DNA of 64,000 bases. It comes from Arthrobacter sp. QXT-31. GTDB taxonomy: Bacteria; Actinomycetota; Actinomycetes; Actinomycetales; Micrococcaceae. Location of the stretch: positions 2,914,001-2,978,000 of the forward strand of contig NZ_CP019304.1 of assembly GCF_001969265.1 (NCBI RefSeq), given 5' to 3'. Below are positions 1-64,000 of the stretch, one piece after another. Both the position numbers and the translations under genes were made by a program. Below the pieces are notes generated by a model, which saw nothing but the letters and a program-made list of their open reading frames with translations, did not search any database and had not been told where the DNA came from. Numbering within the stretch: the stretch's first letter is position 1; each line of letters starts with the position of its first letter.

Positions 1-906
1 CCGGGCAGCGGCCCCGCAGCAGCGGAAGTCCTGCACCACGGAGAGCGGCAGGCCGCCGAGCTGGACGCTCCGCTGGACGTGCGGATCACCGCGGCCAGTG
101 CCGCCGACATTGCCCCCAGGCTGGACCTGCTGCCCCTCGGGAAGGTGGCCAGGCTCGGGGTGTTCAGCTCCGACGGCCATGTCACCGAACCGGAACTGTG
201 GGACGAACTGCGCGTCGAAGCGCAGCGGCGCGGCTTCACCGGCACCCTGCTCGCCGGCGCCCGCTCCCATTTCACCGAGCTCAACCGCCGCCAGGACGTC
301 CTTCCCGGTGACGCCGGCGCCCTCACCTACAGCATCACGCCGCAGATGCACGCCACCGAGGTGCCTCATATCGTCGAAAGCCTCCCGATCCAACGGCTCA
401 CGGCGCTGAACGCACTCCGCATCGGGGCCGGCAAGCCGCTGCACATTGGCCCGGTCACACTCAAGGCCCGGTTCAACGCCGTCTCCACGGACGGTGGCTA
501 TGACCCTGCGACAGTCGAAGCGATGACCACGGATCCGCTGCAGGGCGAGGACTTCACCGCCGCCTGGCTGCTGGGCAGCATCGCGGCCCTGACCCTGCCC
601 GGCGTCGATTCCGTCAGCTACTTCGAGGCCAGCGGACCCAGAGGCTTTATCGCCGACGACGGGACCCCGACGCCGGCCTTCCGGCTCTTCGAAAAACTGG
701 CCGCCCTGCGCGGCGCCGAAGTGCTGGAGGCACCGCAGGGGATCCCCGGGCTGGTCCTCTACCCGGTTTCATCAGGCTCCGGCGTGTTGCTTTTTGCCGC
801 GAACCTCACGGCAGAACCGCTGACCACAGCGGTCCGGCTTGAAGACGGCGAAACCCACACCTTCGACATTCCCGCCTGGTGCCACACGGCCCGGCGGCTC
901 GACTGA
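1..906 (+). CDS. D-apionate lactonase-like protein, C-terminal part (5' end outside window)
   Basis: The frame is open from base 1, so this is the 3' part of a longer gene; 301 residues are visible. Segments such as FTELNRRQ, a TPQMHA stretch, HIGPVTLKARFN and SYFEASGPRGF run in the order I know from ApnL-type lactonases (TIM-barrel core, then a short beta-rich C-terminal domain), which open D-apionolactone to D-apionate. The next gene, 46 bases on, is a short-chain dehydrogenase and then a GntR regulator, which fits a sugar-acid catabolic locus. The family call rests on remembered motifs; the substrate is inferred, and another TIM-barrel sugar-lactone or glycoside hydrolase remains possible. 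Confidence 0.55.
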   Translation, partial: PGSGPAAAEVLHHGERQAAELDAPLDVRITAASAADIAPRLDLLPLGKVARLGVFSSDGHVTEPELWDELRVEAQRRGFTGTLLAGARSHFTELNRRQDVLPGDAGALTYSITPQMHATEVPHIVESLPIQRLTALNALRIGAGKPLHIGPVTLKARFNAVSTDGGYDPATVEAMTTDPLQGEDFTAAWLLGSIAALTLPGVDSVSYFEASGPRGFIADDGTPTPAFRLFEKLAALRGAEVLEAPQGIPGLVLYPVSSGSGVLLFAANLTAEPLTTAVRLEDGETHTFDIPAWCHTARRLD

Positions 907-952
907 TCCCTCCACCCGGAGCCGATCCATCCACCACGAAATGAGGAACAAG

Positions 953-1708
953 ATGTCCACCAGGCTTGCAGGCAAAACCGCTCTGGTCACCGGCGCCGGA
1001 TCCGGAATCGGGCTGGCCGTGGCGCAGCGCTTCGCCGCCGAAGGCGCCCGCGTGTACTTCGCCGACATCAACGCCGAAGCTGCCGAAAAGGCAGCCGCGG
1101 CCACCGGCAGCGAACTTGCCGCAGCGCTGCCCGTGGACATCTCCGATGAAGGCAGCGTGGAAGCGGCCTACGCCTCCGTCGCGGCCGGCGGACCGCTGGA
1201 CATCGTGGTGGCCAACGCCGGAGTCCAGCTTTTCGGCCAGGACGCGAAGGTGGGCGAGCTGTCCCTCGAGGTGTGGGAGAAGACCGTGGCCGTCAACCAC
1301 CGCGGGGCGTTCCTGACGCTCAAGTATGCGGTGCGGGCGCTGCAGGGGAGGGGCGGCTCCATAATCTGCACCGGCAGCCCCACCGCGGTGGTGGCCTGCG
1401 GGCAGACGTTCACCGCCTACTCCAGTTCGAAAGCAGGCGTCCACGGACTGGCGCGCGTCGTCGCTGCTGATTACGCCAGGGAGGGCATCCGGGTGAACAC
1501 CGTGGTCCCCGGCTACACGGAGACGCCGCTCGTGCAGACCATTGCGGATGATCCTGCCAGCCGCGCCGGCCTGGTCGACTCCACCATGCTGGGCCGCGCC
1601 GGCACCGCCGCGGATGTCGAAGGCATCATGGTCTACCTCGCCAGCGATGAATCGGCGTACGCAACCGGCGGCCTGTTCACGGTCGACGGCGGCCTTACGG
1701 CGCTCTGA
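953..1708 (+). CDS. short-chain dehydrogenase/reductase (SDR)
   Basis: Classical SDR of 251 residues. The N-terminal TGAGSGIG is the dinucleotide-binding glycine motif (residues 13-20), NAG follows in the middle of the fold, and the catalytic YxxxK is Tyr156/Lys160. The C-terminus ends in the usual DGGLTAL. I chose the ATG at 953 because GAGG lies six bases upstream; the ATG at 941 would add four residues and has no site. It probably oxidises a hydroxyl of a sugar, lactone or sugar acid together with the lactonase-like gene before it; the substrate cannot be read from sequence. Confidence 0.9.
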   Translation: MSTRLAGKTALVTGAGSGIGLAVAQRFAAEGARVYFADINAEAAEKAAAATGSELAAALPVDISDEGSVEAAYASVAAGGPLDIVVANAGVQLFGQDAKVGELSLEVWEKTVAVNHRGAFLTLKYAVRALQGRGGSIICTGSPTAVVACGQTFTAYSSSKAGVHGLARVVAADYAREGIRVNTVVPGYTETPLVQTIADDPASRAGLVDSTMLGRAGTAADVEGIMVYLASDESAYATGGLFTVDGGLTAL

Positions 1709-1725
1709 GGTGCGGCCTCCTGAGG

Positions 1726-2406
1726 TCAGGCGCGCCGCTGCTCCAGCAGATCGTGCTGGGCGGTGACGATCTGTTCCTCGCCGCCGACGACGAGCTTGCG
1801 CACCTCGGCGGCGATGGCCTCCGGGTCTCCTCCGTAGACGGTGTCAAGCATCTGGCGGTGCCAGTCCACGGAGCGCGACAGCGGCTCATCCAGTGCTGTG
1901 GTGAGCCGGAATAGCTCCGTGAAAGTGGGTACCTGCTGCTCCCAGACCGCCAGGAGCCGGCGGTTGCCGCACGAGGTGAAGAAGGCTGAGTGGAATGCTG
2001 CATCTGCGGTGGCAAACGCGTCCGTGTTGCCGGCTTCGGCCGCGGTGCGCATGTCCTCCAGGGCGGCTTCTGCTTCCTGGCGCAGTCCCTCGGGGTTTTC
2101 CGCCGCGCACTGCTGGGCCGCGGCGACCTCGAGCAGCTCACGGAGTGCGAAGAGGTCGCGGAGGTCCTGCTGGTCCAGGCCGACAACCCGGTAGCTCCTG
2201 CCGGAGGCCGCGATTAGGCCCTCGCCGGCGAGGGTTCGCAGGGCGTCCCGGACGGGTCCGCGGCTGACGCCAAAGGATTCCGCGAGTGCGGCCTCCACCA
2301 GCAGGTGCCCGGGAGGAAGATCGCCTGTAAGGATGTCGGACCGCAGCGCTGCCACAACCTGTTCTCCCAGTGCCTCCGCACGGGTCACGCGTCGGGCCAA
2401 AGCCAT
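1726..2406 (-). CDS. GntR family transcriptional regulator, FadR/FCD subfamily
   Basis: 226 residues. A winged HTH of GntR type spans about residues 10-75 (LRSDILTGDLPPG, then the recognition region FGVSRGPVRDAL), followed by an all-helical FCD ligand-binding domain with many acidic and histidine positions. FCD regulators usually bind organic or sugar acids. The ATG at 2406 has AGGTGG upstream. It converges on the SDR gene and diverges from the hydrolase gene; the region between it and the hydrolase carries two copies of a 10-bp palindrome (2443-2466) that are good candidates for its operators. Confidence 0.93.
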   Translation of the reverse strand: MALARRVTRAEALGEQVVAALRSDILTGDLPPGHLLVEAALAESFGVSRGPVRDALRTLAGEGLIAASGRSYRVVGLDQQDLRDLFALRELLEVAAAQQCAAENPEGLRQEAEAALEDMRTAAEAGNTDAFATADAAFHSAFFTSCGNRRLLAVWEQQVPTFTELFRLTTALDEPLSRSVDWHRQMLDTVYGGDPEAIAAEVRKLVVGGEEQIVTAQHDLLEQRRA

Positions 2407-2442
2407 TGGATTCCACCTCTCGTCAACTGCTGTTCATTCTAA

Positions 2443-2466
2443 CGGTCAACCGGTTTCGGTTAACCG
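2443..2466. promoter_or_regulatory. tandem 10-bp palindromes, candidate GntR operators
   Basis: CGGTCAACCG (2443-2452) and the perfect palindrome CGGTTAACCG (2457-2466) lie 14 bases apart centre to centre, in the gap between the divergent GntR and hydrolase starts. FCD-type GntR proteins bind short dyads of this kind near their own promoter. Binding by this regulator is inferred from position and symmetry. Confidence 0.55.
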
Positions 2467-2516
2467 CCGACAAAATCATCCGTGGCGCCGGCAACCACCC
2501 GGCGTTAGGATGCCGT

Positions 2517-3302
2517 GTGACGTTCAGGCAGGGATACGCGGACAACGGCGGCCTCCGCATGTACTACGAGGTCCACGGCGAGGCGCAGACAGGCAGGGCA
2601 CCCCTTCTCCTGATCCCCGGCGGGGGATCCACCATCCAGACGAACTTCTCCAGCATCATTCCGTTCCTGTCCGAGCGCCGCCTGGTGATCGCCGTCGATG
2701 AGGAAGGCCACGGCCGGACGGCCCCGACCGATCGGCCGCTCACCGCCGAGAACTCGGCCGGGGACGTCCTGGCGGTCCTCGACCAGCTGCACCTGGACGC
2801 GGTGGATGTGCTCGGGTTCAGCGCCGGCGGCCACACCGCCCTCGCTTTGGCCATGCAGCACCCGTTCCGGGTGCGCCGCCTCGTCGCCGCCTCCACGTTT
2901 TTCAGCCGGGACGCCGTGCCAGACGAGTTCTGGGAGGGGATGAAGGCGGCCACCCTGGACGACATGCCCGCTGTCTACCAGGACGCCGACCGCAGCATCA
3001 ATCCCGAGCCCGGCCACCTGGAGCGCCTGTTCGAACTGGACCGGCAGCGCATCCTCGGCTTCCCAGGCTGGACCGACGAGGAGCTCGGCAGAATCACTGC
3101 GCCAACCCTGGTGCTCTGCGCCGACCAGGACGTGGTGAGCCCGGAGCACGCAGTGCGCATGAGCCGAGCGATCCCGGATGCCCGCCTCCTGATCGTGCCC
3201 GGCGGCCACGGTGACTACCTCGGTGAACTGGCCGCCAGCGACGGCGACCTGCAGGCCATGCACGCTACCCTCCCGTTCCTTCAGCGCTTCCTGGACCGCT
3301 AG
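2517..3302 (+). CDS. alpha/beta-hydrolase fold protein
   Basis: 261 residues. The oxyanion region is PGGGS, the nucleophile elbow is GFSAGGH with Ser102, the acid is in CADQDVVSP and the histidine in PGGHGDY near the C-terminus, so the catalytic triad looks complete. A cap region lies between about residues 125 and 195. The GTG at 2517 is preceded by AGGA with a spacing of six; longer upstream frames lack a site and would run into the GntR promoter region. It is divergent from the GntR gene and may share its control. The substrate (ester, lactone or peroxide) is unknown. Confidence 0.87.
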   Translation: MTFRQGYADNGGLRMYYEVHGEAQTGRAPLLLIPGGGSTIQTNFSSIIPFLSERRLVIAVDEEGHGRTAPTDRPLTAENSAGDVLAVLDQLHLDAVDVLGFSAGGHTALALAMQHPFRVRRLVAASTFFSRDAVPDEFWEGMKAATLDDMPAVYQDADRSINPEPGHLERLFELDRQRILGFPGWTDEELGRITAPTLVLCADQDVVSPEHAVRMSRAIPDARLLIVPGGHGDYLGELAASDGDLQAMHATLPFLQRFLDR

Positions 3303-3369
3303 CGCGGCGCGGAATAGCCCCTTCGGCTAGGGTTCAGGAAGAAGGGCCTCGGCGCGAAAGGTGGATCCA

Positions 3370-3873
3370 GTGTTGCTCTCCAGGACTCGGGCGGCGTACG
3401 CGCTCGCCGCGGTCTTCCTGTCCGCCGGCTGCCTGCTCACCGGTTGCGCCATGCCCGCCGACCCGAAAGGAACGCTGGGAAACATCACGGGAGGAACGCT
3501 CCGGGTCGGAGCGACAGAAAGCGTCAGCAAAAGCGGCGACTGGGTCCGGCTGGCTCCAGGCAGTGATCCGGCGGGCATCGAACCGGACCTGGTCCGGAGC
3601 TTCGCGGCCTCCCGAGGTGCAGCCGTGGACTGGCGCAGAGGCAGCGAACAGGACCTCGTCAGCGACCTCAAGCACGGGGACCTGGACCTGGTGGTCGGCG
3701 GGTTTGCCGACGACACACCATGGTCCAAGGACGCCGGCCTCACCCGCCCCTTCGCGGAAAGCACGGACGAGCGCGGCAAAACCGTCAAGCACGTCATGCT
3801 TGTCCCGCACGGCGAGAACGCCTTTCTGCTGGAACTGGACCGCCACCTGCTGGCGCAGGAGGTGACACCGTGA
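3370..3873 (+). CDS. lipoprotein with family-3 solute-binding-like domain
   Basis: 167 residues. A hydrophobic signal ends in two cysteines that could be lipidated, in LSAGC (Cys21) and LLTGC (Cys26). After that comes TLRVGATES, GIEPDLVRSFAA and DLDLVVGGFADDTPW, the pattern of the extracellular amino-acid-binding (SBP family 3) fold, but the protein is well short of the usual 250 residues and lacks most of the second lobe. GTG 3370 follows AAAGGTGG; GTG 3361 lies inside that site. Its stop overlaps the start of the transporter gene, so the two are co-translated. Function is unclear: a sensor or accessory lipoprotein of the transporter is possible. Confidence 0.75.
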   Translation: MLLSRTRAAYALAAVFLSAGCLLTGCAMPADPKGTLGNITGGTLRVGATESVSKSGDWVRLAPGSDPAGIEPDLVRSFAASRGAAVDWRRGSEQDLVSDLKHGDLDLVVGGFADDTPWSKDAGLTRPFAESTDERGKTVKHVMLVPHGENAFLLELDRHLLAQEVTP

Positions 3874-4880
3874 ACCGCGCGGACAGCAAAGTAACAGCCC
3901 GGTTCGGGCATACGCGGCTCCCCGAGGAACAGCGCGCAGCCCTCCACAAAGCCAGGAAGCTCGAATGGCTGACCATCGCCTTCCTGGCCGTGACCGTCAC
4001 GCTGGTCTTCCTGGTGCTGGGCAGTTCGCAGGCCATGAAGGCGGCCTGGATCGAGGACCTGCTCTCTTTCCTGCCGCCCATCGCTTTCCTCGTGGCCGCC
4101 CGGGTCATCCGCCGTCCGCCCACCGAGCAGCACCCGTACGGCTACCACCGCGCCATCGGTGTTGCCCACGTCGTGGCGGCCGTCGCCCTGCTCGTGATGG
4201 GCGGCTACCTGCTCGTCGACTCCGCACTGGCACTCATCACGGCGGAACACCCCACCATCGGCGGCATCGAGCTTTTCGGCCAGACGGTCTGGCTGGGCTG
4301 GCTGATGATCGGCGTCATGCTGCTCATCGCCCTGCCGCCGGTCTTCATCGGCCGGGCCAAGATGAAGGTCGCCGAGAAACTGCACGACAAGGTCCTCTAC
4401 GCCGACGCGGACATGAACAAGGCCGACTGGATGACGGCGGTGGCCGCCGCCGCCGGAGTGGCGGGCATCGGCGTCGGGTGGTGGTGGGCGGACGCTGCCG
4501 CGGCCCTCGTCATTTCGGCCGGCATCACCTCCGACGGCGTCAAAAACCTCCGCGGGGCCGTCGCCGACCTGATGGACGCCCGGGCGAGAACGTACGACAA
4601 TGCCCGGCCCCATCCGCTTGCCGCGCAGATCGAAGCTGCGCTGGTGGACACCGGATGGGTCGCCCGGGCCAGAAGCCGGATCCGCGACGAAGGCCACGTC
4701 TTCCACGTTGAAGCCTTCGTGGTTCCCCGCGAGGGCGTCATCCCGTCCCTGGACCACATCGAACGGGCGCGCCGCGAATGCGTCGCCCTGGACTGGAAAG
4801 TGCAGGACATGGTGGTGGTTCCCGTCGCCGAACTGCCTGAGGAGTTCCTGCCGGGAGCCACTCCGGGCGGCGAACGCTAA
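3870..4880 (+). CDS. cation diffusion facilitator (CDF) family transporter
   Basis: 336 residues with the CDF layout: about five or six membrane segments (residues 30-210), the conserved YGYHR stretch after TM2, the WWADAAAALVI helix, and a cytoplasmic C-terminal domain. These proteins export divalent metals using the proton gradient. The metal-site motifs are not standard: TM2 reads EDLLSF and TM5 reads ADMNKAD where many family members have HxxxD, so metal specificity cannot be given. GTG 3870 overlaps the upstream stop (GTGA) and follows AGGAGG. The pairing with a lipoprotein gene is unusual. Confidence 0.87.
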   Translation: MNRADSKVTARFGHTRLPEEQRAALHKARKLEWLTIAFLAVTVTLVFLVLGSSQAMKAAWIEDLLSFLPPIAFLVAARVIRRPPTEQHPYGYHRAIGVAHVVAAVALLVMGGYLLVDSALALITAEHPTIGGIELFGQTVWLGWLMIGVMLLIALPPVFIGRAKMKVAEKLHDKVLYADADMNKADWMTAVAAAAGVAGIGVGWWWADAAAALVISAGITSDGVKNLRGAVADLMDARARTYDNARPHPLAAQIEAALVDTGWVARARSRIRDEGHVFHVEAFVVPREGVIPSLDHIERARRECVALDWKVQDMVVVPVAELPEEFLPGATPGGER

Positions 4881-4898
4881 AAGGGGACGGAAGAAAGA

Positions 4899-5543
4899 TC
4901 AGTCGCGCCCCTGCCACGTGCAAATGTCGACCACGTTGCCCTCGGGATCTATGAGGGAGACCCATGCGGGGGCGTAGCGGTCGCCGAGGACGCGGCCGCC
5001 GGCGGCCAGGACTGCATCGATACGCGCCTGCGCCTGGTCATGCGGGACCGAGACGTCCATGTGGATGCGGTTGTGCGGCGGGACGGACTCTTTGTCCTGG
5101 AACCACGCGGACGGGCCGACGAGGTTAGGTTCGACCAGGTCCTCATCCCCGACGGCGACGTAGCCCAGCGCCGCACGCCAGAATTCCATGACGGCCGGCC
5201 GGTCGGAGGCGTCGAACGCGAGCTGGACGTGCTGCACGGCCGACGGGTCTGCTTTCAGCCCAAGCCCGGCAGCAACGCCGGAGATGCTGCGGGCAAGCTC
5301 GAGGTCGCGGTCGCTCAGCCCCACGCCCGGTGTGACGACCTGGACCGTCACGGTGTCCGGCCGCAGGTCCACCAGAGGGGCGTGGCCGAGTGCTTCCGCA
5401 GCCTCAGCGATGGCGGCAACGAACTGTGCGCCGGTGGCGAAGTCGCCGGTCTGGTACAAAGTCTTCGCACCCCAGAACAGCACGCGCCACTCCTTAACAC
5501 CGTCGGCGGCTGAGAAGTCTCCATCGGAAATCGCTGTTGCCAT
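4899..5543 (-). CDS. PCD-like domain fused to VOC (glyoxalase/bleomycin-resistance) domain
   Basis: 214 residues in two parts. Residues about 1-100 follow the pterin-4a-carbinolamine dehydratase pattern (DFATGAQFVAAIAEAAEALG, then HAPLVDLRPDTVTVQVVT, then SDRDLELARSI). Residues about 110-214 form a VOC domain (VQHVQLAFDASD, FWRAALGY, HMDVSVPHDQA, DPEGNVVDICTW). The usual HHP of PCD is GHAP here, so one of the paired histidines is lost and dehydratase activity is doubtful. ATG 5543 sits at the first residue of the PCD-like domain; upstream starts add an unlikely tail. It converges with the CDF gene. The substrate is unknown. Confidence 0.85.
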   Translation of the reverse strand: MATAISDGDFSAADGVKEWRVLFWGAKTLYQTGDFATGAQFVAAIAEAAEALGHAPLVDLRPDTVTVQVVTPGVGLSDRDLELARSISGVAAGLGLKADPSAVQHVQLAFDASDRPAVMEFWRAALGYVAVGDEDLVEPNLVGPSAWFQDKESVPPHNRIHMDVSVPHDQAQARIDAVLAAGGRVLGDRYAPAWVSLIDPEGNVVDICTWQGRD

Positions 5544-5662
5544 GCCCCCACTATTCGGAGTCCGCGGGCGGTGGTCAATGGCCTTGTCCCGGTAACTAGT
5601 AGGCTTCTCTGGGTTGGCTTCGCGCCGACTCATCATTGGGGAATCTGTTGGGGGAAAATTTC

Positions 5663-6877
5663 ATGAGGTACCGCTGGGCCGCGTCCACTGCCGTTATCGG
5701 AGCCATGCTGGGTCTAGCGGCAGCGCCAGCAGTGGCGGCAGCTGACGAAGCAATCTATATCTACGGCACCCCCGTCCGGGTGGCCATCGCCGCAGACGGA
5801 ACGGCATACCTCGGCAATTACGGCCAGGGCGGTGGAGTCTTCGTGGTTCCCTCGGGCACCACGAAGGCGGCACGCACCCTCAGCACCGGCGGACGCATCA
5901 CCACTGGACTCGCGCTCGGCCCGGATGGCACGCTCTACGTAGCCACGGCGGAGGGGGACCAAGGCGCCGTCGGGATCATCCCGCCCGGTGCTGCAGGTGT
6001 GGAAAGGACCGTTCCGGTGTCCGCAGGCCTCCATCCGCTAGCCGCCGGACCGGACGGAACGGTTTACGTTGCCAACCCCGCCGGGAATTCAGTCTCAGTG
6101 ATTGCGCCGAACGGAACCGCGGTGGACCGCACCATCAAGGTCGGAGCGGGACCGGCGGAAATAGCGGTCACGAAGGACGGAACCGCGTTCGTAACCAGCC
6201 AGACTGCCGGCACCGTCTCCGTGATCCCGGCCGGGGCGGACACTGTTTCGAAGACCATCGAACTGATCTCGGACACCGGAACGTCAGAGCAGCCCCACGG
6301 CATCGCCGCCGGACCCGATGGAACCGTCTACGTAGCCAACATCAAGTCCAGTGACATCGCCGTCATCAAACCCGGCGCCGACACTGCGGCTGAGCGGATC
6401 TTTGTCGGGGGCGGGCCGCAGGACGTGGCCATCGCATCCGACGGCTCGCTGTACATAACGAGCCTGCTGTCCCAGAAGCTGTCGGTCATTCGGCCGCACG
6501 CCAAAGACGTGGCGGGCTCGATCCCCACCGACGGCGGCCCAGGTCACCTGGCGGTAGCCCCGGACGGGTCCGCCATGGTGATCAGCCCCGCGGTGTCATG
6601 GCCGGGGGACGGGGCCGTGGTCCGCTACTCCGCGGCTGCCCTGGCGGCCGCGTCGCAAGGTTCGACGGCGGCGGCACTGTCCGCAGCTCCTGCCGGTGAA
6701 GCGGCTGTACCGGCAGCCGCCGGCTCCGGGAATGCCCTGCCGGCCGGCTTTTGGTACACACTGCCTGGCGGGGTAGGGGCCGCCGTCGTCGCCCTCGCCG
6801 CCTGGATCCTGGTGAAGGGCCGCCGCAGGCAAGGCCGTCCAGAGGACGGCGCCAGCTCAGCGGGTAGCGGGCTGTAA
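5663..6877 (+). CDS. secreted, membrane-anchored beta-propeller (YncE/NHL-like) protein
   Basis: 404 residues. A signal peptide (to about residue 30, ending AVAAADEA) is followed by about seven repeats of roughly 40 residues containing DGTVYVAN, VSVI and PG elements, typical of YVTN/NHL beta-propellers. An alanine-rich linker leads to one C-terminal membrane segment (AAVVALAAWILV) and a basic tail, so the propeller faces the outside of the cell. No sorting LPXTG motif is seen. ATG 5663 follows GGGGGAAA; the TTG at 5636 is an alternative. Likely a binding or scaffold protein, not an enzyme I can name. Confidence 0.82.
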   Translation: MRYRWAASTAVIGAMLGLAAAPAVAAADEAIYIYGTPVRVAIAADGTAYLGNYGQGGGVFVVPSGTTKAARTLSTGGRITTGLALGPDGTLYVATAEGDQGAVGIIPPGAAGVERTVPVSAGLHPLAAGPDGTVYVANPAGNSVSVIAPNGTAVDRTIKVGAGPAEIAVTKDGTAFVTSQTAGTVSVIPAGADTVSKTIELISDTGTSEQPHGIAAGPDGTVYVANIKSSDIAVIKPGADTAAERIFVGGGPQDVAIASDGSLYITSLLSQKLSVIRPHAKDVAGSIPTDGGPGHLAVAPDGSAMVISPAVSWPGDGAVVRYSAAALAAASQGSTAAALSAAPAGEAAVPAAAGSGNALPAGFWYTLPGGVGAAVVALAAWILVKGRRRQGRPEDGASSAGSGL

Positions 6878-6884
6878 CATCGTT
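6877..6884 (-). promoter_or_regulatory. octamer AACGATGT upstream of lacI-type gene
   Basis: The minus strand reads AACGATGT here, 26 bases before the LacI start. The same octamer on the plus strand forms the core of the dyad at 7967-7980 before the binding-protein gene. Shared presence on both sides of the regulator gene suggests a common operator half and autoregulation; this is an inference from sequence only. Confidence 0.35.
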
Positions 6885-6909
6885 CACATACGTCTTTGAA
6901 AGGGGAGCA

Positions 6910-7911
6910 GTGCGCGCAACGGTCAAGGACGTCGCGCGCCGTGCCGGGGTTTCACCCAAGACGGTGTCAAACGTGATGAACGGCGTGGTGCCGGTCAGCG
7001 GTTCCACGCGGCTCAAGGTGGAGCAGGCCATCCTCGAACTGGACTATGTCCCCAACCTCTCCGCCCGGGGGTTGCGCAACGGCAGGTCCGGCGTTATAGC
7101 CCTGGCGCTGCCGGACCTGGCAACGCCGTACTCCGCCGAGATCGCGCACAACATCGTGGAGGTCGCGCACGAACAGGGCTGGAGCGTCCAGATTGAGGAA
7201 ACCGGCTCCGATCCGCGCCGCGAATACGAACTGATGTCCCGCGCGCGTTCCAACCTCATCGACGGGCTGATCCTCAACCCTGTGGTGCTGGATGAGAGCG
7301 CCGTCAAAGTTGGCGTCTCCCTGCCTCCGGTGGTCCTGCTCGGCGAGGTCTCTCAGCAGCTGGCCGACCGGGTGTGGGTGGACAGCGTTGCCGCCGCCCG
7401 CGACATGACCCTCGCACTCGCCCGGACAGGCCGCCGCCGCATCGCCGTGCTGGGTACGGCGGAAGGCCGGCACTCGGCAGCGGCAGTCCTGCGTACCCGG
7501 GGTTACCAGGAGGCGCTCGATGAACTTGGGATTGACCAGGATGAGTCGCTGCTGATTCCGTGCGAGAAGTGGACGCCCCAGACCGCGGCGGAAGTACTGG
7601 GCCCCTGGCTGGACTCGCACCCGCTGCCGGAGGCACTGTTCTGCTTCACCGATTCCATGGCCATCGGCGCGCTGAGTGTGCTGTGGAAGCGCGGCATCAG
7701 GGTTCCGGACGACCTGGCAGTGGCCGGCTTCGACGACATCGCCGATGGGCAATACGCCGTGCCCTCACTGACCACCGTCTCCTTCGACAAGCGCCGTGTG
7801 GCCAGCGAAGCCCTGCGCCTGCTTACCGAGCGGATGGCTGACCGCTCCGGTCCGCAGCGGGTAGTCACGGTCGGCTACAGCATCATGGAGCGCGAGAGCA
7901 CGCGCAGCTAA
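6910..7911 (+). CDS. LacI family transcriptional regulator
   Basis: 333 residues. The HTH and hinge are classical (TVKDVARRAGVSPKTVSNVMNG at the N-terminus, then YVPNLSARGLRNGRSG), followed by a periplasmic-binding-protein-like sugar domain ending in a FDDIADGQYAVPSLTTV stretch. GTG 6910 is preceded by AAAGGGGAG. It stands directly before, and in the same direction as, an ABC sugar importer and an arabinofuranosidase, and is therefore probably their local repressor, released by an arabinose-type sugar. Two LacI-type dyads lie between it and the next gene. Confidence 0.94.
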   Translation: MRATVKDVARRAGVSPKTVSNVMNGVVPVSGSTRLKVEQAILELDYVPNLSARGLRNGRSGVIALALPDLATPYSAEIAHNIVEVAHEQGWSVQIEETGSDPRREYELMSRARSNLIDGLILNPVVLDESAVKVGVSLPPVVLLGEVSQQLADRVWVDSVAAARDMTLALARTGRRRIAVLGTAEGRHSAAAVLRTRGYQEALDELGIDQDESLLIPCEKWTPQTAAEVLGPWLDSHPLPEALFCFTDSMAIGALSVLWKRGIRVPDDLAVAGFDDIADGQYAVPSLTTVSFDKRRVASEALRLLTERMADRSGPQRVVTVGYSIMERESTRS

Positions 7912-7930
7912 ACCGAGACTGCCGAATCAC

Positions 7931-7948
7931 ATTGTTGGCGCTAACAAT
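7931..7948. promoter_or_regulatory. LacI-type operator
   Basis: ATTGTTGGCGCTAACAAT is an 18-bp dyad with a central GCGC and only one asymmetric pair. This shape (TGTTAGCGCTAACA type) is characteristic of LacI-family operators in sugar loci. It lies just after the regulator gene and 146 bases before the binding-protein start. Confidence 0.75.
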
Positions 7949-7966
7949 TTTTCCTTGTGCGCTCTT

Positions 7967-7980
7967 TTACAACGATGTAA
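7967..7980. promoter_or_regulatory. second LacI-like dyad
   Basis: TTACAACGATGTAA is a 14-bp dyad with central CG and one mismatched pair, centred 34 bases from the first operator. Its AACGATGT core recurs inverted at 6877-6884 before the lacI-type gene. It may be a second site for the same regulator or for another LacI protein. Confidence 0.45.
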
Positions 7981-8093
7981 TGTGAGGTCTGCGTCACACG
8001 CCAGCTGCACCGGACCCCGGATGCAGCAAACCGGAACGGCTGGCAGGGCGCCATCAGGACTACTTTCAGCGGACCCATCCAAAGGAGTGACGG

Positions 8094-9443
8094 GTGAAGC
8101 AGTTTGATTTTTTCGCCGGCAGGCAGCTGCCCGGCCAGCAGATGTCCCGGCGGCAATTATTGACAGGAACAGCAGCCCTGGGCGGCGTGCTGGCTGCGGC
8201 CGGACTGACGGGCTGCGGCGGGACCGCCTCGGCGGCGGCCGTGCGGGACATTGCCTTCTGGCACCTGCTGTCCGGCGGCGACGGCGTCAAGATGCAGGCC
8301 ATGATCAGCGCGGCGAACGGGGCCAACCCCGCCTTCAAAGTCCATCCGACGGTCCTGGCATGGGGCCCGCCGTACTACACCAAGCTGGCCATGGCATCGG
8401 CCGGCGGCAGGCCGCCGGAACTGGCCATCATGCACGCCAGCCGGGTTCCCGGCTATGCACCGGGCGGGCTTATCGACCCCTGGGACATGTCCCTGCTGGC
8501 GGAGCACGGCGTTACGGCGGAGAGTTTCGCACCGAGGATCTGGGACAAGAGCCAGCAGGACGGCCAGGTGTTCTCCATCGCGCTGGACTCCCACCCCTTC
8601 GTCATGTTCTACAACACCAACGTTGCCGGCAAGGCAGGGCTGCTCGCCGCCAACGGCCAGCTGCAGCAGGTGACTTCCCCGCAGGACTTCCTCGCCATGG
8701 CCCGCGAGATGCAGAAGGTGACGCAGGCGCACGGCCTGTCCTTCGGCTACCTCGGCAGCGGCTCGCAGATGTGGCGCCTGTTCTACACCCTCTACAAGCA
8801 GCATGGCGCGGACATGGAACTCACTCCGGGCCAGCCGATGAAGGTGGACAGGGATGCCGCCGTCGAATCCCTGGAATTCATGGCGTCACTGTTCGACGAC
8901 ACCATCGCCGCACAAAGCGGTGACATCAGCACGGGCATTGCCGAATTCGCCCGCGGCGGTTCCGGGATGCTGTTCAGCGGCGTCTGGGAACTTCCCACTT
9001 TCAAGAAGGCGGGCCTGGCCGTCGACGCCGCCACCATCCCCACGCTCTACGGGACCCCGGCGTCCTATGCGGATTCGCATTCCTTCGTCCTGCCGCGCCA
9101 ATTGAACGTCGACGACGAAAAGCGGCGCGACGTGTACAAGTTCGTCAGCGACATCCTCAAGGGGTCGCTGTCCTGGGCCGAGGCCGGCCACATTCCGGCC
9201 TACCAGCCGGTGGTGCAGTCGCAGGCATACCGGGAACTCACGCCCCAGATCCACTACGCCAACGCCGCCGACATCATCACCTACGACCCCGAGGCCTGGT
9301 TCAGCGGCTCGGGCTCGGATTGGCAGACGTACTTTGCGGAGAGCGTGCAGAACGTACTCCTCGGCCGCGACAAGGCAGCCGACGGCTGGGACGCCTTTGC
9401 GCGGCGCACCAACACCCTTCTTTCCCGGCCCAACCCGGTCTGA
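8094..9443 (+). CDS. ABC sugar transporter, extracellular substrate-binding lipoprotein
   Basis: 449 residues. The N-terminus has a twin-arginine motif (SRRQLL, Arg19-Arg20) and then a lipobox with Cys41 (GLTGC), so it is probably a Tat-exported lipoprotein. The mature part is a family-1 (MalE-like) binding protein. GTG 8094 follows AAAGGAG; ATG 8142 just before the SRRQLL is a possible later start. It opens the importer genes and sits upstream of an arabinofuranosidase, which points to L-arabinofuranosyl oligosaccharides as ligand (inference). Confidence 0.92.
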   Translation: MKQFDFFAGRQLPGQQMSRRQLLTGTAALGGVLAAAGLTGCGGTASAAAVRDIAFWHLLSGGDGVKMQAMISAANGANPAFKVHPTVLAWGPPYYTKLAMASAGGRPPELAIMHASRVPGYAPGGLIDPWDMSLLAEHGVTAESFAPRIWDKSQQDGQVFSIALDSHPFVMFYNTNVAGKAGLLAANGQLQQVTSPQDFLAMAREMQKVTQAHGLSFGYLGSGSQMWRLFYTLYKQHGADMELTPGQPMKVDRDAAVESLEFMASLFDDTIAAQSGDISTGIAEFARGGSGMLFSGVWELPTFKKAGLAVDAATIPTLYGTPASYADSHSFVLPRQLNVDDEKRRDVYKFVSDILKGSLSWAEAGHIPAYQPVVQSQAYRELTPQIHYANAADIITYDPEAWFSGSGSDWQTYFAESVQNVLLGRDKAADGWDAFARRTNTLLSRPNPV

Positions 9444-9461
9444 GCGACAAAGGAGTCACCC

Positions 9462-10457
9462 ATGAGTTCCTTGGCAACATCCCAAAGCGCCGCGCCTGAA
9501 ACATCGTCCCTGCCCGGCAAGCCCCGCAGCAACCGCCCCCGCCGAAACCCGTCCCTCCGTGACGGAACCGGTTCGGCAATTGCCGGCCCACGGCGCACCC
9601 GGGACAACCTCAACGGCTGGGGCTTTGCCGCCCCGTTCCTGGCCTTCTTCCTGGTGTTCCTCGTCTGGCCCCTGCTGTACGGCCTGTACATGAGCCTCAC
9701 CGGCAAGTCCCTCACCGGGGCGAATGACAGCCTGATCGGGCTGGCCAACTACGCCGAAGCGCTGGCCGACGCCGACATGTGGCATTCCCTCGGCAACACG
9801 CTCTACTTCACGGTGATCAGCACGGTCCCGCTGGTGCTCGTCGCCCTCGTCATGGCCGCCCTGGTCAACGTCGGGCTGCCCGCGCAATGGCTGTGGCGGC
9901 TGTCCTACTTCGCCCCGTACCTGCTCGCCTCCACCGTGGTTTCCCTCTTCTTCACCTGGATGTACAACCCGCAGCTGGGCCTCATCAATGATTCTTTGGC
10001 GAAGATCGGCCTGCCCAAGGTGGCCTGGCTGAACGACCCGAACGTGGCCATGTGGGCCATCGTCATAGCGACGCTGTGGTGGACCGTCGGCTTCAACTTC
10101 CTGCTGTACCTGGCTGCCATGCAGAACATTCCCGCCCAGCACTACGAGGCCGCGTCGCTGGACGGCGCCGGAGCCTGGCGGCAGTTCTTCTCGATCACGC
10201 TGCCACAGCTGACCCCGACCACCGTGATGATTGTGCTCCTGCAGATCCTGGCCTCGCTCAAGATCTTCGACCAGGTGTACCAAATGACCGCCGGCGGCCC
10301 CGCCGGATCCACCCGGCCCGTGGTGCAGTACATCTTCGAAACCGGGTTCACCGGTTACCGGCTGGGCTACTCGGCAGCGATCTCCTACATCTTCTTCGGA
10401 CTGATCGTGGCCGTTTCGGTCATGCAGTTCTTCGTCACCCGCCGCAGGAGTGCATAA
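9462..10457 (+). CDS. ABC sugar transporter permease, MalF/UgpA type
   Basis: 331 residues with six predicted membrane segments and the inner-membrane EAA loop (YEAASLDGAGAWRQFFSITLPQL), where the shared ATPase docks. A long proline- and arginine-rich cytoplasmic N-terminus (about 45 residues) precedes TM1. ATG 9462 has AGGAG upstream, 18 bases after the binding-protein stop. It forms a heterodimer with the next permease. Confidence 0.95.
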   Translation: MSSLATSQSAAPETSSLPGKPRSNRPRRNPSLRDGTGSAIAGPRRTRDNLNGWGFAAPFLAFFLVFLVWPLLYGLYMSLTGKSLTGANDSLIGLANYAEALADADMWHSLGNTLYFTVISTVPLVLVALVMAALVNVGLPAQWLWRLSYFAPYLLASTVVSLFFTWMYNPQLGLINDSLAKIGLPKVAWLNDPNVAMWAIVIATLWWTVGFNFLLYLAAMQNIPAQHYEAASLDGAGAWRQFFSITLPQLTPTTVMIVLLQILASLKIFDQVYQMTAGGPAGSTRPVVQYIFETGFTGYRLGYSAAISYIFFGLIVAVSVMQFFVTRRRSA

Positions 10458-10459
10458 CC

Positions 10460-11356
10460 ATGGCAACCCAGACCCTCACCCGCCCGGCCCTTCGCACCAC
10501 GTCCGCCACCCAGCTCCGCCGGCCCCGCAGAAAGATGACGGCCGGAAGGGCGGCCGTCCTGGCGGTCGCCGCGATCCTGGCCGTCCTCTGGCTTGTCCCC
10601 TTCGCGTGGGCAACCGTCACCGCTTTCAAGAGCGAGACGGACGCCGCCGCGTCGAAGGTCAGCTGGATCCCGCCGTCGGGCTTTACGGCCGACGCCTTTG
10701 TGAAGGTGTTCCAGGACGGCAACATCCCGCTGTGGACCTGGAACTCGCTCTACACCTCCGCCGCCATCACCGTGATCACCCTGGCCATCTCCGCGCTGGT
10801 GGCCTACGCCCTGTCCCGCATCGACTTCCGCGGCAAGAAGGTGCTGATGACCGTGATCATCGCCTCCATCATCATCCCGCCGCCGGTGCTGATCATCCCG
10901 CTGTTCTACCAGATGGTGGCGATGCACATGATCGACACCTCATGGGCCATCATCCTGCCGCAGGTCATCCACCCGGCCATGGTGTTCGTGCTGAAGAAAT
11001 TCTTCGACCAGATCCCGCGTGAACTCGAGGAAGCCGCAGTGATGGACGGCGCCAGCCGGATGCGGATCTTCACCCAGATCATCCTGCCGCTTTCACGCCC
11101 CATCCTGGCCGCCGTCGCGATCTTCGTGTTCATCAGTGCCTGGAACAACTTCCTCTGGCCCTTCATCGCCACCAATGATGGCTCCATCCTGACCCTGCCG
11201 GTGGGGCTGCAGACCATCAAGAGCGCCTACGGCATCCAGTACGCGCAGAACATGGCCTCCGCGCTGCTCGCGGCGCTGCCGCTCATCCTCGTCTTCCTGT
11301 TCTTCCAGCGCCAGATCATCAAGGGCGTTGCGACGACGGGCCTCGCCGGCACCTGA
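10460..11356 (+). CDS. ABC sugar transporter permease, MalG/UgpE type
   Basis: 298 residues, six membrane segments, EAA loop with LEEAAVMDGASRMRIFTQI. ATG 10460 lies two bases after the stop of the first permease, with GGAG just before that stop, so translation is coupled. No ATPase gene follows: the next gene is the arabinofuranosidase. Carbohydrate importers of this class in actinobacteria commonly use one shared MsiK-type ATPase encoded elsewhere. Confidence 0.95.
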   Translation: MATQTLTRPALRTTSATQLRRPRRKMTAGRAAVLAVAAILAVLWLVPFAWATVTAFKSETDAAASKVSWIPPSGFTADAFVKVFQDGNIPLWTWNSLYTSAAITVITLAISALVAYALSRIDFRGKKVLMTVIIASIIIPPPVLIIPLFYQMVAMHMIDTSWAIILPQVIHPAMVFVLKKFFDQIPRELEEAAVMDGASRMRIFTQIILPLSRPILAAVAIFVFISAWNNFLWPFIATNDGSILTLPVGLQTIKSAYGIQYAQNMASALLAALPLILVFLFFQRQIIKGVATTGLAGT

Positions 11357-11410
11357 TCCGGCACCACTGCTTTCACAACAGTTCTGAACCACTACCAAGG
11401 AGACCCAAAC

Positions 11411-12949
11411 ATGTCCCGCGCAAGGATCACCCTCGACCGCGACTTCACCATCGGGGAAGTGCCCCGCCGCCTTTTCGGCTCCTTCGTCGAGCACATGGGC
11501 CGCTGCGTCTACACCGGCATCTATGAGCCCGGCCACCCGGAGGCCGACGAGAACGGCTTCCGGCAGGACGTGCTCAGGCTCGTCAAGGAGCTGGGGGCCA
11601 CCGTCATCCGGTACCCCGGGGGCAACTTCGTGTCCGGCTACAACTGGGAGGACGGCATCGGCCCCCGGGAAAACCGCCCCCGCCGGCTCGACGGCGCCTG
11701 GCACACGCTGGAGACCAATGCCTTCGGACTGCACGAGTTCGTGGACTGGTCCCGGCAGGCCGGCACGGAAATCATGGAAGCCATCAACCTGGGCACCAGG
11801 GGAGTGGACGCGGCCCGCGAGATAGTGGAATACGCCAACCACCCCGGCGGCACCTACCTCTCCGACCTGCGCGCCAAAAACGGGCACAAGGACCCGTTCA
11901 ACATCAAGCTGTGGTGCCTCGGCAACGAGATGGACGGGCCGTGGCAGATCGGCCACAAGACCGCCGAGGAGTACGGCCGGCTGGCGCAGGAGGCCGCCAA
12001 GGCAATGCGCTTCGTGGACCCGGACATCGAACTGGTGGCCTGCGGCAGCTCCAACTCCGGGATGCCCACCTTCGGAGCCTGGGAGCAGACGGTGCTGGCC
12101 CACGCCTACGAGGAGGTGGACTACGTTTCGCTGCACGCCTACTACCAGGAGCACGACGGCGACGTCGGCAGTTTCCTCGCCAGCGCCGTCGACACCGACT
12201 ACTTCATCGAGTCGGTGATCGCCACCGCCGACGCCGTCCGCGCCAAGGGCAAGCACAAGAAGCACATCAACCTGTCCTTCGACGAGTGGAACGTCTGGTA
12301 CCAGCGCGGCCTCGACACTGAGGACCAGCCACACAACGTCAGCAAGGCGGGCTGGCGGGAGCACCCCCGGGTCATCGAGGACAAGTACAACGTCACGGAC
12401 GCGGTTGTCGTCGGAACCCTGCTCAACTCGCTGCTCCGCCACGGCGACCGGGTGAAGATCGCCAACCAGGCGCAGCTGGTCAACGTGATCGCGCCGATCT
12501 TCAGCGAGGAAAACGGCCCGGCCTGGCGGCAGGCCATCTTCCACCCCTTCGCCCGCATGGCCGAGATGGCAAAGGGCCAGATCCTGCGTCTGGCCGTCGA
12601 CTCGGACAAGTACGCGAACGCCCGGTTCGGCGACACCGACCTCGTCGACGTCAGCGCAACCTGGAACGAGGAAACGGGCCGGCTGGCGCTGTTCTTCGCG
12701 AACCGCGGCCTGGAGGAGGCCGCCGACGTTGAGGTGGCGCTGCGCGGCTTCGACGCCCGCCAGGTTGTCCGCGCGGAGGTCCTGGAAATTCCGGAAGGCG
12801 GGGACCGCTTCACGATCAACAGCCAGGGGAGCCCGGACCGCGTGGGCCTGAAGCCGCTGGAAGGGGTCAAGGCCAGCGGCCCGGAACTGCGGCTGACCCT
12901 GCCGGCGCTGTCCTGGACCGCCGTCGAGCTGGACGTGGCCAAGAACTGA
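11411..12949 (+). CDS. abfA: alpha-N-arabinofuranosidase, glycoside hydrolase family 51
   Basis: 512 residues, full length for intracellular GH51 enzymes, without a signal peptide. The acid/base glutamate is Glu173 in GNEMDGPWQIGH and the nucleophile is Glu292 in SFDEWNVWY; the N-terminal FGSFVEHMGRCVYTGIYEP is typical. It removes terminal alpha-L-arabinofuranosyl groups from imported oligosaccharides in the cytoplasm, releasing L-arabinose. ATG 11411 follows AAGGAG. It is the last gene of the importer operon, which explains the proposed substrate of the ABC system and the inducer of the LacI protein. Confidence 0.96.
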   Translation: MSRARITLDRDFTIGEVPRRLFGSFVEHMGRCVYTGIYEPGHPEADENGFRQDVLRLVKELGATVIRYPGGNFVSGYNWEDGIGPRENRPRRLDGAWHTLETNAFGLHEFVDWSRQAGTEIMEAINLGTRGVDAAREIVEYANHPGGTYLSDLRAKNGHKDPFNIKLWCLGNEMDGPWQIGHKTAEEYGRLAQEAAKAMRFVDPDIELVACGSSNSGMPTFGAWEQTVLAHAYEEVDYVSLHAYYQEHDGDVGSFLASAVDTDYFIESVIATADAVRAKGKHKKHINLSFDEWNVWYQRGLDTEDQPHNVSKAGWREHPRVIEDKYNVTDAVVVGTLLNSLLRHGDRVKIANQAQLVNVIAPIFSEENGPAWRQAIFHPFARMAEMAKGQILRLAVDSDKYANARFGDTDLVDVSATWNEETGRLALFFANRGLEEAADVEVALRGFDARQVVRAEVLEIPEGGDRFTINSQGSPDRVGLKPLEGVKASGPELRLTLPALSWTAVELDVAKN

Positions 12950-12973
12950 TCCTTCCCGCCCCCCAGGGAGGGT

Positions 12974-13016
12974 GTTATGTACACCCGTACACAAGCAGTG
13001 TACGCTTGTACATAAC
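12974..13016. promoter_or_regulatory. 43-bp dyad made of two TGTAC-N4-GTACA operators
   Basis: Positions 12974-12992 and 12998-13016 form an inverted repeat of 19-bp arms (17 of 19 pairs match) around a 5-bp centre. Each half is itself a palindrome: TGTACACCCGTACA (12978-12991) and TGTACGCTTGTACA (12999-13012), centred exactly 21 bp apart, two helical turns. The TTG start of the acetyltransferase follows 22 bases later. The TetR regulator encoded in the same operon is the obvious candidate to bind both sites. Confidence 0.75.
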
Positions 13017-13037
13017 GCCCTTCTGGAAGGAACCATC

Positions 13038-13616
13038 TTGGAGCAGTACTTTGCCGGCGACAGCAGGACCATGCAGGAGCGGATGCTCGCCGGGGACCTC
13101 TACATCGCCGACGATCCGAACCTTGCCGCCGACAACATCCGCGGCATGGAACTCGCCGACCGCTACGGCAGGACATGGCTGGCGGACCGCGGCGAGGCCA
13201 AGCAGATCCTCGCCGACCTCCTCGGCGCGATCGGCGAGGCCACCGAGATCCGCCCGCCGCTGTACGTCGACTACGGCAAGTACATCCGGATCGGCGCCCG
13301 CACCTTCATCAACTTCAACTTCACCGCTCTGGACGTCGCTGCCATCACCATCGGCGACGACGTCCAGATCGGTCCCAACGTCCAGCTGCTGACGCCCACC
13401 CACCCGCTGGAGCCCGGTCCGCGGCGCGACAAGCTCGAGGCGGCGAAGCCCATCACCATCGGCAACAACGTCTGGATCGGCGGCGGGGCGATCATCCTGC
13501 CCGGCGTGACCGTCGGGGAGAACTCGGTGGTCGGCGCCGGCTCCGTGGTCACCAAGGACGTGCCGGCCAACGTCGTCGCCGTCGGCAACCCCGCCCGCGT
13601 CACCCGCAGCCTATGA
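13038..13616 (+). CDS. maltose/galactoside O-acetyltransferase family protein
   Basis: 192 residues. The N-terminal Maltose_acetyltransferase cap (MLAGDLYIADDPNL) is followed by a left-handed beta-helix of hexapeptide repeats ending in VGAGSVVTKDVPANVVAVGNPARV. The catalytic histidine is His122 in TPTHPL. These enzymes move an acetyl group from acetyl-CoA to sugars. TTG 13038 has GGAAGG seven bases upstream; the earlier ATG-type frames begin inside the operator dyad and are rejected. The stop overlaps the TetR start, and an MFS pump follows, so acetylation followed by export of a sugar is plausible. Confidence 0.9.
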   Translation: MEQYFAGDSRTMQERMLAGDLYIADDPNLAADNIRGMELADRYGRTWLADRGEAKQILADLLGAIGEATEIRPPLYVDYGKYIRIGARTFINFNFTALDVAAITIGDDVQIGPNVQLLTPTHPLEPGPRRDKLEAAKPITIGNNVWIGGGAIILPGVTVGENSVVGAGSVVTKDVPANVVAVGNPARVTRSL

Positions 13617-14158
13617 GCGTGCGGCGCCACGACCCCAACCGCCGGCAGCGCCTCATCGAGGTTGCCCTCGACGTCATCGCCGAGCACGGCGTCGCGGCCA
13701 CCACCCACCGGAAAGTCGCCCAGGCCGCGGACGTTCCGCTCGGTTCGCTGACCTACCACTTCACCGGCCTCGACGACCTCCTTGCCGCCGCCTTCACGAA
13801 GCTCGCCGACGACACCGCCGACGGGTTCGAGGCGGCCCTCGCCGGCGCCGGGAGCCCGGACGCCGCCCGGGAAGCCGTGGTGGGGCTCATCACGGGCGAG
13901 CTGCTGGGGGCCAGGCGGAACATCCTGCTGACCTACGAGCTCTACGCCCTGGCCGCCCGCCGCCCGGACCTGCGCCGCGTGACCGACACGTGGATGGCCA
14001 GGAGCCGGGCCGCCCTGGCGCGGCACTTCGATCCCGACACCACCGTGATGCTCGACGCCCTGATCGAGGGCCTGTCCATCCACCGGGCACTGGCCCTGAA
14101 CCCCATGTCCGCCGAGACCGTTCGTGAAGCCGTGAACAGAATTGTGACCCCGCAGTGA
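13613..14158 (+). CDS. TetR family transcriptional regulator
   Basis: 181 residues. The HTH is at about residues 10-55 (LIEVALDVIAEHGVAATTHRKVAQAADVPLGSLTYHF), the typical TetR layout with YHF at its end; the rest is the helical ligand domain. ATG 13613 overlaps the acetyltransferase stop (ATGA). Its own stop overlaps the GTG of the MFS gene. It probably represses its operon through the double palindrome at 12974-13016, releasing it when a ligand exported or modified by its neighbours is present. Confidence 0.93.
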   Translation: MSVRRHDPNRRQRLIEVALDVIAEHGVAATTHRKVAQAADVPLGSLTYHFTGLDDLLAAAFTKLADDTADGFEAALAGAGSPDAAREAVVGLITGELLGARRNILLTYELYALAARRPDLRRVTDTWMARSRAALARHFDPDTTVMLDALIEGLSIHRALALNPMSAETVREAVNRIVTPQ

Positions 14159-15411
14159 ACAGCCCTTCGACAACAGCAGCCGTCCTCTCCGCTCCGCCAG
14201 CCGGCTCCGGCAGGGCCCGCGCCGCGGTGGCACTGCTTTTCCTCACCAACGGCGCGCTCTTCGCCAACCTGCTGCCCCGGTATCCGGCCATCATGGAGGA
14301 ACTGCGCCTGAGCAATGCTGAATTCGGCCTTGCCGTGGCGGCATTTCCCCTCGGCGCCCTCATCGCCGGACTTGCCTCCGGTGCCCTGATCCGCCGCTTC
14401 CGATCCTCGCGGGTTGCCGTGGCGGGCACCATCCTGACCAGCCTGGGCATCCTCGGCGCGGGCACGGCGCCATCCTGGGCGGTGCTGGCGGCCGCACTCT
14501 TCTTCGCCGGAGCCATGGACGCCGTCACCGACGTGGCCCAGAACGCCCACGGGCTGCGCGTCCAGCGGCTGTACCAGCGCTCCATCATCAACTCCCTGCA
14601 TGCAGTCTGGAGCATCGGCGCGGTGCTCGGCGGCCTGATGGGGGCCGCGGCGGCGGGCCTGAACCTCGCACCCGGAATCCACCTCAGCATCTCCGCCGCC
14701 CTCTTCGCGGCCCTGACGCTGTGCTGCTACCGCTTCCTCCTCCGGGGACCCGAAACGGACGACGACGGTGCTGCCGCCGCCGCTGCGGATGGCCAGCCTG
14801 CCCTGGACGCACCCAAGGCCGCCCGGGGGACAGCTGCCAAGTACGGCATTCTGGCCGCGCTGGTGCTGATCGCCACGGCGGGCGCCCTGGTGGAGGATGC
14901 GGGCAGTTCCTGGTCCGCCATCTACCTCAGCGACACCCTGGAAGCGGCCACCACCGTGGCCGGACTCGGCTTCGTGGCGCTGACCGGCGCACAGTTCATC
15001 GGCCGCCTGCTGGGAGACCGGCTCGTGGACCGCTTTGGCCAGCGGACGGTGGCGCGGGCAGGCGGGATCATCGCGGCCGTTGGCATGGGTACGGCCCTGC
15101 TGGTTCCCAGCATTCCCGGCACCATCCTCGGCTTCGCGGCGGCAGGCCTGGGCGTGGCCACCCTCGTTCCCGCCGCCATGCACGCGGCGGACGAGCTCCC
15201 CGGGCTCCGGCCCGGAACGGGGCTCACGATGGTCAGTTGGCTGATGCGCGTCGGCTTCCTGGTGTCCCCGCCTGTGGTGGGAGCCATCGCTGATGCCGTC
15301 AGTCTGCGCGCCGGTCTCTTCGTGGTGCCGCTGGCGGGCCTCCTGGTCCTGGCGCTGTCCCCGGTACTGGCGAAGCGGACGGCGAGCTTGGCTACGGGTC
15401 GTGTCATATGA
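14155..15411 (+). CDS. MFS transporter
   Basis: 418 residues with twelve predicted membrane segments and a central charged, alanine-rich loop (about residues 195-220). The first loop has the MFS-type GALIRRFRSSR stretch, and the middle of the second half has GRLLGDRLVDRFGQR. GTG 14155 overlaps the TetR stop. In an operon with an acetyltransferase and a TetR repressor it is most likely an exporter of sugars or drug-like compounds; the substrate is not visible. The last 11 bases overlap the next gene. Confidence 0.9.
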   Translation: MNSPSTTAAVLSAPPAGSGRARAAVALLFLTNGALFANLLPRYPAIMEELRLSNAEFGLAVAAFPLGALIAGLASGALIRRFRSSRVAVAGTILTSLGILGAGTAPSWAVLAAALFFAGAMDAVTDVAQNAHGLRVQRLYQRSIINSLHAVWSIGAVLGGLMGAAAAGLNLAPGIHLSISAALFAALTLCCYRFLLRGPETDDDGAAAAAADGQPALDAPKAARGTAAKYGILAALVLIATAGALVEDAGSSWSAIYLSDTLEAATTVAGLGFVALTGAQFIGRLLGDRLVDRFGQRTVARAGGIIAAVGMGTALLVPSIPGTILGFAAAGLGVATLVPAAMHAADELPGLRPGTGLTMVSWLMRVGFLVSPPVVGAIADAVSLRAGLFVVPLAGLLVLALSPVLAKRTASLATGRVI

Positions 15412-16597
15412 ACTTTCTGTTTTCGGGACCAATGGGTTGACTGCCGACGCTCTGGCAGATCTTATTCGCTCAGCCAGCATCATGCATGTGGAAGAGGTTC
15501 CAGACCCGGCAGCCAACGGACCAGCGTTGCTCACAGCAGTGCGCGGCAGCCGTCGGGTCGACTCTTTCAGCGTCGAAGGACCCTTCCACGTGGAGCCTGA
15601 AGACGTTCCGGAGGACGTCACCGCCGCTGTCCTGGATCCGCAGTTCATGTACCAGGTGCTGGCAGTGGGCGGCGCACAGGACATCCCCCACGCAGTGCGG
15701 TTTGGGAAGAAGCTGGCGACAGCGGCAGGCGGTGTCCTGGTGGATGAGCAAACCGAGGAAATCTGGCCCAAATCGTCCCGTCGAAAATCGCCGCGGCGCG
15801 AATCCGGGGATAAACCCGACGAGGTGGATGTCACGATCTATTTCCTTGCCGAAGAAGCGCCAGAAGACGTCCCCGCCCGCTTCCTGAAGCTCGCAAAGAC
15901 GTATTTGCCGGAGTCTTTTCCACGCCGTTTTGGCACGTACGAGCCGCTTCAGGGCCGCGTTGACCGTGACGGCGAGGTAGCCTTCCTGGCCGCATGCGAA
16001 GAGGAATCCGTGACCGGCATGTTCTTCACAACCGGGTCCCCGGTCCTGTTAGGACGCCTTGACCTGCCAAGACCACGGTACCGTCGGGACATCGGGAAAC
16101 TTAGTCTCATACTGGCCCGCGATGCGTTGACTGATGCAGCCTGGCGTCGGTCCTTGCGCCGCTTCTTCATGGGCGCGGCGACAGAGTTCAATGCTTTCTT
16201 CGCGAGTGCCGAAGTCCTGCGGCGAACCCCTCCAGAGGGAGTGCCCAAGGTCGGAGGCACTGAGCTCCCGCGGCGCCCCATACTGTTTGGCGAGTGGGTA
16301 GGCTTGCCACCGTACCCACAGTGGTGGAACTGGTTCGGACCGCTGTGGGCAGACACCGTCCGGCCGTACCTGGTAGGAGAACCGGAAGAACATCCGACAG
16401 GGCTGTTTCACGCTTGGTCAGAGGAACCTTTGGACCGCGACCAAATCGCGGCACTCCTTCGCGACCCGACACAGCCTTGGGTGCCCGCCCAATACTCGGC
16501 TGTCTACGGGGACGGGGTCGAAGCGCTCCGTGTCGCCGAGGTCGTACCCGGTCGGCTCACCAGAAACACCTTCCGGACGACTGACCAGGCATCCTAG
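15401..16597 (+). CDS. hypothetical protein
   Basis: 398 residues when started at GTG 15401 (MSYELSVFGTNGLTADALAD). I do not recognise a family. It looks soluble, with no signal peptide or membrane segment, has a charged linker at about residues 125-145 and many tryptophans in the C-terminal half (PQWWNWFGPLW). The start overlaps the MFS gene by 11 bases and its ribosome site is weak, so it may be translated by coupling or from a slightly different start. Whether it belongs functionally to the acetyltransferase-TetR-MFS operon is unclear. Confidence 0.7.
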   Translation: MSYELSVFGTNGLTADALADLIRSASIMHVEEVPDPAANGPALLTAVRGSRRVDSFSVEGPFHVEPEDVPEDVTAAVLDPQFMYQVLAVGGAQDIPHAVRFGKKLATAAGGVLVDEQTEEIWPKSSRRKSPRRESGDKPDEVDVTIYFLAEEAPEDVPARFLKLAKTYLPESFPRRFGTYEPLQGRVDRDGEVAFLAACEEESVTGMFFTTGSPVLLGRLDLPRPRYRRDIGKLSLILARDALTDAAWRRSLRRFFMGAATEFNAFFASAEVLRRTPPEGVPKVGGTELPRRPILFGEWVGLPPYPQWWNWFGPLWADTVRPYLVGEPEEHPTGLFHAWSEEPLDRDQIAALLRDPTQPWVPAQYSAVYGDGVEALRVAEVVPGRLTRNTFRTTDQAS

Positions 16598-16894
16598 AAC
16601 AGTCTGCCAGAGCCTTCGGCATCTCCTGCGCCGTCTCAGTCGTCATTCTTTCCAGCTGAATGATCGGAACTCCCACGGGGCGTCACGTGTGAGGCGATCC
16701 GCTTGCATGCCTGGTGGCATGGCTGCCAGCTGCGCGAGGGAAGGATCAGCTTTTCCTGCCAGCTGCTCGGCTCTGAACACCAGATCCCTCATCTTGCGCG
16801 CCATGAAAACCCGCATAGGTGCTGCCGGACCGTGATCGATTCAATACTCAGGCTCGTCCTTGAGAGACTTTTAGTGCTGTTTACTGTCTGCGAC
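16598..16894. other. intergenic stretch without recognisable gene
   Basis: About 300 bases between the hypothetical gene and the small membrane protein. Short frames run through it, but none has a ribosome site or a protein-like composition. I see no strong hairpin or repeat. Confidence 0.5.
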
Positions 16895-17338
16895 ATGGGG
16901 ATCGCTGTGAAAATCGTGCTGTACATCATCTGGGTGCTGTTCGCCGCTGGCGCGGCGGCTGCCTCCATCCATGCGCTGCGGAAGACGCAGGCCCAGGAAC
17001 GGCTCATTGACAGCTGGCCCAAGGGGCAGGCAACGGTCACCGGCAGCCGGCAAGGCTGGACTTCCGGTGCCGGTAACGCGAGCCGGAACCAGCGGTACTG
17101 GCCGAGGTACGAGTTCACCGGACCGCAGGGCGTCCTGTACCTCGGCGAATCTGAGGTCTCGCGTGTGGAGCGGCCCGTTCCCGGATCGGTGCTGGAGGTC
17201 GCCTACAACCCGGAGAACCCGGCCGAGTCCTTCGAGGTCGCGCACCCGTCCAAGGTCGTGCTGGGCTGCCTGATCCCGGTTATGGCGTTCTTCGCGCTGG
17301 CGTCGTTCTGGTTCATAGGAGTGTTCCCGCTCGGCTGA
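16895..17338 (+). CDS. DUF3592-like small membrane protein
   Basis: 147 residues: an N-terminal membrane helix (IVLYIIWVLFAAGAAAA), an extracytoplasmic region of about 90 residues with GQATVTGSR, YEFTGPQG and VAYNPENPAESF, and a C-terminal membrane helix (LIPVMAFFALASFWFIGV). This two-helix layout with the N-P-x-N-P turn is the DUF3592 pattern; the function of the family is unknown. The start is uncertain: ATG 16895 has no site, while GTG 16907 follows GGGGA and would remove four residues. Confidence 0.78.
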   Translation: MGIAVKIVLYIIWVLFAAGAAAASIHALRKTQAQERLIDSWPKGQATVTGSRQGWTSGAGNASRNQRYWPRYEFTGPQGVLYLGESEVSRVERPVPGSVLEVAYNPENPAESFEVAHPSKVVLGCLIPVMAFFALASFWFIGVFPLG

Positions 17339-17380
17339 CCAGTACCGGCCGCCATCCCGGTCCCGTGGCACACTGGCCGC

Positions 17381-17602
17381 ATGGAGGAATTGATCAGCTA
17401 TCCCGAGCCGCCTGAGCTTCCAGCCGAGAAGATCCGGGAGCTGATCGACTACGCGGAGCAGATGGCCGCGGCCATGGAAGCTGAAATGAAAGTGGTCCGC
17501 CGACTGGGCAGGGCATCCCCGGAACACGACCTGACCAAGATCATCGAAGGCTGGAAACTCGTGGCCTTGTCCATCAGGGAAAGCTACGACGGCCGCTTCT
17601 GA
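17381..17602 (+). CDS. small hypothetical protein
   Basis: 73 residues, charged and largely helical (KIRELIDYAEQMAAAMEAEMKVVRRLG), no signal or membrane segment. Third codon positions are G/C rich in the same way as confirmed genes. There is no clear ribosome site before ATG 17381, so existence is only moderately supported. Not recognised. Confidence 0.5.
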   Translation: MEELISYPEPPELPAEKIRELIDYAEQMAAAMEAEMKVVRRLGRASPEHDLTKIIEGWKLVALSIRESYDGRF

Positions 17603-17687
17603 CCGCCGCAGGATCGTCTTGGAGAGCTCGGCAACACGCGGGACCTGCGTCCACAAACATGTCGGCCCCCGGGCGCACCATGGGGCT

Positions 17688-17972
17688 ATGACAGCTCCAA
17701 CGGTTGAGGCTGCGATCCACGAACTGATGGATCTGGCCTGGAATCTTGTCTACGACCTCCTTCAGCACCGGGGTCTGCTGGGCGACGGGTTCTTCGTCGA
17801 GGAGTACACCGGCATCCATTCCTGGGTGGACGGGCAGCGGCGGTACACAGTCGTCCATTCGCGGGACGTGGCGGTCCTGTTCGTGGACACCCGGCCGGTG
17901 GACGCCATCGTCTTCCGTCACGATCTGCTGGGCGCGGACGACCCGAAGAGCTTTTTCACGGTAAGCGCCTGA
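17688..17972 (+). CDS. small hypothetical protein
   Basis: 94 residues from ATG 17688, preceded by a short GGGG. It contains alternating hydrophobic and charged strands (RRYTVVHSRDVAVLFVDTRPVDA) and no export signal. I do not recognise it. It is independent of the flanking genes, with more than 80 bases on either side. Confidence 0.55.
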   Translation: MTAPTVEAAIHELMDLAWNLVYDLLQHRGLLGDGFFVEEYTGIHSWVDGQRRYTVVHSRDVAVLFVDTRPVDAIVFRHDLLGADDPKSFFTVSA

Positions 17973-18077
17973 AGCAGATTGCCGGGAAAGCGGGCTCAGC
18001 CAATGGGGCAGCGGTGTCCGTATGGAGGCGACAGGATCTCAAGCACGTGCTGATCGCTGAGAACCCCCGTAGCTCCC

Positions 18078-18100
18078 CTTGTATGGGGGTACCATACAAG
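18078..18100. promoter_or_regulatory. perfect inverted repeat abutting the start of the HTH gene
   Basis: CTTGTATGG (18078-18086) and CCATACAAG (18092-18100) are perfect 9-bp arms around GGGTA, ending one base before the GTG at 18102. No room is left for a ribosome site, so the transcript is probably leaderless and the dyad would cover the promoter. An operator for autoregulation by the HTH protein is the natural reading. Confidence 0.65.
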
Positions 18101-18101
18101 T

Positions 18102-18647
18102 GTGGACGATGAGATGGTGAGCCGTTTGGCTGAAGAGGCCAAAGCCTGGACACGAGAAACTGAGGCTGTCCGTCAAAAACTTTTGCTCACGGCCCGCCGC
18201 CGGCAGGAGAGTATCCTCGGTCTGCACGCTTCCGGCCTGTCGGTGCGTGCCATCGCCGCCCGCTTGGGGAGCAGCCCCGCGGTGATCCAGGACGCCATCA
18301 GAGCGGCTAAGGCCAGGCATCCGGCCGCCCGGCGGGAGGAACGGTTCCCCTATGAGTTGCATGTCATGGTGGGAATAAGGCTGCACGAGGAACCGGAGCG
18401 GCTCCGCAAGGTCGCCCGGACGAATATCGAAAAGATGCGCGGCACTTCGCGTGCACCCATCGCCGAAGGATGGCTGGATCGGTGGGAGGAATTGCTCCAT
18501 TTGTCCGATGATGAGCTGGAGCGGGCCATGCTGGCCGATGATGAAGAAGGCAGGGACCTCCGGCAAATCAGCCCGTTTGCCGGAGCACTGAGCTCGCAGG
18601 ACCGGCTGGTCGCAATGAGGAAGGTGCAGTTGCTTGAAAAGGGATGA
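18102..18647 (+). CDS. HTH protein, putative antitoxin/regulator paired with nucleotidyltransferase
   Basis: 181 residues. A helix-turn-helix lies at about residues 35-70 (SILGLHASGLSVRAIAARLG, then SPAVIQDAIRAAKA). The C-terminal half has a WLDRWEELL helix and LRQISPFAGALSSQDR, a pattern I associate with small regulators next to toxin-like or nucleotidyltransferase genes. GTG 18102 starts one base after a perfect palindrome. The downstream gene overlaps its 3' end by 14 bases, so both are one unit. I propose an autoregulating antitoxin or regulator; this is an inference. Confidence 0.75.
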   Translation: MDDEMVSRLAEEAKAWTRETEAVRQKLLLTARRRQESILGLHASGLSVRAIAARLGSSPAVIQDAIRAAKARHPAARREERFPYELHVMVGIRLHEEPERLRKVARTNIEKMRGTSRAPIAEGWLDRWEELLHLSDDELERAMLADDEEGRDLRQISPFAGALSSQDRLVAMRKVQLLEKG

Positions 18648-19239
18648 GCTGGAGCATGCGATCCGTGCCGCGACGCAAATAATCAAGCAAGACCAAGTGA
18701 TCATCATAGGAAGCCAGTCGATTCTCGGTTCGTTCACCGAAGATCAGTTGCCTGACGTGGCCACCATGTCGCCGGAGGTGGATATTGCTCCGGTGCGCGA
18801 CGTGGACGCCGAAGCTCTGAGCGACCAACTTAGTTTTGATGCAGGCGAGCTGTCGGAGTTCCACCAGGAGTATGGCTTTTACATTGAAGGCGTTGGACGG
18901 CGGACGGCGATCCTGCCCCCGGATTGGGAATATCGTTTGGTTGGCGTCAGGAGCGAGGCCACCAATAATGCCACCGGTCTTTGTTTGGAGCCGCATGACC
19001 TTTGCGCGGCAAAACTTATGGCGGACCGACAAAAGGATCTCGACTTTGTCCGGGCGCTGGTGGAAGCGCGGCTGGTCGATCCCGCAATTCTTGAACAGCG
19101 TCTGGCGTCGATCGACTTGGCGGGGGTCGACAGCGACCAAGGCGAAGAAGCGTTGGCCTATCGCCAGCGAAAATCCATCGAGTGGGCCAAGGCCGCCCAG
19201 ACGCAGGCAGGCACTCAAGACCCCCGCAGAACTGGCTAG
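18634..19239 (+). CDS. nucleotidyltransferase-like (DUF6036-type) protein, putative toxin
   Basis: 201 residues. The N-terminal VIIIGSQSILGSF followed by PEVDIAPV is the GS...DxD-like pattern of the minimal nucleotidyltransferase fold, with only one acidic residue clear in the second motif. HQEYGFYIEGVGRRTAILPP and LCLEPHDLCAAKLMADRQKD match what I know as the DUF6036 group. TTG 18634 lies inside the previous gene with GAGGAAGG about nine bases upstream; no ATG occurs before residue 45. Biochemical function is unknown; resemblance to AbiEii-type toxins is structural inference. Confidence 0.78.
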   Translation: MKRDELEHAIRAATQIIKQDQVIIIGSQSILGSFTEDQLPDVATMSPEVDIAPVRDVDAEALSDQLSFDAGELSEFHQEYGFYIEGVGRRTAILPPDWEYRLVGVRSEATNNATGLCLEPHDLCAAKLMADRQKDLDFVRALVEARLVDPAILEQRLASIDLAGVDSDQGEEALAYRQRKSIEWAKAAQTQAGTQDPRRTG

Positions 19240-19404
19240 GACCAATAGCAGCGTCAGGCCTCGACCTTGTTTTCCCCCAATGAACCCCATGCCCGGAGAT
19301 TACCGGCATCCGCCAGCATGAGCTACCCGCTGACCTGCCCGGAGCGGTGAGTCCTTGCCGATGGGACCTATCCCGGTTAGGGCGCAGGGTTCCGGCGCCG
19401 TAGG

Positions 19405-20454
19405 CTAGGCCGGATAGACGGCGATTGCGGTGGCCTTGATGACGAAGTGGACGGTCATCCCGGGGTGAAGGCCGAGGTCCGCCGAGGCTGCCGGGGTGAT
19501 GTCCGCCGACAGGCCGCCGGCGTGGACCCGGATCTGGTCGCCGTGCGGTTCCAGGTCCGTGATGGTGACGGCGAACGAATTCCGCGGGCTGCCGTGTTCA
19601 TCGCCCGGGAAGACCGAGACCGCCGTCGGCGAAAAGACGGCGACGCCGTCCTGGCCGGGGACGGCACCGTCCTCGGGGTGTGCGGTGATGTCCAGCCCGC
19701 CGTCGGACGTGAGCCCGTGCGCGATGATGGTGCCGGGGAGAAGGTTCATTCCCGCCAGGCCCGCCGCGAACTTGCTGCGCGGTCTTTCCAGAACGCCGCG
19801 GGTGGGACCTTCCTCCGTGATCCGTCCGTGCTCCATGACGACGGCGCGGTCGGCGAGCATCAGGGCATCCAGGACATCGTGCGTGATGATGATGGCCCGG
19901 CGGTTTGCCAGGACGCGCTTGAGGAGCCGGCGCAGCATGGGGGCGGCATGGATGTCGAGGGCTGCCATCGGCTCGTCGAGGAGCAGCAGTTCGGGGTCGA
20001 TGGCCAGGGCGCGCGCGATGGCGACGCGCTGTGCCTGCCCGCCCGAGAGCTGCCCGGGCCGCCGGTCCGCGAACTCCGCCGCATCCACCTCGGCCAGCCA
20101 GTGCCGTGCCGTCTGCAGTGCATTGGCCCGGCCCACACCGGCCGCGCGCGGCCCGAAGGCGACGTTCTCCAGCACGCTCATGTGCGGAAACAGCAGTGGC
20201 TCCTGGGCCAGCAGCGCTGTTCCCCTGGCGTGCGGGGGCAGGAAGTGGCTGTTGCCGCCGTCGAGATTGAACAGCGTCTTTTCACCCAGGTCCGCGCGCC
20301 CGCTGTCCGGGCGGAGCAGTCCTGCGACGATTCCCAGCAGTGTTGATTTGCCGGCTCCGTTGGGACCAAGCACGGCTATGGTTTCGGAGGCCCCGAGCGT
20401 CAGGGAGACCTCGAAGTTGCGGGCGTGCAGGGCGGCCTCGAGCGTGAAGGTCAT
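19405..20454 (-). CDS. modC: molybdate ABC transporter ATP-binding protein
   Basis: 349 residues. Walker A is GPNGAGKST (Lys36), the signature is [15 protein letters not shown], Walker B is [12 protein letters not shown], with the switch histidine in [10 protein letters not shown]-terminal TOBE/Mop-type domain (about residues 280-349) is the mark of ModC and distinguishes it from other importers. ATG 20454 overlaps the modB stop. It powers uptake of molybdate (or tungstate) with modA and modB. A long upstream extension in this frame is a shadow of modB and is not part of the gene. Confidence 0.94.
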
Positions 20455-21317
20455 TCCGGACCCGCCTCCGCAGCCAGCGCGCGGGGGCGCCGGTAGGAAA
20501 GCCCGACGACGGCGACCGCCACCGCCACGAGCACCAGGGACAGCGCGACGGCGGCATCGGCGTCGGTTTCCCGCTGCAGGTAAATTTCCAGCGGCAGGGT
20601 GCGGGTGACACCCTGCAGGCTGCCGGCGAAGGTCAGGGTGGCACCGAACTCGCCAAGGCAGCGGGCGAAGGACAGCACGGCCCCGGAGGCAAGTCCAGGC
20701 AGGACCAGCGGAAGGCTGACGCGGCGCAGCACCGTGGTGGGGCGGGCGCCGAGGGTTGCCGCAACCGCCTCGTACCTGGTCCCGGCCGTCCTGAGTGCGC
20801 CCTCGAGACTCACCACCAGGAACGGCAGAGCCACGAACGTCTGGGCAAGAACGACGGCGGTGGTGGAGAAGGCGATCTGGATGCCCGCCAGCTCCAGGCT
20901 CCGGCCGAGCAGACCCTGCCGGCCGAATGTGTACAGGAGGGCGATGCCGCCGACGACGGGCGGCAACACCAGGGGGAGCAGCACGAAGGCCCGCAACAGG
21001 CGCTGGCCGGGGAAGCTGGCGCGGGCCAGGACGAGGGCCAGGGGCACGCCGAACACGATGCACAGCACCGTGCTGGCTGCCGAAGTCCGAAGGCTCAGGC
21101 CCAGCGCGGTCAGGGATGATTCCGAGGTGACGAGCGGGATGAACTGCCCCCAGTTGACCCTGGCCGCCATGGCGGCCAGCGGCAGCAGGACAAGCAGAGC
21201 CCCCGCCGCCGCGATCGCGAACACCCACGGCGGGACGCCGGTGTATCCGGTGTTCCGCCGGTTTGTTAACGTGCTGGCGGCAGCCTTTTTGCTACGGGGT
21301 GCCGAAACCGGCATCAC
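20451..21317 (-). CDS. modB: molybdate ABC transporter permease
   Basis: 288 residues with about six membrane segments and the EAA loop ([22 protein letters not shown]). The segment [17 protein letters not shown] is the hallmark of ModB/CysT permeases. It lies between modA and modC; its stop overlaps the modC start (ATGA), and its start overlaps the end of modA by 26 bases, so the three are translated together. Confidence 0.94.
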
Positions 21318-22110
21318 TGAGGACCTTCCTGCCTTCGCTGCCGGTAACCATGGCGATGAAGGCCCTGGCCACTTCCTTGTTGCTGCTGCTGCCGACGGCC
21401 GCGATCGGGTAGGTGTTCACTGCCTGGTCCGCTTCGCTGAACGGAATGCCCCTGACCTTGTCCCCGGCGTTCCTGACATCGGTGACGTAGACCAGGCCGG
21501 CGTCGGCTTCCCCGGAGGTGACCTTGCCCAGCACGTCGGTTACAGAGGATTCCTCACTGACCGGCTTCAGGGTGGTTCCGGTGGCCTCTTCAACCTTCTC
21601 GGTGGCGGAGCCGCACGGCACTTGCGGTGCGCAGACAACCACCTTGACGCCTTCCTTCGCCAGGTCGGCGAAGGAACTGATCGACGCCGGGTTGGCAGCT
21701 GGGACGGCGATCTCCAGGACGTTGGTGGCGAAGTTGCTTGCCGGGCCGTCGATGAGCCTGGCGTCGGAGAGTCTGGCCATGTTCTTGGTATCGGCCGCGG
21801 CGAACACATCGGCCGGCGCACCCTGGCTGATCTGGGTGGCCAGGCCCGAGGACCCGGCGAAGTTGAGCGTGACGTTGGTCCCTGGGTTCTTGTCCTCGAA
21901 TTCGGAGGCGATCCTGGTAAAGGTCGCCTTCAGGGACGCGGCGGCGAACACGGTGAGGGTCCCGGCCTGACCGGCTGACTTACCGTTCGCCGTCGAACCG
22001 CCACTTTGGGTGGTGCCGGATGCGGTATTGGAGGCGGCGCAGCCGGCCAGCCCGGCGGCAAGGAGGGACGCGGCCAAGAGCGCGGTGGGGCGCGCACGGG
22101 TGATGCTCAT
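21292..22110 (-). CDS. modA: molybdate-binding lipoprotein
   Basis: 272 residues. The lipobox is GLAGC with Cys24. The mature protein has [47 protein letters not shown] and the [12 protein letters not shown] motif, the pattern of ModA/WtpA solute-binding proteins. ATG 22110 overlaps the stop of the Mop-domain regulator (ATGA). It captures the oxyanion outside the cell for ModBC. Confidence 0.95.
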
Positions 22111-22517
22111 ATGACGCTCTTTCCCTGGGGCGTCTCGATGATGACAGTGGTGGCTTTGACCACGGCGGTGGCCACCGAGCCGAGTTCCAGGCCGAGTTCC
22201 CTGACGGCTTCGCTGCTCATCAGGGACACGACGCGGAAGGGTCCGCACTGCAGCTCGACCTGGGCCATGACCTTGTCCGCGGTGATGCCGGTGACCAAGC
22301 CAACGAACCTGTTGCGCGCCGAGCTGCCCATGCGGGTGGGGTCATCGGGCAGCTGCGCCTGGTCCCGGGCGAGCTTGGCCAGTTCCAGTCCGTCCACGGC
22401 CAGGCGGCCGGAGGAATCCTTGACGGGGGAGAGGGTCCCGTTCTCCGTCCAGCGGCGGACGGTGTCATCGCTGACGCCCAGAAAGCGCGCGGCTTCGGAG
22501 ATCCGGATTTTCGGCAT
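22107..22517 (-). CDS. HTH and molybdopterin-binding (Mop/TOBE) domain regulator
   Basis: 136 residues. The N-terminal MerR/excisionase-like HTH (ISEAARFLGVSDDTVRRWTENGTL) is followed by one Mop domain (SSARNRFVGLVTGITADKVMAQVEL, then VSLMSSEAVRELGLELG). Such proteins combine DNA binding with oxyanion sensing or storage and are typically the first gene of actinobacterial mod operons. It is co-translated with modA through an ATGA overlap, so molybdate status probably feeds back on the operon through it. Confidence 0.9.
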   Translation of the reverse strand: MPKIRISEAARFLGVSDDTVRRWTENGTLSPVKDSSGRLAVDGLELAKLARDQAQLPDDPTRMGSSARNRFVGLVTGITADKVMAQVELQCGPFRVVSLMSSEAVRELGLELGSVATAVVKATTVIIETPQGKSVI

Positions 22518-22628
22518 GACAGCATCGTGGCATATCTGCGGAGTTATTGGCTACTTATTCCCGCGTATGCGGAACTCGCACTCGCCCTCCGGTGCGGTAG
22601 CCCGGGAAGGGTTGCAACCCAATGTAAG

Positions 22629-22639
22629 TAGTGACACTA
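22629..22639. promoter_or_regulatory. palindrome before PadR gene
   Basis: TAGTGACACTA is a perfect 11-bp dyad around one central base, ending seven bases before the PadR ATG. The position, on top of the likely promoter, suits autoregulation by the PadR protein. Short dyads occur by chance, so support is moderate. Confidence 0.4.
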
Positions 22640-22646
22640 TCTAGCT

Positions 22647-22991
22647 ATGAGCGGAATCGACTGGCAGCAGGAGCTGACCCGCGCTGCTCTCCCGCATGCA
22701 GTGCTGGGCCTCCTGGCGAACGGCGGAATGCACGGCTACGCCATGATCGAAGTCCTCCGCTCCGGCGGGTTTCCTCGGACGCGGGGCGGGACGCTGTATC
22801 CCCTGCTGCGCCGGCTCGAGGAGCAGGGGCTGGTCAGCCATGTGTGGCAGCACGACACCGCGGGGCCGGGCCGCAAGCAGTTCGCCATCACCGGCGAGGG
22901 CCGGGCGGAACTGGCCCGCGCGGCGGACGCCTGGCAGCAGATGGATGAAGCACTCAGCAGGATTCGGACAAGCGGAAAGGAAGCCCCATGA
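22647..22991 (+). CDS. PadR family transcriptional regulator
   Basis: 114 residues: winged HTH with VLGLLANGGMHGYAMIEVL and GGTLYPLLRRLEEQGLV, the PadR signature, and a short C-terminal helix. ATG 22647. Its stop overlaps the start of the small membrane protein (ATGA). PadR-like regulators paired with a HAAS-domain membrane protein often control cell-envelope or efflux functions; here no transporter follows, so the pair may act on genes elsewhere. Confidence 0.93.
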   Translation: MSGIDWQQELTRAALPHAVLGLLANGGMHGYAMIEVLRSGGFPRTRGGTLYPLLRRLEEQGLVSHVWQHDTAGPGRKQFAITGEGRAELARAADAWQQMDEALSRIRTSGKEAP

Positions 22992-23383
22992 CGTACGAGC
23001 GTGACCTGGCCTTCAACCTTCGGATACGCGGTGTCTCTGAGCGCCAGATCGCCGAAACGCTGGAGGAAGTCCGTGCCCACGAGGCGGCCTCCGGGACGTC
23101 GGCAAAGGACGAGTTCGGAACTCCTCAGGACTACGCGAAGCAGTTCCCCAAAGGGAAGCGCCGGTCATGGGGAACCACCGTGACCACAGTCGCCGTGGCA
23201 GTGGCGCTCGCGTACGTGCTCGCCGTCGTCGTCACGCCTTTCCTGGGCCTCGACATTAGGGAAGCCGTGGGGCCGGTCACGCTCCTGCCGGCGCTCGCCG
23301 TCCTGCTGGCCGGCGTCATTGCCGGGTTCCTGACCGACTACCTCCGCCCGGCGCCGCGTTCCCTCCAAAGTTCCGCTCGGTAG
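22988..23383 (+). CDS. HAAS-type small membrane protein
   Basis: 131 residues. The soluble N-terminus (YERDLAFNLRIRGVSERQIAETLEEVRAH, FGTPQDYAKQF) is the HAAS/DUF1700 helical domain that accompanies PadR regulators, followed by two membrane segments (TTVTTVAVAVALAYVLAVVV and LLPALAVLLAGVIAGFLTDY). It starts inside the padR stop, so the two are co-translated. Likely a membrane partner that modulates the regulator; this is inferred from the pairing. Confidence 0.85.
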   Translation: MTYERDLAFNLRIRGVSERQIAETLEEVRAHEAASGTSAKDEFGTPQDYAKQFPKGKRRSWGTTVTTVAVAVALAYVLAVVVTPFLGLDIREAVGPVTLLPALAVLLAGVIAGFLTDYLRPAPRSLQSSAR

Positions 23384-23492
23384 GTTTTCCGTGGCCGTTT
23401 GCCCAGGCACTGTACGGCCTGCCTGGCTCGCGGCATAATGCACCTCACCAATCAACGCGCACAGCCATTTCCAACCTCGACGGGGCAGGCTC

Positions 23493-24461
23493 ATGAACGC
23501 AGACCAATCCGAGAGAAAGAGTGGCGGCGGCCCGGTATCGGTCCGCCCGTTGCGCAACGACGACCTCGATCGCGCCGATGAGATTCTGAGAGTTGCGTTT
23601 GGTACCTTCCTCGGCATTCCCGATCTGTTCGGGACGGCTGACTACGTCCGTACGCGGTTCGCTGCTGATGCCCACGCCGCGTTTGCCGCTACGGTGGACG
23701 GTGACCTCGTCGGATCGAACTTCGCCGCCAACTGGGGCAGCGTTGGCTTCTTCGGACCGCTGACCGTGCGCCCGGACCTGTGGGACCAGGGCGTCGGTCA
23801 ACGCCTGATGGAGCCGGTCATGGCCTGCTTCGAGACCTGGGGAAACAGGCACCTTGGCCTGTTCACCTTCTCGCACAGTCCAAAACATCTCGAGCTATAC
23901 CGCCGTTACGGCTTCTGGCCCCGTTTCCTGACCGCCGTCATGCGCAAGAAGGTGGTGCCCGCGGGCCCTGTACCCGGCCGGATGTTGTATGCCGAGCTGT
24001 CCGCCGCCGAGCAGGCCGACTACCTTGATGCATGTCGAGCACTGACCGATGCCGTGTATAACGGGCTGGACCTGGGACGCGAGATCACGGCCGTGCACGC
24101 CCAAGGGCTGGGTGACACCGTGCTGCTTCAGGGCGAATCAGGGCTTGATGGGCTCGCAGTGTGCCACTGCGGACCGGGATCAGAGGCGGGCACGGACGTG
24201 TGCTTCATCAAATTCGGTGCCGTCCGCCCCGGGCCCCACGCTGGTGACAGATTCGAACGCCTGCTCGATGCCTGCGAGCAACTGGCAGCCGAGCGCGGAC
24301 TGGGCCAGCTCGATGCCGGGATGAACCTCGCCCGCACGGATGCCTATCAGCGCATGGCCGCCCGAGGTTTCCGTACCGGGCTGCAGGGCGTGACCATGCA
24401 CCGGCCGAACGAGCCGGGGTACAGCCACCCAGACTCCTACGTGATCGACGACTGGCGCTGA
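23493..24461 (+). CDS. GNAT family N-acetyltransferase, two-domain
   Basis: 322 residues. The first GNAT domain has VRPLRNDDLDRADEILRVAF and the acetyl-CoA loop region LWDQGVGQRLMEPVMA; the second half (about residues 190-300) repeats a weaker GNAT fold with MNLARTDAYQRMAARGFR near its end. ATG 23493 follows GGGGCAGG. No functional partner is adjacent, and the acceptor substrate is unknown. Confidence 0.88.
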   Translation: MNADQSERKSGGGPVSVRPLRNDDLDRADEILRVAFGTFLGIPDLFGTADYVRTRFAADAHAAFAATVDGDLVGSNFAANWGSVGFFGPLTVRPDLWDQGVGQRLMEPVMACFETWGNRHLGLFTFSHSPKHLELYRRYGFWPRFLTAVMRKKVVPAGPVPGRMLYAELSAAEQADYLDACRALTDAVYNGLDLGREITAVHAQGLGDTVLLQGESGLDGLAVCHCGPGSEAGTDVCFIKFGAVRPGPHAGDRFERLLDACEQLAAERGLGQLDAGMNLARTDAYQRMAARGFRTGLQGVTMHRPNEPGYSHPDSYVIDDWR

Positions 24462-24595
24462 ATCCTGCCTGTTTTGTTACTCCCCGCTTCGGGCGGTGAA
24501 GCTGCGTTTCGGTGCGCGTCCATAGGTTGCATCCCGGGTTGGGAACCGGGCGGCGAGGTGCTTGATTGGGGTGACACGCATCGAAAGGACTCACC

Positions 24596-25108
24596 ATGAC
24601 GGAACTCTCAGACCTCAGCCCGCGCCGGATCCGTAACGTGCTGGGCCATTTCGCAACCGGCCTGACCGTTATTACGGCCGCGACGGAGAACGGTCCTGCC
24701 GGGTTCACCTGCCAGTCCTTTGCCTCCCTTTCGCTGGAACCGGCGCTGGTGACCTTCAGTCCGGCACGGACCTCCAGCACCTGGCCGCTGCTGCGCGCGG
24801 CGGGCCGCTTCACCGTCAACATCCTTCCCGCCGAACACCAGCACCTTGCGGCCCAGTTCGCGCGGTCCGGCGCGGACAAGTTCGCGGGCGTCGACCACTC
24901 GCCGTCGCCCCTCGGCAACCCGGTCCTGGACGGTGCGTTGGCCTGGGTGGACTGCGAGCTGCACCAGGAGTACGACGGCGGCGACCACACCATTGTGGTG
25001 GGTGCAGTCCACGCCCTCAGCGCCCGTTCCGACGTCGACCCCCTCCTCTTTTTCAAGGGTGGCTACGCCTCCCTGCAGGAGCATAAGATCCTGGCGGGCG
25101 TCGCCTGA
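24596..25108 (+). CDS. flavin reductase family protein
   Basis: 170 residues: FATGLTVITA, FTCQSFASLSLEPALVTFSP and the GDHTIVVGAVHAL segment form the FMN-binding split-barrel of flavin reductases (HpaC/DIM6 type). These reduce FMN or FAD with NAD(P)H for a partner monooxygenase. ATG 24596 follows AAAGGA. No monooxygenase gene is adjacent, so the partner must be elsewhere. Confidence 0.93.
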   Translation: MTELSDLSPRRIRNVLGHFATGLTVITAATENGPAGFTCQSFASLSLEPALVTFSPARTSSTWPLLRAAGRFTVNILPAEHQHLAAQFARSGADKFAGVDHSPSPLGNPVLDGALAWVDCELHQEYDGGDHTIVVGAVHALSARSDVDPLLFFKGGYASLQEHKILAGVA

Positions 25109-25145
25109 CGACGGCGGGCGGCAGCCGACGGGGGAGTGGGAATCG

Positions 25146-25739
25146 CTACGAGGCCTGGCTTTCGAACCGTTCCCGTGTGAGGAACACGAGCTGTGCTTCC
25201 TTCTCCGCGAGTTGCACCGTCGGCCCCAGTTCGAAACCGCAGCCCTCAAAGCGCCGGATCGCTTTGGCATTCCGGGCATCCGGCTCGGCAACGACGCGGT
25301 CCTTGGCAGGGTCCGCCAGCAGGAAGCGGGTCAGCGCCGCGACAAGCGTGGGCGTGAAGTTCCGCACCGGCCGGTCGGCGGGAGCCAGGAGCAGATGCAT
25401 GCCCGTGTCTTCGGCGCGGGCCTCGTACGCTTCGCTGACCGGGTCCTGGAGGGGCTCGTAGGTCTGGAAGATGCCCGCCGGGTTCCCGTCCACGCACATC
25501 AGGTACCCGTGATGCGTGTCCAGGCTGTCGAGGAACTGGTAAATGTCCCGGACCTCATCCCGGCTCAAACTGAGCATGCCCCAGAACCGTGCACGCTCCT
25601 CCCGCACCCAGCTGTAAAGCAGGTCCGCGTCGGACTCCGGTTCGATGGTGACAAGCCGGAACCGTCCCAGCCCCTGCAGCTCTTCCTCGTAAACGGTGGG
25701 CCTGGCGGAAAGCGCGAGGTTGGTGCGGGTGCCGTTCAT
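25146..25739 (-). CDS. siderophore-type N-acyltransferase (IucB/MbtK-like GNAT)
   Basis: 197 residues. ERARFWGMLSLSRDEVRDIYQFLDS, YEPLQDPVSEAYEARAEDTGMHLLL and VVAEPDARNAKAIRRFEGCGF are the landmarks of the acyltransferase domain that acylates N6-hydroxylysine or related amines in hydroxamate siderophore synthesis. ATG 25739 overlaps the stop of the acylase gene (ATGA). The shared promoter carries an iron box, which fits a siderophore role. No hydroxylase or siderophore synthetase is visible nearby, so the pathway would be completed elsewhere or the substrate may differ. Confidence 0.9.
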   Translation of the reverse strand: MNGTRTNLALSARPTVYEEELQGLGRFRLVTIEPESDADLLYSWVREERARFWGMLSLSRDEVRDIYQFLDSLDTHHGYLMCVDGNPAGIFQTYEPLQDPVSEAYEARAEDTGMHLLLAPADRPVRNFTPTLVAALTRFLLADPAKDRVVAEPDARNAKAIRRFEGCGFELGPTVQLAEKEAQLVFLTRERFESQAS

Positions 25740-27901
25740 GTGGTCTCCTTCGTGAGCTGTTCCCAGTCCGTAATGACAGGGATGAGTTCCCCGGCGGCCC
25801 AGAGGGGCAGCTGGCTGGCGAAATGCTGGTCTTGTGGAAGTCCGGAGGCGCCGAAAGGCACCACCCACCGGCTGTTCGCCCGGTCCGCGATGTCCCAGAT
25901 GTAGCGCGCCACGGGTCCCCGGAAGCACCGGTCGCTGGCGCCCGGCAGGCTTTCGGTGGACAGGACGCAGGCCGTGTCTCCGGACAGGCGGGTGGGCGGG
26001 ACGCCGGGCACAGCCCCGCCGCCGCCCGCTTTTTCTACGGCACTGCCGTGTTCCAGGAGGGCATGGAGCGGCAGGGCCGTGTGGCGGTCACCCCAGGTGC
26101 CGGCCGACGCCGCGGCGGCGGTTTCCTCCAGTGCGGTTTCCTCCAGTGCGGTTTCCTCCAGGGCGCGGCGGGCCGCCGCGTCGACGTCCAGGCCCAGGGC
26201 CCTACCGTTGGTGAGGAGCGACTCCAGGGCGAATCCTGTGCGCGCCACCGGATGCAGCCACGGTGCAAACAGGGCAGGGTAGCCGTGCGGGTCGGCCAGC
26301 CGGAGCAACGCGGGTGAGTTCGCCAGGTCAAGGACCAGCGCGGACCGCCACGCTGCAAAAAATGCGGCGTCACCGCTGTCCGCGTCCATATGGCCGGACC
26401 ACTGCAGCAGCCGATCGCGGAGTTTGAGGGCGGCGTCGGACAGCGGAGCAGAACCTTCGAGCAGCGCCCGGAATACGGGCCACGAACCGAGCCACGTGTC
26501 CGTGTGGATGTCCTGCATCGTTGCTGCGTCCAGGCCGGGGCCATGTTCTTCCAGCAGTTGCCGGATGCGGCGGGCGCGATGGGCCGGGGCAAACTCGAGC
26601 CCCAGCCGGTCGCCGCCGCCGGCCTCGCGGTCGTTGGCGTGGACGGCCAGGCCCGGAACAGGGGACGCCGGAAGGTCCTCCCAGTCGCCCGTCCACTGGT
26701 GTTCTGCCGACCATCCGGGCACGGGGCGGACGCGGTTGTCCCGGTTCCTGGCCGGGACCTTTCCGGCCACAAGCTGGCGCACCACACCGCCGGAATCGGC
26801 CACGAGGACACAGTTCACCGGCTCCACCCAGGCACCCAGCGCCTGTTCGACGTCGTCCGCCGAACGGCTCCGCAGGAGCGGCAGCAGCGCCTGGAACCCA
26901 AGGGATTCCGCCGCCCGGGCGGGTGTCCGCAAACTCAGCGCCCCGCCGTCGGGCCCGCCCAAAATCACCGGACCGCGGTCTGTTTCAATGACTTCAACAG
27001 TCTCGGCCGCGCCGCCGCGCACCAGGATCGCTTCCTCGTGGTGGGCCCGGACGGGGCTGTCGCCGTCGGGTCCGAGCGCCAGAAGGACGTTCCCGCTGCG
27101 CCGCAGCTGTTCCTGGTACAGGTCCTGGTAGTCCGCCATGGCATTGGTGATGGCCCAGGCAACCGTTCCGGCGTGGCCAAAGTGGGGCAGCCCGGGGACG
27201 CCCGGAAAGGCGAGTCCGACGACGTCGAACTCCGGGCACGCCAGCCGCACCTGCTGGTACACGCCCGGGAGTTCCAGGAGCCGGTGCGGATCGCCGGCGA
27301 TAAGCGGGGAACCGGTGGCTGTCAGCCCGCCGGCCGCGGCCCAGGCGTTGCTGCCCGCCCAGACCGGCGCCTCGATGCTGAACAGCGCCACGGCGTCGGG
27401 GCCGAGGGTTTTGGCAATGTGTTCCCGCCAGAGCTTGTTGGGGAAAGTGCCGAAAAGGATGTGGTGCACCATGAACACCCCCAGGGGCGTCCACGGCTGC
27501 CAGGCCGCAGGAGCGGTGCCGGCGTTCCGGAACTCCGGCGCGTCGCGGAGCTTGGAGTCGAGGGCGTGGTTCACCCCGTCCACGTATGCGGTGCACCAGC
27601 GCTGTGTCTCGGCGTCGAGGTTTTGGAAACAGCGGCGGGCGGTGTCGTCCAGGCGCGCACGGCGGGCGAAGCGGTCCCACTCGATCCCGTCGGCGCCCAG
27701 GTGCTCGGCGGTCCTGCCTTCTGCGCGCCACCGCTCCATCTCGATTTGCCAGGAGCGGTCCGTGGCCGCATTCTTGCCCTGGAGGAAAGCAAGTTCGTCT
27801 GCCGAGTCCGCCCGCAGATGCGGGATGCCCCACGGGTCGCGGAATGTCTCAGCAGACATCGGCGCGGGCATCTTGCGGGCATTCCGGGTGTGCAGGCACA
27901 C
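25736..27901 (-). CDS. penicillin acylase (S45) family Ntn-hydrolase, iron-regulated
   Basis: 721 residues from GTG 27901 (GGAGAG upstream); ATG 27871 is an alternative start. The autocatalytic site is WAGSNAWAAAGG with Ser184 as the future N-terminal nucleophile of the beta chain, followed by SPLIAGDPH, as in penicillin G acylase, PvdQ and AHL acylases. An alpha chain of about 180 residues and a spacer precede it. No signal peptide is obvious, so it may be cytoplasmic. It is co-translated with a siderophore-type acyltransferase behind an iron box, so removal of an acyl group from a siderophore or its precursor is a reasonable proposal; cleavage of other amides is possible. Confidence 0.9.
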   Translation of the reverse strand: MCLHTRNARKMPAPMSAETFRDPWGIPHLRADSADELAFLQGKNAATDRSWQIEMERWRAEGRTAEHLGADGIEWDRFARRARLDDTARRCFQNLDAETQRWCTAYVDGVNHALDSKLRDAPEFRNAGTAPAAWQPWTPLGVFMVHHILFGTFPNKLWREHIAKTLGPDAVALFSIEAPVWAGSNAWAAAGGLTATGSPLIAGDPHRLLELPGVYQQVRLACPEFDVVGLAFPGVPGLPHFGHAGTVAWAITNAMADYQDLYQEQLRRSGNVLLALGPDGDSPVRAHHEEAILVRGGAAETVEVIETDRGPVILGGPDGGALSLRTPARAAESLGFQALLPLLRSRSADDVEQALGAWVEPVNCVLVADSGGVVRQLVAGKVPARNRDNRVRPVPGWSAEHQWTGDWEDLPASPVPGLAVHANDREAGGGDRLGLEFAPAHRARRIRQLLEEHGPGLDAATMQDIHTDTWLGSWPVFRALLEGSAPLSDAALKLRDRLLQWSGHMDADSGDAAFFAAWRSALVLDLANSPALLRLADPHGYPALFAPWLHPVARTGFALESLLTNGRALGLDVDAAARRALEETALEETALEETAAAASAGTWGDRHTALPLHALLEHGSAVEKAGGGGAVPGVPPTRLSGDTACVLSTESLPGASDRCFRGPVARYIWDIADRANSRWVVPFGASGLPQDQHFASQLPLWAAGELIPVITDWEQLTKETT
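26121..26165. repeat. 15-bp in-frame tandem repeat in acylase gene
   Basis: The unit GTTTCCTCCAGTGCG is repeated nearly three times in a row (26121, 26136, 26151). On the minus strand it encodes three copies of LEETA in the acylase beta chain. Being a multiple of three it keeps the frame; copy number could vary between strains by slippage. Confidence 0.85.
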
Positions 27902-27917
27902 GACTCTCCAACTCTTG

Positions 27918-27936
27918 TTAGGTAAGGCTTAGCTAA
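27918..27936. promoter_or_regulatory. DtxR/IdeR/DmdR-type iron box
   Basis: TTAGGTAAGGCTTAGCTAA matches the 19-bp actinobacterial iron-box consensus (TTAGGTTAGGCTAACCTAA) at 16 of 19 positions and is itself a dyad. It lies 17 bases upstream of the acylase start on the minus strand, where a repressor loaded with Fe(II) would block transcription of the acylase and acyltransferase genes. Confidence 0.85.
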
Positions 27937-27948
27937 CACGAGAATAAT

Positions 27949-28008
27949 CGGCCTGCCTGCGCTGCCAAAATGCAGCGGTAACAGAACCGCGCCCTGGTGG
28001 GCAGGCCG
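27949..28008 (-). terminator. multi-stem terminator-like structure after the glucosidase gene
   Basis: CGGCCTGCC (27949-27957) pairs with GGCAGGCCG (28000-28008); inside it CGCTGC/GCAGCG (27960-27977) and GCGGT/ACCGC form two more stems. It sits just past the stop of the minus-strand glucosidase gene at 28011. There is no long T-tract, so it may act as a weak terminator or 3' end stabiliser. Confidence 0.45.
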
Positions 28009-28010
28009 GG

Positions 28011-30194
28011 TTACCGCCCCCAGCTTTCGGACCGTTCCGCCCGGCGGTGACCGGCCTGCTGGACGAGCTCGATCATCCAGGGACGGTGCCCCTGATGGAA
28101 TGTCATCCCTTCGGGAAGTCCTTGGACGGAGGGGACGGAACCGGCGATGTCGATGGTGATGCGGCCGCCGCCCAGCGGGGCGTTGGTGATGTGCAGGTCC
28201 CCGAAGGACTTCGGGAGGACAGGGTCCATCCAGACGCCGCCAGCGGAGACGACGGGGTCGTAGCGCATCAGGCTCGTCACCATCTGGATCGGCGCGGTGG
28301 CCGCCCAGGCCTGGGGCGAGCACGCCGTCGGATACGGCACAGGCGCGGCGAGCTGCTCCCGGCTGAAGCCGCAGAACAGCTCAGGGAGCCGGCCGTCTGA
28401 GTACTCGGCCGCATCCATCATGCCGGTGGCGATCCGCTGCGCCTCTTCCACGAAGCCATAGCGGAGGAGTCCGGCGGCGACGATGGCGTTGTCGTGCGGC
28501 CAGACTGATCCGTTGTGGTAACTGGCGGGATTGTAGGCGCCCATGTCGCTGGCGAGGGTGCGCACGCCCCAGCCGCTGAACATTTCCGGCGACATCAGGT
28601 GTTCGGCCACCATGGGGGCCTTGTCCTGGTCGATCAATCCCTGCAGCAGGCAGTGCCCCATGTTCGAAGCACAGGCGTCCACCTGCCTTTTCTTGCCGTC
28701 CAGGGCAATGGCGTAGTACCCACGCTCGGGAATCCAGAATTGCTCGTTGAACTGTTTCTTCAGCCGGTCCGCGCGGTCGGTGAGCTCATTTCCCAGAGCC
28801 GTGTCTCCGGCGTCGTACGCCAGCCATGCCCGCGAAAGGTAGGCGACGTACACATAAGCCTGGACCTCGCACAGTGCGATCGGCGGCTCGGCCAGGGTGC
28901 CGTCGGCGAAGTTGATCCCATCCCAGGAGTCCTTCCAGCCTTGATTGATGAGCCCCTGGTCATTGAGGCGTTCGTACTCGACGAAGCCGTCGCCGTCGCC
29001 GTCCCTGTCCCCGTATTTCGTGATCCACTCGAGCGCGCGGTCCGCATGGGGCAGCAGGGCGGCGATCGTGTCGGCGGCGAAGCCCCAGCGGCTGACCGCT
29101 CCGAGCACCATCAGGAACAGGGGCGTGGCGTCGACGCTGCCGTAGTAGGCCGACTTGCCGCCCAAGGACAGCCCGCTGGAAACGTCGAGCCGGACCTCGT
29201 GGAGGATCTTGCCCGGCTCCTCCTCCGTCATGGGGTCCACCACAGTTCCCTGGCGGTCCGCAAGGGTCTGCAGCGTGCCCAGCGCCAGCGACGGATCAAC
29301 CGGCATCGCCATCACTGAAGCCCACAGCGAGTCCCGGCCGAACAGGGTCATGAACCAGGGTGCTCCGGCGGCTACTACGACGCGTTCAGGATGCTGGGGA
29401 TCCTCGATCCGCAGGGCGCCGAGGTCGTCATAGCTGCGGCGCAGGGTCCGCTCAACCGACCGGTTTCCCATCTGCAGGACCGGAATCTTCGCCACCCACT
29501 CCCGACGGCGGCGGTCCCTGGGCGACAATCCATCCCCCTCAGCGTGGACGAACGCCGTCGCCGAATCGGTTCCCCCGGTGCTGGGCAGCACGGTCAGGAC
29601 GGTGCTCCAGTGTCCGTGCGCCGGGACGGAGGCCCGGTACCTTACCGCGTCCGGGGAAACCTCCGCGCCCGGGGCCTGGACCACCACGCCTTTGCGGATG
29701 TCCTGCCAGACGGCCCGGATGGTGAGCGCGGCGCCGTAGGCCTGCCGCGTTTCGTCCCAGCGCCGCTGGATCCGGGCCTCTTTCACTTCGAAGAGGTCAG
29801 CGAAGTCCGCGCCGATCTTCAGCGCGATTTCGCAATCGGCCGGTTCGGGGGAGTAGTTCCGGACGGTAACCTGCTCCTGGATGCCGGCTCCCACTTCCCG
29901 CAGGCGTTCCACGATCAGCGGGCTGTCGGCGTAGCCGTCCGAGCGGGGAACCCGACCGACGAACAGGGCCCGGTACGGCTCCTTCGTCTCGGCCGCCAGC
30001 GGCTCCAGCGCCTGGCCGTCGACCGTCAGGTTCCAGCCGGCGAGGATGCGGGCGTCCTGCACAAAGAGGCCATGCGGATGATCGGCGCTGATGTCCCCGT
30101 TCGGCAAGGAAATACAGAAGGATGATCCCTCGACCAGGGTGACCGTCCCGGCCCCTAAGGGGCCCGCCGCCGTATCAGCATTCCACCCAGCCAT
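28011..30194 (-). CDS. amylo-alpha-1,6-glucosidase / glycogen-debranching-type protein
   Basis: 727 residues. The N-terminal domain (about 1-300) is of the glycogen debranching N-terminal type (GSSFCISLPNGDISADHPHGLFVQDARIL), and the C-terminal part is an alpha/alpha toroid glycoside hydrolase (PWFMTLFGRDSLWASVMAMPVD, then GWKDSWDGINFADG, then NGSVWPHDNAIVAAGL). ATG 30194 has GGAGGTGG upstream; GTG 30203 lies inside that site. It probably hydrolyses alpha-glucosidic links in glycogen-like or other oligosaccharides in the cytoplasm. No glycogen genes are adjacent. Confidence 0.88.
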   Translation of the reverse strand: MAGWNADTAAGPLGAGTVTLVEGSSFCISLPNGDISADHPHGLFVQDARILAGWNLTVDGQALEPLAAETKEPYRALFVGRVPRSDGYADSPLIVERLREVGAGIQEQVTVRNYSPEPADCEIALKIGADFADLFEVKEARIQRRWDETRQAYGAALTIRAVWQDIRKGVVVQAPGAEVSPDAVRYRASVPAHGHWSTVLTVLPSTGGTDSATAFVHAEGDGLSPRDRRRREWVAKIPVLQMGNRSVERTLRRSYDDLGALRIEDPQHPERVVVAAGAPWFMTLFGRDSLWASVMAMPVDPSLALGTLQTLADRQGTVVDPMTEEEPGKILHEVRLDVSSGLSLGGKSAYYGSVDATPLFLMVLGAVSRWGFAADTIAALLPHADRALEWITKYGDRDGDGDGFVEYERLNDQGLINQGWKDSWDGINFADGTLAEPPIALCEVQAYVYVAYLSRAWLAYDAGDTALGNELTDRADRLKKQFNEQFWIPERGYYAIALDGKKRQVDACASNMGHCLLQGLIDQDKAPMVAEHLMSPEMFSGWGVRTLASDMGAYNPASYHNGSVWPHDNAIVAAGLLRYGFVEEAQRIATGMMDAAEYSDGRLPELFCGFSREQLAAPVPYPTACSPQAWAATAPIQMVTSLMRYDPVVSAGGVWMDPVLPKSFGDLHITNAPLGGGRITIDIAGSVPSVQGLPEGMTFHQGHRPWMIELVQQAGHRRAERSESWGR

Positions 30195-30320
30195 CGCGGC
30201 CACCTCCGAGTAAGTAGCAACAGTGCAACTAGCAACAGCGTGCAGTTCGACGCTACGCTTGCTGGCCCGGCCTAGCTAGGCCTTGCTTTTCGGGGTCGAA
30301 CGACGACGGCGGGTGGAGGC

Positions 30321-30848
30321 TTACGCCGGGATCGCCCCGGCTTCGGGCTGGATGCCCCAGGTCATCTTCCTGATGGTTTCGCGTTGCAGCCCGCTCAGGG
30401 CGGCGAGCTCGTAATCATCCAGGACCCCCCGCCGTCGTGCTGTTGCCAGGAGGTTGAGGCGGCGGTCTTCCAGCGCGGTCCTGGACTCCTCAAGTTCCGC
30501 CAGCTCCGACTTCAGCTGCCTGATCAGGGCAAGATGCTCCTCGGCCGGTACACCGGAGGGGACCAGGTCGTCGGCCGACAGGCCCACAGTTCGGACCGTC
30601 CAGCGGGAGAGCTCCGCGGCCGCGGCGAGGCGGGTGACTTTCATGCCATCGCAAAGCGCCTGCGCGAGCTGCTGGTTGAGGCGGACGGAGACGGCCCGCA
30701 TGCTGGTGGCATTGAAGGAGAGTCGCTGCCGGCTGTCCCTGAGCAGTCTTCGTGTCTTCTCGGCCTGGACTGCAGTGTTGTCGGGTTTTGGTGTTCCCCG
30801 GTAGCGGTAGTAGCCCTCGCGGCGGTCGTCGCCGTGCAGAACAGCCAA
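30321..30848 (-). CDS. hypothetical coiled-coil protein with HTH-like segments
   Basis: 175 residues from TTG 30848, which follows GAGGAG at a good spacing; GTG 30854 is an alternative. A central coiled coil (LALIRQLKSELAELEESRTALEDRR) separates two segments that each look like an HTH (VTRLAAAAELSRWTVRTVG and DYELAALSGLQRETIRKMTWG). I do not recognise the family; it may bind DNA. It is transcribed toward the glucosidase gene with 126 bases between them. Confidence 0.65.
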   Translation of the reverse strand: MAVLHGDDRREGYYRYRGTPKPDNTAVQAEKTRRLLRDSRQRLSFNATSMRAVSVRLNQQLAQALCDGMKVTRLAAAAELSRWTVRTVGLSADDLVPSGVPAEEHLALIRQLKSELAELEESRTALEDRRLNLLATARRRGVLDDYELAALSGLQRETIRKMTWGIQPEAGAIPA

Positions 30849-31009
30849 GAGCACTCCTCGGTTCGGATTGACGTCGGGCGGTGTGACTGTGGCCTGACTT
30901 ACCTAGAAGGCTAGGCAGAACGGGCGGAGGTGCGGAAATACCTATAGTGCGTGGAGCCATAACCAAAAAGTTTGGGTTGGCTGCTCTTTCTGGCGGCCGA
31001 CGGCGGTCC

Positions 31010-31058
31010 ATAAGGGACGCTTATCCGTCCACGCAGATTAGGTCTTATCCATACACGC
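31010..31058. promoter_or_regulatory. CTTATCC-type repeats before aminotransferase gene
   Basis: ATAAGggacgCTTAT (31010-31024) is a dyad, and TTATCCGTCCACGC (31021-31034) is repeated as TTATCCATACACGC at 31045-31058 (12 of 14 identical), 24 bases further. The cluster ends 61 bases before the aminotransferase ATG. It looks like a multi-site operator; no regulator gene is adjacent. Confidence 0.45.
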
Positions 31059-31119
31059 CGGGATTCCCTAGTGTCGAAGGAACGAGTATCGCTCCGTCCT
31101 GACTCCCTAGGAAGAGACC

Positions 31120-32328
31120 ATGTCTGAATTTGAACCCGCATCTCGAGTGTCCCGCATCAAGCAATCCGCCAGCGTGGCCGCAGCAGCCCGCGTGCGTGAG
31201 CTGAAGGCAGAAGGGCGCCGGATCCTGGACCTGACGGTCGGTGAGCCGGACTTCGATACCCCTGAGCACATCAAGGGCGCTGCGGTTGAGGCCATCAGCA
31301 AGGGCGAGACGAAGTACACCTCCGTCACCGGAACGCCTGCGCTGCAAACGGCGATCCTCCAGACCATCGAGCTGCGCACCGGCATTCACTACACCCCCGC
31401 CGAGATCACCATCGGCGGCGGCGCGAAGCAGGTCATCTTCACCGCTTTCATGGCTTCCCTGGATGCCGGCGACGAGGTCGTGGTGCCCGCACCGTACTGG
31501 GTCTCCTACCCGGACATGGTGCTCGCCAACGAGGGCACGCCGGTGGTCGTCACGTGCGGCGAGGAGTCGGGCTTCAAGCTGACCCCGGTGGCCCTGGCCG
31601 GCGCCCTGAACGAGCGGACCAAGTGGGTCATCCTGAACACGCCGTCGAACCCCACAGGTGCCGTGTACTCCCGGTCCGAGCTCCGGGCACTGGCCGATGT
31701 CCTCGCCAACTTCCCGCAGGTCTACGTCCTGACGGATGAAATCTACGACCAGATCTACTTCGGCTCGGGCAAGATCTCGAGCCTGGTTGAGGTTGCGCCG
31801 GAACTGAAGGGCCGGATCCTTGCCGTCAACGGCGTTTCCAAGGCCTACGCCATGACCGGCTGGCGGCTGGGCTATGCAGCCGGGCCGGCCCCGCTGATCG
31901 CGGCCATCAACAAGCTCCAGTCACAGATTTCCTCCTGCCCGTCCTCCGTGAGCCAGGCAGCCAGCGTCGCCGCGCTGACCGGCGACCAGACCTTTGTACG
32001 GGAAAGCGTCGAGGTCTACCGCAGCCGGCGGGATGCAGCGGTAGCCGGGCTGAACGCCGTCGAAGGTCTTTCATGCGCGACGCCGGAAGGCGCCTTCTAC
32101 GCGTACGTCAACTGCGGCGGTGCTATTGGCAAGACCACCCCGGAGGGGAAGGTCATCGCCAACGACGAGGACTTCACGCTGTACCTTCTCGAGGCAGCCA
32201 GCGTCGCAGTGATCCAGGGATCGGCTTATGGACTGGGCCCGTACTTCCGCATCTCCTACGCCACCAGCCTGGACGTCATAGAAGAGTCCATCGCTGCCAT
32301 CGACAAGGCCGTCCGGGCCCTCAGCTAA
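31120..32328 (+). CDS. aspartate aminotransferase-type class I/II aminotransferase
   Basis: 402 residues, PLP fold type I. LTVGEPDFDTP opens the fold, NTPSNPTGAVYS binds the cofactor and substrate, and Lys241 in VNGVSKAYAMTGWRLGY is the Schiff-base lysine. ATG 31120 follows AGGAAGAG. It exchanges amino groups between aspartate or a similar amino acid and a 2-oxo acid. It is followed 27 bases later by a CHA-aldolase-type gene whose product would be oxaloacetate and pyruvate, so transamination of oxaloacetate would couple the two. Confidence 0.93.
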   Translation: MSEFEPASRVSRIKQSASVAAAARVRELKAEGRRILDLTVGEPDFDTPEHIKGAAVEAISKGETKYTSVTGTPALQTAILQTIELRTGIHYTPAEITIGGGAKQVIFTAFMASLDAGDEVVVPAPYWVSYPDMVLANEGTPVVVTCGEESGFKLTPVALAGALNERTKWVILNTPSNPTGAVYSRSELRALADVLANFPQVYVLTDEIYDQIYFGSGKISSLVEVAPELKGRILAVNGVSKAYAMTGWRLGYAAGPAPLIAAINKLQSQISSCPSSVSQAASVAALTGDQTFVRESVEVYRSRRDAAVAGLNAVEGLSCATPEGAFYAYVNCGGAIGKTTPEGKVIANDEDFTLYLLEAASVAVIQGSAYGLGPYFRISYATSLDVIEESIAAIDKAVRALS

Positions 32329-32355
32329 ACCCCCATCCAAACGAAGGAAAAATCC

Positions 32356-33033
32356 GTGATCCACGTAAAGACCAACATCGAACGACCCGACGCTGACGCC
32401 GTAGCGCGCCTGGCGAAGTTCTCCTCGGCCACGATCCACGAGGCACAGGGCCGCAAGGGCGCGCTCAGCTCCAAGATCAAGCCGATCGACCGCAGCATGT
32501 CCTTCTGCGGCCCCGCCACCACCGTCCGCTGCGCCCCGCGGGACAACCTCATGCTGCAGGTGGCCATCCACTACGCCGAGGCCGGCGACGTTGTCCTGGT
32601 GGCGGCAGGGGAGTACGAGGAAGCCGGCACCTTCGGCGACGTCCTCGGCAACGCCATGAAGGCCAAGGGCCTCGCGGGCATGGTGACGGACTCCGGTGTC
32701 CGGGACACCCAGGACCTCATCGAACTGGGGCTGCCTGTCTTCTCCGGAAGCGTCTCCATCAAGGGCACCGTTAAGGAAACCATCGGCCCCATCAACCACC
32801 CGGTGGTCTTCGGCGACGAGATCATCTATCCCGGCGACGTCCTGCGCGGCGACGCCGACGGTGTGGTTGTGGTCCGGAAGGACGAGATTGAGGAAGTCAT
32901 CCGCCTCTCGCAGGAACGTGAGGACGCCGAACGCGAACTCATCGAACTTTACAAGGCCGGCGGAACCACCATCGAGCTGTGCAACCTCACCGAGGTGCTG
33001 AAGGCCAAGGGCCTGCTCGTCGAGCACGCATAG
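32356..33033 (+). CDS. RraA-like CHA aldolase / oxaloacetate decarboxylase
   Basis: 225 residues. ATIHEAQGRKGALS, PGDVLRGDADGVVVV and the core GEYEEAGTFGDVLGNAMKAKGLAGMVTDSGVRD are those of the class II 4-carboxy-4-hydroxy-2-oxoadipate (CHA) aldolases (GalC/LigK/ProA), a metal-dependent branch of the RraA fold. The enzyme splits CHA, from gallate or protocatechuate 4,5-cleavage, to pyruvate and oxaloacetate. GTG 32356 follows GAAGGAA. No ring-cleavage genes are in the window, so the true substrate may be another 4-hydroxy-4-methyl-2-oxoglutarate-type acid. Confidence 0.87.
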   Translation: MIHVKTNIERPDADAVARLAKFSSATIHEAQGRKGALSSKIKPIDRSMSFCGPATTVRCAPRDNLMLQVAIHYAEAGDVVLVAAGEYEEAGTFGDVLGNAMKAKGLAGMVTDSGVRDTQDLIELGLPVFSGSVSIKGTVKETIGPINHPVVFGDEIIYPGDVLRGDADGVVVVRKDEIEEVIRLSQEREDAERELIELYKAGGTTIELCNLTEVLKAKGLLVEHA

Positions 33034-33079
33034 CCAGGTAGCTGTGTAGCCTGACTGCCTTGACCGGCGCTGGCCATTA

Positions 33080-33114
33080 CCTCGGGCGGGACAGGAATAC
33101 TGTCCCGCCCGAGG
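33080..33114. terminator. perfect 15-bp hairpin between convergent genes
   Basis: CCTCGGGCGGGACAG (33080-33094) and CTGTCCCGCCCGAGG (33100-33114) are perfect arms around GAATA. The structure lies between the ends of the aldolase gene (plus) and the HNH gene (minus) and probably ends both transcripts. There is no T-run. Confidence 0.75.
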
Positions 33115-33119
33115 CGTAC

Positions 33120-34832
33120 TTAGGCTGCCGGGCTGCTCCTATCGGTGGGTTTCGTTACCCGCGCTCCCGGCGGACCGGTTTCACTCAACCCCTTTCCGGG
33201 CAGCCTGGTTCCCGGTAGCGGGGGTGCGGTGGAGCGGTAGGTGTGGCCGGTTGGGGTGGTGATTTCGAAGGTGTGCCGCGGCCCCGGTCGGGGTTGGGCT
33301 TTCCAGCCGGGGAGTTCTTTGGTGTGGTTGCAGGCTTCGCACAGTCCGGCGCCGTTCTCGAGGGATGTTGGACCGTCATCGTGCCAGGGAGCAATGTGGT
33401 CGTGGTGGCGGATCGGGGCGTCGCAGTAGGGCGTCCGGCAGGTGTCATCGCGGACCTGGATGAAGCGGCGCAGCGGTGCCGGGAAAAGCCGCCGTTTTGA
33501 GTCCATGGCCACCAGGTCACCGGTTTCCGGTTCCGTGTAGAGCCGGCGGAGCCAGACCTTCAGGTCTTTCACTGCGTCGTTCGCGGTACCTTCTCGTTGC
33601 CCAGTTTCGTGTGCTTCTTCCTGGTTGACGAGTTCCCGCGCCCAGCCAGCGGGGACGGTGCCGTAGCCTACGAGTCTTGCTGGTTCGCGGTCGGCTTGGA
33701 GCAGGGTGCGGTCGGTCATGACGAGGTTTACCTCGATGCCGGTGATGCCGCCGGGGGTGCCGGTGGTGCGTTCGACGAGGGTGTCGGCCATGGCCTGGGT
33801 CCGGGAGCGCGGGTCACCGGCGGCTTTGAGGGCGTCGGCCTGCCGGGTCAGGGCAGCGTAGACGGCGACGCCCTGGTGGGCGGGCAGCAGTGCGGTCAGG
33901 TAGGTCATGCAGTCCGGGGCCGGGCGCAGGCTCACGCCCCGTTCCGATGCGGCGTGACTGGCGCGCTGGGTGACCGAGCGCGGGTCCCGGCGGGTGGCGG
34001 CGGCCTTGACGGCGGCGATGACGCCGCGGGTCCCGACCCCGTTGAAGGTCCCCGTATCCGCAGCGAGTTCCTCATCGACGGCGGTCCGGTCTTCGACGGT
34101 CAGGACGGCGGTTTCCTTCACAACGTACATGGCGCGCTCTTCGTTCAGCTGACCGGTATCCAGTGCACCGAGGGTGTGGGGCATCTCGGTGACCAGGGCC
34201 TTGGCCATGCCAAGGAGCCGGCCGCCGCGGTGCGGGGACTCGCCCCGGGCCAGGGCGATCTGCTCGGCCACGCCCAAGTTGTCTTCTTTGGGGCGTCTCT
34301 TGCCCAGCTCCTCGGCAGCCAGGGTGCTGCCGTTAGCCATCCCCGGTCTGGTCTCGGCGCCAGGTGCAGCTTGTTCCTGGCGCTGTTTGGCTTCGAAGGC
34401 GACGGCGAGCCTGGCCTGTTGCCCGGCGGCCCAGCATTTGAGGTCCTCCAGCGCCCTGGTCTGGTCGATCAGCCCGGGACCGTCGGCGGTGAGGTCGACC
34501 GGCAACAGGGCAGGTGCCGCAGCGATCCGGTCCGCGACGGCTGGCCGCGGCGTTCCGGTCCTGGGCGTATCGGGGCCCGGGGCGTCGCCGTCGTCAGGCA
34601 GGACATCATCAAAAGGGATGCTCCCATACTGCAGTTCGGGAAACGGGTCCTCCGGAAAAGATTCCGGATACTCATCGTCGAAGGGAACACCGTCGTCCAC
34701 GAACTCAGCTGCAGGCAAGACTTCGTCATTGAACCAGCCACCAGAGAACCAGCCGTCGGGAACCGCGGCAGCATCCAGGTCGTCGCCGCGCGGCGCCGCT
34801 CCCGTCAGTGCTGGATTCCCGATGACCTCCAT
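33120..34832 (-). CDS. DUF222 / HNH endonuclease (13E12 repeat family)
   Basis: 570 residues from ATG 34832. The long helical DUF222 region (about 130-430) is followed by the C-terminal HNH site with CRTPYCDAPIRHHDHIAPWHD, then GLCEACNHTKELPGW. The CxxxxC...CxxCN zinc frame and the HxH catalytic pair are present. Such genes are multi-copy in Arthrobacter and mycobacteria; their role is unknown. A longer N-terminus is open but lacks a ribosome site and family likeness. Long identical copies elsewhere in the genome would make this locus a recombination point. Confidence 0.9.
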   Translation of the reverse strand: MEVIGNPALTGAAPRGDDLDAAAVPDGWFSGGWFNDEVLPAAEFVDDGVPFDDEYPESFPEDPFPELQYGSIPFDDVLPDDGDAPGPDTPRTGTPRPAVADRIAAAPALLPVDLTADGPGLIDQTRALEDLKCWAAGQQARLAVAFEAKQRQEQAAPGAETRPGMANGSTLAAEELGKRRPKEDNLGVAEQIALARGESPHRGGRLLGMAKALVTEMPHTLGALDTGQLNEERAMYVVKETAVLTVEDRTAVDEELAADTGTFNGVGTRGVIAAVKAAATRRDPRSVTQRASHAASERGVSLRPAPDCMTYLTALLPAHQGVAVYAALTRQADALKAAGDPRSRTQAMADTLVERTTGTPGGITGIEVNLVMTDRTLLQADREPARLVGYGTVPAGWARELVNQEEAHETGQREGTANDAVKDLKVWLRRLYTEPETGDLVAMDSKRRLFPAPLRRFIQVRDDTCRTPYCDAPIRHHDHIAPWHDDGPTSLENGAGLCEACNHTKELPGWKAQPRPGPRHTFEITTPTGHTYRSTAPPLPGTRLPGKGLSETGPPGARVTKPTDRSSPAA

Positions 34833-35033
34833 GAACACAGTCTGCCAAGGGGTACCGACATTTAAGGGCCCATCAGGCACCAGACGCGAGCGGAATCGAA
34901 AAACATTTTTGATCCACGCGGGAACGACAACTCGGTAGCAGATGAGGGCGTCCCCAGCCCTGAGAACGCCCTGATCTGCCACCCAGTTGGGCGCCGGGGA
35001 GACAGGAGCCGCCGGGTCAGGAGCAAGCCGTCC

Positions 35034-35819
35034 TCAAAACGTACTGACAATCTTGCCGAGCTGCACTGCGGCGGCGCGCAGTTTCTCGACATACAGGTCG
35101 ACGCTTGTGGACTTCATTCGCTGCGAGAGACCTGACACAGCCAGGCCTGAGACGAGCTTCCCTGCTTGGTTGCGAACAGGTACTGCCACCACGAACAGTC
35201 CTTCTTCAAGTTCCCCGTCAAGTGTGGCAAAGCCTTGGGAACGCGTCTTGTCCAACTCCGCGAGCAATGCTGTGCGGTCGGTGATGGTGAAGGGAGTCAT
35301 CGCTTCAAGGCGCTCCGGGAGCAGGGCACGGATCTCGTCATCGTCGAGGTTTGCGAGCAAGACCTTCCCCGTCGCAGTCGAGTGCAGGGGAAAGCTGCGG
35401 CCCACATACTGCTGGGAAAGAGCAAGCAAGCGGCTACCGGACGCCTGTGCGATTGTTTCCTGGGTCGTAGGGCCGGTGAACATCACGAATTCTGCGGACT
35501 CATTAAGATCTTCCGCCAGGCTTCCCAGCACCAACTCAACACGGGGGAGAATGCCTCGATAGGGGTCCGCGAGGCGCCCGAGCTGGGCTGTCCGCCAGCC
35601 GAGCTTGAAAGTGCCGCCATCGCGGGCGAGGAGCCCCGTATGGGCAAGGCTTAGCAGGATCCGAAACGTCGTGGGTCGGGGAATGTCCGTCTCGATAGCG
35701 AGTTCTGCCGCACTGGCCCCCTCAGGGTGCCCGCCTGCGGCGATGAGCAGTGACGCCGCCCGGAGTGCGGACCGATTCATCGCGTCAACATCTGAGTTGG
35801 AATCGGTCTCTTCGTTCAT
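35034..35819 (-). CDS. IclR family transcriptional regulator
   Basis: 261 residues: winged HTH at about 15-80 (LAIETDIPRPTTFRILLSLAHTGLLARDGG) and the GAF-like IclR effector domain (AQASGSRLLALSQQYVGRSFPLHSTATGKVLLA). ATG 35819 is the first start of the open frame. It diverges from the dehydrogenase/enolase-superfamily genes at 36048-38301 and probably controls them in response to a small organic acid. Confidence 0.93.
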   Translation of the reverse strand: MNEETDSNSDVDAMNRSALRAASLLIAAGGHPEGASAAELAIETDIPRPTTFRILLSLAHTGLLARDGGTFKLGWRTAQLGRLADPYRGILPRVELVLGSLAEDLNESAEFVMFTGPTTQETIAQASGSRLLALSQQYVGRSFPLHSTATGKVLLANLDDDEIRALLPERLEAMTPFTITDRTALLAELDKTRSQGFATLDGELEEGLFVVAVPVRNQAGKLVSGLAVSGLSQRMKSTSVDLYVEKLRAAAVQLGKIVSTF

Positions 35820-35944
35820 TTATGCCGCCTGTTCGTGGGTGCTGCTCACGTCGGTTCTGCTTTCCATCCTAGGGATAATGCCGGATGGAGGCTCACACCC
35901 CTCCGCACTCGACTTTACCGGGCTATTGTCAGGCGATGAGCCTC

Positions 35945-35960
35945 ATGTGAAAATGAACAT
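35945..35960. promoter_or_regulatory. possible IclR-region dyad ATGT-N8-ACAT
   Basis: A 16-bp sequence with ATGT and ACAT arms lies in the 228-base gap between the divergent IclR and dehydrogenase genes. The arms are short, so this is only a weak candidate for the IclR operator. Confidence 0.25.
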
Positions 35961-36047
35961 CATGTCCACTAATTGAACAGAAGGATGACTCTTGGCGTTG
36001 CTCAAACAGTGCTCACACTCCAGGAATTCTTTACGAAAGGATCGAAG

Positions 36048-37145
36048 ATGACCCTGCCCGCCACCATGGCTGCTGTGCTTCTGACCGGACACGGCGGCCT
36101 CGAGAAACTTGAGTACCGCACCGACGTGCCCGTGCCCCGGCCCCGTGCTGACGAGGTGCTGATCCAGGTCGAAGCCGCCGGGATCAACAACACCGACATC
36201 AACACGCGCATCGGCTGGTACTCGAAGGCCATCAGTGGCGATACCAACTCGACTGCAACAAAAGGCGCGAACGAGCCGGATGACGACGATGCCTCCTGGT
36301 CCGGAGTTCCCCTGACATTCCCCCGCATCCAGGGCGGCGACGTTTATGGCCGGATCGTGGCCGTTGGTGACGATGTGGACCAGCGCCGGCTCGGCGACCG
36401 GGTGATCGTCCGCAACCTGATGCGCCACTACGTCGACCGCCGCCCCTACGAGTGCTGGACGTACGGCAGCGACTGCGACGGGGGTTTCGCGCAATTCGCG
36501 GTGGCCCCCTCCATTGAGGCCTACTCCATTCACTCTGATCTCTCATCCGAAGAACTTGGCGCGATCTCAATTGCCTACTCCACAGCGGAAGGAATGCTGC
36601 ACCGGGCCGCGGTGGGTGCCGAGAAGGTCGTCATCACCGGCGCTTCCGGCGGGGTAGGCCTCGCCGCCGTGCAGTTGGCAAAGCTGCGCGGCGCCGAAGT
36701 CACCGCGGTCTGCTCGCCCAGCAAGGCCGACGTCGTGCGCGCAGCCGGGGCGGATCACATCGTGGACCGCGGGGAAAGCCTGACTGCGGCGCTCGGATCC
36801 CGCTTGATGGACGTCATTGTTGACGTTGTTGGCGGCGAGGGCGTCAGCGACCTTCTGGGCCTGCTGCGACGCGGCGGCCGGTATGCCATTGCCGGAGCCA
36901 TCGGCGGTCCCATCACGGAGATCGACCTGCGCACGATCTATCTCAACGACCTCTCCCTGCTCGGATGCACGTTCCAGGAGGATGCAGTCTTCGAGAACCT
37001 GGTGCGCTATGTCAACAACGGCCAGATCAAGCCTCTGGTTTCAGGGATCTACCCCTTGGCCGAAATACACCGCGCTCAGGAAGACTTCATCTCCAAGAAA
37101 TTCCCGGGGAAGCTCGTCCTCGTGCCGCCGCCGGTCGAGTCCTGA
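36048..37145 (+). CDS. MDR/zinc-type alcohol dehydrogenase family oxidoreductase
   Basis: 365 residues of the medium-chain dehydrogenase/quinone reductase fold: GINNTDINTRIGWY in place of the GxxGTDxH zinc motif, GGDVYGRIVAVGDDVD, and the cofactor motif TGASGGVGLAAVQLAKLRGAEV. The usual Cys/His metal ligands are missing, so it is probably zinc-free, like quinone or enoyl reductases. An acidic insert (ANEPDDDDASWSGV) lies near residue 80. ATG 36048 follows GAAAGGA. It forms an operon with the enolase-superfamily gene 46 bases on. Confidence 0.88.
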   Translation: MTLPATMAAVLLTGHGGLEKLEYRTDVPVPRPRADEVLIQVEAAGINNTDINTRIGWYSKAISGDTNSTATKGANEPDDDDASWSGVPLTFPRIQGGDVYGRIVAVGDDVDQRRLGDRVIVRNLMRHYVDRRPYECWTYGSDCDGGFAQFAVAPSIEAYSIHSDLSSEELGAISIAYSTAEGMLHRAAVGAEKVVITGASGGVGLAAVQLAKLRGAEVTAVCSPSKADVVRAAGADHIVDRGESLTAALGSRLMDVIVDVVGGEGVSDLLGLLRRGGRYAIAGAIGGPITEIDLRTIYLNDLSLLGCTFQEDAVFENLVRYVNNGQIKPLVSGIYPLAEIHRAQEDFISKKFPGKLVLVPPPVES

Positions 37146-37191
37146 TCGCCACTGCATCAATTAAACGAGAAGCAAAGGATTCAAGAACCGT

Positions 37192-38301
37192 ATGAAAATC
37201 ACTGAGATCGCGGTCTACGCCCACGACCTTCCGGTGCGAAATGGCCCGTACCGCATGTCACACGGCGAGATCTTCTCCCTCGATACCACTTTGGTACGGA
37301 TAACAACCGACGTCGGACTCGTCGGCTGGGGCGAGGCCTGCCCGGTAGGACCGGTCTACGAGCAGCACCACGCGGCAGGCAACCGCGCCGCTCTAGCCGA
37401 GGTGGCACAAGGACTGATCGGCCAGGATCCCTCCAACATCGTGCTGCTCCACCGCCGTATGGACCAACTTCTCAACGGGCACCGCTACGCGAAAGCAGCG
37501 ATCGACATCGCAGCGCACGACGTTACCGGCAAACACTACGGCGTCCGCGTTGCCGACCTGCTCGGAGGCGTGGAAACCGAACGAATCCCCTCCTACTACG
37601 CGCTGGCCGTCGACGACCCCGACGTCGTTGCGGACCGCGCAGCCGAAAAGGTAGCCGAGGGATACCCGCGGCTGCAGCTCAAAGTCGGCGGACGTCCGGT
37701 TGAACTTGATATCGAGACGATCCGCAAGGTGTGGGAACGGGTGGGAAACCGGGGCATTGGCCTCTCAGCTGACGCAAACCGCGGCCTCATAGTGCGTGAC
37801 GCCCTGCGGCTCAGCCGGGAATGCCCCGACATCCCGTTCATCATGGAACAGCCCTGCAACACCCTCGAGGAAGTGCTTGCCCTGCGTGAACGCGTGAACC
37901 ACGCGATCTACCTCGACGAAATCACCACTGACCTCGTAAAAACCGTAGGCGCCGTGGCGAAGAGCCAGTGTGATGGATTTGGTTTGAAAGTTACCAGGAT
38001 TGGCGGCCTGCACCCCGCCTCGGTCATCCGGGACGTGTGCGAGGCGTACACCACGCCGCACACCTCCGACGACTCCTGGGGCGGGGACATCATCGCCGCA
38101 GCCTGCGCGCACCTTGGAGCCACGGTGCGACCGGAGCTCAACGAAGGCACCTGGGCCGCCCAGCCCTACATCGAAGGCAGCTATGACCCTCGGGGCGGAA
38201 TAAAAGTCGACGGCGGACACATACGTCTGCCCGAAGGTCCCGGACTCGGGATCGAGCCGGACGAAACCCTCTTCGGCGAACCCGTAGCAGTATTCGCCTG
38301 A
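37192..38301 (+). CDS. mandelate racemase/muconate-lactonizing (enolase) superfamily enzyme, hydroxyproline-type
   Basis: 369 residues, full length. The barrel lysines are Lys164 (QLKVGG) and Lys266 (KVTRIGG); metal ligands are Asp194 (SADANRG), Glu219 (MEQPC) and Asp242 (YLDEIT). The two-lysine arrangement and the C-terminal [15 protein letters not shown] resemble hydroxyproline-betaine epimerases and cis-3-hydroxyproline dehydratases. ATG 37192. The substrate is inferred only from remembered family features; racemisation or dehydration of another carboxylate is possible. Confidence 0.9.
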
Positions 38302-38328
38302 AGACATCATCGGAGCGTTGCCGGGCCG

Positions 38329-38562
38329 TTATACGCGGTGGGGGACCGGGTAGGACGGGGCGCCGAAGACGGCGTCCTCCAGATACCAGACCGTCGATCC
38401 CCCGCCACTCACCGGCATGATGCTGCCCTCAAAGACGAAAATCGGATCAGCGGACCGGTCCTCCGGGCGCCAGAAACCATTGGTGGGGCAATGGGACCCG
38501 GTTTTCGCCACAAGGCGCAGGCTCGGGTCGGTGGTTCTCCGGATGGTGCTGATCTTTTTCAT
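38329..38562 (-). CDS. small conserved protein with TGxxCPxxGxW motif
   Basis: 77 residues from ATG 38562, which has GGGGAG seven bases upstream. The sequence VAKTGSHCPTNGFWRPED, then FEGSIMPVSGGGSTVWYLED, follows a pattern I have seen in short bacterial proteins (TGxxCPxSGxW, then MP, then W) of unknown role, sometimes near immunity or toxin genes. It points toward the enolase-superfamily gene and shares no operon with its neighbours. Function unknown. Confidence 0.7.
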   Translation of the reverse strand: MKKISTIRRTTDPSLRLVAKTGSHCPTNGFWRPEDRSADPIFVFEGSIMPVSGGGSTVWYLEDAVFGAPSYPVPHRV

Positions 38563-38695
38563 GGCAGGCTCCCCGTTGATTGTTTGCGGAATATGTTCAT
38601 CCGCAATTTCTAGGCTCGCTGCCAATATTAGAATCCCGGGAAGCCGGTTACTAAGACAAATGATGAGTGCCCTAATAAGCGGAACCTATGAACCG

Positions 38696-39616
38696 CTATC
38701 GGCCGTACTTATCGTTGAGCATTTCCTGCAGCATTTCCTTCAGCACCAGGAGCACGGCCGAGGCGGCCTCCGAGAGGGGATCGTGGTCGGGCGTGCACAG
38801 GGCGATCTTGCACTGCAGTGCGGGATCCACGATCCGCAGGACATTAAAGTCCTCCTCGTGGAACAGGGCGTCGGCGGCCGATTTGGGCATGATGGTGGCA
38901 CCGAGGTCGGCGCGCAGGAGCCTGGCGATGGACGGCACCGACTCCACCTCGCCCACGAGCTGGAGCTTCAGTCCCTTGCTGTCGAAACCCGCCTCCACGG
39001 CCTGACGGAGCGTGTGGATCTTTTCGGGAAGGAAGAGCCCCAGCCGGGCCACCTCCTCCAGCGTGACCTCACCGTTCGTGGCGTCTATATCCGTACGGGC
39101 GGCGTTGACCACCAGGTGCAGGTCCTCGACGATCATCGTGGTGAAAAGGACCCCGCGGATGGGCCCCGGCTCATAGATGAGGGCCATGTCCAGCCGGCCG
39201 TTCTTGATCGCTTCGCTCAGGACGCCGCCATAGATCTCGGTGGCGTGCAGGACGATGTCCGGGTACCGCCTGGCGACTTCGCTGATGATCTGCGGGGTCA
39301 GGCTGGACGCCATGCTGTAAGGCGCAATGGCAATCGACACACGGCCCGACGGCGCGGCCCCCGACTTGGCAACGTCTGTCCGGGCCTGCGCGACAAGCCG
39401 AAGGATGGACTGGGCGTGGCGGTACAGCGTGTGCCCGGCGGCGGTGGGCTGAACGCCCTGCTTGCTGCGGATCAGCAGCCGCTGCTTGAGCTCGTTCTCC
39501 AGCGCCGAAACCTGCTGGCTCAGGGCCGGCTGGGCCACGTGCAGCGCGGCCGCCGCCTTGGTGATGCTCCCCGAGTCCACGATCTGTACGAAGTACGCAA
39601 GCTTCCGGGTATCCAC
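38696..39616 (-). CDS. LysR family regulator, Nac-like
   Basis: 306 residues. The N-terminal HTH (LAYFVQIVDSGSITKAAAALHVAQPALSQQVSALENEL) is very close in pattern to the enterobacterial nitrogen-assimilation regulator Nac (YFVKIVD, LHIAQPALSQQV, LLIRTKRG-like). The C-terminal part is the usual LysR effector domain. It diverges from the 5-oxoprolinase operon, whose upstream region holds two ATA-N9-TAT boxes, the consensus known for Nac. Control of pyroglutamate use as a nitrogen source is the likely role (inference). Confidence 0.9.
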   Translation of the reverse strand: MDTRKLAYFVQIVDSGSITKAAAALHVAQPALSQQVSALENELKQRLLIRSKQGVQPTAAGHTLYRHAQSILRLVAQARTDVAKSGAAPSGRVSIAIAPYSMASSLTPQIISEVARRYPDIVLHATEIYGGVLSEAIKNGRLDMALIYEPGPIRGVLFTTMIVEDLHLVVNAARTDIDATNGEVTLEEVARLGLFLPEKIHTLRQAVEAGFDSKGLKLQLVGEVESVPSIARLLRADLGATIMPKSAADALFHEEDFNVLRIVDPALQCKIALCTPDHDPLSEAASAVLLVLKEMLQEMLNDKYGR

Positions 39617-39653
39617 GGCCGCCCTCTCTCATCGCGGCGTCCTGGACCCAGAA

Positions 39654-39701
39654 GGTCATAACGGGTTGCTATGCAGGGATACGCAATAGGTCTTTGTGTG
39701 A
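39654..39701 (+). repeat. 48-bp element, copy 1 (next to lysR-type gene), with ATA-N9-TAT
   Basis: Aligns without gaps to 40028-40075 at 36 of 48 positions. Both begin GGTCATAAC and end GTCTTTGTGYGA, and both contain ATA-N9-TAT (39658-39672 here). Copy 1 lies 38 bases upstream of the LysR start and could serve autoregulation. Confidence 0.7.
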
Positions 39702-39970
39702 TCCGCATCGCTGACACTAGGTTGAAACCAGAACGCTATTTCATTAGGCCTACATTCTATCCCGTCGGGTGACATGCGATTTCCTGATGGGGCCAGATGC
39801 ATTTTGCATAAAAGCGGCTTTTGCCGAAATCACCGGCTTCTTTTACATTCCGGAAATAATCGCTCCATATCTTCAAAGCAATGAGACCGCACCACCCTTG
39901 GCGCGGATTCTCCTCAAAGGGAAAGGGACGGCAAATGCGAGCAGGTTTCACAGGCGCGGGTGTCCCGCAG

Positions 39971-39993
39971 GGTGCGGCCGGCGCGGCCGCACC
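39971..39993. other. perfect GC-rich hairpin in pxp upstream region
   Basis: GGTGCGGCCG and CGGCCGCACC are perfect 10-bp arms around GCG. No T-run follows on either strand. It lies between the two regulatory repeats and 245 bases before pxpA. Confidence 0.5.
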
Positions 39994-40027
39994 GGTGGCA
40001 GCCAGCCCTGCACTCCGCCGCAGGGCG

Positions 40028-40075
40028 GGTCATAACCGGCTCCTATCCCGTGACACCGATTACGTCTTTGTGCGA
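40028..40075 (+). repeat. 48-bp element, copy 2 (before pxpA), with ATA-N9-TAT
   Basis: Second copy of the element at 39654-39701, same orientation, ending 162 bases before pxpA; ATA-N9-TAT lies at 40032-40046. Candidate activation site for the Nac-like LysR protein. Confidence 0.7.
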
Positions 40076-40237
40076 GAAAAAACCCGATGCCACACTTTTT
40101 AGCAGAAGCCGGTAGCCCGGCAGTACCGGACCCGAGGACCTTCGCAGGGCCCGTTCGGACACACCTCATCACCAGCGCAGCTGATCCCTTTGCCCCCGCG
40201 GGCGGGACTGCTGCTAACCACCCCAGGAAGGCAGATA

Positions 40238-41026
40238 ATGGGACCCACAGTTGATCTCGTAGCAGATCTCGGTGAAGGCTTCGGCGCCTACTCGATGGGC
40301 GACGACGCGGCCCTGCTTGAGGTGGTTTCCAGTGCCAACATCGCCTGCGGTTTCCACGCCGGTGACCCGGACATCATGCATGCCACGGTCGCCGAATGCG
40401 TCCGCCGCGGAGTCAGCATCGGGGCGCACCCCAGCTTCCCTGACCTGCGGGGCTTTGGCCGGCGCGCCATGGACCTGACGGCGGACGAGGTCCGCAACGA
40501 CGTCCTGTACCAGTTCGGCGCGCTGAGCGCCTTCGCCGCCTACCACGGCACCAGCGTCGCCCACATCGCACCGCACGGCCGCCTGGGCAACCTGGTCGCC
40601 ACCCGGGCCGACTATGCAGCAGCCGTGGCCGACGCCGCCGCCCGACTGAATCCCGGCCTCATTGTCCTGGCGCAGGACGGAGAACTGGCCTCCGCTGCCG
40701 CTGAACGGCAGCTTCCCGTGGGCATCGTCGGCATTGCCGACCGCGCCTATGAAGCCGACGGAACCCTCGTGCCCCGCAGCCACCCGGGCGCCGTGATCCA
40801 CGATCCGGCCGCAATCGTGGAGCGCACCGTGCGGATGGTCTGCGAGGGGCTCATTGAAACCGTCGCCGGCACGGACCTGCCGATTGTTGCCGATACCGTC
40901 CTCCTGCACGGCGACACCCCCGGCGCGGTGCAGCTGGCCCGCCAGGTCCGCGCCGAACTGGAGAGCGCCGGCGTGACCATCGCCCCGCTGACCCAGGTGC
41001 TGGCCGCCAAAGAAAAGGTCGCCTGA
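40238..41026 (+). CDS. pxpA: 5-oxoprolinase subunit A (LamB/YcsF family)
   Basis: 262 residues. DLVADLGEGFGAYSMGDDAALLEVVSSANIACGFHAGDPDIM is the N-terminal signature of the LamB/YcsF family, and LLHGDTPGAVQLARQVR is near the C-terminus. PxpA joins PxpBC to convert 5-oxoproline (pyroglutamate) to glutamate with ATP. ATG 40238 follows AGGAAGG. The pxpB ATG starts two bases after its stop. Confidence 0.95.
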   Translation: MGPTVDLVADLGEGFGAYSMGDDAALLEVVSSANIACGFHAGDPDIMHATVAECVRRGVSIGAHPSFPDLRGFGRRAMDLTADEVRNDVLYQFGALSAFAAYHGTSVAHIAPHGRLGNLVATRADYAAAVADAAARLNPGLIVLAQDGELASAAAERQLPVGIVGIADRAYEADGTLVPRSHPGAVIHDPAAIVERTVRMVCEGLIETVAGTDLPIVADTVLLHGDTPGAVQLARQVRAELESAGVTIAPLTQVLAAKEKVA

Positions 41027-41027
41027 C

Positions 41028-41753
41028 ATGGCTGCGACCCCAAATCCAACTCCGGTGGAGATCTTCGAGTCGGGGGATTCCGCCCTTCGCGTCGTCGCCT
41101 CCTCCGCTGACACGGAGGCCAACTGGAGCACTGTCCATTCCCTTGCGCAGTGGCTTGAGACAGCAGAGGCCGACGGCGTACACGGCGCAGTGCCCACCTA
41201 CGACTCGCTGCTCGTGGAATTTGACCCGGGGGTCACCTCGGCGCGCCAGGTCCGGGCCTTTGTCCTCCTCGGCCTGCGCCAGCTCGAGCACACCGGTGCA
41301 CCGGCCCGCACACCCCGCGAATTCAGCGTCCCCGTGGTTTATGGCGGCGAGTACGGTCCCGACCTGGAACGGGTTGCCGAGCACGAACAGCTTTCCGTGG
41401 AGGAAGTCATCGCGCTCCACACGGCCAAGTCCTACGTGATCCGCTGCCTGGGTGCCCCCGCAGGCTCACCTATGATGGACGGACCCGACTTCCCACTACC
41501 GGTTCCCCGGCTGAAGGATCCCCGGCTGTCCGTCCCTGCGGGTGCTGTTTCCGTTGCCGGCCGGCAAGCGGTGATCGCCCCGGCGGCGGCGCCCGGCGGC
41601 TGGTGCGTCATCGGGCAGACCCCGCTGACCGTCCTTGATGCCGCCAGCGAGCCGCTGGTTCCGTACCTGCCCGGCGACCGCCTGACGTTCCGCCAAATCC
41701 AGCCGGAGGAATTCGCGGAATACGCGGGCCGGAAGCTGGAGGCAGCACGATGA
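41028..41753 (+). CDS. pxpB: 5-oxoprolinase subunit B (KipI family)
   Basis: 241 residues: FESGDSALRVV, VPTYDSLLVEFDP, VPVVYGGEYGPDLERVAE and GGWCVIGQTP are the KipI landmarks. ATG 41028. Its stop overlaps pxpC (ATGA). It forms the PxpBC phosphorylating component with the next gene; in Bacillus the homologous pair was first described as KipI/KipA. Confidence 0.95.
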   Translation: MAATPNPTPVEIFESGDSALRVVASSADTEANWSTVHSLAQWLETAEADGVHGAVPTYDSLLVEFDPGVTSARQVRAFVLLGLRQLEHTGAPARTPREFSVPVVYGGEYGPDLERVAEHEQLSVEEVIALHTAKSYVIRCLGAPAGSPMMDGPDFPLPVPRLKDPRLSVPAGAVSVAGRQAVIAPAAAPGGWCVIGQTPLTVLDAASEPLVPYLPGDRLTFRQIQPEEFAEYAGRKLEAAR

Positions 41754-42763
41754 GCGGGTCACTGATCATCCAGCAGCCCGGAAACTCGGTGGTCACGGAC
41801 CTGGGCCGCTTCCGCGGACCCCGGTTCGGACTTCCCGTCAACGGGGCCCTCGACCAGTTCTCGGCGAGGGCGGCCAACATCCTCGCCGCCAATGCGGACA
41901 ACGCCCCGCTGCTGGAAATTACCGCCCTCGACTTCCGTATGCGTGCCACCAGCGACCTGCTCATCGCGGTCACGGGCGCACCATTGACTCTGACCGTTGA
42001 CGGGCGCGAATGCCAGCAGTGGGAGCCGGTGTCTGTCCGTGCCGGGGAGACGGTTGCGGTGCGCCGCATCACCGGCGGCCTTCGCGCCTACCTCGCCGTC
42101 CACGGCTCGGTGGAGGCGCCGGCCCTGCTGGGAAGCTGCGCCCCTGATACGGTCATCGGCTTCGGCCTCCGGCTCTCCGAAGGCATGGAACTGAAGACGT
42201 CCAGGAGCGTCGGGCCCATCCGGCAGCCATACTTTGACCTTCCGCTGTTCAGGCTTGGGCTGACCCGGCCCGAGTTCAGCAGCAGGGCGGTCATTGACGT
42301 CACGGACGGTCCGGACGTCGACGAATTCGGTGACACAGCAGAGCTGCTGTACAACACCGAATACACCGTCAGCGCCCGGAGCAACCACATCGGGCTGCGC
42401 CTCGGCGGTGCCCTTCCCGAACGCCAGACGTCAGCAGAAGTGCTGTCCCGCGGCGTTCCGGTGGGAGCCATCGAGGTTCCGTCCAGGGAAGAACTGCTGG
42501 TGCTGCACCGCGGACGCGGCGTCACGGCCGGCTATCCCGTCCTGGCAGTGGTTACCAGCCGTTCCCTGGACACCCTTGCCCAGGCCCGGCCGGGACACAC
42601 CATCACCTTCCGCAAGACCACCGTCCCCGAAGCCACAGCAAAGCATCGGGCGGCTTTACGGGAACTGGAGAACCTCCGTTCCCGAGTCAGCACAGTCTTC
42701 GCCCTCCTTGGCATCGGCAAAGAGCCCGGCTGGCCGGAACTCGCACCGGCAGCCGGCAGCTAA
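41750..42763 (+). CDS. pxpC: 5-oxoprolinase subunit C (KipA/biotin-dependent carboxyltransferase family)
   Basis: 337 residues: NSVVTDLGRFRGPRFGLPVNGALDQFSARAANILAAN and GHTITFRKTTVPEA are typical. ATG 41750 overlaps the pxpB stop. With pxpAB it completes ATP-dependent 5-oxoprolinase, so a full enzyme is encoded here. Confidence 0.95.
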   Translation: MSGSLIIQQPGNSVVTDLGRFRGPRFGLPVNGALDQFSARAANILAANADNAPLLEITALDFRMRATSDLLIAVTGAPLTLTVDGRECQQWEPVSVRAGETVAVRRITGGLRAYLAVHGSVEAPALLGSCAPDTVIGFGLRLSEGMELKTSRSVGPIRQPYFDLPLFRLGLTRPEFSSRAVIDVTDGPDVDEFGDTAELLYNTEYTVSARSNHIGLRLGGALPERQTSAEVLSRGVPVGAIEVPSREELLVLHRGRGVTAGYPVLAVVTSRSLDTLAQARPGHTITFRKTTVPEATAKHRAALRELENLRSRVSTVFALLGIGKEPGWPELAPAAGS

Positions 42764-42772
42764 GGATCACCG

Positions 42773-44152
42773 ATGACCTCCCCTCGGACTAACCCCAAGT
42801 TAGGAATGAAAATGTCTTCACCAACGCGTGCGGCCGTTCCGCAGCATGACCGCCTCGATGCGAGGCAGACCCGCAAGGTAGTGACCGCCGGCTGTGTCGG
42901 CATCTTCGTGGAGCTTTACGACAACGGCATTTTTGCCTTCATGGCCGGAACCCTGGCCCTCGTGTTCCTGGCGCCCGGCAACCCGGACAACGCCCTGCTG
43001 TTCGTCTTCGCCGGCTACGCCGTGTCCTTCTTCGTCCGCCCGCTCGGCGCAGTCGTCTGCGGCATCCTGGGGGACAAGATCGGACGGCAAAAACTACTGG
43101 TCTTTGTCATCCTGCTGATCAGCGTGGCGACGGCGGGCATCGGCCTGCTGCCTGCCTACTCGGCCATCGGTATCGCAGCACCGGTGCTGCTGGTGCTGCT
43201 CCGCATGATGCAGGGCTTCTCTGTGGGCGGCGAGGCCGCCGGCGCCATGACCTTCCTCGCCGAGCACGCCCCTGAAGGCAAGCGCGGCATCATCACCTCC
43301 TACGCCCAGATCGCCTCCTTCGCTGCCCTGCTCACCGGCACCCTCGTTGCCTACTCCATGTCCCCGTGGCTCACCCAGGCAGCCATCGATGGCGGCGGCT
43401 TCGGTTCCTTCGCATGGCGCATTCCGTTCCTGGTAGCCATCCCGATGGGCGTCATCGGCTGGTACATCCGCAAGGCCATCAGCGACACCCCCAACTTCCA
43501 GAAGCTCAAGGAAGAGGGCGGCCTGTCCAAGAACCCGCTGAAGGAAGCCTTCGCTTCCGCCGAACACCGCCGCGCCATGCTGCTGGCACTGTTCATCCCG
43601 CTCATGAACGGCTCCGGCTACTACGTCCTGTTCTCCTACATGCCGACGTTCCTCAAGGGCAAGCAGCTCAACTTCACCATCGGCGAGGCCCTGCTGGTCA
43701 CCGCCTGCAGCCTGGTGGTCATCTGCATCGCCATCCCGTTCATGGGTGCCCTCTCCGACCGCGTCGGGCGCAAGAAGGTCATCGCCGGCGCCGCCATCGC
43801 CATGGCCATCCTCGGTATTCCCGCCTACGCCCTGATCGCCACCGGCAACATGGCCCTGGCCATCCTGGGTGCCTGCATCATGGCCGTCGTCTTCGCCGGA
43901 CACACCGCGGTGATCCACATCCTGATCGTGGAACTGTTCCCCACCCGGGTCCGCTACTCGGCCTACGGCCTGGGCTACAACATCTCCTCGGCACTCTTCG
44001 GCGGAACTGCCCCGCTGCTGATGACCTGGCTGATCTCCTCCACCGGCAATATCTACATGCCCGCCTTCTACGCCGTCATCACGGCGCTGGGCACGCTGGC
44101 GGCCGTCAGCACCGTCAAGGACCGGGCGCACCTGCCGCTGCGCGACGCCTAA
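42773..44152 (+). CDS. MHS-family MFS transporter
   Basis: 459 residues, twelve membrane segments. GILGDKIGRQKLL after TM2 and ALSDRVGRKKVI in the second half are the metabolite:proton symporter (shikimate/proline/betaine-type) motifs. ATG 42773 follows AGGA; ATG 42812 also has AGGA and would remove 13 residues. Placed ten bases after pxpC, it is the probable importer of 5-oxoproline or a related cyclic amino acid (inference). Confidence 0.93.
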   Translation: MTSPRTNPKLGMKMSSPTRAAVPQHDRLDARQTRKVVTAGCVGIFVELYDNGIFAFMAGTLALVFLAPGNPDNALLFVFAGYAVSFFVRPLGAVVCGILGDKIGRQKLLVFVILLISVATAGIGLLPAYSAIGIAAPVLLVLLRMMQGFSVGGEAAGAMTFLAEHAPEGKRGIITSYAQIASFAALLTGTLVAYSMSPWLTQAAIDGGGFGSFAWRIPFLVAIPMGVIGWYIRKAISDTPNFQKLKEEGGLSKNPLKEAFASAEHRRAMLLALFIPLMNGSGYYVLFSYMPTFLKGKQLNFTIGEALLVTACSLVVICIAIPFMGALSDRVGRKKVIAGAAIAMAILGIPAYALIATGNMALAILGACIMAVVFAGHTAVIHILIVELFPTRVRYSAYGLGYNISSALFGGTAPLLMTWLISSTGNIYMPAFYAVITALGTLAAVSTVKDRAHLPLRDA

Positions 44153-44188
44153 CCATTTCCACTGCACTGCAATAACCAGGAGACTTAA

Positions 44189-44944
44189 ATGCCGTTTTCC
44201 GACTACTCAACCGCACTCGTCACCGGCGCCTCAACAGGTATGGGTGCCGCGATCGCCGAGCGCCTCGCCAAGCGGGGACTCACCGTCCACGCCGTGGCCC
44301 GCAACGAGGAGCGACTGAACGACCTGGCCGACAAGACCGGCGCCATTCCCCACGTCGTCGACCTGACTGACACCGCAGCCCTGACGGCCGCCGTCGGGAA
44401 CCTGGAGGTCGACGTGCTGGTGAACTGCGCCGGTGTGTCCCGCCCGGGCAACATCCTGGACTCCTCGGAGAGCGACATCGACGAACTCGTGGACGTCAAC
44501 CTCCGCGGCCTGCTCCAGCTGACCCGGCTGGTCCTGCCCGGCATGGTGGAACGCGACCGCGGCCACGTCATCAACATCAGCTCCATCGCCGGCCTGTACA
44601 ACTTCTACGGGCACACCGTGTACCACGCCACCAAGGCAGCCGTGCACCAGATCTCGCGGCAGCTGCGCAACGACACCGTCGGCAAGCGCATCCGCGTCAC
44701 CGAGATCTGCCCCGGACGCGTGGAAACCGAGATCTTCGGCCGCAACATGGGCGGTACGCCCGAGGCCATGGAAGAGGCGTGGAAGACGTACTACGAAGGC
44801 TACGAGTCCCTGACCACGGACGATATCGTCAACGCCATGGACTACGCCATCGAAACGCCCCGCCACGTGAACGTGGGCATGCTGGAACTCATGCCCACAT
44901 TCCAGGTTCCCGGCGGGCTCACGTTCGACCGGCGCCAAGCTTAA
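44189..44944 (+). CDS. SDR family oxidoreductase, YdfG-like
   Basis: 251 residues: TGASTGMG (nucleotide binding), NCAGVSRPG, and the active site Tyr145-x3-Lys149 in YHATKAAVHQ. Its overall shape resembles NADP-dependent 3-hydroxy acid (serine-type) dehydrogenases. ATG 44189 follows AGGAG, 37 bases after the transporter stop. In the pxp operon it may act on a hydroxylated derivative of the transported compound. Confidence 0.9.
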   Translation: MPFSDYSTALVTGASTGMGAAIAERLAKRGLTVHAVARNEERLNDLADKTGAIPHVVDLTDTAALTAAVGNLEVDVLVNCAGVSRPGNILDSSESDIDELVDVNLRGLLQLTRLVLPGMVERDRGHVINISSIAGLYNFYGHTVYHATKAAVHQISRQLRNDTVGKRIRVTEICPGRVETEIFGRNMGGTPEAMEEAWKTYYEGYESLTTDDIVNAMDYAIETPRHVNVGMLELMPTFQVPGGLTFDRRQA

Positions 44945-45017
44945 AGCTCCCACAGGTGGGGCCGGCCGGACCGGCTCCACCCTGTTTCCCCGCTCCTCCC
45001 AATCGATAGGTTTTCCG

Positions 45018-45959
45018 ATGCAAACAGTCCGCACCGTCAGCTTCCCCGACTCCCAGCTGCTCGCTGATCTCTCGCCCCTTCCCGAAGGGCTCAAGGGAGT
45101 GGTGTGGGACCTGAAATCGGATCCCGACGGCGGGACGCTGGGCGAGATCGACGGCGTCATCCTCCCGTACATCAACGCCGGTGCGGTTCTGGGATCCCTC
45201 GCCAAGGTTGAAAACCTGAAGTACGTCCAGACACAGTCCACCGGATACGACGGCGTGATTGAGGCTGCCGGTCCGGCGGCCGGCGTCGCCAGTGCCTCCG
45301 GCGTGCACGCTGCGGCGACGGCGGAACTGGCCGTGGGCCTGATCCTGGCCAAACTGCGCGGCATCGACCAGGCCGTCCGCGACCAGCAGCACGGCCTGTG
45401 GCGGCCGGAGCGCCGCCAGTCCCTGGCCGACCGGCGCGTGCTGCTGCTGGGCGTGGGCGGGATCGGGCACGAGATCGCCCGCCGGCTGGAGCCCTTCGAG
45501 GTCACCGTTACCCGGGTGGGCAGTTCCGCCCGTACTGACGAGCACGGCGAGGTCCATGCGTCCAGCGAGCTGACTGCACTGGCCGCCACGCACGACATCC
45601 TCGTCTCGGTGCTGCCGCTGAACGAGCAGACGAACCAGCTGATCGGTGAAGAGGTCCTCGCGTCCCTGCCGGACGGCGCGCTGGTGGTGAACGTGGGCCG
45701 CGGCCCGGTGGTGGACACGGACGCCCTGACCAAGGAAGTACTGTCCGGCCGCCTGAACTGCGCGCTCGACGTCGTCGATCCCGAACCGCTGCCGCAAGAC
45801 CACGCGCTGTGGTCCGCGCCCAACGCCCTGATCACGCCGCACGTGGGCGGCAACGCGTCAGCCTTCGAGCCGCGGATCCTGAAGCTCCTCCGGGAGCAGC
45901 TCGAAGCTCTGGCCGCAGGCCAGGCCCCGGCCAACCTCGTACAGCGCGGCCCCTTCTAG
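45018..45959 (+). CDS. D-isomer-specific 2-hydroxyacid dehydrogenase
   Basis: 313 residues: VLLLGVGGIGHEIARRL (NAD motif), VNVGRGPVVDTDAL (catalytic Arg), DVVDPEPLP (Glu) and ALITPHVGG (His), so all key residues are present. ATG 45018, 74 bases after the SDR stop. It reduces a 2-oxo acid to a D-2-hydroxy acid or the reverse. Its role with the pxp genes is unclear. Confidence 0.92.
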   Translation: MQTVRTVSFPDSQLLADLSPLPEGLKGVVWDLKSDPDGGTLGEIDGVILPYINAGAVLGSLAKVENLKYVQTQSTGYDGVIEAAGPAAGVASASGVHAAATAELAVGLILAKLRGIDQAVRDQQHGLWRPERRQSLADRRVLLLGVGGIGHEIARRLEPFEVTVTRVGSSARTDEHGEVHASSELTALAATHDILVSVLPLNEQTNQLIGEEVLASLPDGALVVNVGRGPVVDTDALTKEVLSGRLNCALDVVDPEPLPQDHALWSAPNALITPHVGGNASAFEPRILKLLREQLEALAAGQAPANLVQRGPF

Positions 45960-45993
45960 GACAAGCGCCTTTCAAGGACCACTCTCCAATCAA

Positions 45994-46057
45994 GCGCGAA
46001 CGTACACTTGTGGCCCCGAACAGGGCCGCAATTGGGGCCACAAGTGTCCGTTCGCGC
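45994..46057. repeat. 64-bp inverted repeat, 24-bp arms
   Basis: The arms 45994-46017 and 46034-46057 match at 23 of 24 positions around a 16-base loop. The left arm begins GCGCGAACG and ends CTTGTGGCCCC. It lies between the 2-hydroxyacid dehydrogenase and the idonate genes, both on the plus strand. A terminator is possible, but no T-run follows, and the length and near-perfection also suit a dispersed palindromic repeat. Confidence 0.85.
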
Positions 46058-46143
46058 GAAAGCCGCGGCCTGCCGGGCCCTACTACAACGAACAACCATT
46101 GCGCACACAGCGCAGGACCGCGGCGAAGGAGCTGCTCTTTTTC

Positions 46144-46914
46144 ATGACTTCACTTTTTGATTTGACCGGGCGGGTTGCTTTGGTGACGGGTTCGAGCCGG
46201 GGGATTGGTAACGCCCTGGCGCGGGGGTTGGCTGACGCGGGCGCGACGGTGGTGTTGAACGGGGTGGATCCGGAGCGGTTGAAGGCTGCGGAGGCATTGA
46301 TGGCTGCGGATTATGCGCCGGGGCGGGTGCACAGTGTGGCGTTTGATGTCACGGACGACGCCGCAGCCCAGGCGGGGGTGGCGTGGGTCGAGGAGCACGT
46401 GGGCCCGTTGGAGGTCCTGGTGAACAATGCCGGGATCCAGCACCGGGTGCCGATGCTGGAGCTGGACGTGGCGGACTGGGAGCGGGTGCTGTCGACGGAC
46501 CTGACCAGCGCGTTCCTGGTGGGCCGGGCCGCGGCCCGGCACATGGTGGCCCGGGGGCACGGGAAGATCATCAATATCTGTTCGGTGCAGACGGACCTGG
46601 CCCGGCCCACGATCGCCCCGTATGTGGCGGCGAAGGGCGGGCTGCGGAACCTGACCCGGGCGATGACCGCGGAGTGGGCCGGTTCCGGGCTGCAGATCAA
46701 CGCGATCGCGCCGGGGTATATCCATACGGAGATGACGCAGAACCTGGTGGACGATGAGCAGTTCAACGCCTGGATTCTGGGCCGGACTCCGGCTGCGCGG
46801 TGGGGCACGGTGCAGGACCTGGCCGGCCCGGCGGTGTGGCTGGCCTCGTCCGGGTCTGATTTCGTGAACGGGCAGACGATCTTTATCGACGGCGGAATGA
46901 CGGTGGTGGTCTGA
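46144..46914 (+). CDS. idnO: gluconate 5-dehydrogenase-type SDR
   Basis: 256 residues: LFDLTGRVALVTGSSRGIG is the typical opening of 5-keto-gluconate reductases; Tyr160-x3-Lys164 in YVAAKGG is catalytic, and GFVNGQ-like FVNGQTIFIDGG ends the protein. It interconverts 5-ketogluconate and gluconate. ATG 46144. Third codon positions are dominated by G (GCG, GGG, CGG, GTG, TTG), unlike the C-rich neighbours. The downstream idonate dehydrogenase and gluconokinase genes complete L-idonate degradation. Confidence 0.92.
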   Translation: MTSLFDLTGRVALVTGSSRGIGNALARGLADAGATVVLNGVDPERLKAAEALMAADYAPGRVHSVAFDVTDDAAAQAGVAWVEEHVGPLEVLVNNAGIQHRVPMLELDVADWERVLSTDLTSAFLVGRAAARHMVARGHGKIINICSVQTDLARPTIAPYVAAKGGLRNLTRAMTAEWAGSGLQINAIAPGYIHTEMTQNLVDDEQFNAWILGRTPAARWGTVQDLAGPAVWLASSGSDFVNGQTIFIDGGMTVVV

Positions 46915-48032
46915 TGACAACGGCGAACGGTACAACAACACACAGCACAGCAGAAACAGCAGCAGCACCAGTGGAAGCGGAACTGCCGGCCTCGGGTCCG
47001 GCGGTGGTGGCGCACGGCAAGGGGATCTGCGGATCGATGACCTCCCGGTCACAGCGCCGGGGCCGGGTGAGACGGTGGTGGAGGTCCTGTACGGGGGGAT
47101 TTGCGGGTCGGACCTGCATTACTGGCTGCACGGCGCGGCCGGGGAATCGATCCTGAAGGCGCCCCTGGTCCTGGGGCATGAGATCAGTGGCCGGGTGGTG
47201 CGGGCCGCGGCGGACGGGACCGGCCCGGCGGCGGGGACGCCGGTGGCGGTGCACCCTGCGACCCCGGGCCCGGGGGACGGGACGGTGAAGTACCCGGTGG
47301 AGCGGCCGAACCTGTCGCCGGGGTGCACGTACCTGGGCTCGGCGGCGCGGTTCCCGCACACGGACGGGGCGTTCAGCCGGTACGTGAACCTGCCGGTGCG
47401 GATGCTCCGCGCCCTGCCCGAAACCCTGGATCTGCGGACCGCGGCGCTGATCGAACCGGCCAGTGTGGCGTGGCATGCGGTGTCCCGGGCCGGGAGACGT
47501 CACCGGCAAAACCGCCCTCGTGATCGGGTCCGGTCCGATCGGGGCGCTGACCGTCGCCGTGCTCAAACGCGCCGGGGCGGCCCGGATCGTCGCCGTCGAC
47601 ATGCACGAAAAGCCGCTGGAGATCGCCGCGGCCGTGGGCGCGGACGAGGTCCTGCACGCCGGTGATACAGACGCGATCGCCGGAGTGCAGGCCGACGTCG
47701 TGATCGAGTCCTCCGGGAACCACCACGGCCTGGCCTCCGCGATCCAGGGCGCGGGCCGGGGCGGGACCGTGGTCATGGTCGGGCTGCTGCCCACCGGACC
47801 CCAGCCGGTCCTGATCTCCCTGGCCATCACCCGCGAACTGGACCTCAAGGGCTCGTTCCGGTTCAACAACGAAATCGACCAGGTCATCACCGCCCTCGCC
47901 GACGGCACCCTGCACATCGGACCGGTCATCACCCACGACTACCCCGTCACCGACGCCCTCCAAGCCTTCGACACCGCCCGCAACTCCGCCCAATCCGGCA
48001 AAGTCCTCCTCAACTTCGGAGCAACATCATGA
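46914..48032 (+). pseudogene. idnD: L-idonate 5-dehydrogenase with two compensating frameshifts
   Basis: A zinc-dependent MDR dehydrogenase of about 372 residues is spread over two frames. It starts at ATG 46914 in frame with the stop of idnO overlapping, reads to HGKG, loses one G in the GGGG run at 47021-47024, continues in another frame (YGGICGSDLHYWLHG, LGHEISG, GAFSRYVNLP, IEPASVAWHAV) and returns at GGG 47492-47494 by one extra G, then runs on (GKTALVIGSGPIGALTVAVLK) to 48032. The original frame is thus restored and catalytic residues are kept. Both changes lie in G runs, so sequencing error is as likely as a real pseudogene. Confidence 0.85.
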
Positions 48033-48574
48033 TCACCAACCTGCCGCCCCTGGTTGTCATGGGCGTCTCCGGCTGCGGCAAGTCGACCATCGGCGCGCTG
48101 CTGGGCGAGCGTCTGGGCGTTCCCTTCTTTGACGGTGACGACTTCCATCCGCCGGCCAACAAGGCCAAGATGGCCAGCGGCACGCCGCTGAACGACGAGG
48201 ACAGGGCACCCTGGCTCGCGGAAATCGGGACCGCGCTGGCAACGCCCGGTGACGGAGCAGGCACGCGCATCATCGCCTGCTCGGCACTCAAGCGGAGCTA
48301 CCGGGACCTGCTCCGCAGCCACGCACCGGAGCTCGTGTTCATCCACCTTTCCGGCGCGGAAGCCACCATTGCAGGCCGGATCAGCGGCAGGGCGCACGAG
48401 TATATGCCCAGCAGCCTCCTTGCCTCGCAGCTTGCAACGCTGGAGCCGCTGGGCCAGGATGAAGCCCACATTTCCGTGGATATCCTCGGCGACCCGGCGT
48501 CGCTGGTGGACGGCATTGTCCGTCAACTGGAACTGGCCGAACAGGATGTACTGGCCACTACGGCCGGCAGCTAG
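48029..48574 (+). CDS. gntK: gluconokinase
   Basis: 181 residues. Walker A is GVSGCGKST (Lys18), followed by FFDGDDFHPPANKAKMASGTPLNDEDRAPWL, the gluconate kinase signature, and CSALKRSYRDLLR. It phosphorylates gluconate to 6-phosphogluconate, the last step of the idonate route here. ATG 48029 overlaps the stop of the dehydrogenase gene (ATGA). Confidence 0.95.
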   Translation: MITNLPPLVVMGVSGCGKSTIGALLGERLGVPFFDGDDFHPPANKAKMASGTPLNDEDRAPWLAEIGTALATPGDGAGTRIIACSALKRSYRDLLRSHAPELVFIHLSGAEATIAGRISGRAHEYMPSSLLASQLATLEPLGQDEAHISVDILGDPASLVDGIVRQLELAEQDVLATTAGS

Positions 48575-48577
48575 ACC

Positions 48578-49027
48578 TTATTGCTGCGGTGGGAGTCCGG
48601 TGCCGGCGGGCTTGGTGAGCGTTAGCTCCGTGTGCACTATGACAGTGGAACACTGGAATTGCACGGTGCAGCTCTGCAAAAGGAGCGTGGCTGCGGCCGT
48701 CCCTTCATCGAATGCCATCACGGTTGGAACCACGCGCAGGGTGACGGTTTGGGACTGTTTGGTGCAGCTGATCTGGTCACTTCCGATGCCGGAGGCGATG
48801 CGCCCGTCGCTGACCCGTTGGCTGAGCTGGACCAGGGGAACGGCCATGATCAGGCCGGGGTCCGTGTCGCACGTGAAGGTCACGGGGATATCCACTGCGG
48901 CACCATCCGCCACGAGGACCCCGGGACCTGCCTCCAGCGTGCCGGGAGTTGCGTGGGCGGGGGCGGCGACGGCCATGAGACCGGCGGTGAGAACGGCGGC
49001 GGCGAGGCGGCAACTGGTGCCTAACAT
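48578..49027 (-). CDS. small secreted hypothetical protein
   Basis: 149 residues with a signal peptide cleaved near AHA-TPG (residues 26-28). The mature part is beta-rich, with cysteines in DIPVTFTCDTDP, QISCTKQS, LLLQSCTVQFQCSTV that could form disulfides. ATG 49027. It converges on the gluconokinase gene, three bases apart. No family recognised. Confidence 0.75.
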   Translation of the reverse strand: MLGTSCRLAAAVLTAGLMAVAAPAHATPGTLEAGPGVLVADGAAVDIPVTFTCDTDPGLIMAVPLVQLSQRVSDGRIASGIGSDQISCTKQSQTVTLRVVPTVMAFDEGTAAATLLLQSCTVQFQCSTVIVHTELTLTKPAGTGLPPQQ

Positions 49028-49245
49028 CAGGTACTCCCTTGTATGGAAACCTTGAATGGAAGCAGGGCGTCACGGGTTCCCGCAGCGGTACCGGCGGGTC
49101 GCCGGGCGCCTGGTTACGGGGCCACGCCAGTGGAGGTCATGGCCCCTGACGGCAGCGCCTGCCGGGCGCTGCCCGATGCGGCCGGAAGTCCGGCTGGCCG
49201 CACAATACTCACGTATTTGTGGAGCTGGCAAGAGCCAAAAACAAA

Positions 49246-49287
49246 GGGAGCGGACGACGGCGGGACCTCCCGCCGTCGTCCGCTCCC
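49246..49287. terminator. strong bidirectional rho-independent terminator
   Basis: GGGAGCGGACGACGGCGGG (49246-49264) and its perfect 19-bp complement (49269-49287) flank ACCT. TTTT follows on the plus strand, and the upstream AAAAACAAA gives a T-tract on the minus strand. It ends the minus-strand DUF3100 operon, whose last stop is at 49313, and could block read-through the other way. Confidence 0.92.
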
Positions 49288-49312
49288 TTTTGTGCTGTTC
49301 AGCGCTACAGAC

Positions 49313-50698
49313 TCAGTGCCAAAGCCCTAGGGCAAACTCCGCAATCACCGTGGACAGCAGGAACGATGCGGTGATGGCGACGAGGCCCACCGGGATGATC
49401 TTCCAGCCGATGTTTCTCAGGAGCGGGATGTCCTTGCCCAGGGACAGGCCGGCGAGCGTCAGCATGACCGTGGCGATCGACAGGAAGTCCACCGCCTTGA
49501 TGGGCCCGTTCAGCGCCCCGGCTGCGAAGAACCAGGGGCTGGAGATGTAGGCGCCGATGGTGGTGATGTAGACGATCGCCGAGATCTTCTTGGTGAGCTT
49601 GGCCAGGGCAATGCTGACCAGCACCAGCGCGAGCATGATGGCGTACCCGGCAACGATGGTCAGGCTGAATCCCTTGGCCGCGATCGAGGCCGTGCCGATG
49701 CCCAGGACCGTGAGGACCGAGAGCGAGAGCCACAGCGGCAGGTGCATGGCGGCCGAGGATTCGGCAACCCGTTCGCGGAACCGGCGGTTCTCTTCGGCCT
49801 GGGCCTCCGCTGCAGCGTCGGTATCGGCGAGCTCGGCGCCGGTGTGCTGCGACGGGGCGCCGGCCGTGACCGCTGCCTCCTCCCGGGTCTGCTTGCGGGT
49901 CAGCGCCCGGTAGAAACGGTCCGCCAGCGGCAGGGCAAGGTAGATGCCGACGTAGACGCCCAGGATGGTGGTGATCAGGTTGGAGATGGCGGCCATGCCG
50001 AGGATGGCCTCCTGGTCGCCGGGGTAGGCGGCGATGATGCTGGCCGAGGAGGCCGCCATCATGGATCCGGACCCCACGCCTGCGCCCATGGCCAGGGCCA
50101 GGGGGTCGAAGATCTTCCAGTTGGAGATGAGGGAGGTCAGCAGCGTGATGTACACGGCGCCGAACAGGGTTCCGAACACGTACATGGCCAGGACGCCGCG
50201 GTACTGGTCGGAGTCGGGGCCGTACTTTTCGGAGACCATGGCGAAGGACGGCTCCCGGTCAAGGGAGAACGTTGCCCCCACGGTGGCCTTGCCCATGCGG
50301 AGCAGGACGGCGAGCGGCAGTGCCAGCGCGATGGTGCCCAGCAGGTGCCCGACCTCCTGCAGCAGCAGTGCAGGACCGGCCTTGAGCAGGGTGGGCAGGC
50401 TGGGGCCGATGTTGAAGGCCAGCCGCGCCACCAGGAGCAGCACAGCCACACCGACCAGGGCGGCGGCCACGCGCTGCAGGTCCAGTCCCAGGGGCTTGAA
50501 CTTCTGGACCGAGACCAGCAGGCCGAGGATAAGACCCCAGACCATGGGGAAGATGACGATCGCGCCGATGCCGACGTCGATCTTGGCCTGGCCGATCAGC
50601 TGGACCGCCAGGGCAATGACAAAGGCCAGCGCGGCGATGGGAAGCGTCAGCCGGGCACCAGCCCGGTCTGTCCGCGCGGGTGTGGTGCTGGTGCTCAT
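49313..50698 (-). CDS. DUF3100 family integral membrane protein
   Basis: 461 residues with about ten to twelve membrane segments and a charged loop in the middle (about residues 270-315). AMYVFGTLFGAVYITLLTSLIS, GAGVGSGSMMAASSASIIAAYPG and YITTIGAYISSPWFFAAGALNGP are conserved-looking membrane stretches. I place it in DUF3100, a group without assigned function. ATG 50698 overlaps the amidohydrolase stop. As the last gene of a catabolic operon it is probably the substrate transporter. Confidence 0.8.
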   Translation of the reverse strand: MSTSTTPARTDRAGARLTLPIAALAFVIALAVQLIGQAKIDVGIGAIVIFPMVWGLILGLLVSVQKFKPLGLDLQRVAAALVGVAVLLLVARLAFNIGPSLPTLLKAGPALLLQEVGHLLGTIALALPLAVLLRMGKATVGATFSLDREPSFAMVSEKYGPDSDQYRGVLAMYVFGTLFGAVYITLLTSLISNWKIFDPLALAMGAGVGSGSMMAASSASIIAAYPGDQEAILGMAAISNLITTILGVYVGIYLALPLADRFYRALTRKQTREEAAVTAGAPSQHTGAELADTDAAAEAQAEENRRFRERVAESSAAMHLPLWLSLSVLTVLGIGTASIAAKGFSLTIVAGYAIMLALVLVSIALAKLTKKISAIVYITTIGAYISSPWFFAAGALNGPIKAVDFLSIATVMLTLAGLSLGKDIPLLRNIGWKIIPVGLVAITASFLLSTVIAEFALGLWH

Positions 50699-51921
50699 GA
50701 TGTGCCTTCCTGTGTAACCGTCTGACGGCGGTAAGCCGCTTTGATCAGGCGTGCCCTTTCGGTGGGTGTGGTGGCCGCGGCGGCGACGGTCCAGGCGAGC
50801 GCGGTGGCTGCCTCGGACATCACGGCGTAGGCCTCCTGGGAGTCTGCCAGCGCGGCGAAAGCGTGCGAGTGAATGGGAACGTCCGCGCCGGGAATGCTGA
50901 GCCAGGGGTGCAGGCTCGGGATGACCTGCGAGATGTTGCCCATGTCCGTTGAGCCGCCGCTGATGCCTGCCGACGGGGAGGTGTCCTTGCCGAACACGTC
51001 CATGGCCTCGGTCCAGTGCGCCGCCAGGGCGTCGTCCTGGATCAGGGGTTCGTACAGGGGTTCCGTGTCCTCGATGGCCAGTGTGGTGCCCGTGGCGAGG
51101 GCCGCCCCTTCGAAGCAGCGGCGGACGCGTTCCAGCAGCGCCTCATATTCCTTCAGGGTGAAGGCCCGGCATTCGAACTCCACCACCGCCCGTTCCGGAA
51201 TGATGTTGGTGACGTGTCCGGCCTCTGCGACATAGAGGGCAACACGGTGGTCGCCGGGGATCTGCTGGCGCAGCAGGCCGACGGCGACCTGGCTCAGCAC
51301 CGCGGCGTCCGCGGCGTTCACGCCCTGGTGCGGGGCAGCTGCCGCATGGGCTGCCTTGCCCGTGAACGTCGCCCGGTAGCGGCCGACGGCCTGGGCGCTG
51401 GTGCCAGCCGGGTTGTACGTCACCCCGTCCTGGACCGGGTGGACCATGAGGGCGAGGCTGACGCCGTCGAAGGCGCCTTGTTCCAGCAGGAGCGACTTGC
51501 CGCCGCCGTGTTCCTCGGCGGGGGTTCCGATGGCCTTGAGGGTGATGCCGAGCTCGTCGACGAGCGGGCGCAGGGCGAGGGCTGCGCCCACCGAGGCGCC
51601 CGCGATCAGGTTGTGGCCGCAGGCGTGTCCGATATCGGGCAGTGCGTCGTATTCCACGCACAGGGCCACTACCAGGTCGCCGCTGCCGGCGGTGGCGGTA
51701 AACGCGGTGGGAAGTCCGCCTGTTCCGTGTTCCACCTCGAAGCCGCCCTCAGCGAGCAGGTCTGCCGCCGCCCGGGCGGAGTGGACCTCCTCGAAAGACA
51801 CCTCCTTGAGGGCATGGATCTGCTGCGCCATGGCCAGGACCCGCGGTTTCCAGTTGCTGACGCCCTCCGCCAGCGCGGTGCGGTGGGCCTGCAGGGCAGG
51901 CGTTGGTTCGTTCAGTTCCAT
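50695..51921 (-). CDS. M20 family amidohydrolase
   Basis: 408 residues. Metal-site motifs are CVEYDALPDIGHACGHN, TPAEEHGGGK and MVHPV, and the C-terminal part has the dimerisation domain with AGISGGSTDMGNISQVIPSLHPW. It resembles aminobenzoyl-glutamate and N-acyl-amino-acid amidohydrolases. ATG 51921. Its stop overlaps the DUF3100 gene. It presumably cleaves an amide in the transported substrate, releasing an acid and an amine handled by the ALDH and dehydrogenase. Confidence 0.9.
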   Translation of the reverse strand: MELNEPTPALQAHRTALAEGVSNWKPRVLAMAQQIHALKEVSFEEVHSARAAADLLAEGGFEVEHGTGGLPTAFTATAGSGDLVVALCVEYDALPDIGHACGHNLIAGASVGAALALRPLVDELGITLKAIGTPAEEHGGGKSLLLEQGAFDGVSLALMVHPVQDGVTYNPAGTSAQAVGRYRATFTGKAAHAAAAPHQGVNAADAAVLSQVAVGLLRQQIPGDHRVALYVAEAGHVTNIIPERAVVEFECRAFTLKEYEALLERVRRCFEGAALATGTTLAIEDTEPLYEPLIQDDALAAHWTEAMDVFGKDTSPSAGISGGSTDMGNISQVIPSLHPWLSIPGADVPIHSHAFAALADSQEAYAVMSEAATALAWTVAAAATTPTERARLIKAAYRRQTVTQEGTS

Positions 51922-51934
51922 GGGTATGCCTGCC

Positions 51935-53482
51935 TTAGTAGGAGAGGGACGGGAAGGGGGCACCTGCCGCACGGGTCGGCACCCAGATGGCCTTGGTCTG
52001 CGTGTACTCGTCCAGGACACCGGGGCCGGACGAGCGGCCGTGGCCGGAGTCCCCGAAGCCGCCGAACGGCACCGCCACGTGGATGGTCTTGTACGAGTTG
52101 ATCCAGAACGTGCCGGCCTTCACCTGGCGGGCAACGTGGTGAGCGCGTGAGACATCCGAGGTCCACACCGCGCCGGCCAGGCCAAAGTTCGTGTTGTTGG
52201 CCCTGGCGATGGCCTCGGCCTCCGTGTCGAAGGCGTCGGCCCCGACGACGGGCCCGAAGACCTCGGTGGTTTCGAGCCGGTTCTGCGGCGTCACGCCGTC
52301 GAGCAGGGTGGGCATCACCCAGTGGCCGCCGGACAGCGATGACCCGGCCAGAGCGTCGGGAAGCGTCCCGCCGGTAATCCGGCGTCCGCCGTCGTTCATT
52401 CCTGCCTCAATGAGCGAGGTGACGGTGGCGAACTGCTGGGCCGTGATGATGGGGCCCACCTCGGTGTCCGCGCTCAGCGGGTCGCCGACGCGCAGCCGGG
52501 CGGCGCGGTCCGCCACCAGTTCGACGAACCGGGCGTGCACGCTGTGCTCCACCAGGAGCCGTGAGCCGGCGACGCAGGACTGGCCGGCGCCGGAGAAGAT
52601 GGCCGCGATGGCGCCGTCGGCGGCGCGTTCCAGGTCCGCGTCCGCGAACACGATGTTGGCGCTCTTGCCGCCGAGCTCCAGCAGTGCGGGGATGCCGGCC
52701 TGTGCTGCCGCGACGGCCACGCGCCGCCCGGTGGGGACGGAGCCGATGAAGCTGACTTTGCCGACGCGGCGGTCGGTGGTGAGGGCCGCGCCCACGGTCT
52801 GGCCGAGTCCTGCGGCCACGTTGAACACGCCTGCGGGCAGGCCGGCTTCATGCGCCAGCTGGGCGAGGCGGACGGTGGAGGCGGGCGTGAATTCGCTGGG
52901 CTTGATGATGACCGCGTTGCCGGCGGCCAGCGGGGCGGCGGAGTTCCAGCCGGCGGTGAACAGCGGCGCGTTCCAGGGCGTGATGGCGACGACGACGCCC
53001 CACGGTACGCGCTCGGTGTATGTGTGCCAGGGGCCGGGAACGGGGATGGTCTGGCCGGTCAGCTTGTCGGCCCAGCCGGCGTAGTAGCCGAACATTTCGG
53101 CGACCTTGGCGGCCTCCATCCGGGCGTCGCGGATGGGTTTTCCGGTGGTGGCGGACTCGAGGATGGCAAGCTCTTCAGCGTGGTCCTCCACCGTGCGGCT
53201 GACGTTGCGCAGGATGGCGGCGCGTTCGAAGCCGTTCAGCCCGGCCCAGGCGGCGGCGCCGGCCACCGAGCTTTCCAGGATGGCGTTGGCGCCCTCTGCG
53301 CCTGGGTCCGCGTACGTGGCGAAGGGCTCCCCGGTGGCCGCGGCGGTGAGCGTGATGCCCTCGCCGCTGCCGGGGACGGTGCGGCCGTCAAGGAATGCGC
53401 CCAGTCCGTTGGGGAATGCCGCGTCCAGGACGGCGCGGGCGGTGGCCGCGGAGGAGGAAGTGGGTGCTGTGGCGGTGCTCAA
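51935..53482 (-). CDS. NAD-dependent aldehyde dehydrogenase
   Basis: 515 residues. Asn171 (ITPWNAPLF), Glu269 (LLELGGKSANIVF) and Cys303 (GAGQSCVAGSRLL) are the catalytic residues; TETFGPVVGADAF-type and GTFWINSYKTIHVAVPFGGFGDSG stretches complete the fold. It looks like the betaine-aldehyde/aminoaldehyde branch. TTG 53482 has AGAGGA upstream; no ATG is near. It oxidises an aldehyde made in this pathway to an acid. Confidence 0.93.
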   Translation of the reverse strand: MSTATAPTSSSAATARAVLDAAFPNGLGAFLDGRTVPGSGEGITLTAAATGEPFATYADPGAEGANAILESSVAGAAAWAGLNGFERAAILRNVSRTVEDHAEELAILESATTGKPIRDARMEAAKVAEMFGYYAGWADKLTGQTIPVPGPWHTYTERVPWGVVVAITPWNAPLFTAGWNSAAPLAAGNAVIIKPSEFTPASTVRLAQLAHEAGLPAGVFNVAAGLGQTVGAALTTDRRVGKVSFIGSVPTGRRVAVAAAQAGIPALLELGGKSANIVFADADLERAADGAIAAIFSGAGQSCVAGSRLLVEHSVHARFVELVADRAARLRVGDPLSADTEVGPIITAQQFATVTSLIEAGMNDGGRRITGGTLPDALAGSSLSGGHWVMPTLLDGVTPQNRLETTEVFGPVVGADAFDTEAEAIARANNTNFGLAGAVWTSDVSRAHHVARQVKAGTFWINSYKTIHVAVPFGGFGDSGHGRSSGPGVLDEYTQTKAIWVPTRAAGAPFPSLSY

Positions 53483-53543
53483 GGTGATGGTCCTCTGGTT
53501 TGTGTTGGTCGTTTTGCTCTGGGGGCCGTTAGGCGACTGGGCT

Positions 53544-54470
53544 TTAGGCGACGGCGGTGGTGGTGTCGTTCTTGGTTCCGGGTGCGCCCGCCGGGGTGAT
53601 GGCCGGGGCGACGGTGCGTGCAATTTCCGTGAAGTCCGCGCGGGGGCCGAGGGCGGCGAGGGCTTCCTGCCACTGGCCGGCGACGGCGGCCAGCAGTGCC
53701 GGGTTTTCGCCGATCTGGGCGGCGACGTCGACGGCGAGGGCGGCGTCGCGGGCCATGAGCCCGAGCGAAAAACCGGAGTCGTGGGTTCCGGAGAGCACCC
53801 AGTTGGGGTACATGTTCGCGGAGACTTTGCTGCCGCCGGAAGCCTCGCTGATGCTTGCTGCCGCCTTGGCCGGATCGATGCCGTAGGCCTTGGCGACGCC
53901 GAGGGCCTCGCCGACAGAGACCAGGTTGGCCGCCGCCAGGACGTTGTTGAGGAGCTTGACCACGTTGCCGCTGCCGGGCCCGCCGATGTGGCTGTACTTG
54001 CCGCCCGTGAGTGCCAGCAGGACGGGTTCCGCCGCAGCAAGGGCGGCGTCGGTTGCCCCCACGAAGGCGCTCAGCGTGCCCGTTGCTGCGCCGTCGCGGC
54101 CGCCGGAGACCGGGGCGTCCACGAACGCTGCGCCCCGTGCCTCGGCCAGTTCGGCCAGCTGCTTGCTTGTTGCCGGTTCGGAGGTGGTGGTGTCAATGAT
54201 CGCGATGGTCCCCGGTGCTGCCAGGAGCTGCGGGACCGTGGCTTCAACGACGCTCGCCGCAGGGAGGGAGAGGACCGCGTAGGGGGTGCCGGCCAGCTTC
54301 TCGATGCTGGCGGCGGTGGCGATCCCGGCCTCGGCTGCGGCGGTCCGTGCCGATTCGGAGGGGTCGAAGCCGGTGACTTGCCAGCCGGCCTGGTGCAGCG
54401 TGGCCGCCATCGCCCCGCCCATGGAGCCGAGGCCAATGACGGCGATGCGGCGGTCGGTGCTGGTGTTCAT
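53544..54470 (-). CDS. beta-hydroxyacid dehydrogenase (3-hydroxyisobutyrate / tartronate-semialdehyde reductase family)
   Basis: 308 residues. IAVIGLGSMGGAMAATLHQAG is the nucleotide motif, FVDAPVSGGRDGAATGTLSAFVGA the substrate loop, and NVVKLLNNVLAAANLVSVGEAL holds the catalytic lysine. ATG 54470 follows AGGAG. It oxidises or reduces a 3-hydroxy acid or semialdehyde. It precedes the ALDH gene in the operon, so a semialdehyde is probably an intermediate. Confidence 0.93.
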   Translation of the reverse strand: MNTSTDRRIAVIGLGSMGGAMAATLHQAGWQVTGFDPSESARTAAAEAGIATAASIEKLAGTPYAVLSLPAASVVEATVPQLLAAPGTIAIIDTTTSEPATSKQLAELAEARGAAFVDAPVSGGRDGAATGTLSAFVGATDAALAAAEPVLLALTGGKYSHIGGPGSGNVVKLLNNVLAAANLVSVGEALGVAKAYGIDPAKAAASISEASGGSKVSANMYPNWVLSGTHDSGFSLGLMARDAALAVDVAAQIGENPALLAAVAGQWQEALAALGPRADFTEIARTVAPAITPAGAPGTKNDTTTAVA

Positions 54471-54528
54471 GAAGGTGCTCCTGGAAGAAAGTGTGCGGGA
54501 AGGCTTGTGTGCTGAAGAGGACTGCGGG

Positions 54529-55422
54529 TCAGTCGAGGTAAATGTCGAGGTCTTTCCACAGCTGCTGGGTGCGGCGGATCGCTGCGCGGCTCCGCTCCGG
54601 GTGGGCGGCCTCCATGCCTGCCAGCAGGCCGTAGACCAGTGAATTGGCGGCGGTGACGGACTGGAAGAAGGAGATTCCCTCCGAGGCCACCACCAGGAGG
54701 TGGTCGGCCACGGCTGCGAGGCGGCCGCGGCGCATGTCGGTGATGGCAACGACCTTTGCACCGGCCTGTTTGGCAGCCTCGGCGGTGACGATGATTTGCC
54801 GCATGGATCGCCACATGTTGATGACCACCAGGACGTCGCCCGGGCCCAGGGCGTTGGCGCTGGAGGCGAGGTGGACGGCACCGCGGTTCTCGAGGGTGAT
54901 GGGATAGCCCATGGTCGAGCCCAGGTGTGCCATCACGCTTGCCGGCCCGGCGAAGGAGCCCAGCCCCAGGACGATGATGGACTTGGCCGCGGCCAGGGTG
55001 GCGATCGCCGCCTCGGCGTCGTCGGCGGTGTTGGAGTCCAGGGTCAGGCGCAGGTTCCCGATGTCGTGGTTGAGCGCATCATGCAGGGGACTGCGGTGTT
55101 CCCCGTGCTCGGTCAGCGTGTCCTCGGTGGAAATCATCACCAGGTAACGCGACCGCAGTTCCCGCTGGAGGTCCGGCCAGCCCCGGTACCCCAGGCGCTG
55201 TGCCGCGCGGACCACGGTCGAGTTGTTGACGTCGGCCCGCTGGGCAATCTCCGCGATGTCGGCGTACGAGGACAGCTGCGGGTTGCGGGCAATCACGTCG
55301 ACAACCCGGGTCTGGGCTTTGGACAGCGGAACGTTCGGAAGCGCGTCGCCGAGCCACGCATGGGATGCGGGTGCGGCGGCGGTTCCCGTGCTGGTGTCCA
55401 CTCCGGCCGTGTCGGGGTTCAA
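54529..55422 (-). CDS. RpiR/MurR family transcriptional regulator (HTH plus SIS)
   Basis: 297 residues: the HTH_6 domain with YADIAEIAQRADVNNSTVVRAAQRLGYRGWPDLQREL (about residues 50-95) and a SIS phosphosugar-type domain with IIVLGLGSFAGPASVMAHLGSTMGYPI. TTG 55422 follows AGGAAGAGG. It heads the minus-strand operon to 49313, and two direct repeats lie 40-87 bases upstream. SIS regulators usually sense phosphosugars, which is odd for an amide pathway; an amine or acid effector is possible. Confidence 0.92.
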   Translation of the reverse strand: MNPDTAGVDTSTGTAAAPASHAWLGDALPNVPLSKAQTRVVDVIARNPQLSSYADIAEIAQRADVNNSTVVRAAQRLGYRGWPDLQRELRSRYLVMISTEDTLTEHGEHRSPLHDALNHDIGNLRLTLDSNTADDAEAAIATLAAAKSIIVLGLGSFAGPASVMAHLGSTMGYPITLENRGAVHLASSANALGPGDVLVVINMWRSMRQIIVTAEAAKQAGAKVVAITDMRRGRLAAVADHLLVVASEGISFFQSVTAANSLVYGLLAGMEAAHPERSRAAIRRTQQLWKDLDIYLD

Positions 55423-55461
55423 GGTCAGCCTCTTCCTTTGACGGGATCTGTTACTCGGATC

Positions 55462-55509
55462 ACTCTGCAAGTTCGTTTGCGTCCAATGTACTCTGCAATT
55501 TGGTTTGCG
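55462..55509. promoter_or_regulatory. paired 20-bp direct repeats before the RpiR gene
   Basis: ACTCTGCAAGTTCGTTTGCG (55462-55481) and ACTCTGCAATTTGGTTTGCG (55490-55509) match at 18 of 20 positions, 28 bases apart. Each carries GCAA-N6-TTGC as inner dyad. They lie upstream of the RpiR start in the gap to the divergent GPP34 gene and are candidate binding sites of RpiR. Confidence 0.7.
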
Positions 55510-55592
55510 AAAAGTGCTTTCCGGTTTGCCGGCTCCGAAACCCGGACCCAAGGCCCATTGCAGCAGCGTTAAGACCGCGCCACCATGAACTT

Positions 55593-56231
55593 ATGAGCAC
55601 CGAAACACCGGGCACAGGGGAGCTAAGCCTCCCGCAGGCGTTCCTCCTCCTGGCGACGAATGACAAGGACGGCGAGCCGGAAGTGCCGCCAAGCGTTCTG
55701 AAAGCCGGATTGGCCGGGGCGATCCTGGCCGAGCTGGACCTGCTGGGGGCAGTCCGCTTAGACGGAAAGTACGTGCGGGCGGTAGGTGAGCCCCCGCCGT
55801 CGGACTTCCGGCACCAATGGGAACTCATCCACGACAAGTCCCGGCCGCACAGTCCCCGGCGGTGGGTTGCCATGCTGGAAAACCGCGCCGAACTGCACCG
55901 CGTCTATGAGGGCATGGCGGCTCTCGGCGTCGTGACCCACGTCGGCGAAAAGCATTTGGGCGTCTTCAGGACCACCCGGTACCCGGAAAAGGACCATGTG
56001 CCGAAAGCGGCACTGTTGGCGAGGATCGAAGGCGTACTCAACGGATCGGCGTCGGACGCCAGGACAACGGCGCTGATTGGCCTGCTGCACGCGGCAGGGC
56101 TGATGGACAAGCTTTTCCCGGGCGCGGGTCCCGGCAGGCTCAGGGAGTTGACCGGTGAGCATTGGCCCTCCCGCGCGGTGCGGGACGAACTGCGCATGAT
56201 CCGGCTCGCCGAGGCGGAAGCGGCCACGTAG
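55593..56231 (+). CDS. GPP34 (GOLPH3/VPS74-like) family protein
   Basis: 212 residues. GELSLPQAFLLLATNDKDGEP at the N-terminus, GLAGAILAELDLLGAVRLDG, the loop, and a helical C-terminal half (ALIGLLHAAGLMDKLFP, AVRDELRMIRLAEAEAA) follow the GPP34 fold, which in eukaryotes binds phosphatidylinositol 4-phosphate. Bacterial members are common in actinobacteria with unknown function. ATG 55593. The next gene begins 113 bases later. Confidence 0.87.
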   Translation: MSTETPGTGELSLPQAFLLLATNDKDGEPEVPPSVLKAGLAGAILAELDLLGAVRLDGKYVRAVGEPPPSDFRHQWELIHDKSRPHSPRRWVAMLENRAELHRVYEGMAALGVVTHVGEKHLGVFRTTRYPEKDHVPKAALLARIEGVLNGSASDARTTALIGLLHAAGLMDKLFPGAGPGRLRELTGEHWPSRAVRDELRMIRLAEAEAAT

Positions 56232-56344
56232 CGGGCACTTGCGGAAAAACCCGGCCTGCTGATTTACTTCCCCCACGGTTCCTTAAGCAAACGGGTCCGA
56301 GTGCTGTAGCGCGCTGCTATGGGGGAGCACCATTCGGAGGATCA

Positions 56345-58870
56345 ATGGCCGGGGAACACCGTGACGATCTAGTCATGCAGTCACTGCTGCTGGACGAGAT
56401 CGGCCAGTCAGTGATCGGCATGGACGGCGACTGGCGCATCACCTATTGGAACCGCGCCTCAGAGCGTCTGTACGGGTTCGGCCGGGACACAGTATTGGGC
56501 CTGAAGATCTCGGATCTGGGAATCCTGGGAGCCGAGGCGCGGGGCCAGAACGCCACGGACCGGGAGATGGCTGGCAGGCTTGCCCGCGGCGGGGACTGGG
56601 CAGGCGAACTGTGGGTCCGCCACAGCACAGGCCGTGAGTTCCCGGTCCACGTAACAGTGAGCCGGATCAGGGGCCGGCACACCGTGCCGGTCGCGGTGGT
56701 AGCCATCTCCAAGGACATCACCGACCGCAAGCACACCGAGGCCATCCTGCGCAGGCTGTCCGCCATGGTCGAATCTTCCGGGGACGCCATCATCGGCGCC
56801 GATCTCAGCGGGAAGATCACCAGCTGGAACGCCGGCGCGGCGAGGATGCTGGGCTGGAGTTCCTGGGAGGCTGTGGGGCAAAGCCTCTCCCTGTTCACGG
56901 CCGACGACGGTCTGTACTTCGGCGCGGACGTCACCGCCCGCACGGGGAACGGGACGTTCATTACGGGTGTGGGCGCGAAGTGGCGCTGCAAGGACGGGGG
57001 AGTGATCGACGTCGAACTGACCGTGTCCCCCGTCTATGACCAGGACGGCGTCCGGGTGGGGGCATCGGCCATCGCCCGGGACATCACCGAGATCCAGCGG
57101 CTGAAGGCCGCCGCAGAGGCCGAACGGGAGCGGCTCCTGGCTGCCCAGGAAATTGCCCACGTCGGCAGCGTTGAACACACGGTTGCCACGGGGGAGACGT
57201 GGCACTCAGAGGAATTCGACCGGATCCTGGGGTTCTCCAAGGGGGACCGGAAGGACCGGGAAACCATTTTGGCGCGGATTCACCACGAGGACCGGGACCG
57301 GGTGCTGGAAGTGTGGGAGAACCTGGGGCGCGGCCTGGGCTTCGCAGATTTCGAATACCGGATCATCCGTCCCGGCGGCGAACAGCGGTGGCTGCATTCC
57401 CGGATCCGCAGTATCAACGGCGCAGACGGCAAGCCGATCCGGTTCCTGGACACGGTCCTGGACATCACTGACCGGAAAAAGGCGGAACAGATCCTGGAGT
57501 GGCGGGCCCGGCACGATGCGCTGACCGGCCTGCCCAACAGGTACATGGTCACCGAGGTGCTCCAGGATGTCCTGGACGGGGAGGCCCGCCCGGTGGTGAT
57601 GTTTGTCGACGTCGACCGGTTCAAACTGATCAATGACGGCATCGGCCACGGAGCCGGCGACGCCATCCTGGTGCTGCTGGGCGAGCGGCTGAAGGCGGCC
57701 GTCCGGGCAGGCGACACGGTGGGCCGGTTCGGCGGCGACGAGTTCGTGGTGATCTGCGAGAACCTGCAGATGTGCGGTGCCCAGGGTCTGGCTGAACGGA
57801 TACGGGAGGCCACCCGACAGCCGTTCGACGTGGACGGGCGGCAAATCTACCTCAACGTGAGCGTGGGAATTGCCCTGGCGGACGAGGAGGACACGGCCGA
57901 ATCCATGCTGCAGGGGGCCGACGCCGCCATGTACCGGGCCAAGTCCGCGGGCGGGGATTCGTCGGCCATTTACGACGCGCGCATGGCCGGGCGGGCCACC
58001 GGACGCCTTGACCTCGAATCCGACCTGCGGCTTGCGCTGGAGCGCAATGAGCTGTCCCTGAACTACCAGCCGATCATCGACCTTTCCACCGAGGGCGCCG
58101 TCGGTTTTGAGGCGCTGCTGCGCTGGGACCACCATGAGCACGGCCCGATCATGCCCGACACCTTCATCCCCATTGCCGAGGAGACGGGCCTGATCCTGCC
58201 GATCGGCACGTGGGTGCTGCGCGAGGCAGTGCGCCAGGTGCAGCGGTGGCGCACGCAGGTTCCGGGGGCGGAGAACTTCACGGCGGCAGTGAACATCTCC
58301 GGGCGTCAGCTCGTGGCCAACGACTTTCCCGAGATCGTGGAGGCGGCCATCCGCGACACCGGGATCGACCCGGCCGCCGTCCACCTGGAAATCACCGAAA
58401 CAGTGCTCATGGACCAGCCGGACCTGCCCAAGGAAACGCTGCAGCGGCTGGCCCGCCTGGGCGTCGGCCTGTCCATCGACGACTTCGGCACCGGCTACTC
58501 GTCGCTGAGCTACCTCAAGTGGCTCTCCGCCCGCACCCTCAAGATCGACCGCACCTTCGTCGAGGAACTCGGCACCGACCCGCACGGGGCAACCATCATC
58601 GAACTGGTCCTCGGCATGGCGGAAAGCCTCCACCTTGATGTCGTGGCCGAAGGCGTGGAGACGAATGCCCAGCTCGCAGAACTCCGCCGGCTCGGTGTGC
58701 GCCTCGCGCAGGGCTACCTCTGGAGCCAGCCCCTGACGGCGGAGCGGATCCCGGCCTGGCTGAAGGCGCACCCCGGCAAGGTCCCCGCGGAGGAGTCCCT
58801 GCCGTCGGATGAGTCTTTCGGGAGTAGATTGGCAGCATGCAGGAGCGCAGACGCAAGCGCCGCTGGGTGA
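56345..58870 (+). CDS. PAS-domain diguanylate cyclase/phosphodiesterase (PAS-GGDEF-EAL)
   Basis: 841 residues, no membrane segment. Three PAS/PAC modules (about 15-145, 140-265, 265-375) are followed by GGDEF at about 390-550 (active site RFGGDEFVVICENL intact) and EAL at about 560-820 (GFEALLRWDHHEHG, with ENITETVLMD-like EITETVLMD and DDFGTGYSS). Both catalytic signatures are complete, so it could make or destroy cyclic di-GMP according to signals felt by the PAS domains. ATG 56345 follows GGAGG. Confidence 0.95.
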   Translation: MAGEHRDDLVMQSLLLDEIGQSVIGMDGDWRITYWNRASERLYGFGRDTVLGLKISDLGILGAEARGQNATDREMAGRLARGGDWAGELWVRHSTGREFPVHVTVSRIRGRHTVPVAVVAISKDITDRKHTEAILRRLSAMVESSGDAIIGADLSGKITSWNAGAARMLGWSSWEAVGQSLSLFTADDGLYFGADVTARTGNGTFITGVGAKWRCKDGGVIDVELTVSPVYDQDGVRVGASAIARDITEIQRLKAAAEAERERLLAAQEIAHVGSVEHTVATGETWHSEEFDRILGFSKGDRKDRETILARIHHEDRDRVLEVWENLGRGLGFADFEYRIIRPGGEQRWLHSRIRSINGADGKPIRFLDTVLDITDRKKAEQILEWRARHDALTGLPNRYMVTEVLQDVLDGEARPVVMFVDVDRFKLINDGIGHGAGDAILVLLGERLKAAVRAGDTVGRFGGDEFVVICENLQMCGAQGLAERIREATRQPFDVDGRQIYLNVSVGIALADEEDTAESMLQGADAAMYRAKSAGGDSSAIYDARMAGRATGRLDLESDLRLALERNELSLNYQPIIDLSTEGAVGFEALLRWDHHEHGPIMPDTFIPIAEETGLILPIGTWVLREAVRQVQRWRTQVPGAENFTAAVNISGRQLVANDFPEIVEAAIRDTGIDPAAVHLEITETVLMDQPDLPKETLQRLARLGVGLSIDDFGTGYSSLSYLKWLSARTLKIDRTFVEELGTDPHGATIIELVLGMAESLHLDVVAEGVETNAQLAELRRLGVRLAQGYLWSQPLTAERIPAWLKAHPGKVPAEESLPSDESFGSRLAACRSADASAAG

Positions 58871-59424
58871 TCGCCGCTGCCGCGGGTGCCGTTGTGGTGG
58901 CTTTGGGACTCGCGCTGTTCAAGCCGTGGCTGCTGTTCATCGACGTGCGGGTGGATGAGCAGCTTCCCACCGTTGCGGCCTCCACTGTTGGATCCTCGCC
59001 GTCGCCGGAGCGGACAGCCCCCTCCGCCACCGCGAAGCCGACTTCCGGAAGCCCCAGCACAGCGCCCGCCGGGCCGGTCCAGCTTGCCGAAGGCCGCCTG
59101 ATCAGCCATGAACACGCCACCACCGGGACAGTCCGGATTGTCCGGCAGCCCGGCGGATCACGGGTCCTGACGCTGGAGAACCTGGACACTTCCAACGGGC
59201 CGGATGTGCACGTCTGGCTCAGCGCCGCCGATGTGGTGGAGGGAACAGCGGGATGGTTCACGGCCGGCTCCGCCGAACACTATGACCTGGGCCTGATCAA
59301 GGGGAACCAGGGCAACCAGGTGTACGCGATCCCCGACGACGTCGACCTGAGCCGGTACCGGTCCGTGGACCTGTGGTGCGTCCAGTTCAGTGTTTCTTTC
59401 GGGGCGGCCCAGCTCTCACTTTGA
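58837..59424 (+). CDS. DM13-domain membrane-anchored protein
   Basis: 195 residues: a basic N-terminus, one membrane helix (WVIAAAAGAVVVALGLALF), a serine/proline/threonine-rich linker and a C-terminal DM13 domain (HATTGTVRIV, GPDVHVWLSAAD, YDLGLIKGNQGNQVYAIPDDVDLSRYRSVDLWCVQFSVSFG) with its conserved cysteine. The DM13 domain is thought to take part in redox reactions. It starts within the last 34 bases of the cyclic-di-GMP gene and may be co-translated. Confidence 0.88.
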   Translation: MQERRRKRRWVIAAAAGAVVVALGLALFKPWLLFIDVRVDEQLPTVAASTVGSSPSPERTAPSATAKPTSGSPSTAPAGPVQLAEGRLISHEHATTGTVRIVRQPGGSRVLTLENLDTSNGPDVHVWLSAADVVEGTAGWFTAGSAEHYDLGLIKGNQGNQVYAIPDDVDLSRYRSVDLWCVQFSVSFGAAQLSL

Positions 59425-59429
59425 ACCTG

Positions 59430-60398
59430 CTAGCGGGAGACGGGTTCCTTCGCCTCGAGGAGCGCCAGTTCGTGGCGGCGGGGAAAGCCTTCCCAGTCGC
59501 CGGGGACCAGGCATGCGAAGGCGCCGGTGGCCGCGGCGGTGCGCATTCGCTCTTCAGGCCCGCGGCCTTCCATGAGTTCGGCCAGGTAGCCGGCCACAAA
59601 GGCGTCACCGGCGCCGACCGTGTCCACCACCGAGACGGCAACAGCCTCCTGGCGGAACACCGTTCCCTCTACCAGCGCGAGGGCCCCGTCGGCGCCGAGC
59701 TTGATCACGGCCTGCTCCGGCCCCAGGGCTGCAATCCTCTGGGCAAGCTCCTCAGGATCACCGGGGCCGACGGCGATGGCTGCCTCGTCCTCGCCGGCGA
59801 ACACGATGTCCGCCAATGGAATGATGTCGCGGTAGACACTGCCCGCACCCTCCGCGGACCAGAGGTTCCCACGGAAGTTCAGGTCGAAGGACACGGGAAC
59901 ACCCGCAGCCCTGGCCACACCGATCGCATGCCGTAGCGTCGCCTCCGCCTGGGCGGACAGGGCGGGCGTGATGCCGCTGGCGTGCAGCAGCCCAGCGCCG
60001 GCAATGAGCGCCTCGTCAATGTCGGACGGTGCAAGGCGGGATCCGGCGCTTCCGGAACGGTAGTAGCTGACGCGCTGCGCATCGGGCGTCCGGCGCTCCT
60101 TGATCATCAGCCCGGTGGGGGCGGACGGGTCGACGGCGATCCGCACATCCACGCCCTCCGCCCGGATCTCGCGCTCCACGAGCTGGCCCAGGGAATCCGC
60201 TCCCACCCGTCCGCACCAGACGGACTGGACGCCGAGCCGGCGCAGTCCGATGGCGACGTTGGATTCGGAGCCGCCGATGCCCAGGCTCAGGGTGGAGGCG
60301 TGTGCCAGCGGTCCCACCTGGTCGGCACGCATCAGTGCCATGGTCTCGCCGAAACTCAGGACGTATGGCGCATCATCCGCCGGAATGCCGGCGCTCAT
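59430..60398 (-). CDS. kdgK: 2-keto-3-deoxygluconate kinase (PfkB family)
   Basis: 322 residues: GETMALMRADQ and GGSESNVAIGLRRLG at the N-terminus and VVDTVGAGDAFVAGYL as the ATP/base site of PfkB kinases. It phosphorylates 2-keto-3-deoxygluconate to KDPG. ATG 60398 overlaps the stop of the aldolase gene (ATGA). Related sugar-kinase specificities cannot be excluded, but the aldolase next to it makes KDG the best choice. Confidence 0.9.
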   Translation of the reverse strand: MSAGIPADDAPYVLSFGETMALMRADQVGPLAHASTLSLGIGGSESNVAIGLRRLGVQSVWCGRVGADSLGQLVEREIRAEGVDVRIAVDPSAPTGLMIKERRTPDAQRVSYYRSGSAGSRLAPSDIDEALIAGAGLLHASGITPALSAQAEATLRHAIGVARAAGVPVSFDLNFRGNLWSAEGAGSVYRDIIPLADIVFAGEDEAAIAVGPGDPEELAQRIAALGPEQAVIKLGADGALALVEGTVFRQEAVAVSVVDTVGAGDAFVAGYLAELMEGRGPEERMRTAAATGAFACLVPGDWEGFPRRHELALLEAKEPVSR

Positions 60399-61081
60399 TT
60401 GCCGGCCTCCAGCTGTTCCGCGGTCCGGTCGATCAGCTCGCGCACTCGCCGTGCCCTTGCGGTGAGATCCTGCAGGTCGCCGCCCTTGAAGGCGTCGCCC
60501 AGCAGCGGCCCGCCGAGGCTGACGGCCAGCGCTCCGGCCCTGATCCACGCAGGTACGTCCTCGATGTTGACGCCGCCGGACGGGATCACCTCGATGTCCG
60601 GGAACGGGCCGCGCAGCTGTGCCACGTAGCCGGCGCCGACAGTGGAGGCCGGGAAAACCTTGACGGCGGTGGCCCCAAGTTTCCAGCCGGTGTGCAGCTC
60701 GGTGGGGGTCAGGCCACCCGGGTAGACCGGAACGCCGCGCTCAACGCAGGCGGCGATGACGCCGGGATCCGTGACCGGTGTGACGATGTAGGCCGCCCCC
60801 AGTTCGAGGGCCGTCTGGGCTTCCGAGGTGTCGGTGACCGTGCCGACGCCGATCTCGAGGGAGTTCCCGAAGCGCTCGCGGAGGAGGGGCAGTTCGTCCC
60901 AGACGCCGGGGGTGCTGAGCGTGAGCTCGATGCTCAGCACGCCGCCGCGCTGCAGCGCCTCGATGACCGGCGCGTAATCCGAGGCGTGGCGGGCCCGGAG
61001 GACGGCAACGGCCCGGGTGTCGCGGAGAACTGCGGACGGGGCCGGCCGGGACACCGTGCCGGGGCTTTCGAGGCGGAGCAT
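60395..61081 (-). CDS. eda: KDPG / 4-hydroxy-2-oxoglutarate aldolase
   Basis: 228 residues: AVAVLRARHASDYAPVIEALQRGGVLSIELTLSTPG, IGVGTVTDTSEAQTALELGAAYIVTP and LGATAVKVFPASTVGAGY with the Schiff-base lysine. The class I aldolase splits KDPG to pyruvate and glyceraldehyde 3-phosphate. ATG 61081 follows AAAGGAA. Coupled to kdgK by ATGA. Confidence 0.94.
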   Translation of the reverse strand: MLRLESPGTVSRPAPSAVLRDTRAVAVLRARHASDYAPVIEALQRGGVLSIELTLSTPGVWDELPLLRERFGNSLEIGVGTVTDTSEAQTALELGAAYIVTPVTDPGVIAACVERGVPVYPGGLTPTELHTGWKLGATAVKVFPASTVGAGYVAQLRGPFPDIEVIPSGGVNIEDVPAWIRAGALAVSLGGPLLGDAFKGGDLQDLTARARRVRELIDRTAEQLEAGK

Positions 61082-61129
61082 GGGATTCCTTTGGAGTTGG
61101 CGGGCGTGGGTAGCGGGGGAGAACTGGCA

Positions 61130-61164
61130 GTGCACGACGGCGGGTGGGTGCCGCCGTCGTGCAC
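61130..61164. terminator. 14-bp perfect hairpin between MHS gene and aldolase
   Basis: GTGCACGACGGCGG (61130-61143) and its complement (61151-61164) flank GTGGGTG. There is no T-tract. It lies in the gap between the transporter and aldolase genes of the same minus-strand operon, so it may lower expression of the distal genes or mark an RNA processing site. Confidence 0.55.
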
Positions 61165-61186
61165 GGCCAGTTAGGGACTGTGTTGG

Positions 61187-62575
61187 TTACTTCGCAGTGC
61201 GGGCGGCTGCCAGCTCAGCCGCCGCGGAAGGGGTGGCGACCACACCGCCGTCCCGGCGGGCGTCCTCCGGATCTGTGAGATCGCGGTTGAGGGTCTCCGG
61301 GGAGAGCCGGGTGGCGATGAAGCTGACGAGCATGGTGAGCGACATGTAGACGGCCACCGGGATCCAGGAGTTGCTGAAGAGACCCAGCAGTCCGGCGCAG
61401 ATCATGGGTGCGACGCCGCCGCCAATGATCGAGGAGAACTCACGGCCCAGGGTGACGCCAGCGTAGCGGTAGCGGCTGCCGAAGATCTCCGGGAAGTAGC
61501 TCATGTGCACACCCACCACACCCTGGCAGGCCAGCATGAAGCCGATGATGATCACCATCACGATCGCCACGGGGGAACCGGTGGTCAGGAGCATGAAGGC
61601 CGGTGCCGGGAAGAGGATCAGCGCGCCGGTGATCAGCGAGACAACGCGCCGGCGGCCGATCTTGTCGGACAGGATTCCGAAGGACACCGCCGCGACGCCG
61701 CCGCAGAGTGAACCGATGAGCAGCACCGGCGGGATGAACTTGGGGTCCGTGCCGACGACGGTGATCAGGTATGACGCCATGAACACCTGGATGGTGTAGG
61801 ACTGCGTGCTGACGCCAAAGTTCATGAGGATGACGCGCAGGACATTGGCTTTGCCGCTCCTGGCGACTTCCTTGAGCGGGGCGGGCGGCTCGGTGCGGGC
61901 CTGCTTGATCTCCTCGAACACGGGGGATTCATCGAGTTTGCGCCGGATAATCAGGGCGGCGACGGTGACGAAGATGCTGGAGAGGAAGACCAGCCGCCAG
62001 CCCCAGGTCAGCATGTCGTTCGGGGCCAGGGACTGGGCGGCGATCCACACCAGCGCGCCGAGTGCGGTGCCGGCAGCGGCGCCGACCATGATCAGCGAGG
62101 CCAGCTTGCCCCTCGTGCCGGGGGCTGCGGATTCGGTCAACAGCGTTGCGCCGCCGGACTGTTCCGCGCCAGCGCCGAAGCCCTGGGCTGCACGGCATAC
62201 GCAGAGCAGGATCGGGGCGAGCAGGCCGATCTGCTCGAAGGTCGGCAGCACGCCGATGGCCATTGTGGCGCCGCCCATCAGGAGCAGGGTGACCACGAGG
62301 ATCCACTTCCGGCCGAGGCGGTCACCGAAGTGGGAGAAGAAGATCCCGCCGAGCGGGCGGAACAGGAAGCCGACGGCGAAGGTGGTGAAGCTGGCGATCA
62401 GCGCCGCGGCGGGGGAGACATTGGGGAAGAACAGTTTGCTGAAGACGAGCGCCGAGGCGGTGCCGTAGATGACGAAGTCGTACAGTTCGAGGGTGGTGCC
62501 GATAAGGCCGGCGACGGCGGCCTTCCGGACCTTGCTCTGATCGATTTCCCCTGGGGGGACGTGTGCTGTGGTCAT
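61187..62575 (-). CDS. MHS-family MFS transporter
   Basis: 462 residues, twelve membrane segments, FSHFGDRLGRKWIL after TM2 and GILSDKIGRRRVV in the second half: metabolite:proton symporter type. ATG 62575 is preceded by AAAGGAG at correct spacing; ATG 62581 lies too close to it. In a kdgK-eda operon it probably imports a sugar acid such as gluconate, idonate, galactonate or a related acid. Confidence 0.92.
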   Translation of the reverse strand: MTTAHVPPGEIDQSKVRKAAVAGLIGTTLELYDFVIYGTASALVFSKLFFPNVSPAAALIASFTTFAVGFLFRPLGGIFFSHFGDRLGRKWILVVTLLLMGGATMAIGVLPTFEQIGLLAPILLCVCRAAQGFGAGAEQSGGATLLTESAAPGTRGKLASLIMVGAAAGTALGALVWIAAQSLAPNDMLTWGWRLVFLSSIFVTVAALIIRRKLDESPVFEEIKQARTEPPAPLKEVARSGKANVLRVILMNFGVSTQSYTIQVFMASYLITVVGTDPKFIPPVLLIGSLCGGVAAVSFGILSDKIGRRRVVSLITGALILFPAPAFMLLTTGSPVAIVMVIIIGFMLACQGVVGVHMSYFPEIFGSRYRYAGVTLGREFSSIIGGGVAPMICAGLLGLFSNSWIPVAVYMSLTMLVSFIATRLSPETLNRDLTDPEDARRDGGVVATPSAAAELAAARTAK

Positions 62576-62698
62576 TTCCATACTCCTTTGAATGGATGCT
62601 GCAAGGGCTGAGCCTGGCGCCACGACCGCCGGGTTCCCTGTCCGAGCTTGCGAGGCTAGGGAGCGGTTGGGGAGGGTCGACAAGCTCAACCAGCGGGG

Positions 62699-63751
62699 TC
62701 AGTAGGTGATGAGTACTTTGAGGTTGGTGGGGTCGGTCACCGGTGCCGTGAGGGCGGCGGCGGCGTCTTCGAGCGGGAATGTGCTGGTGATGATGGACCG
62801 CAGGTCCACAGTGCCGGAGGAGGCGAGGTCGATCGCCGTCGGGAACGCGTTGGCGTAGCGGAATGCGGTGACGAGGTCGATCTCGTAGCGCTGGAGGAAC
62901 CCGAGTGGGATGCCGTCCACCGTGGGCTTGGCCTGGCCGACGACGGTGGCCCGGGCTGCGGGTGCCAGGGTCTGGATGCCGTCTGCGAGGGCCCGGGTGT
63001 TGCCGGAGCATTCGATCAGCCGGTCCATGCCCGCCAGGTCCAGTGGAGTGGCTGCCGTGTTGACCGTGCGGGTGGCGCCGAACTTCGTGGCGACGGCGAG
63101 GCGGTCGTCGTTCACGTCGGTCACCACGATTTCCGCGGCACCCCGGGCTGCGGCGACCTGGGCAACCAGCAGCCCGATGGGTCCGGCACCGGTGATCAGC
63201 ACGCGGTGGCCCCTCCGGATCTGCGCGCGTTCCACCGCCCAGACGGCGACGGCGAGCGGTTCGATCGCTGCCCCGATTTCCGCCGGGATGCTGGCCGGCA
63301 GCCGATGGACGGCGGCTTCCGGCACCACCACGTGGCGGGCGAACAGCCCGTCGGTGGGCGGGGAACCGAAGCAGGTTCCGGCCGGGCAGAGATTGTAGCG
63401 CCCGGACAGGCAGGTGGGGCATTCCCGGCAGGGCAGCGCCGGTTCGATGGCGACGGGGGTGCCGGCGGCGACTTTCGCGGCCGGCCCGGCGGCGATGACG
63501 ACGCCCGCTCCTTCGTGGCCCAGGACGGTGGGCTGGCGCAGCACGTTGGTGCCGTTGCGGCCGTCGGCGAAATAGTGCATGTCCGAGCCGCAGATCCCGC
63601 CGGACCGCATCTCGACAAGTAGGTCGTTGGGGCCGAGGGCAGGCAGCGGCTTGTGTTCGATGCGCAGGTCGCGGGCACCGTGCAGCACGGCTGCCTGTGT
63701 GCCGGTGGGGAGCCCGGCAGTGTTCGTTGCCGGAATGGCTTGGGTAGTCAT
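62699..63751 (-). CDS. zinc-dependent MDR dehydrogenase (L-idonate/sorbitol dehydrogenase-like)
   Basis: 350 residues. GGICGSDMHYFADG and LGHEGAGVVIAAG hold the catalytic zinc ligands, and CRECPTCLSGRYNLC is the complete structural zinc site. VLITGAGPIGLLVAQVAAARGA is the NAD motif. ATG 63751 overlaps the stop of the next gene upstream (ATGA). It is a paralogue of the frameshifted idonate dehydrogenase at 46914 and could stand in for it. Confidence 0.93.
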   Translation of the reverse strand: MTTQAIPATNTAGLPTGTQAAVLHGARDLRIEHKPLPALGPNDLLVEMRSGGICGSDMHYFADGRNGTNVLRQPTVLGHEGAGVVIAAGPAAKVAAGTPVAIEPALPCRECPTCLSGRYNLCPAGTCFGSPPTDGLFARHVVVPEAAVHRLPASIPAEIGAAIEPLAVAVWAVERAQIRRGHRVLITGAGPIGLLVAQVAAARGAAEIVVTDVNDDRLAVATKFGATRTVNTAATPLDLAGMDRLIECSGNTRALADGIQTLAPAARATVVGQAKPTVDGIPLGFLQRYEIDLVTAFRYANAFPTAIDLASSGTVDLRSIITSTFPLEDAAAALTAPVTDPTNLKVLITY

Positions 63752-64000
63752 GGCGTGCTCCGTATGGTTTGAAGGGAGGCGGCGTGATCCAGGGCGGTGC
63801 TGGCTTCTGCGATGGCTGCCAGCGGGCCTGCCGCATGGATGATGTCGATGAACTCGCCGGTGCGCAGGATGAAGTCGTCGCGTTCGGCCAGTTCGTCGCC
63901 GAGGAGGTGGTGGTCGCCGAGAACTTTCCGCGCGAGGTCGGCGCCCGAGCGGGAGCCGGAGGCCAGACCGGCGAGCAGGCTGCGGGCCGGGTCCTCCATG
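63748..64000 (-). CDS. C-terminal end of a possible mannitol/fructuronate dehydrogenase-type protein (partial)
   Basis: Only the last 83 or so residues are visible; the frame continues past the window edge, so the Met at 63999 may be internal. The segment LARKVLGDHHLLGDELAERDDFILRTGEFIDIIHAAGPLAAI resembles the C-terminal helices of mannitol dehydrogenase/D-mannonate oxidoreductase family proteins, which would feed the KDG kinase encoded downstream. The short length makes the family uncertain. Confidence 0.45.
   Translation of the reverse strand, partial: MEDPARSLLAGLASGSRSGADLARKVLGDHHLLGDELAERDDFILRTGEFIDIIHAAGPLAAIAEASTALDHAASLQTIRSTP

Follow-up and report, generated by a model that had tools for sequence, protein, structure and literature searches.

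Iron overload is treated with desferrioxamine B, and control of the ratio of this compound to desferrioxamine E has only recently been tied to the gene pair desGH. The closest described system is the desJGH locus of Streptomyces coelicolor (SCO4048-4050), which is controlled by an iron box and DmdR1 and is detached from desABCD (PLoS Biol 2025, PMC12161575). As that paper reports, knockouts of desG lowered desferrioxamine B about 1000-fold and knockouts of desH about 16-fold, with a rise of desferrioxamine E. Its authors proposed a model in which N-hydroxy-N-succinylcadaverine (HSC) is de-succinylated by DesG and the product is acetylated by DesH. According to the same source, homologues of desG and desH occur in 36 of the 46 producers that have been sequenced, and the two genes are fused in S. 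atratus and in two strains of Micrococcus. It also cites earlier work in which desG was located in the DFO cluster in some cases and in a DmdR1-controlled locus of its own in others. Arthrobacter is not mentioned in its main text, and among the top results of a limited literature search we noticed no published work on desGH in Arthrobacter.

Here we describe a locus of this kind from an Arthrobacter-type genome of 5.04 Mb. It lies in a window, by which we mean the whole 64 kb stretch of DNA that was analyzed. By analogy with S. coelicolor, the two genes are very probably a desGH pair: DesG would de-succinylate HSC and DesH would re-acylate the product, probably with acetyl, shifting the output from desferrioxamine E to desferrioxamine B. 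We use the names desG and desH on this understanding. The case extends the gene pair, the iron box and the detached layout to Arthrobacter relatives.

The gene pair and its products

The first-pass annotation had described an Ntn-hydrolase gene with an intact Ser184, co-translated through an ATGA overlap with an acyltransferase gene. Both points are borne out (Table 1): the overlap stands in the sequence, the partner is a PF13523 protein, the hydrolase has a strong PF01804 match, and Ser184, in its GSN motif, is unchanged throughout a 26-row alignment and lines up with residue 1 of the solved beta chains.

Table 1. Features of the desGH locus, in window coordinates
Feature	Position	Strand	Remarks
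desH, GNAT acyltransferase	25146-25739	-	197 aa; PF13523 (Acetyltransf_8) 160 bits; ATGA overlap with desG
desG, penicillin-amidase-family Ntn hydrolase	25736-27901	-	721 aa from GTG; PF01804 501 bits
Arg207 codon CGG, beta-chain residue 24, DPHR motif	27281-27283	-	candidate succinyl-carboxylate binder
Ser184 codon AGC, predicted self-processing nucleophile, beta-chain residue 1 (of the 721-residue reading)	27350-27352	-	GSN; alignment
Iron box, putative DtxR/IdeR/DmdR1-type operator, TTAGGTAAGGCTTAGCTAA	27918-27936	.	19 bp; pattern match

DesG is the single PF01804 match in the whole genome at E 0.001. The GTG at 27901 is the likelier start, with a GGAG-type ribosome site judged by eye; the ATG at 27859 is possible and would give 707 aa. 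A hydrophobic stretch at the N-terminus is not apparent by eye. Within desG, at 26118-26165, there is an in-frame 15-bp tandem repeat of 3.2 copies that encodes a repeated LEETA, and the extra units are missing in aligned relatives.

The best PDB match to DesG by sequence is 35sz, which is absent from the fold-search rows. The nearest solved enzymes of named activity are the glutaryl-7-ACA acylase 4hsr and the D-succinylase 7eby, which cleave amides of the glutaryl and succinyl type. DesG, 4hsr, 7eby and 35sz have the DPHR motif in common, and its arginine, Arg207, is unchanged in 26 of 26 alignment rows. Arg207 may bind the succinyl carboxylate, and it is the residue by which the proposed de-succinylation could be probed. 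DPHR is also present in two DesG-like proteins from genomes without DesD (L111 and L112).

By sequence, DfoC is the solved protein that matches DesH best. The genome has two PF13523 matches, DesH and DesC, and in a tree of DesH and DesC proteins (33 rows, a chosen subset of 86 extracted proteins) the window protein falls inside the DesH group with support 100/100, separate from its own DesC. Assignment of DesH as an AAC(6') aminoglycoside acetyltransferase was considered and rejected, the best NCBIfam AAC(6') model giving 43.4 bits against a cut-off of 400.

SCO4049 and SCO4050 were compared only through a locus of S. violaceoruber (L065), used as a stand-in for the S. coelicolor locus. L065 fits the published residue numbers, exactly for DesG W61, with a shift of 3 for DesH W43/Q91 and with a shift of 11 for DesJ W55/Q68. 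Its DesG, DesH and DesJ have 723, 212 and 250 residues, against about 782, 206 and 241 implied by PMC12161575, and because of these differing lengths we regard L065 as related to the S. coelicolor locus but no copy of it. The window DesG is 55% identical to the L065 DesG; in the tree, the L065 DesH sits on a long branch within the DesH group.

The iron box

The first-pass annotation had also claimed a 19-bp iron box with 16 of 19 positions matched, and this box withstands several controls. TTAGGTAAGGCTTAGCTAA differs from the consensus TTAGGTTAGGCTAACCTAA by 3 mismatches, and is the sole match in the window at that threshold. None of 100 shuffled windows had such a box. In the whole genome only four distinct places match TTAGGTTAGGCTAACCTAA with no more than 3 mismatches, and the reversed control pattern has no match at all. 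Given the shuffles, the four places and the empty reversed control, we take the box to be beyond chance. It lies 16 bases upstream of the GTG start of desG. Of the other three places, one precedes an iron-type ABC-transporter gene, one a further ABC substrate-binding gene and one, at a distance of about 1 kb, a bacterioferritin-like gene, with labels assigned by eye from translations. With an independent scoring matrix, built from desA boxes of other families and not from desG boxes, the near-consensus box of the window reaches 25.7 out of a possible 36.6.

Related loci and surroundings

Do the box and the gene pair recur together? As a check the first-pass annotation had put forward a search of actinobacterial genomes for both, and they are found in most related loci. 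Among the best 80 of 578 confirmed loci from named genomes, a box that departs from the consensus at no more than 4 positions lies in the 200 bp upstream of desG in 67, against 0.31% of 15,264 control windows, which were drawn from the same loci and some of which probably contain desA boxes; the other 13 of these best 80 are without such a box. DesH adjoins DesG or is fused to it in 74 of the same best 80 of 578 (fused in 8). Five of that best 80 have desG without a nearby desH (L021, L049, L052, L072 and L087), and in a sixth without a neighboring desH the locus is ended by a contig edge (L070). Within the 28 Micrococcaceae loci, 21 have a box of at most 4 mismatches, five have weaker sites (L015, L016, L019, L020 and L036) and two have none (L021 and L024). 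Genes of desABCD stand beside desG in several loci from Micromonospora, Catellatospora, Asanoa and Streptomyces. We note that one desH (L017:7088-7677) and one desG (G185:C1:3293013-3295065) each match in two pieces, as from a frame change.

Could DesG be a beta-lactam or peptide acylase that sits by chance behind an iron box? The family carries the name penicillin amidase, and a glutaryl-7-ACA acylase is the nearest solved enzyme of named activity. The box and the acyltransferase partner are conserved, however, and in other genomes they are clustered with desABCD, and we find a chance placement scarcely credible.

In the window the pair is flanked by a gene of the glycogen-debranching type and by one for a flavin reductase; desJ is absent beside the pair, but its presence there is probably no defining trait of such loci. 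The debranching-type gene (28011-30203) has five more matches in the same genome, one of them with an internal TAG. When the three neighboring proteins were searched in the best 80 of 578 loci, a single match was found, to the debranching-type protein in L018, and in other genomes of the genus where both outer neighbors are matched, these are separated by over 30 kb or belong to separate contigs. From such comparisons we infer that box, desG and desH travel as one unit. A plasmid search returned 18 records at 60-80% identity, 17 of the 18 from Streptomyces.

The desferrioxamine genes of the same genome

That no synthetase or hydroxylase gene adjoins the pair, as first noted, is true of the neighborhood; desABCD, however, are found elsewhere on the same chromosome, about 1.1 Mb from the window genes. 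The genome's single IucA_IucC match in a family search is desD, which desC adjoins, and upstream of desC are desB and desA, which were named by inspection and from the matches they give next to desCD in other genomes. With desABCD in the genome, the tailored siderophore is likely to be a desferrioxamine made by the same cell.

Is desG generally found with desferrioxamine synthesis? Co-occurrence counts, which cover DesG and DesD, point to a dependence of desG on desABCD. In a family set of 245 genomes, DesG is present in 22 and DesD in 97, and all 22 genomes with DesG have DesD (P 3e-10 with kinship ignored, P 0.019 counted by genus). A phylum set of 396 genomes has DesG in 27 and DesD in 42, both being present in 25 of the 27. 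The two sets share the own genome; merged, they give DesG matches in 48 distinct genomes, of which 46 also have DesD. In the two genomes without DesD (G253 and G279) the DesG match is at 35-40% identity, and neither DesH nor a box was found near it in the 8.5 and 6 kb fetched; we take these proteins as probably other acylases.

The distance between desG and desD is at most 12.5 kb in 8 of the 22 genomes from the family set and in 10 of the 25 from the phylum set. In the remaining 14 and 15 the loci are apart or on separate contigs, so that detachment is common and not peculiar to the window. The pair is also dispensable, since in the own genus DesG occurs in only 6 of 18 genomes (the own genome counted), against 13 with a DesD match, which in one case is partial.

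These counts bear on another reading, in which the pair would recycle or re-tailor siderophores of foreign origin, or would strip a fatty chain as PvdQ does on a pyoverdine precursor. PvdQ has a signal peptide and is a periplasmic enzyme. The first-pass annotation had entertained recycling and had used PvdQ as a guide to the substrate, and neither idea fares well. Recycling is disfavored because nearly every genome with a DesG match has DesD, the two exceptions being without DesH or box nearby. As for PvdQ, the NCBIfam PvdQ model gives DesG 24.4 bits against a cut-off of 950, PvdQ is not present among 43 PDB sequence matches to DesG up to E 0.001, at that sensitivity, and the nearest solved enzymes of named activity cleave dicarboxylic acyl amides. 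Residue 24 of the beta chain is Arg207 in DesG and Phe in PvdQ (title of 4bth). Overall, we consider this reading very improbable.

A model for acyl exchange

How might the desGH pair act? The present analysis establishes the gene families, the box, the presence of desABCD and the co-occurrence. The mutant effects are known from S. coelicolor; the iron response, substrate and product in the present organism are read across from there. Under iron starvation an Fe-dependent repressor would quit the box, and desG and desH would be made together. DesG would cut itself at Ser184 into two chains and, presumably in the cytoplasm, would hydrolyze the succinyl group from HSC, the probable substrate, supplied by the distant desABC genes. 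The freed N-hydroxycadaverine would then be re-acylated by DesH, most likely with acetyl-CoA as donor, to N-hydroxy-N-acetylcadaverine (HAC). Joining of one HAC and two HSC by DesD would move the balance away from cyclic desferrioxamine E and towards linear, capped desferrioxamine B, the expected product here. The first-pass annotation's idea of a detached module that swaps an acyl group on a hydroxamate siderophore is supported, as is the iron box, whose place is conserved.

One might think that DesGH puts on a non-acetyl group, long-chain or aryl, and so makes an acylated or arylated desferrioxamine. Acetyl, fatty-acyl and aryl caps are all common among producers, DesG was first thought to yield phenylacetyl-capped forms (both PMC12161575), and the DesH family uses varied acyl donors. 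The S. coelicolor pair, however, affects desferrioxamine B, which is acetyl-capped (PMC12161575), and none of the three neighbors searched is an acyl-CoA supply gene. A non-acetyl cap therefore seems to us rather unlikely, and we keep to acetyl exchange as the working model.

Iron boxes of desA and desG

Are the core genes and the tailoring genes under the same iron control? With the desA-derived matrix, the desG boxes of the 28 Micrococcaceae loci have a median score of 27.2 (range -10.5 to 29.7, two loci below zero). The best sites in the desA regions of 12 Arthrobacter-type genomes have a median of 8.95 with the same matrix, and that of the own genome scores 6.7. In 12 of 12 Arthrobacter-type genomes, CTAAGTAAGG is found 14 to 115 bases ahead of the start of DesA similarity. 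The desA upstream region (L008:14612-14630, L117-L127) has a conserved, degenerate iron-box-like site, doubled in several cases, in 12 of the 12 genomes checked.

The gap between desA and desG scores may reflect two-tier control or, instead, good binding by doubled sites, and we regard it as a lead rather than a result. A weak desA score need not mean weak binding, because doubled half-sites may bind well. In the two-tier case, the core and cap-exchange genes of Arthrobacter-type genomes would respond to iron separately, and severe starvation would add DesGH late, moving production from desferrioxamine E to B. We consider this version unlikely. If true, the choice of product would report the iron level. 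That the core genes and the tailoring genes differ in the quality of their boxes is testable.

Comparison with known systems

How does the window locus compare with what is already known? It was at first thought to be a module not built like the textbook clusters, but as a layout this is not new: S. coelicolor has such a detached locus, desJGH, reported in 2025 (PMC12161575). The two loci are alike in having an iron box and, in one operon detached from desABCD, a penicillin-amidase and a DesC-like acyltransferase gene; they are unlike in that S. coelicolor has desJ, with none beside the window pair, and in that the window comes from an Arthrobacter-type organism of a different family. Micromonospora, Catellatospora, some Streptomyces and some genomes of the own family have the same protein families, and many have the box, but their pair is beside desABCD or fused, whereas the window pair stands alone.

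Among solved enzymes, the glutaryl-7-ACA acylase (4hsr, 4hst) and D-succinylase (7eby) share with DesG the Ntn acylase fold, Ser at beta 1 and DPHR, and are named for dicarboxylic acyl amides. Neither is a siderophore enzyme: the former is named for cephalosporin derivatives, 4hsr being engineered by its title, and the latter acts on D-amino acids (PMC11241749). PvdQ differs further in its myristate- or dodecanoate-bound structures (titles of 3l94 and 2wyb). The window locus mainly adds to the known desGH kind, of which the pair, the box and the detached layout have already been described in Streptomyces.
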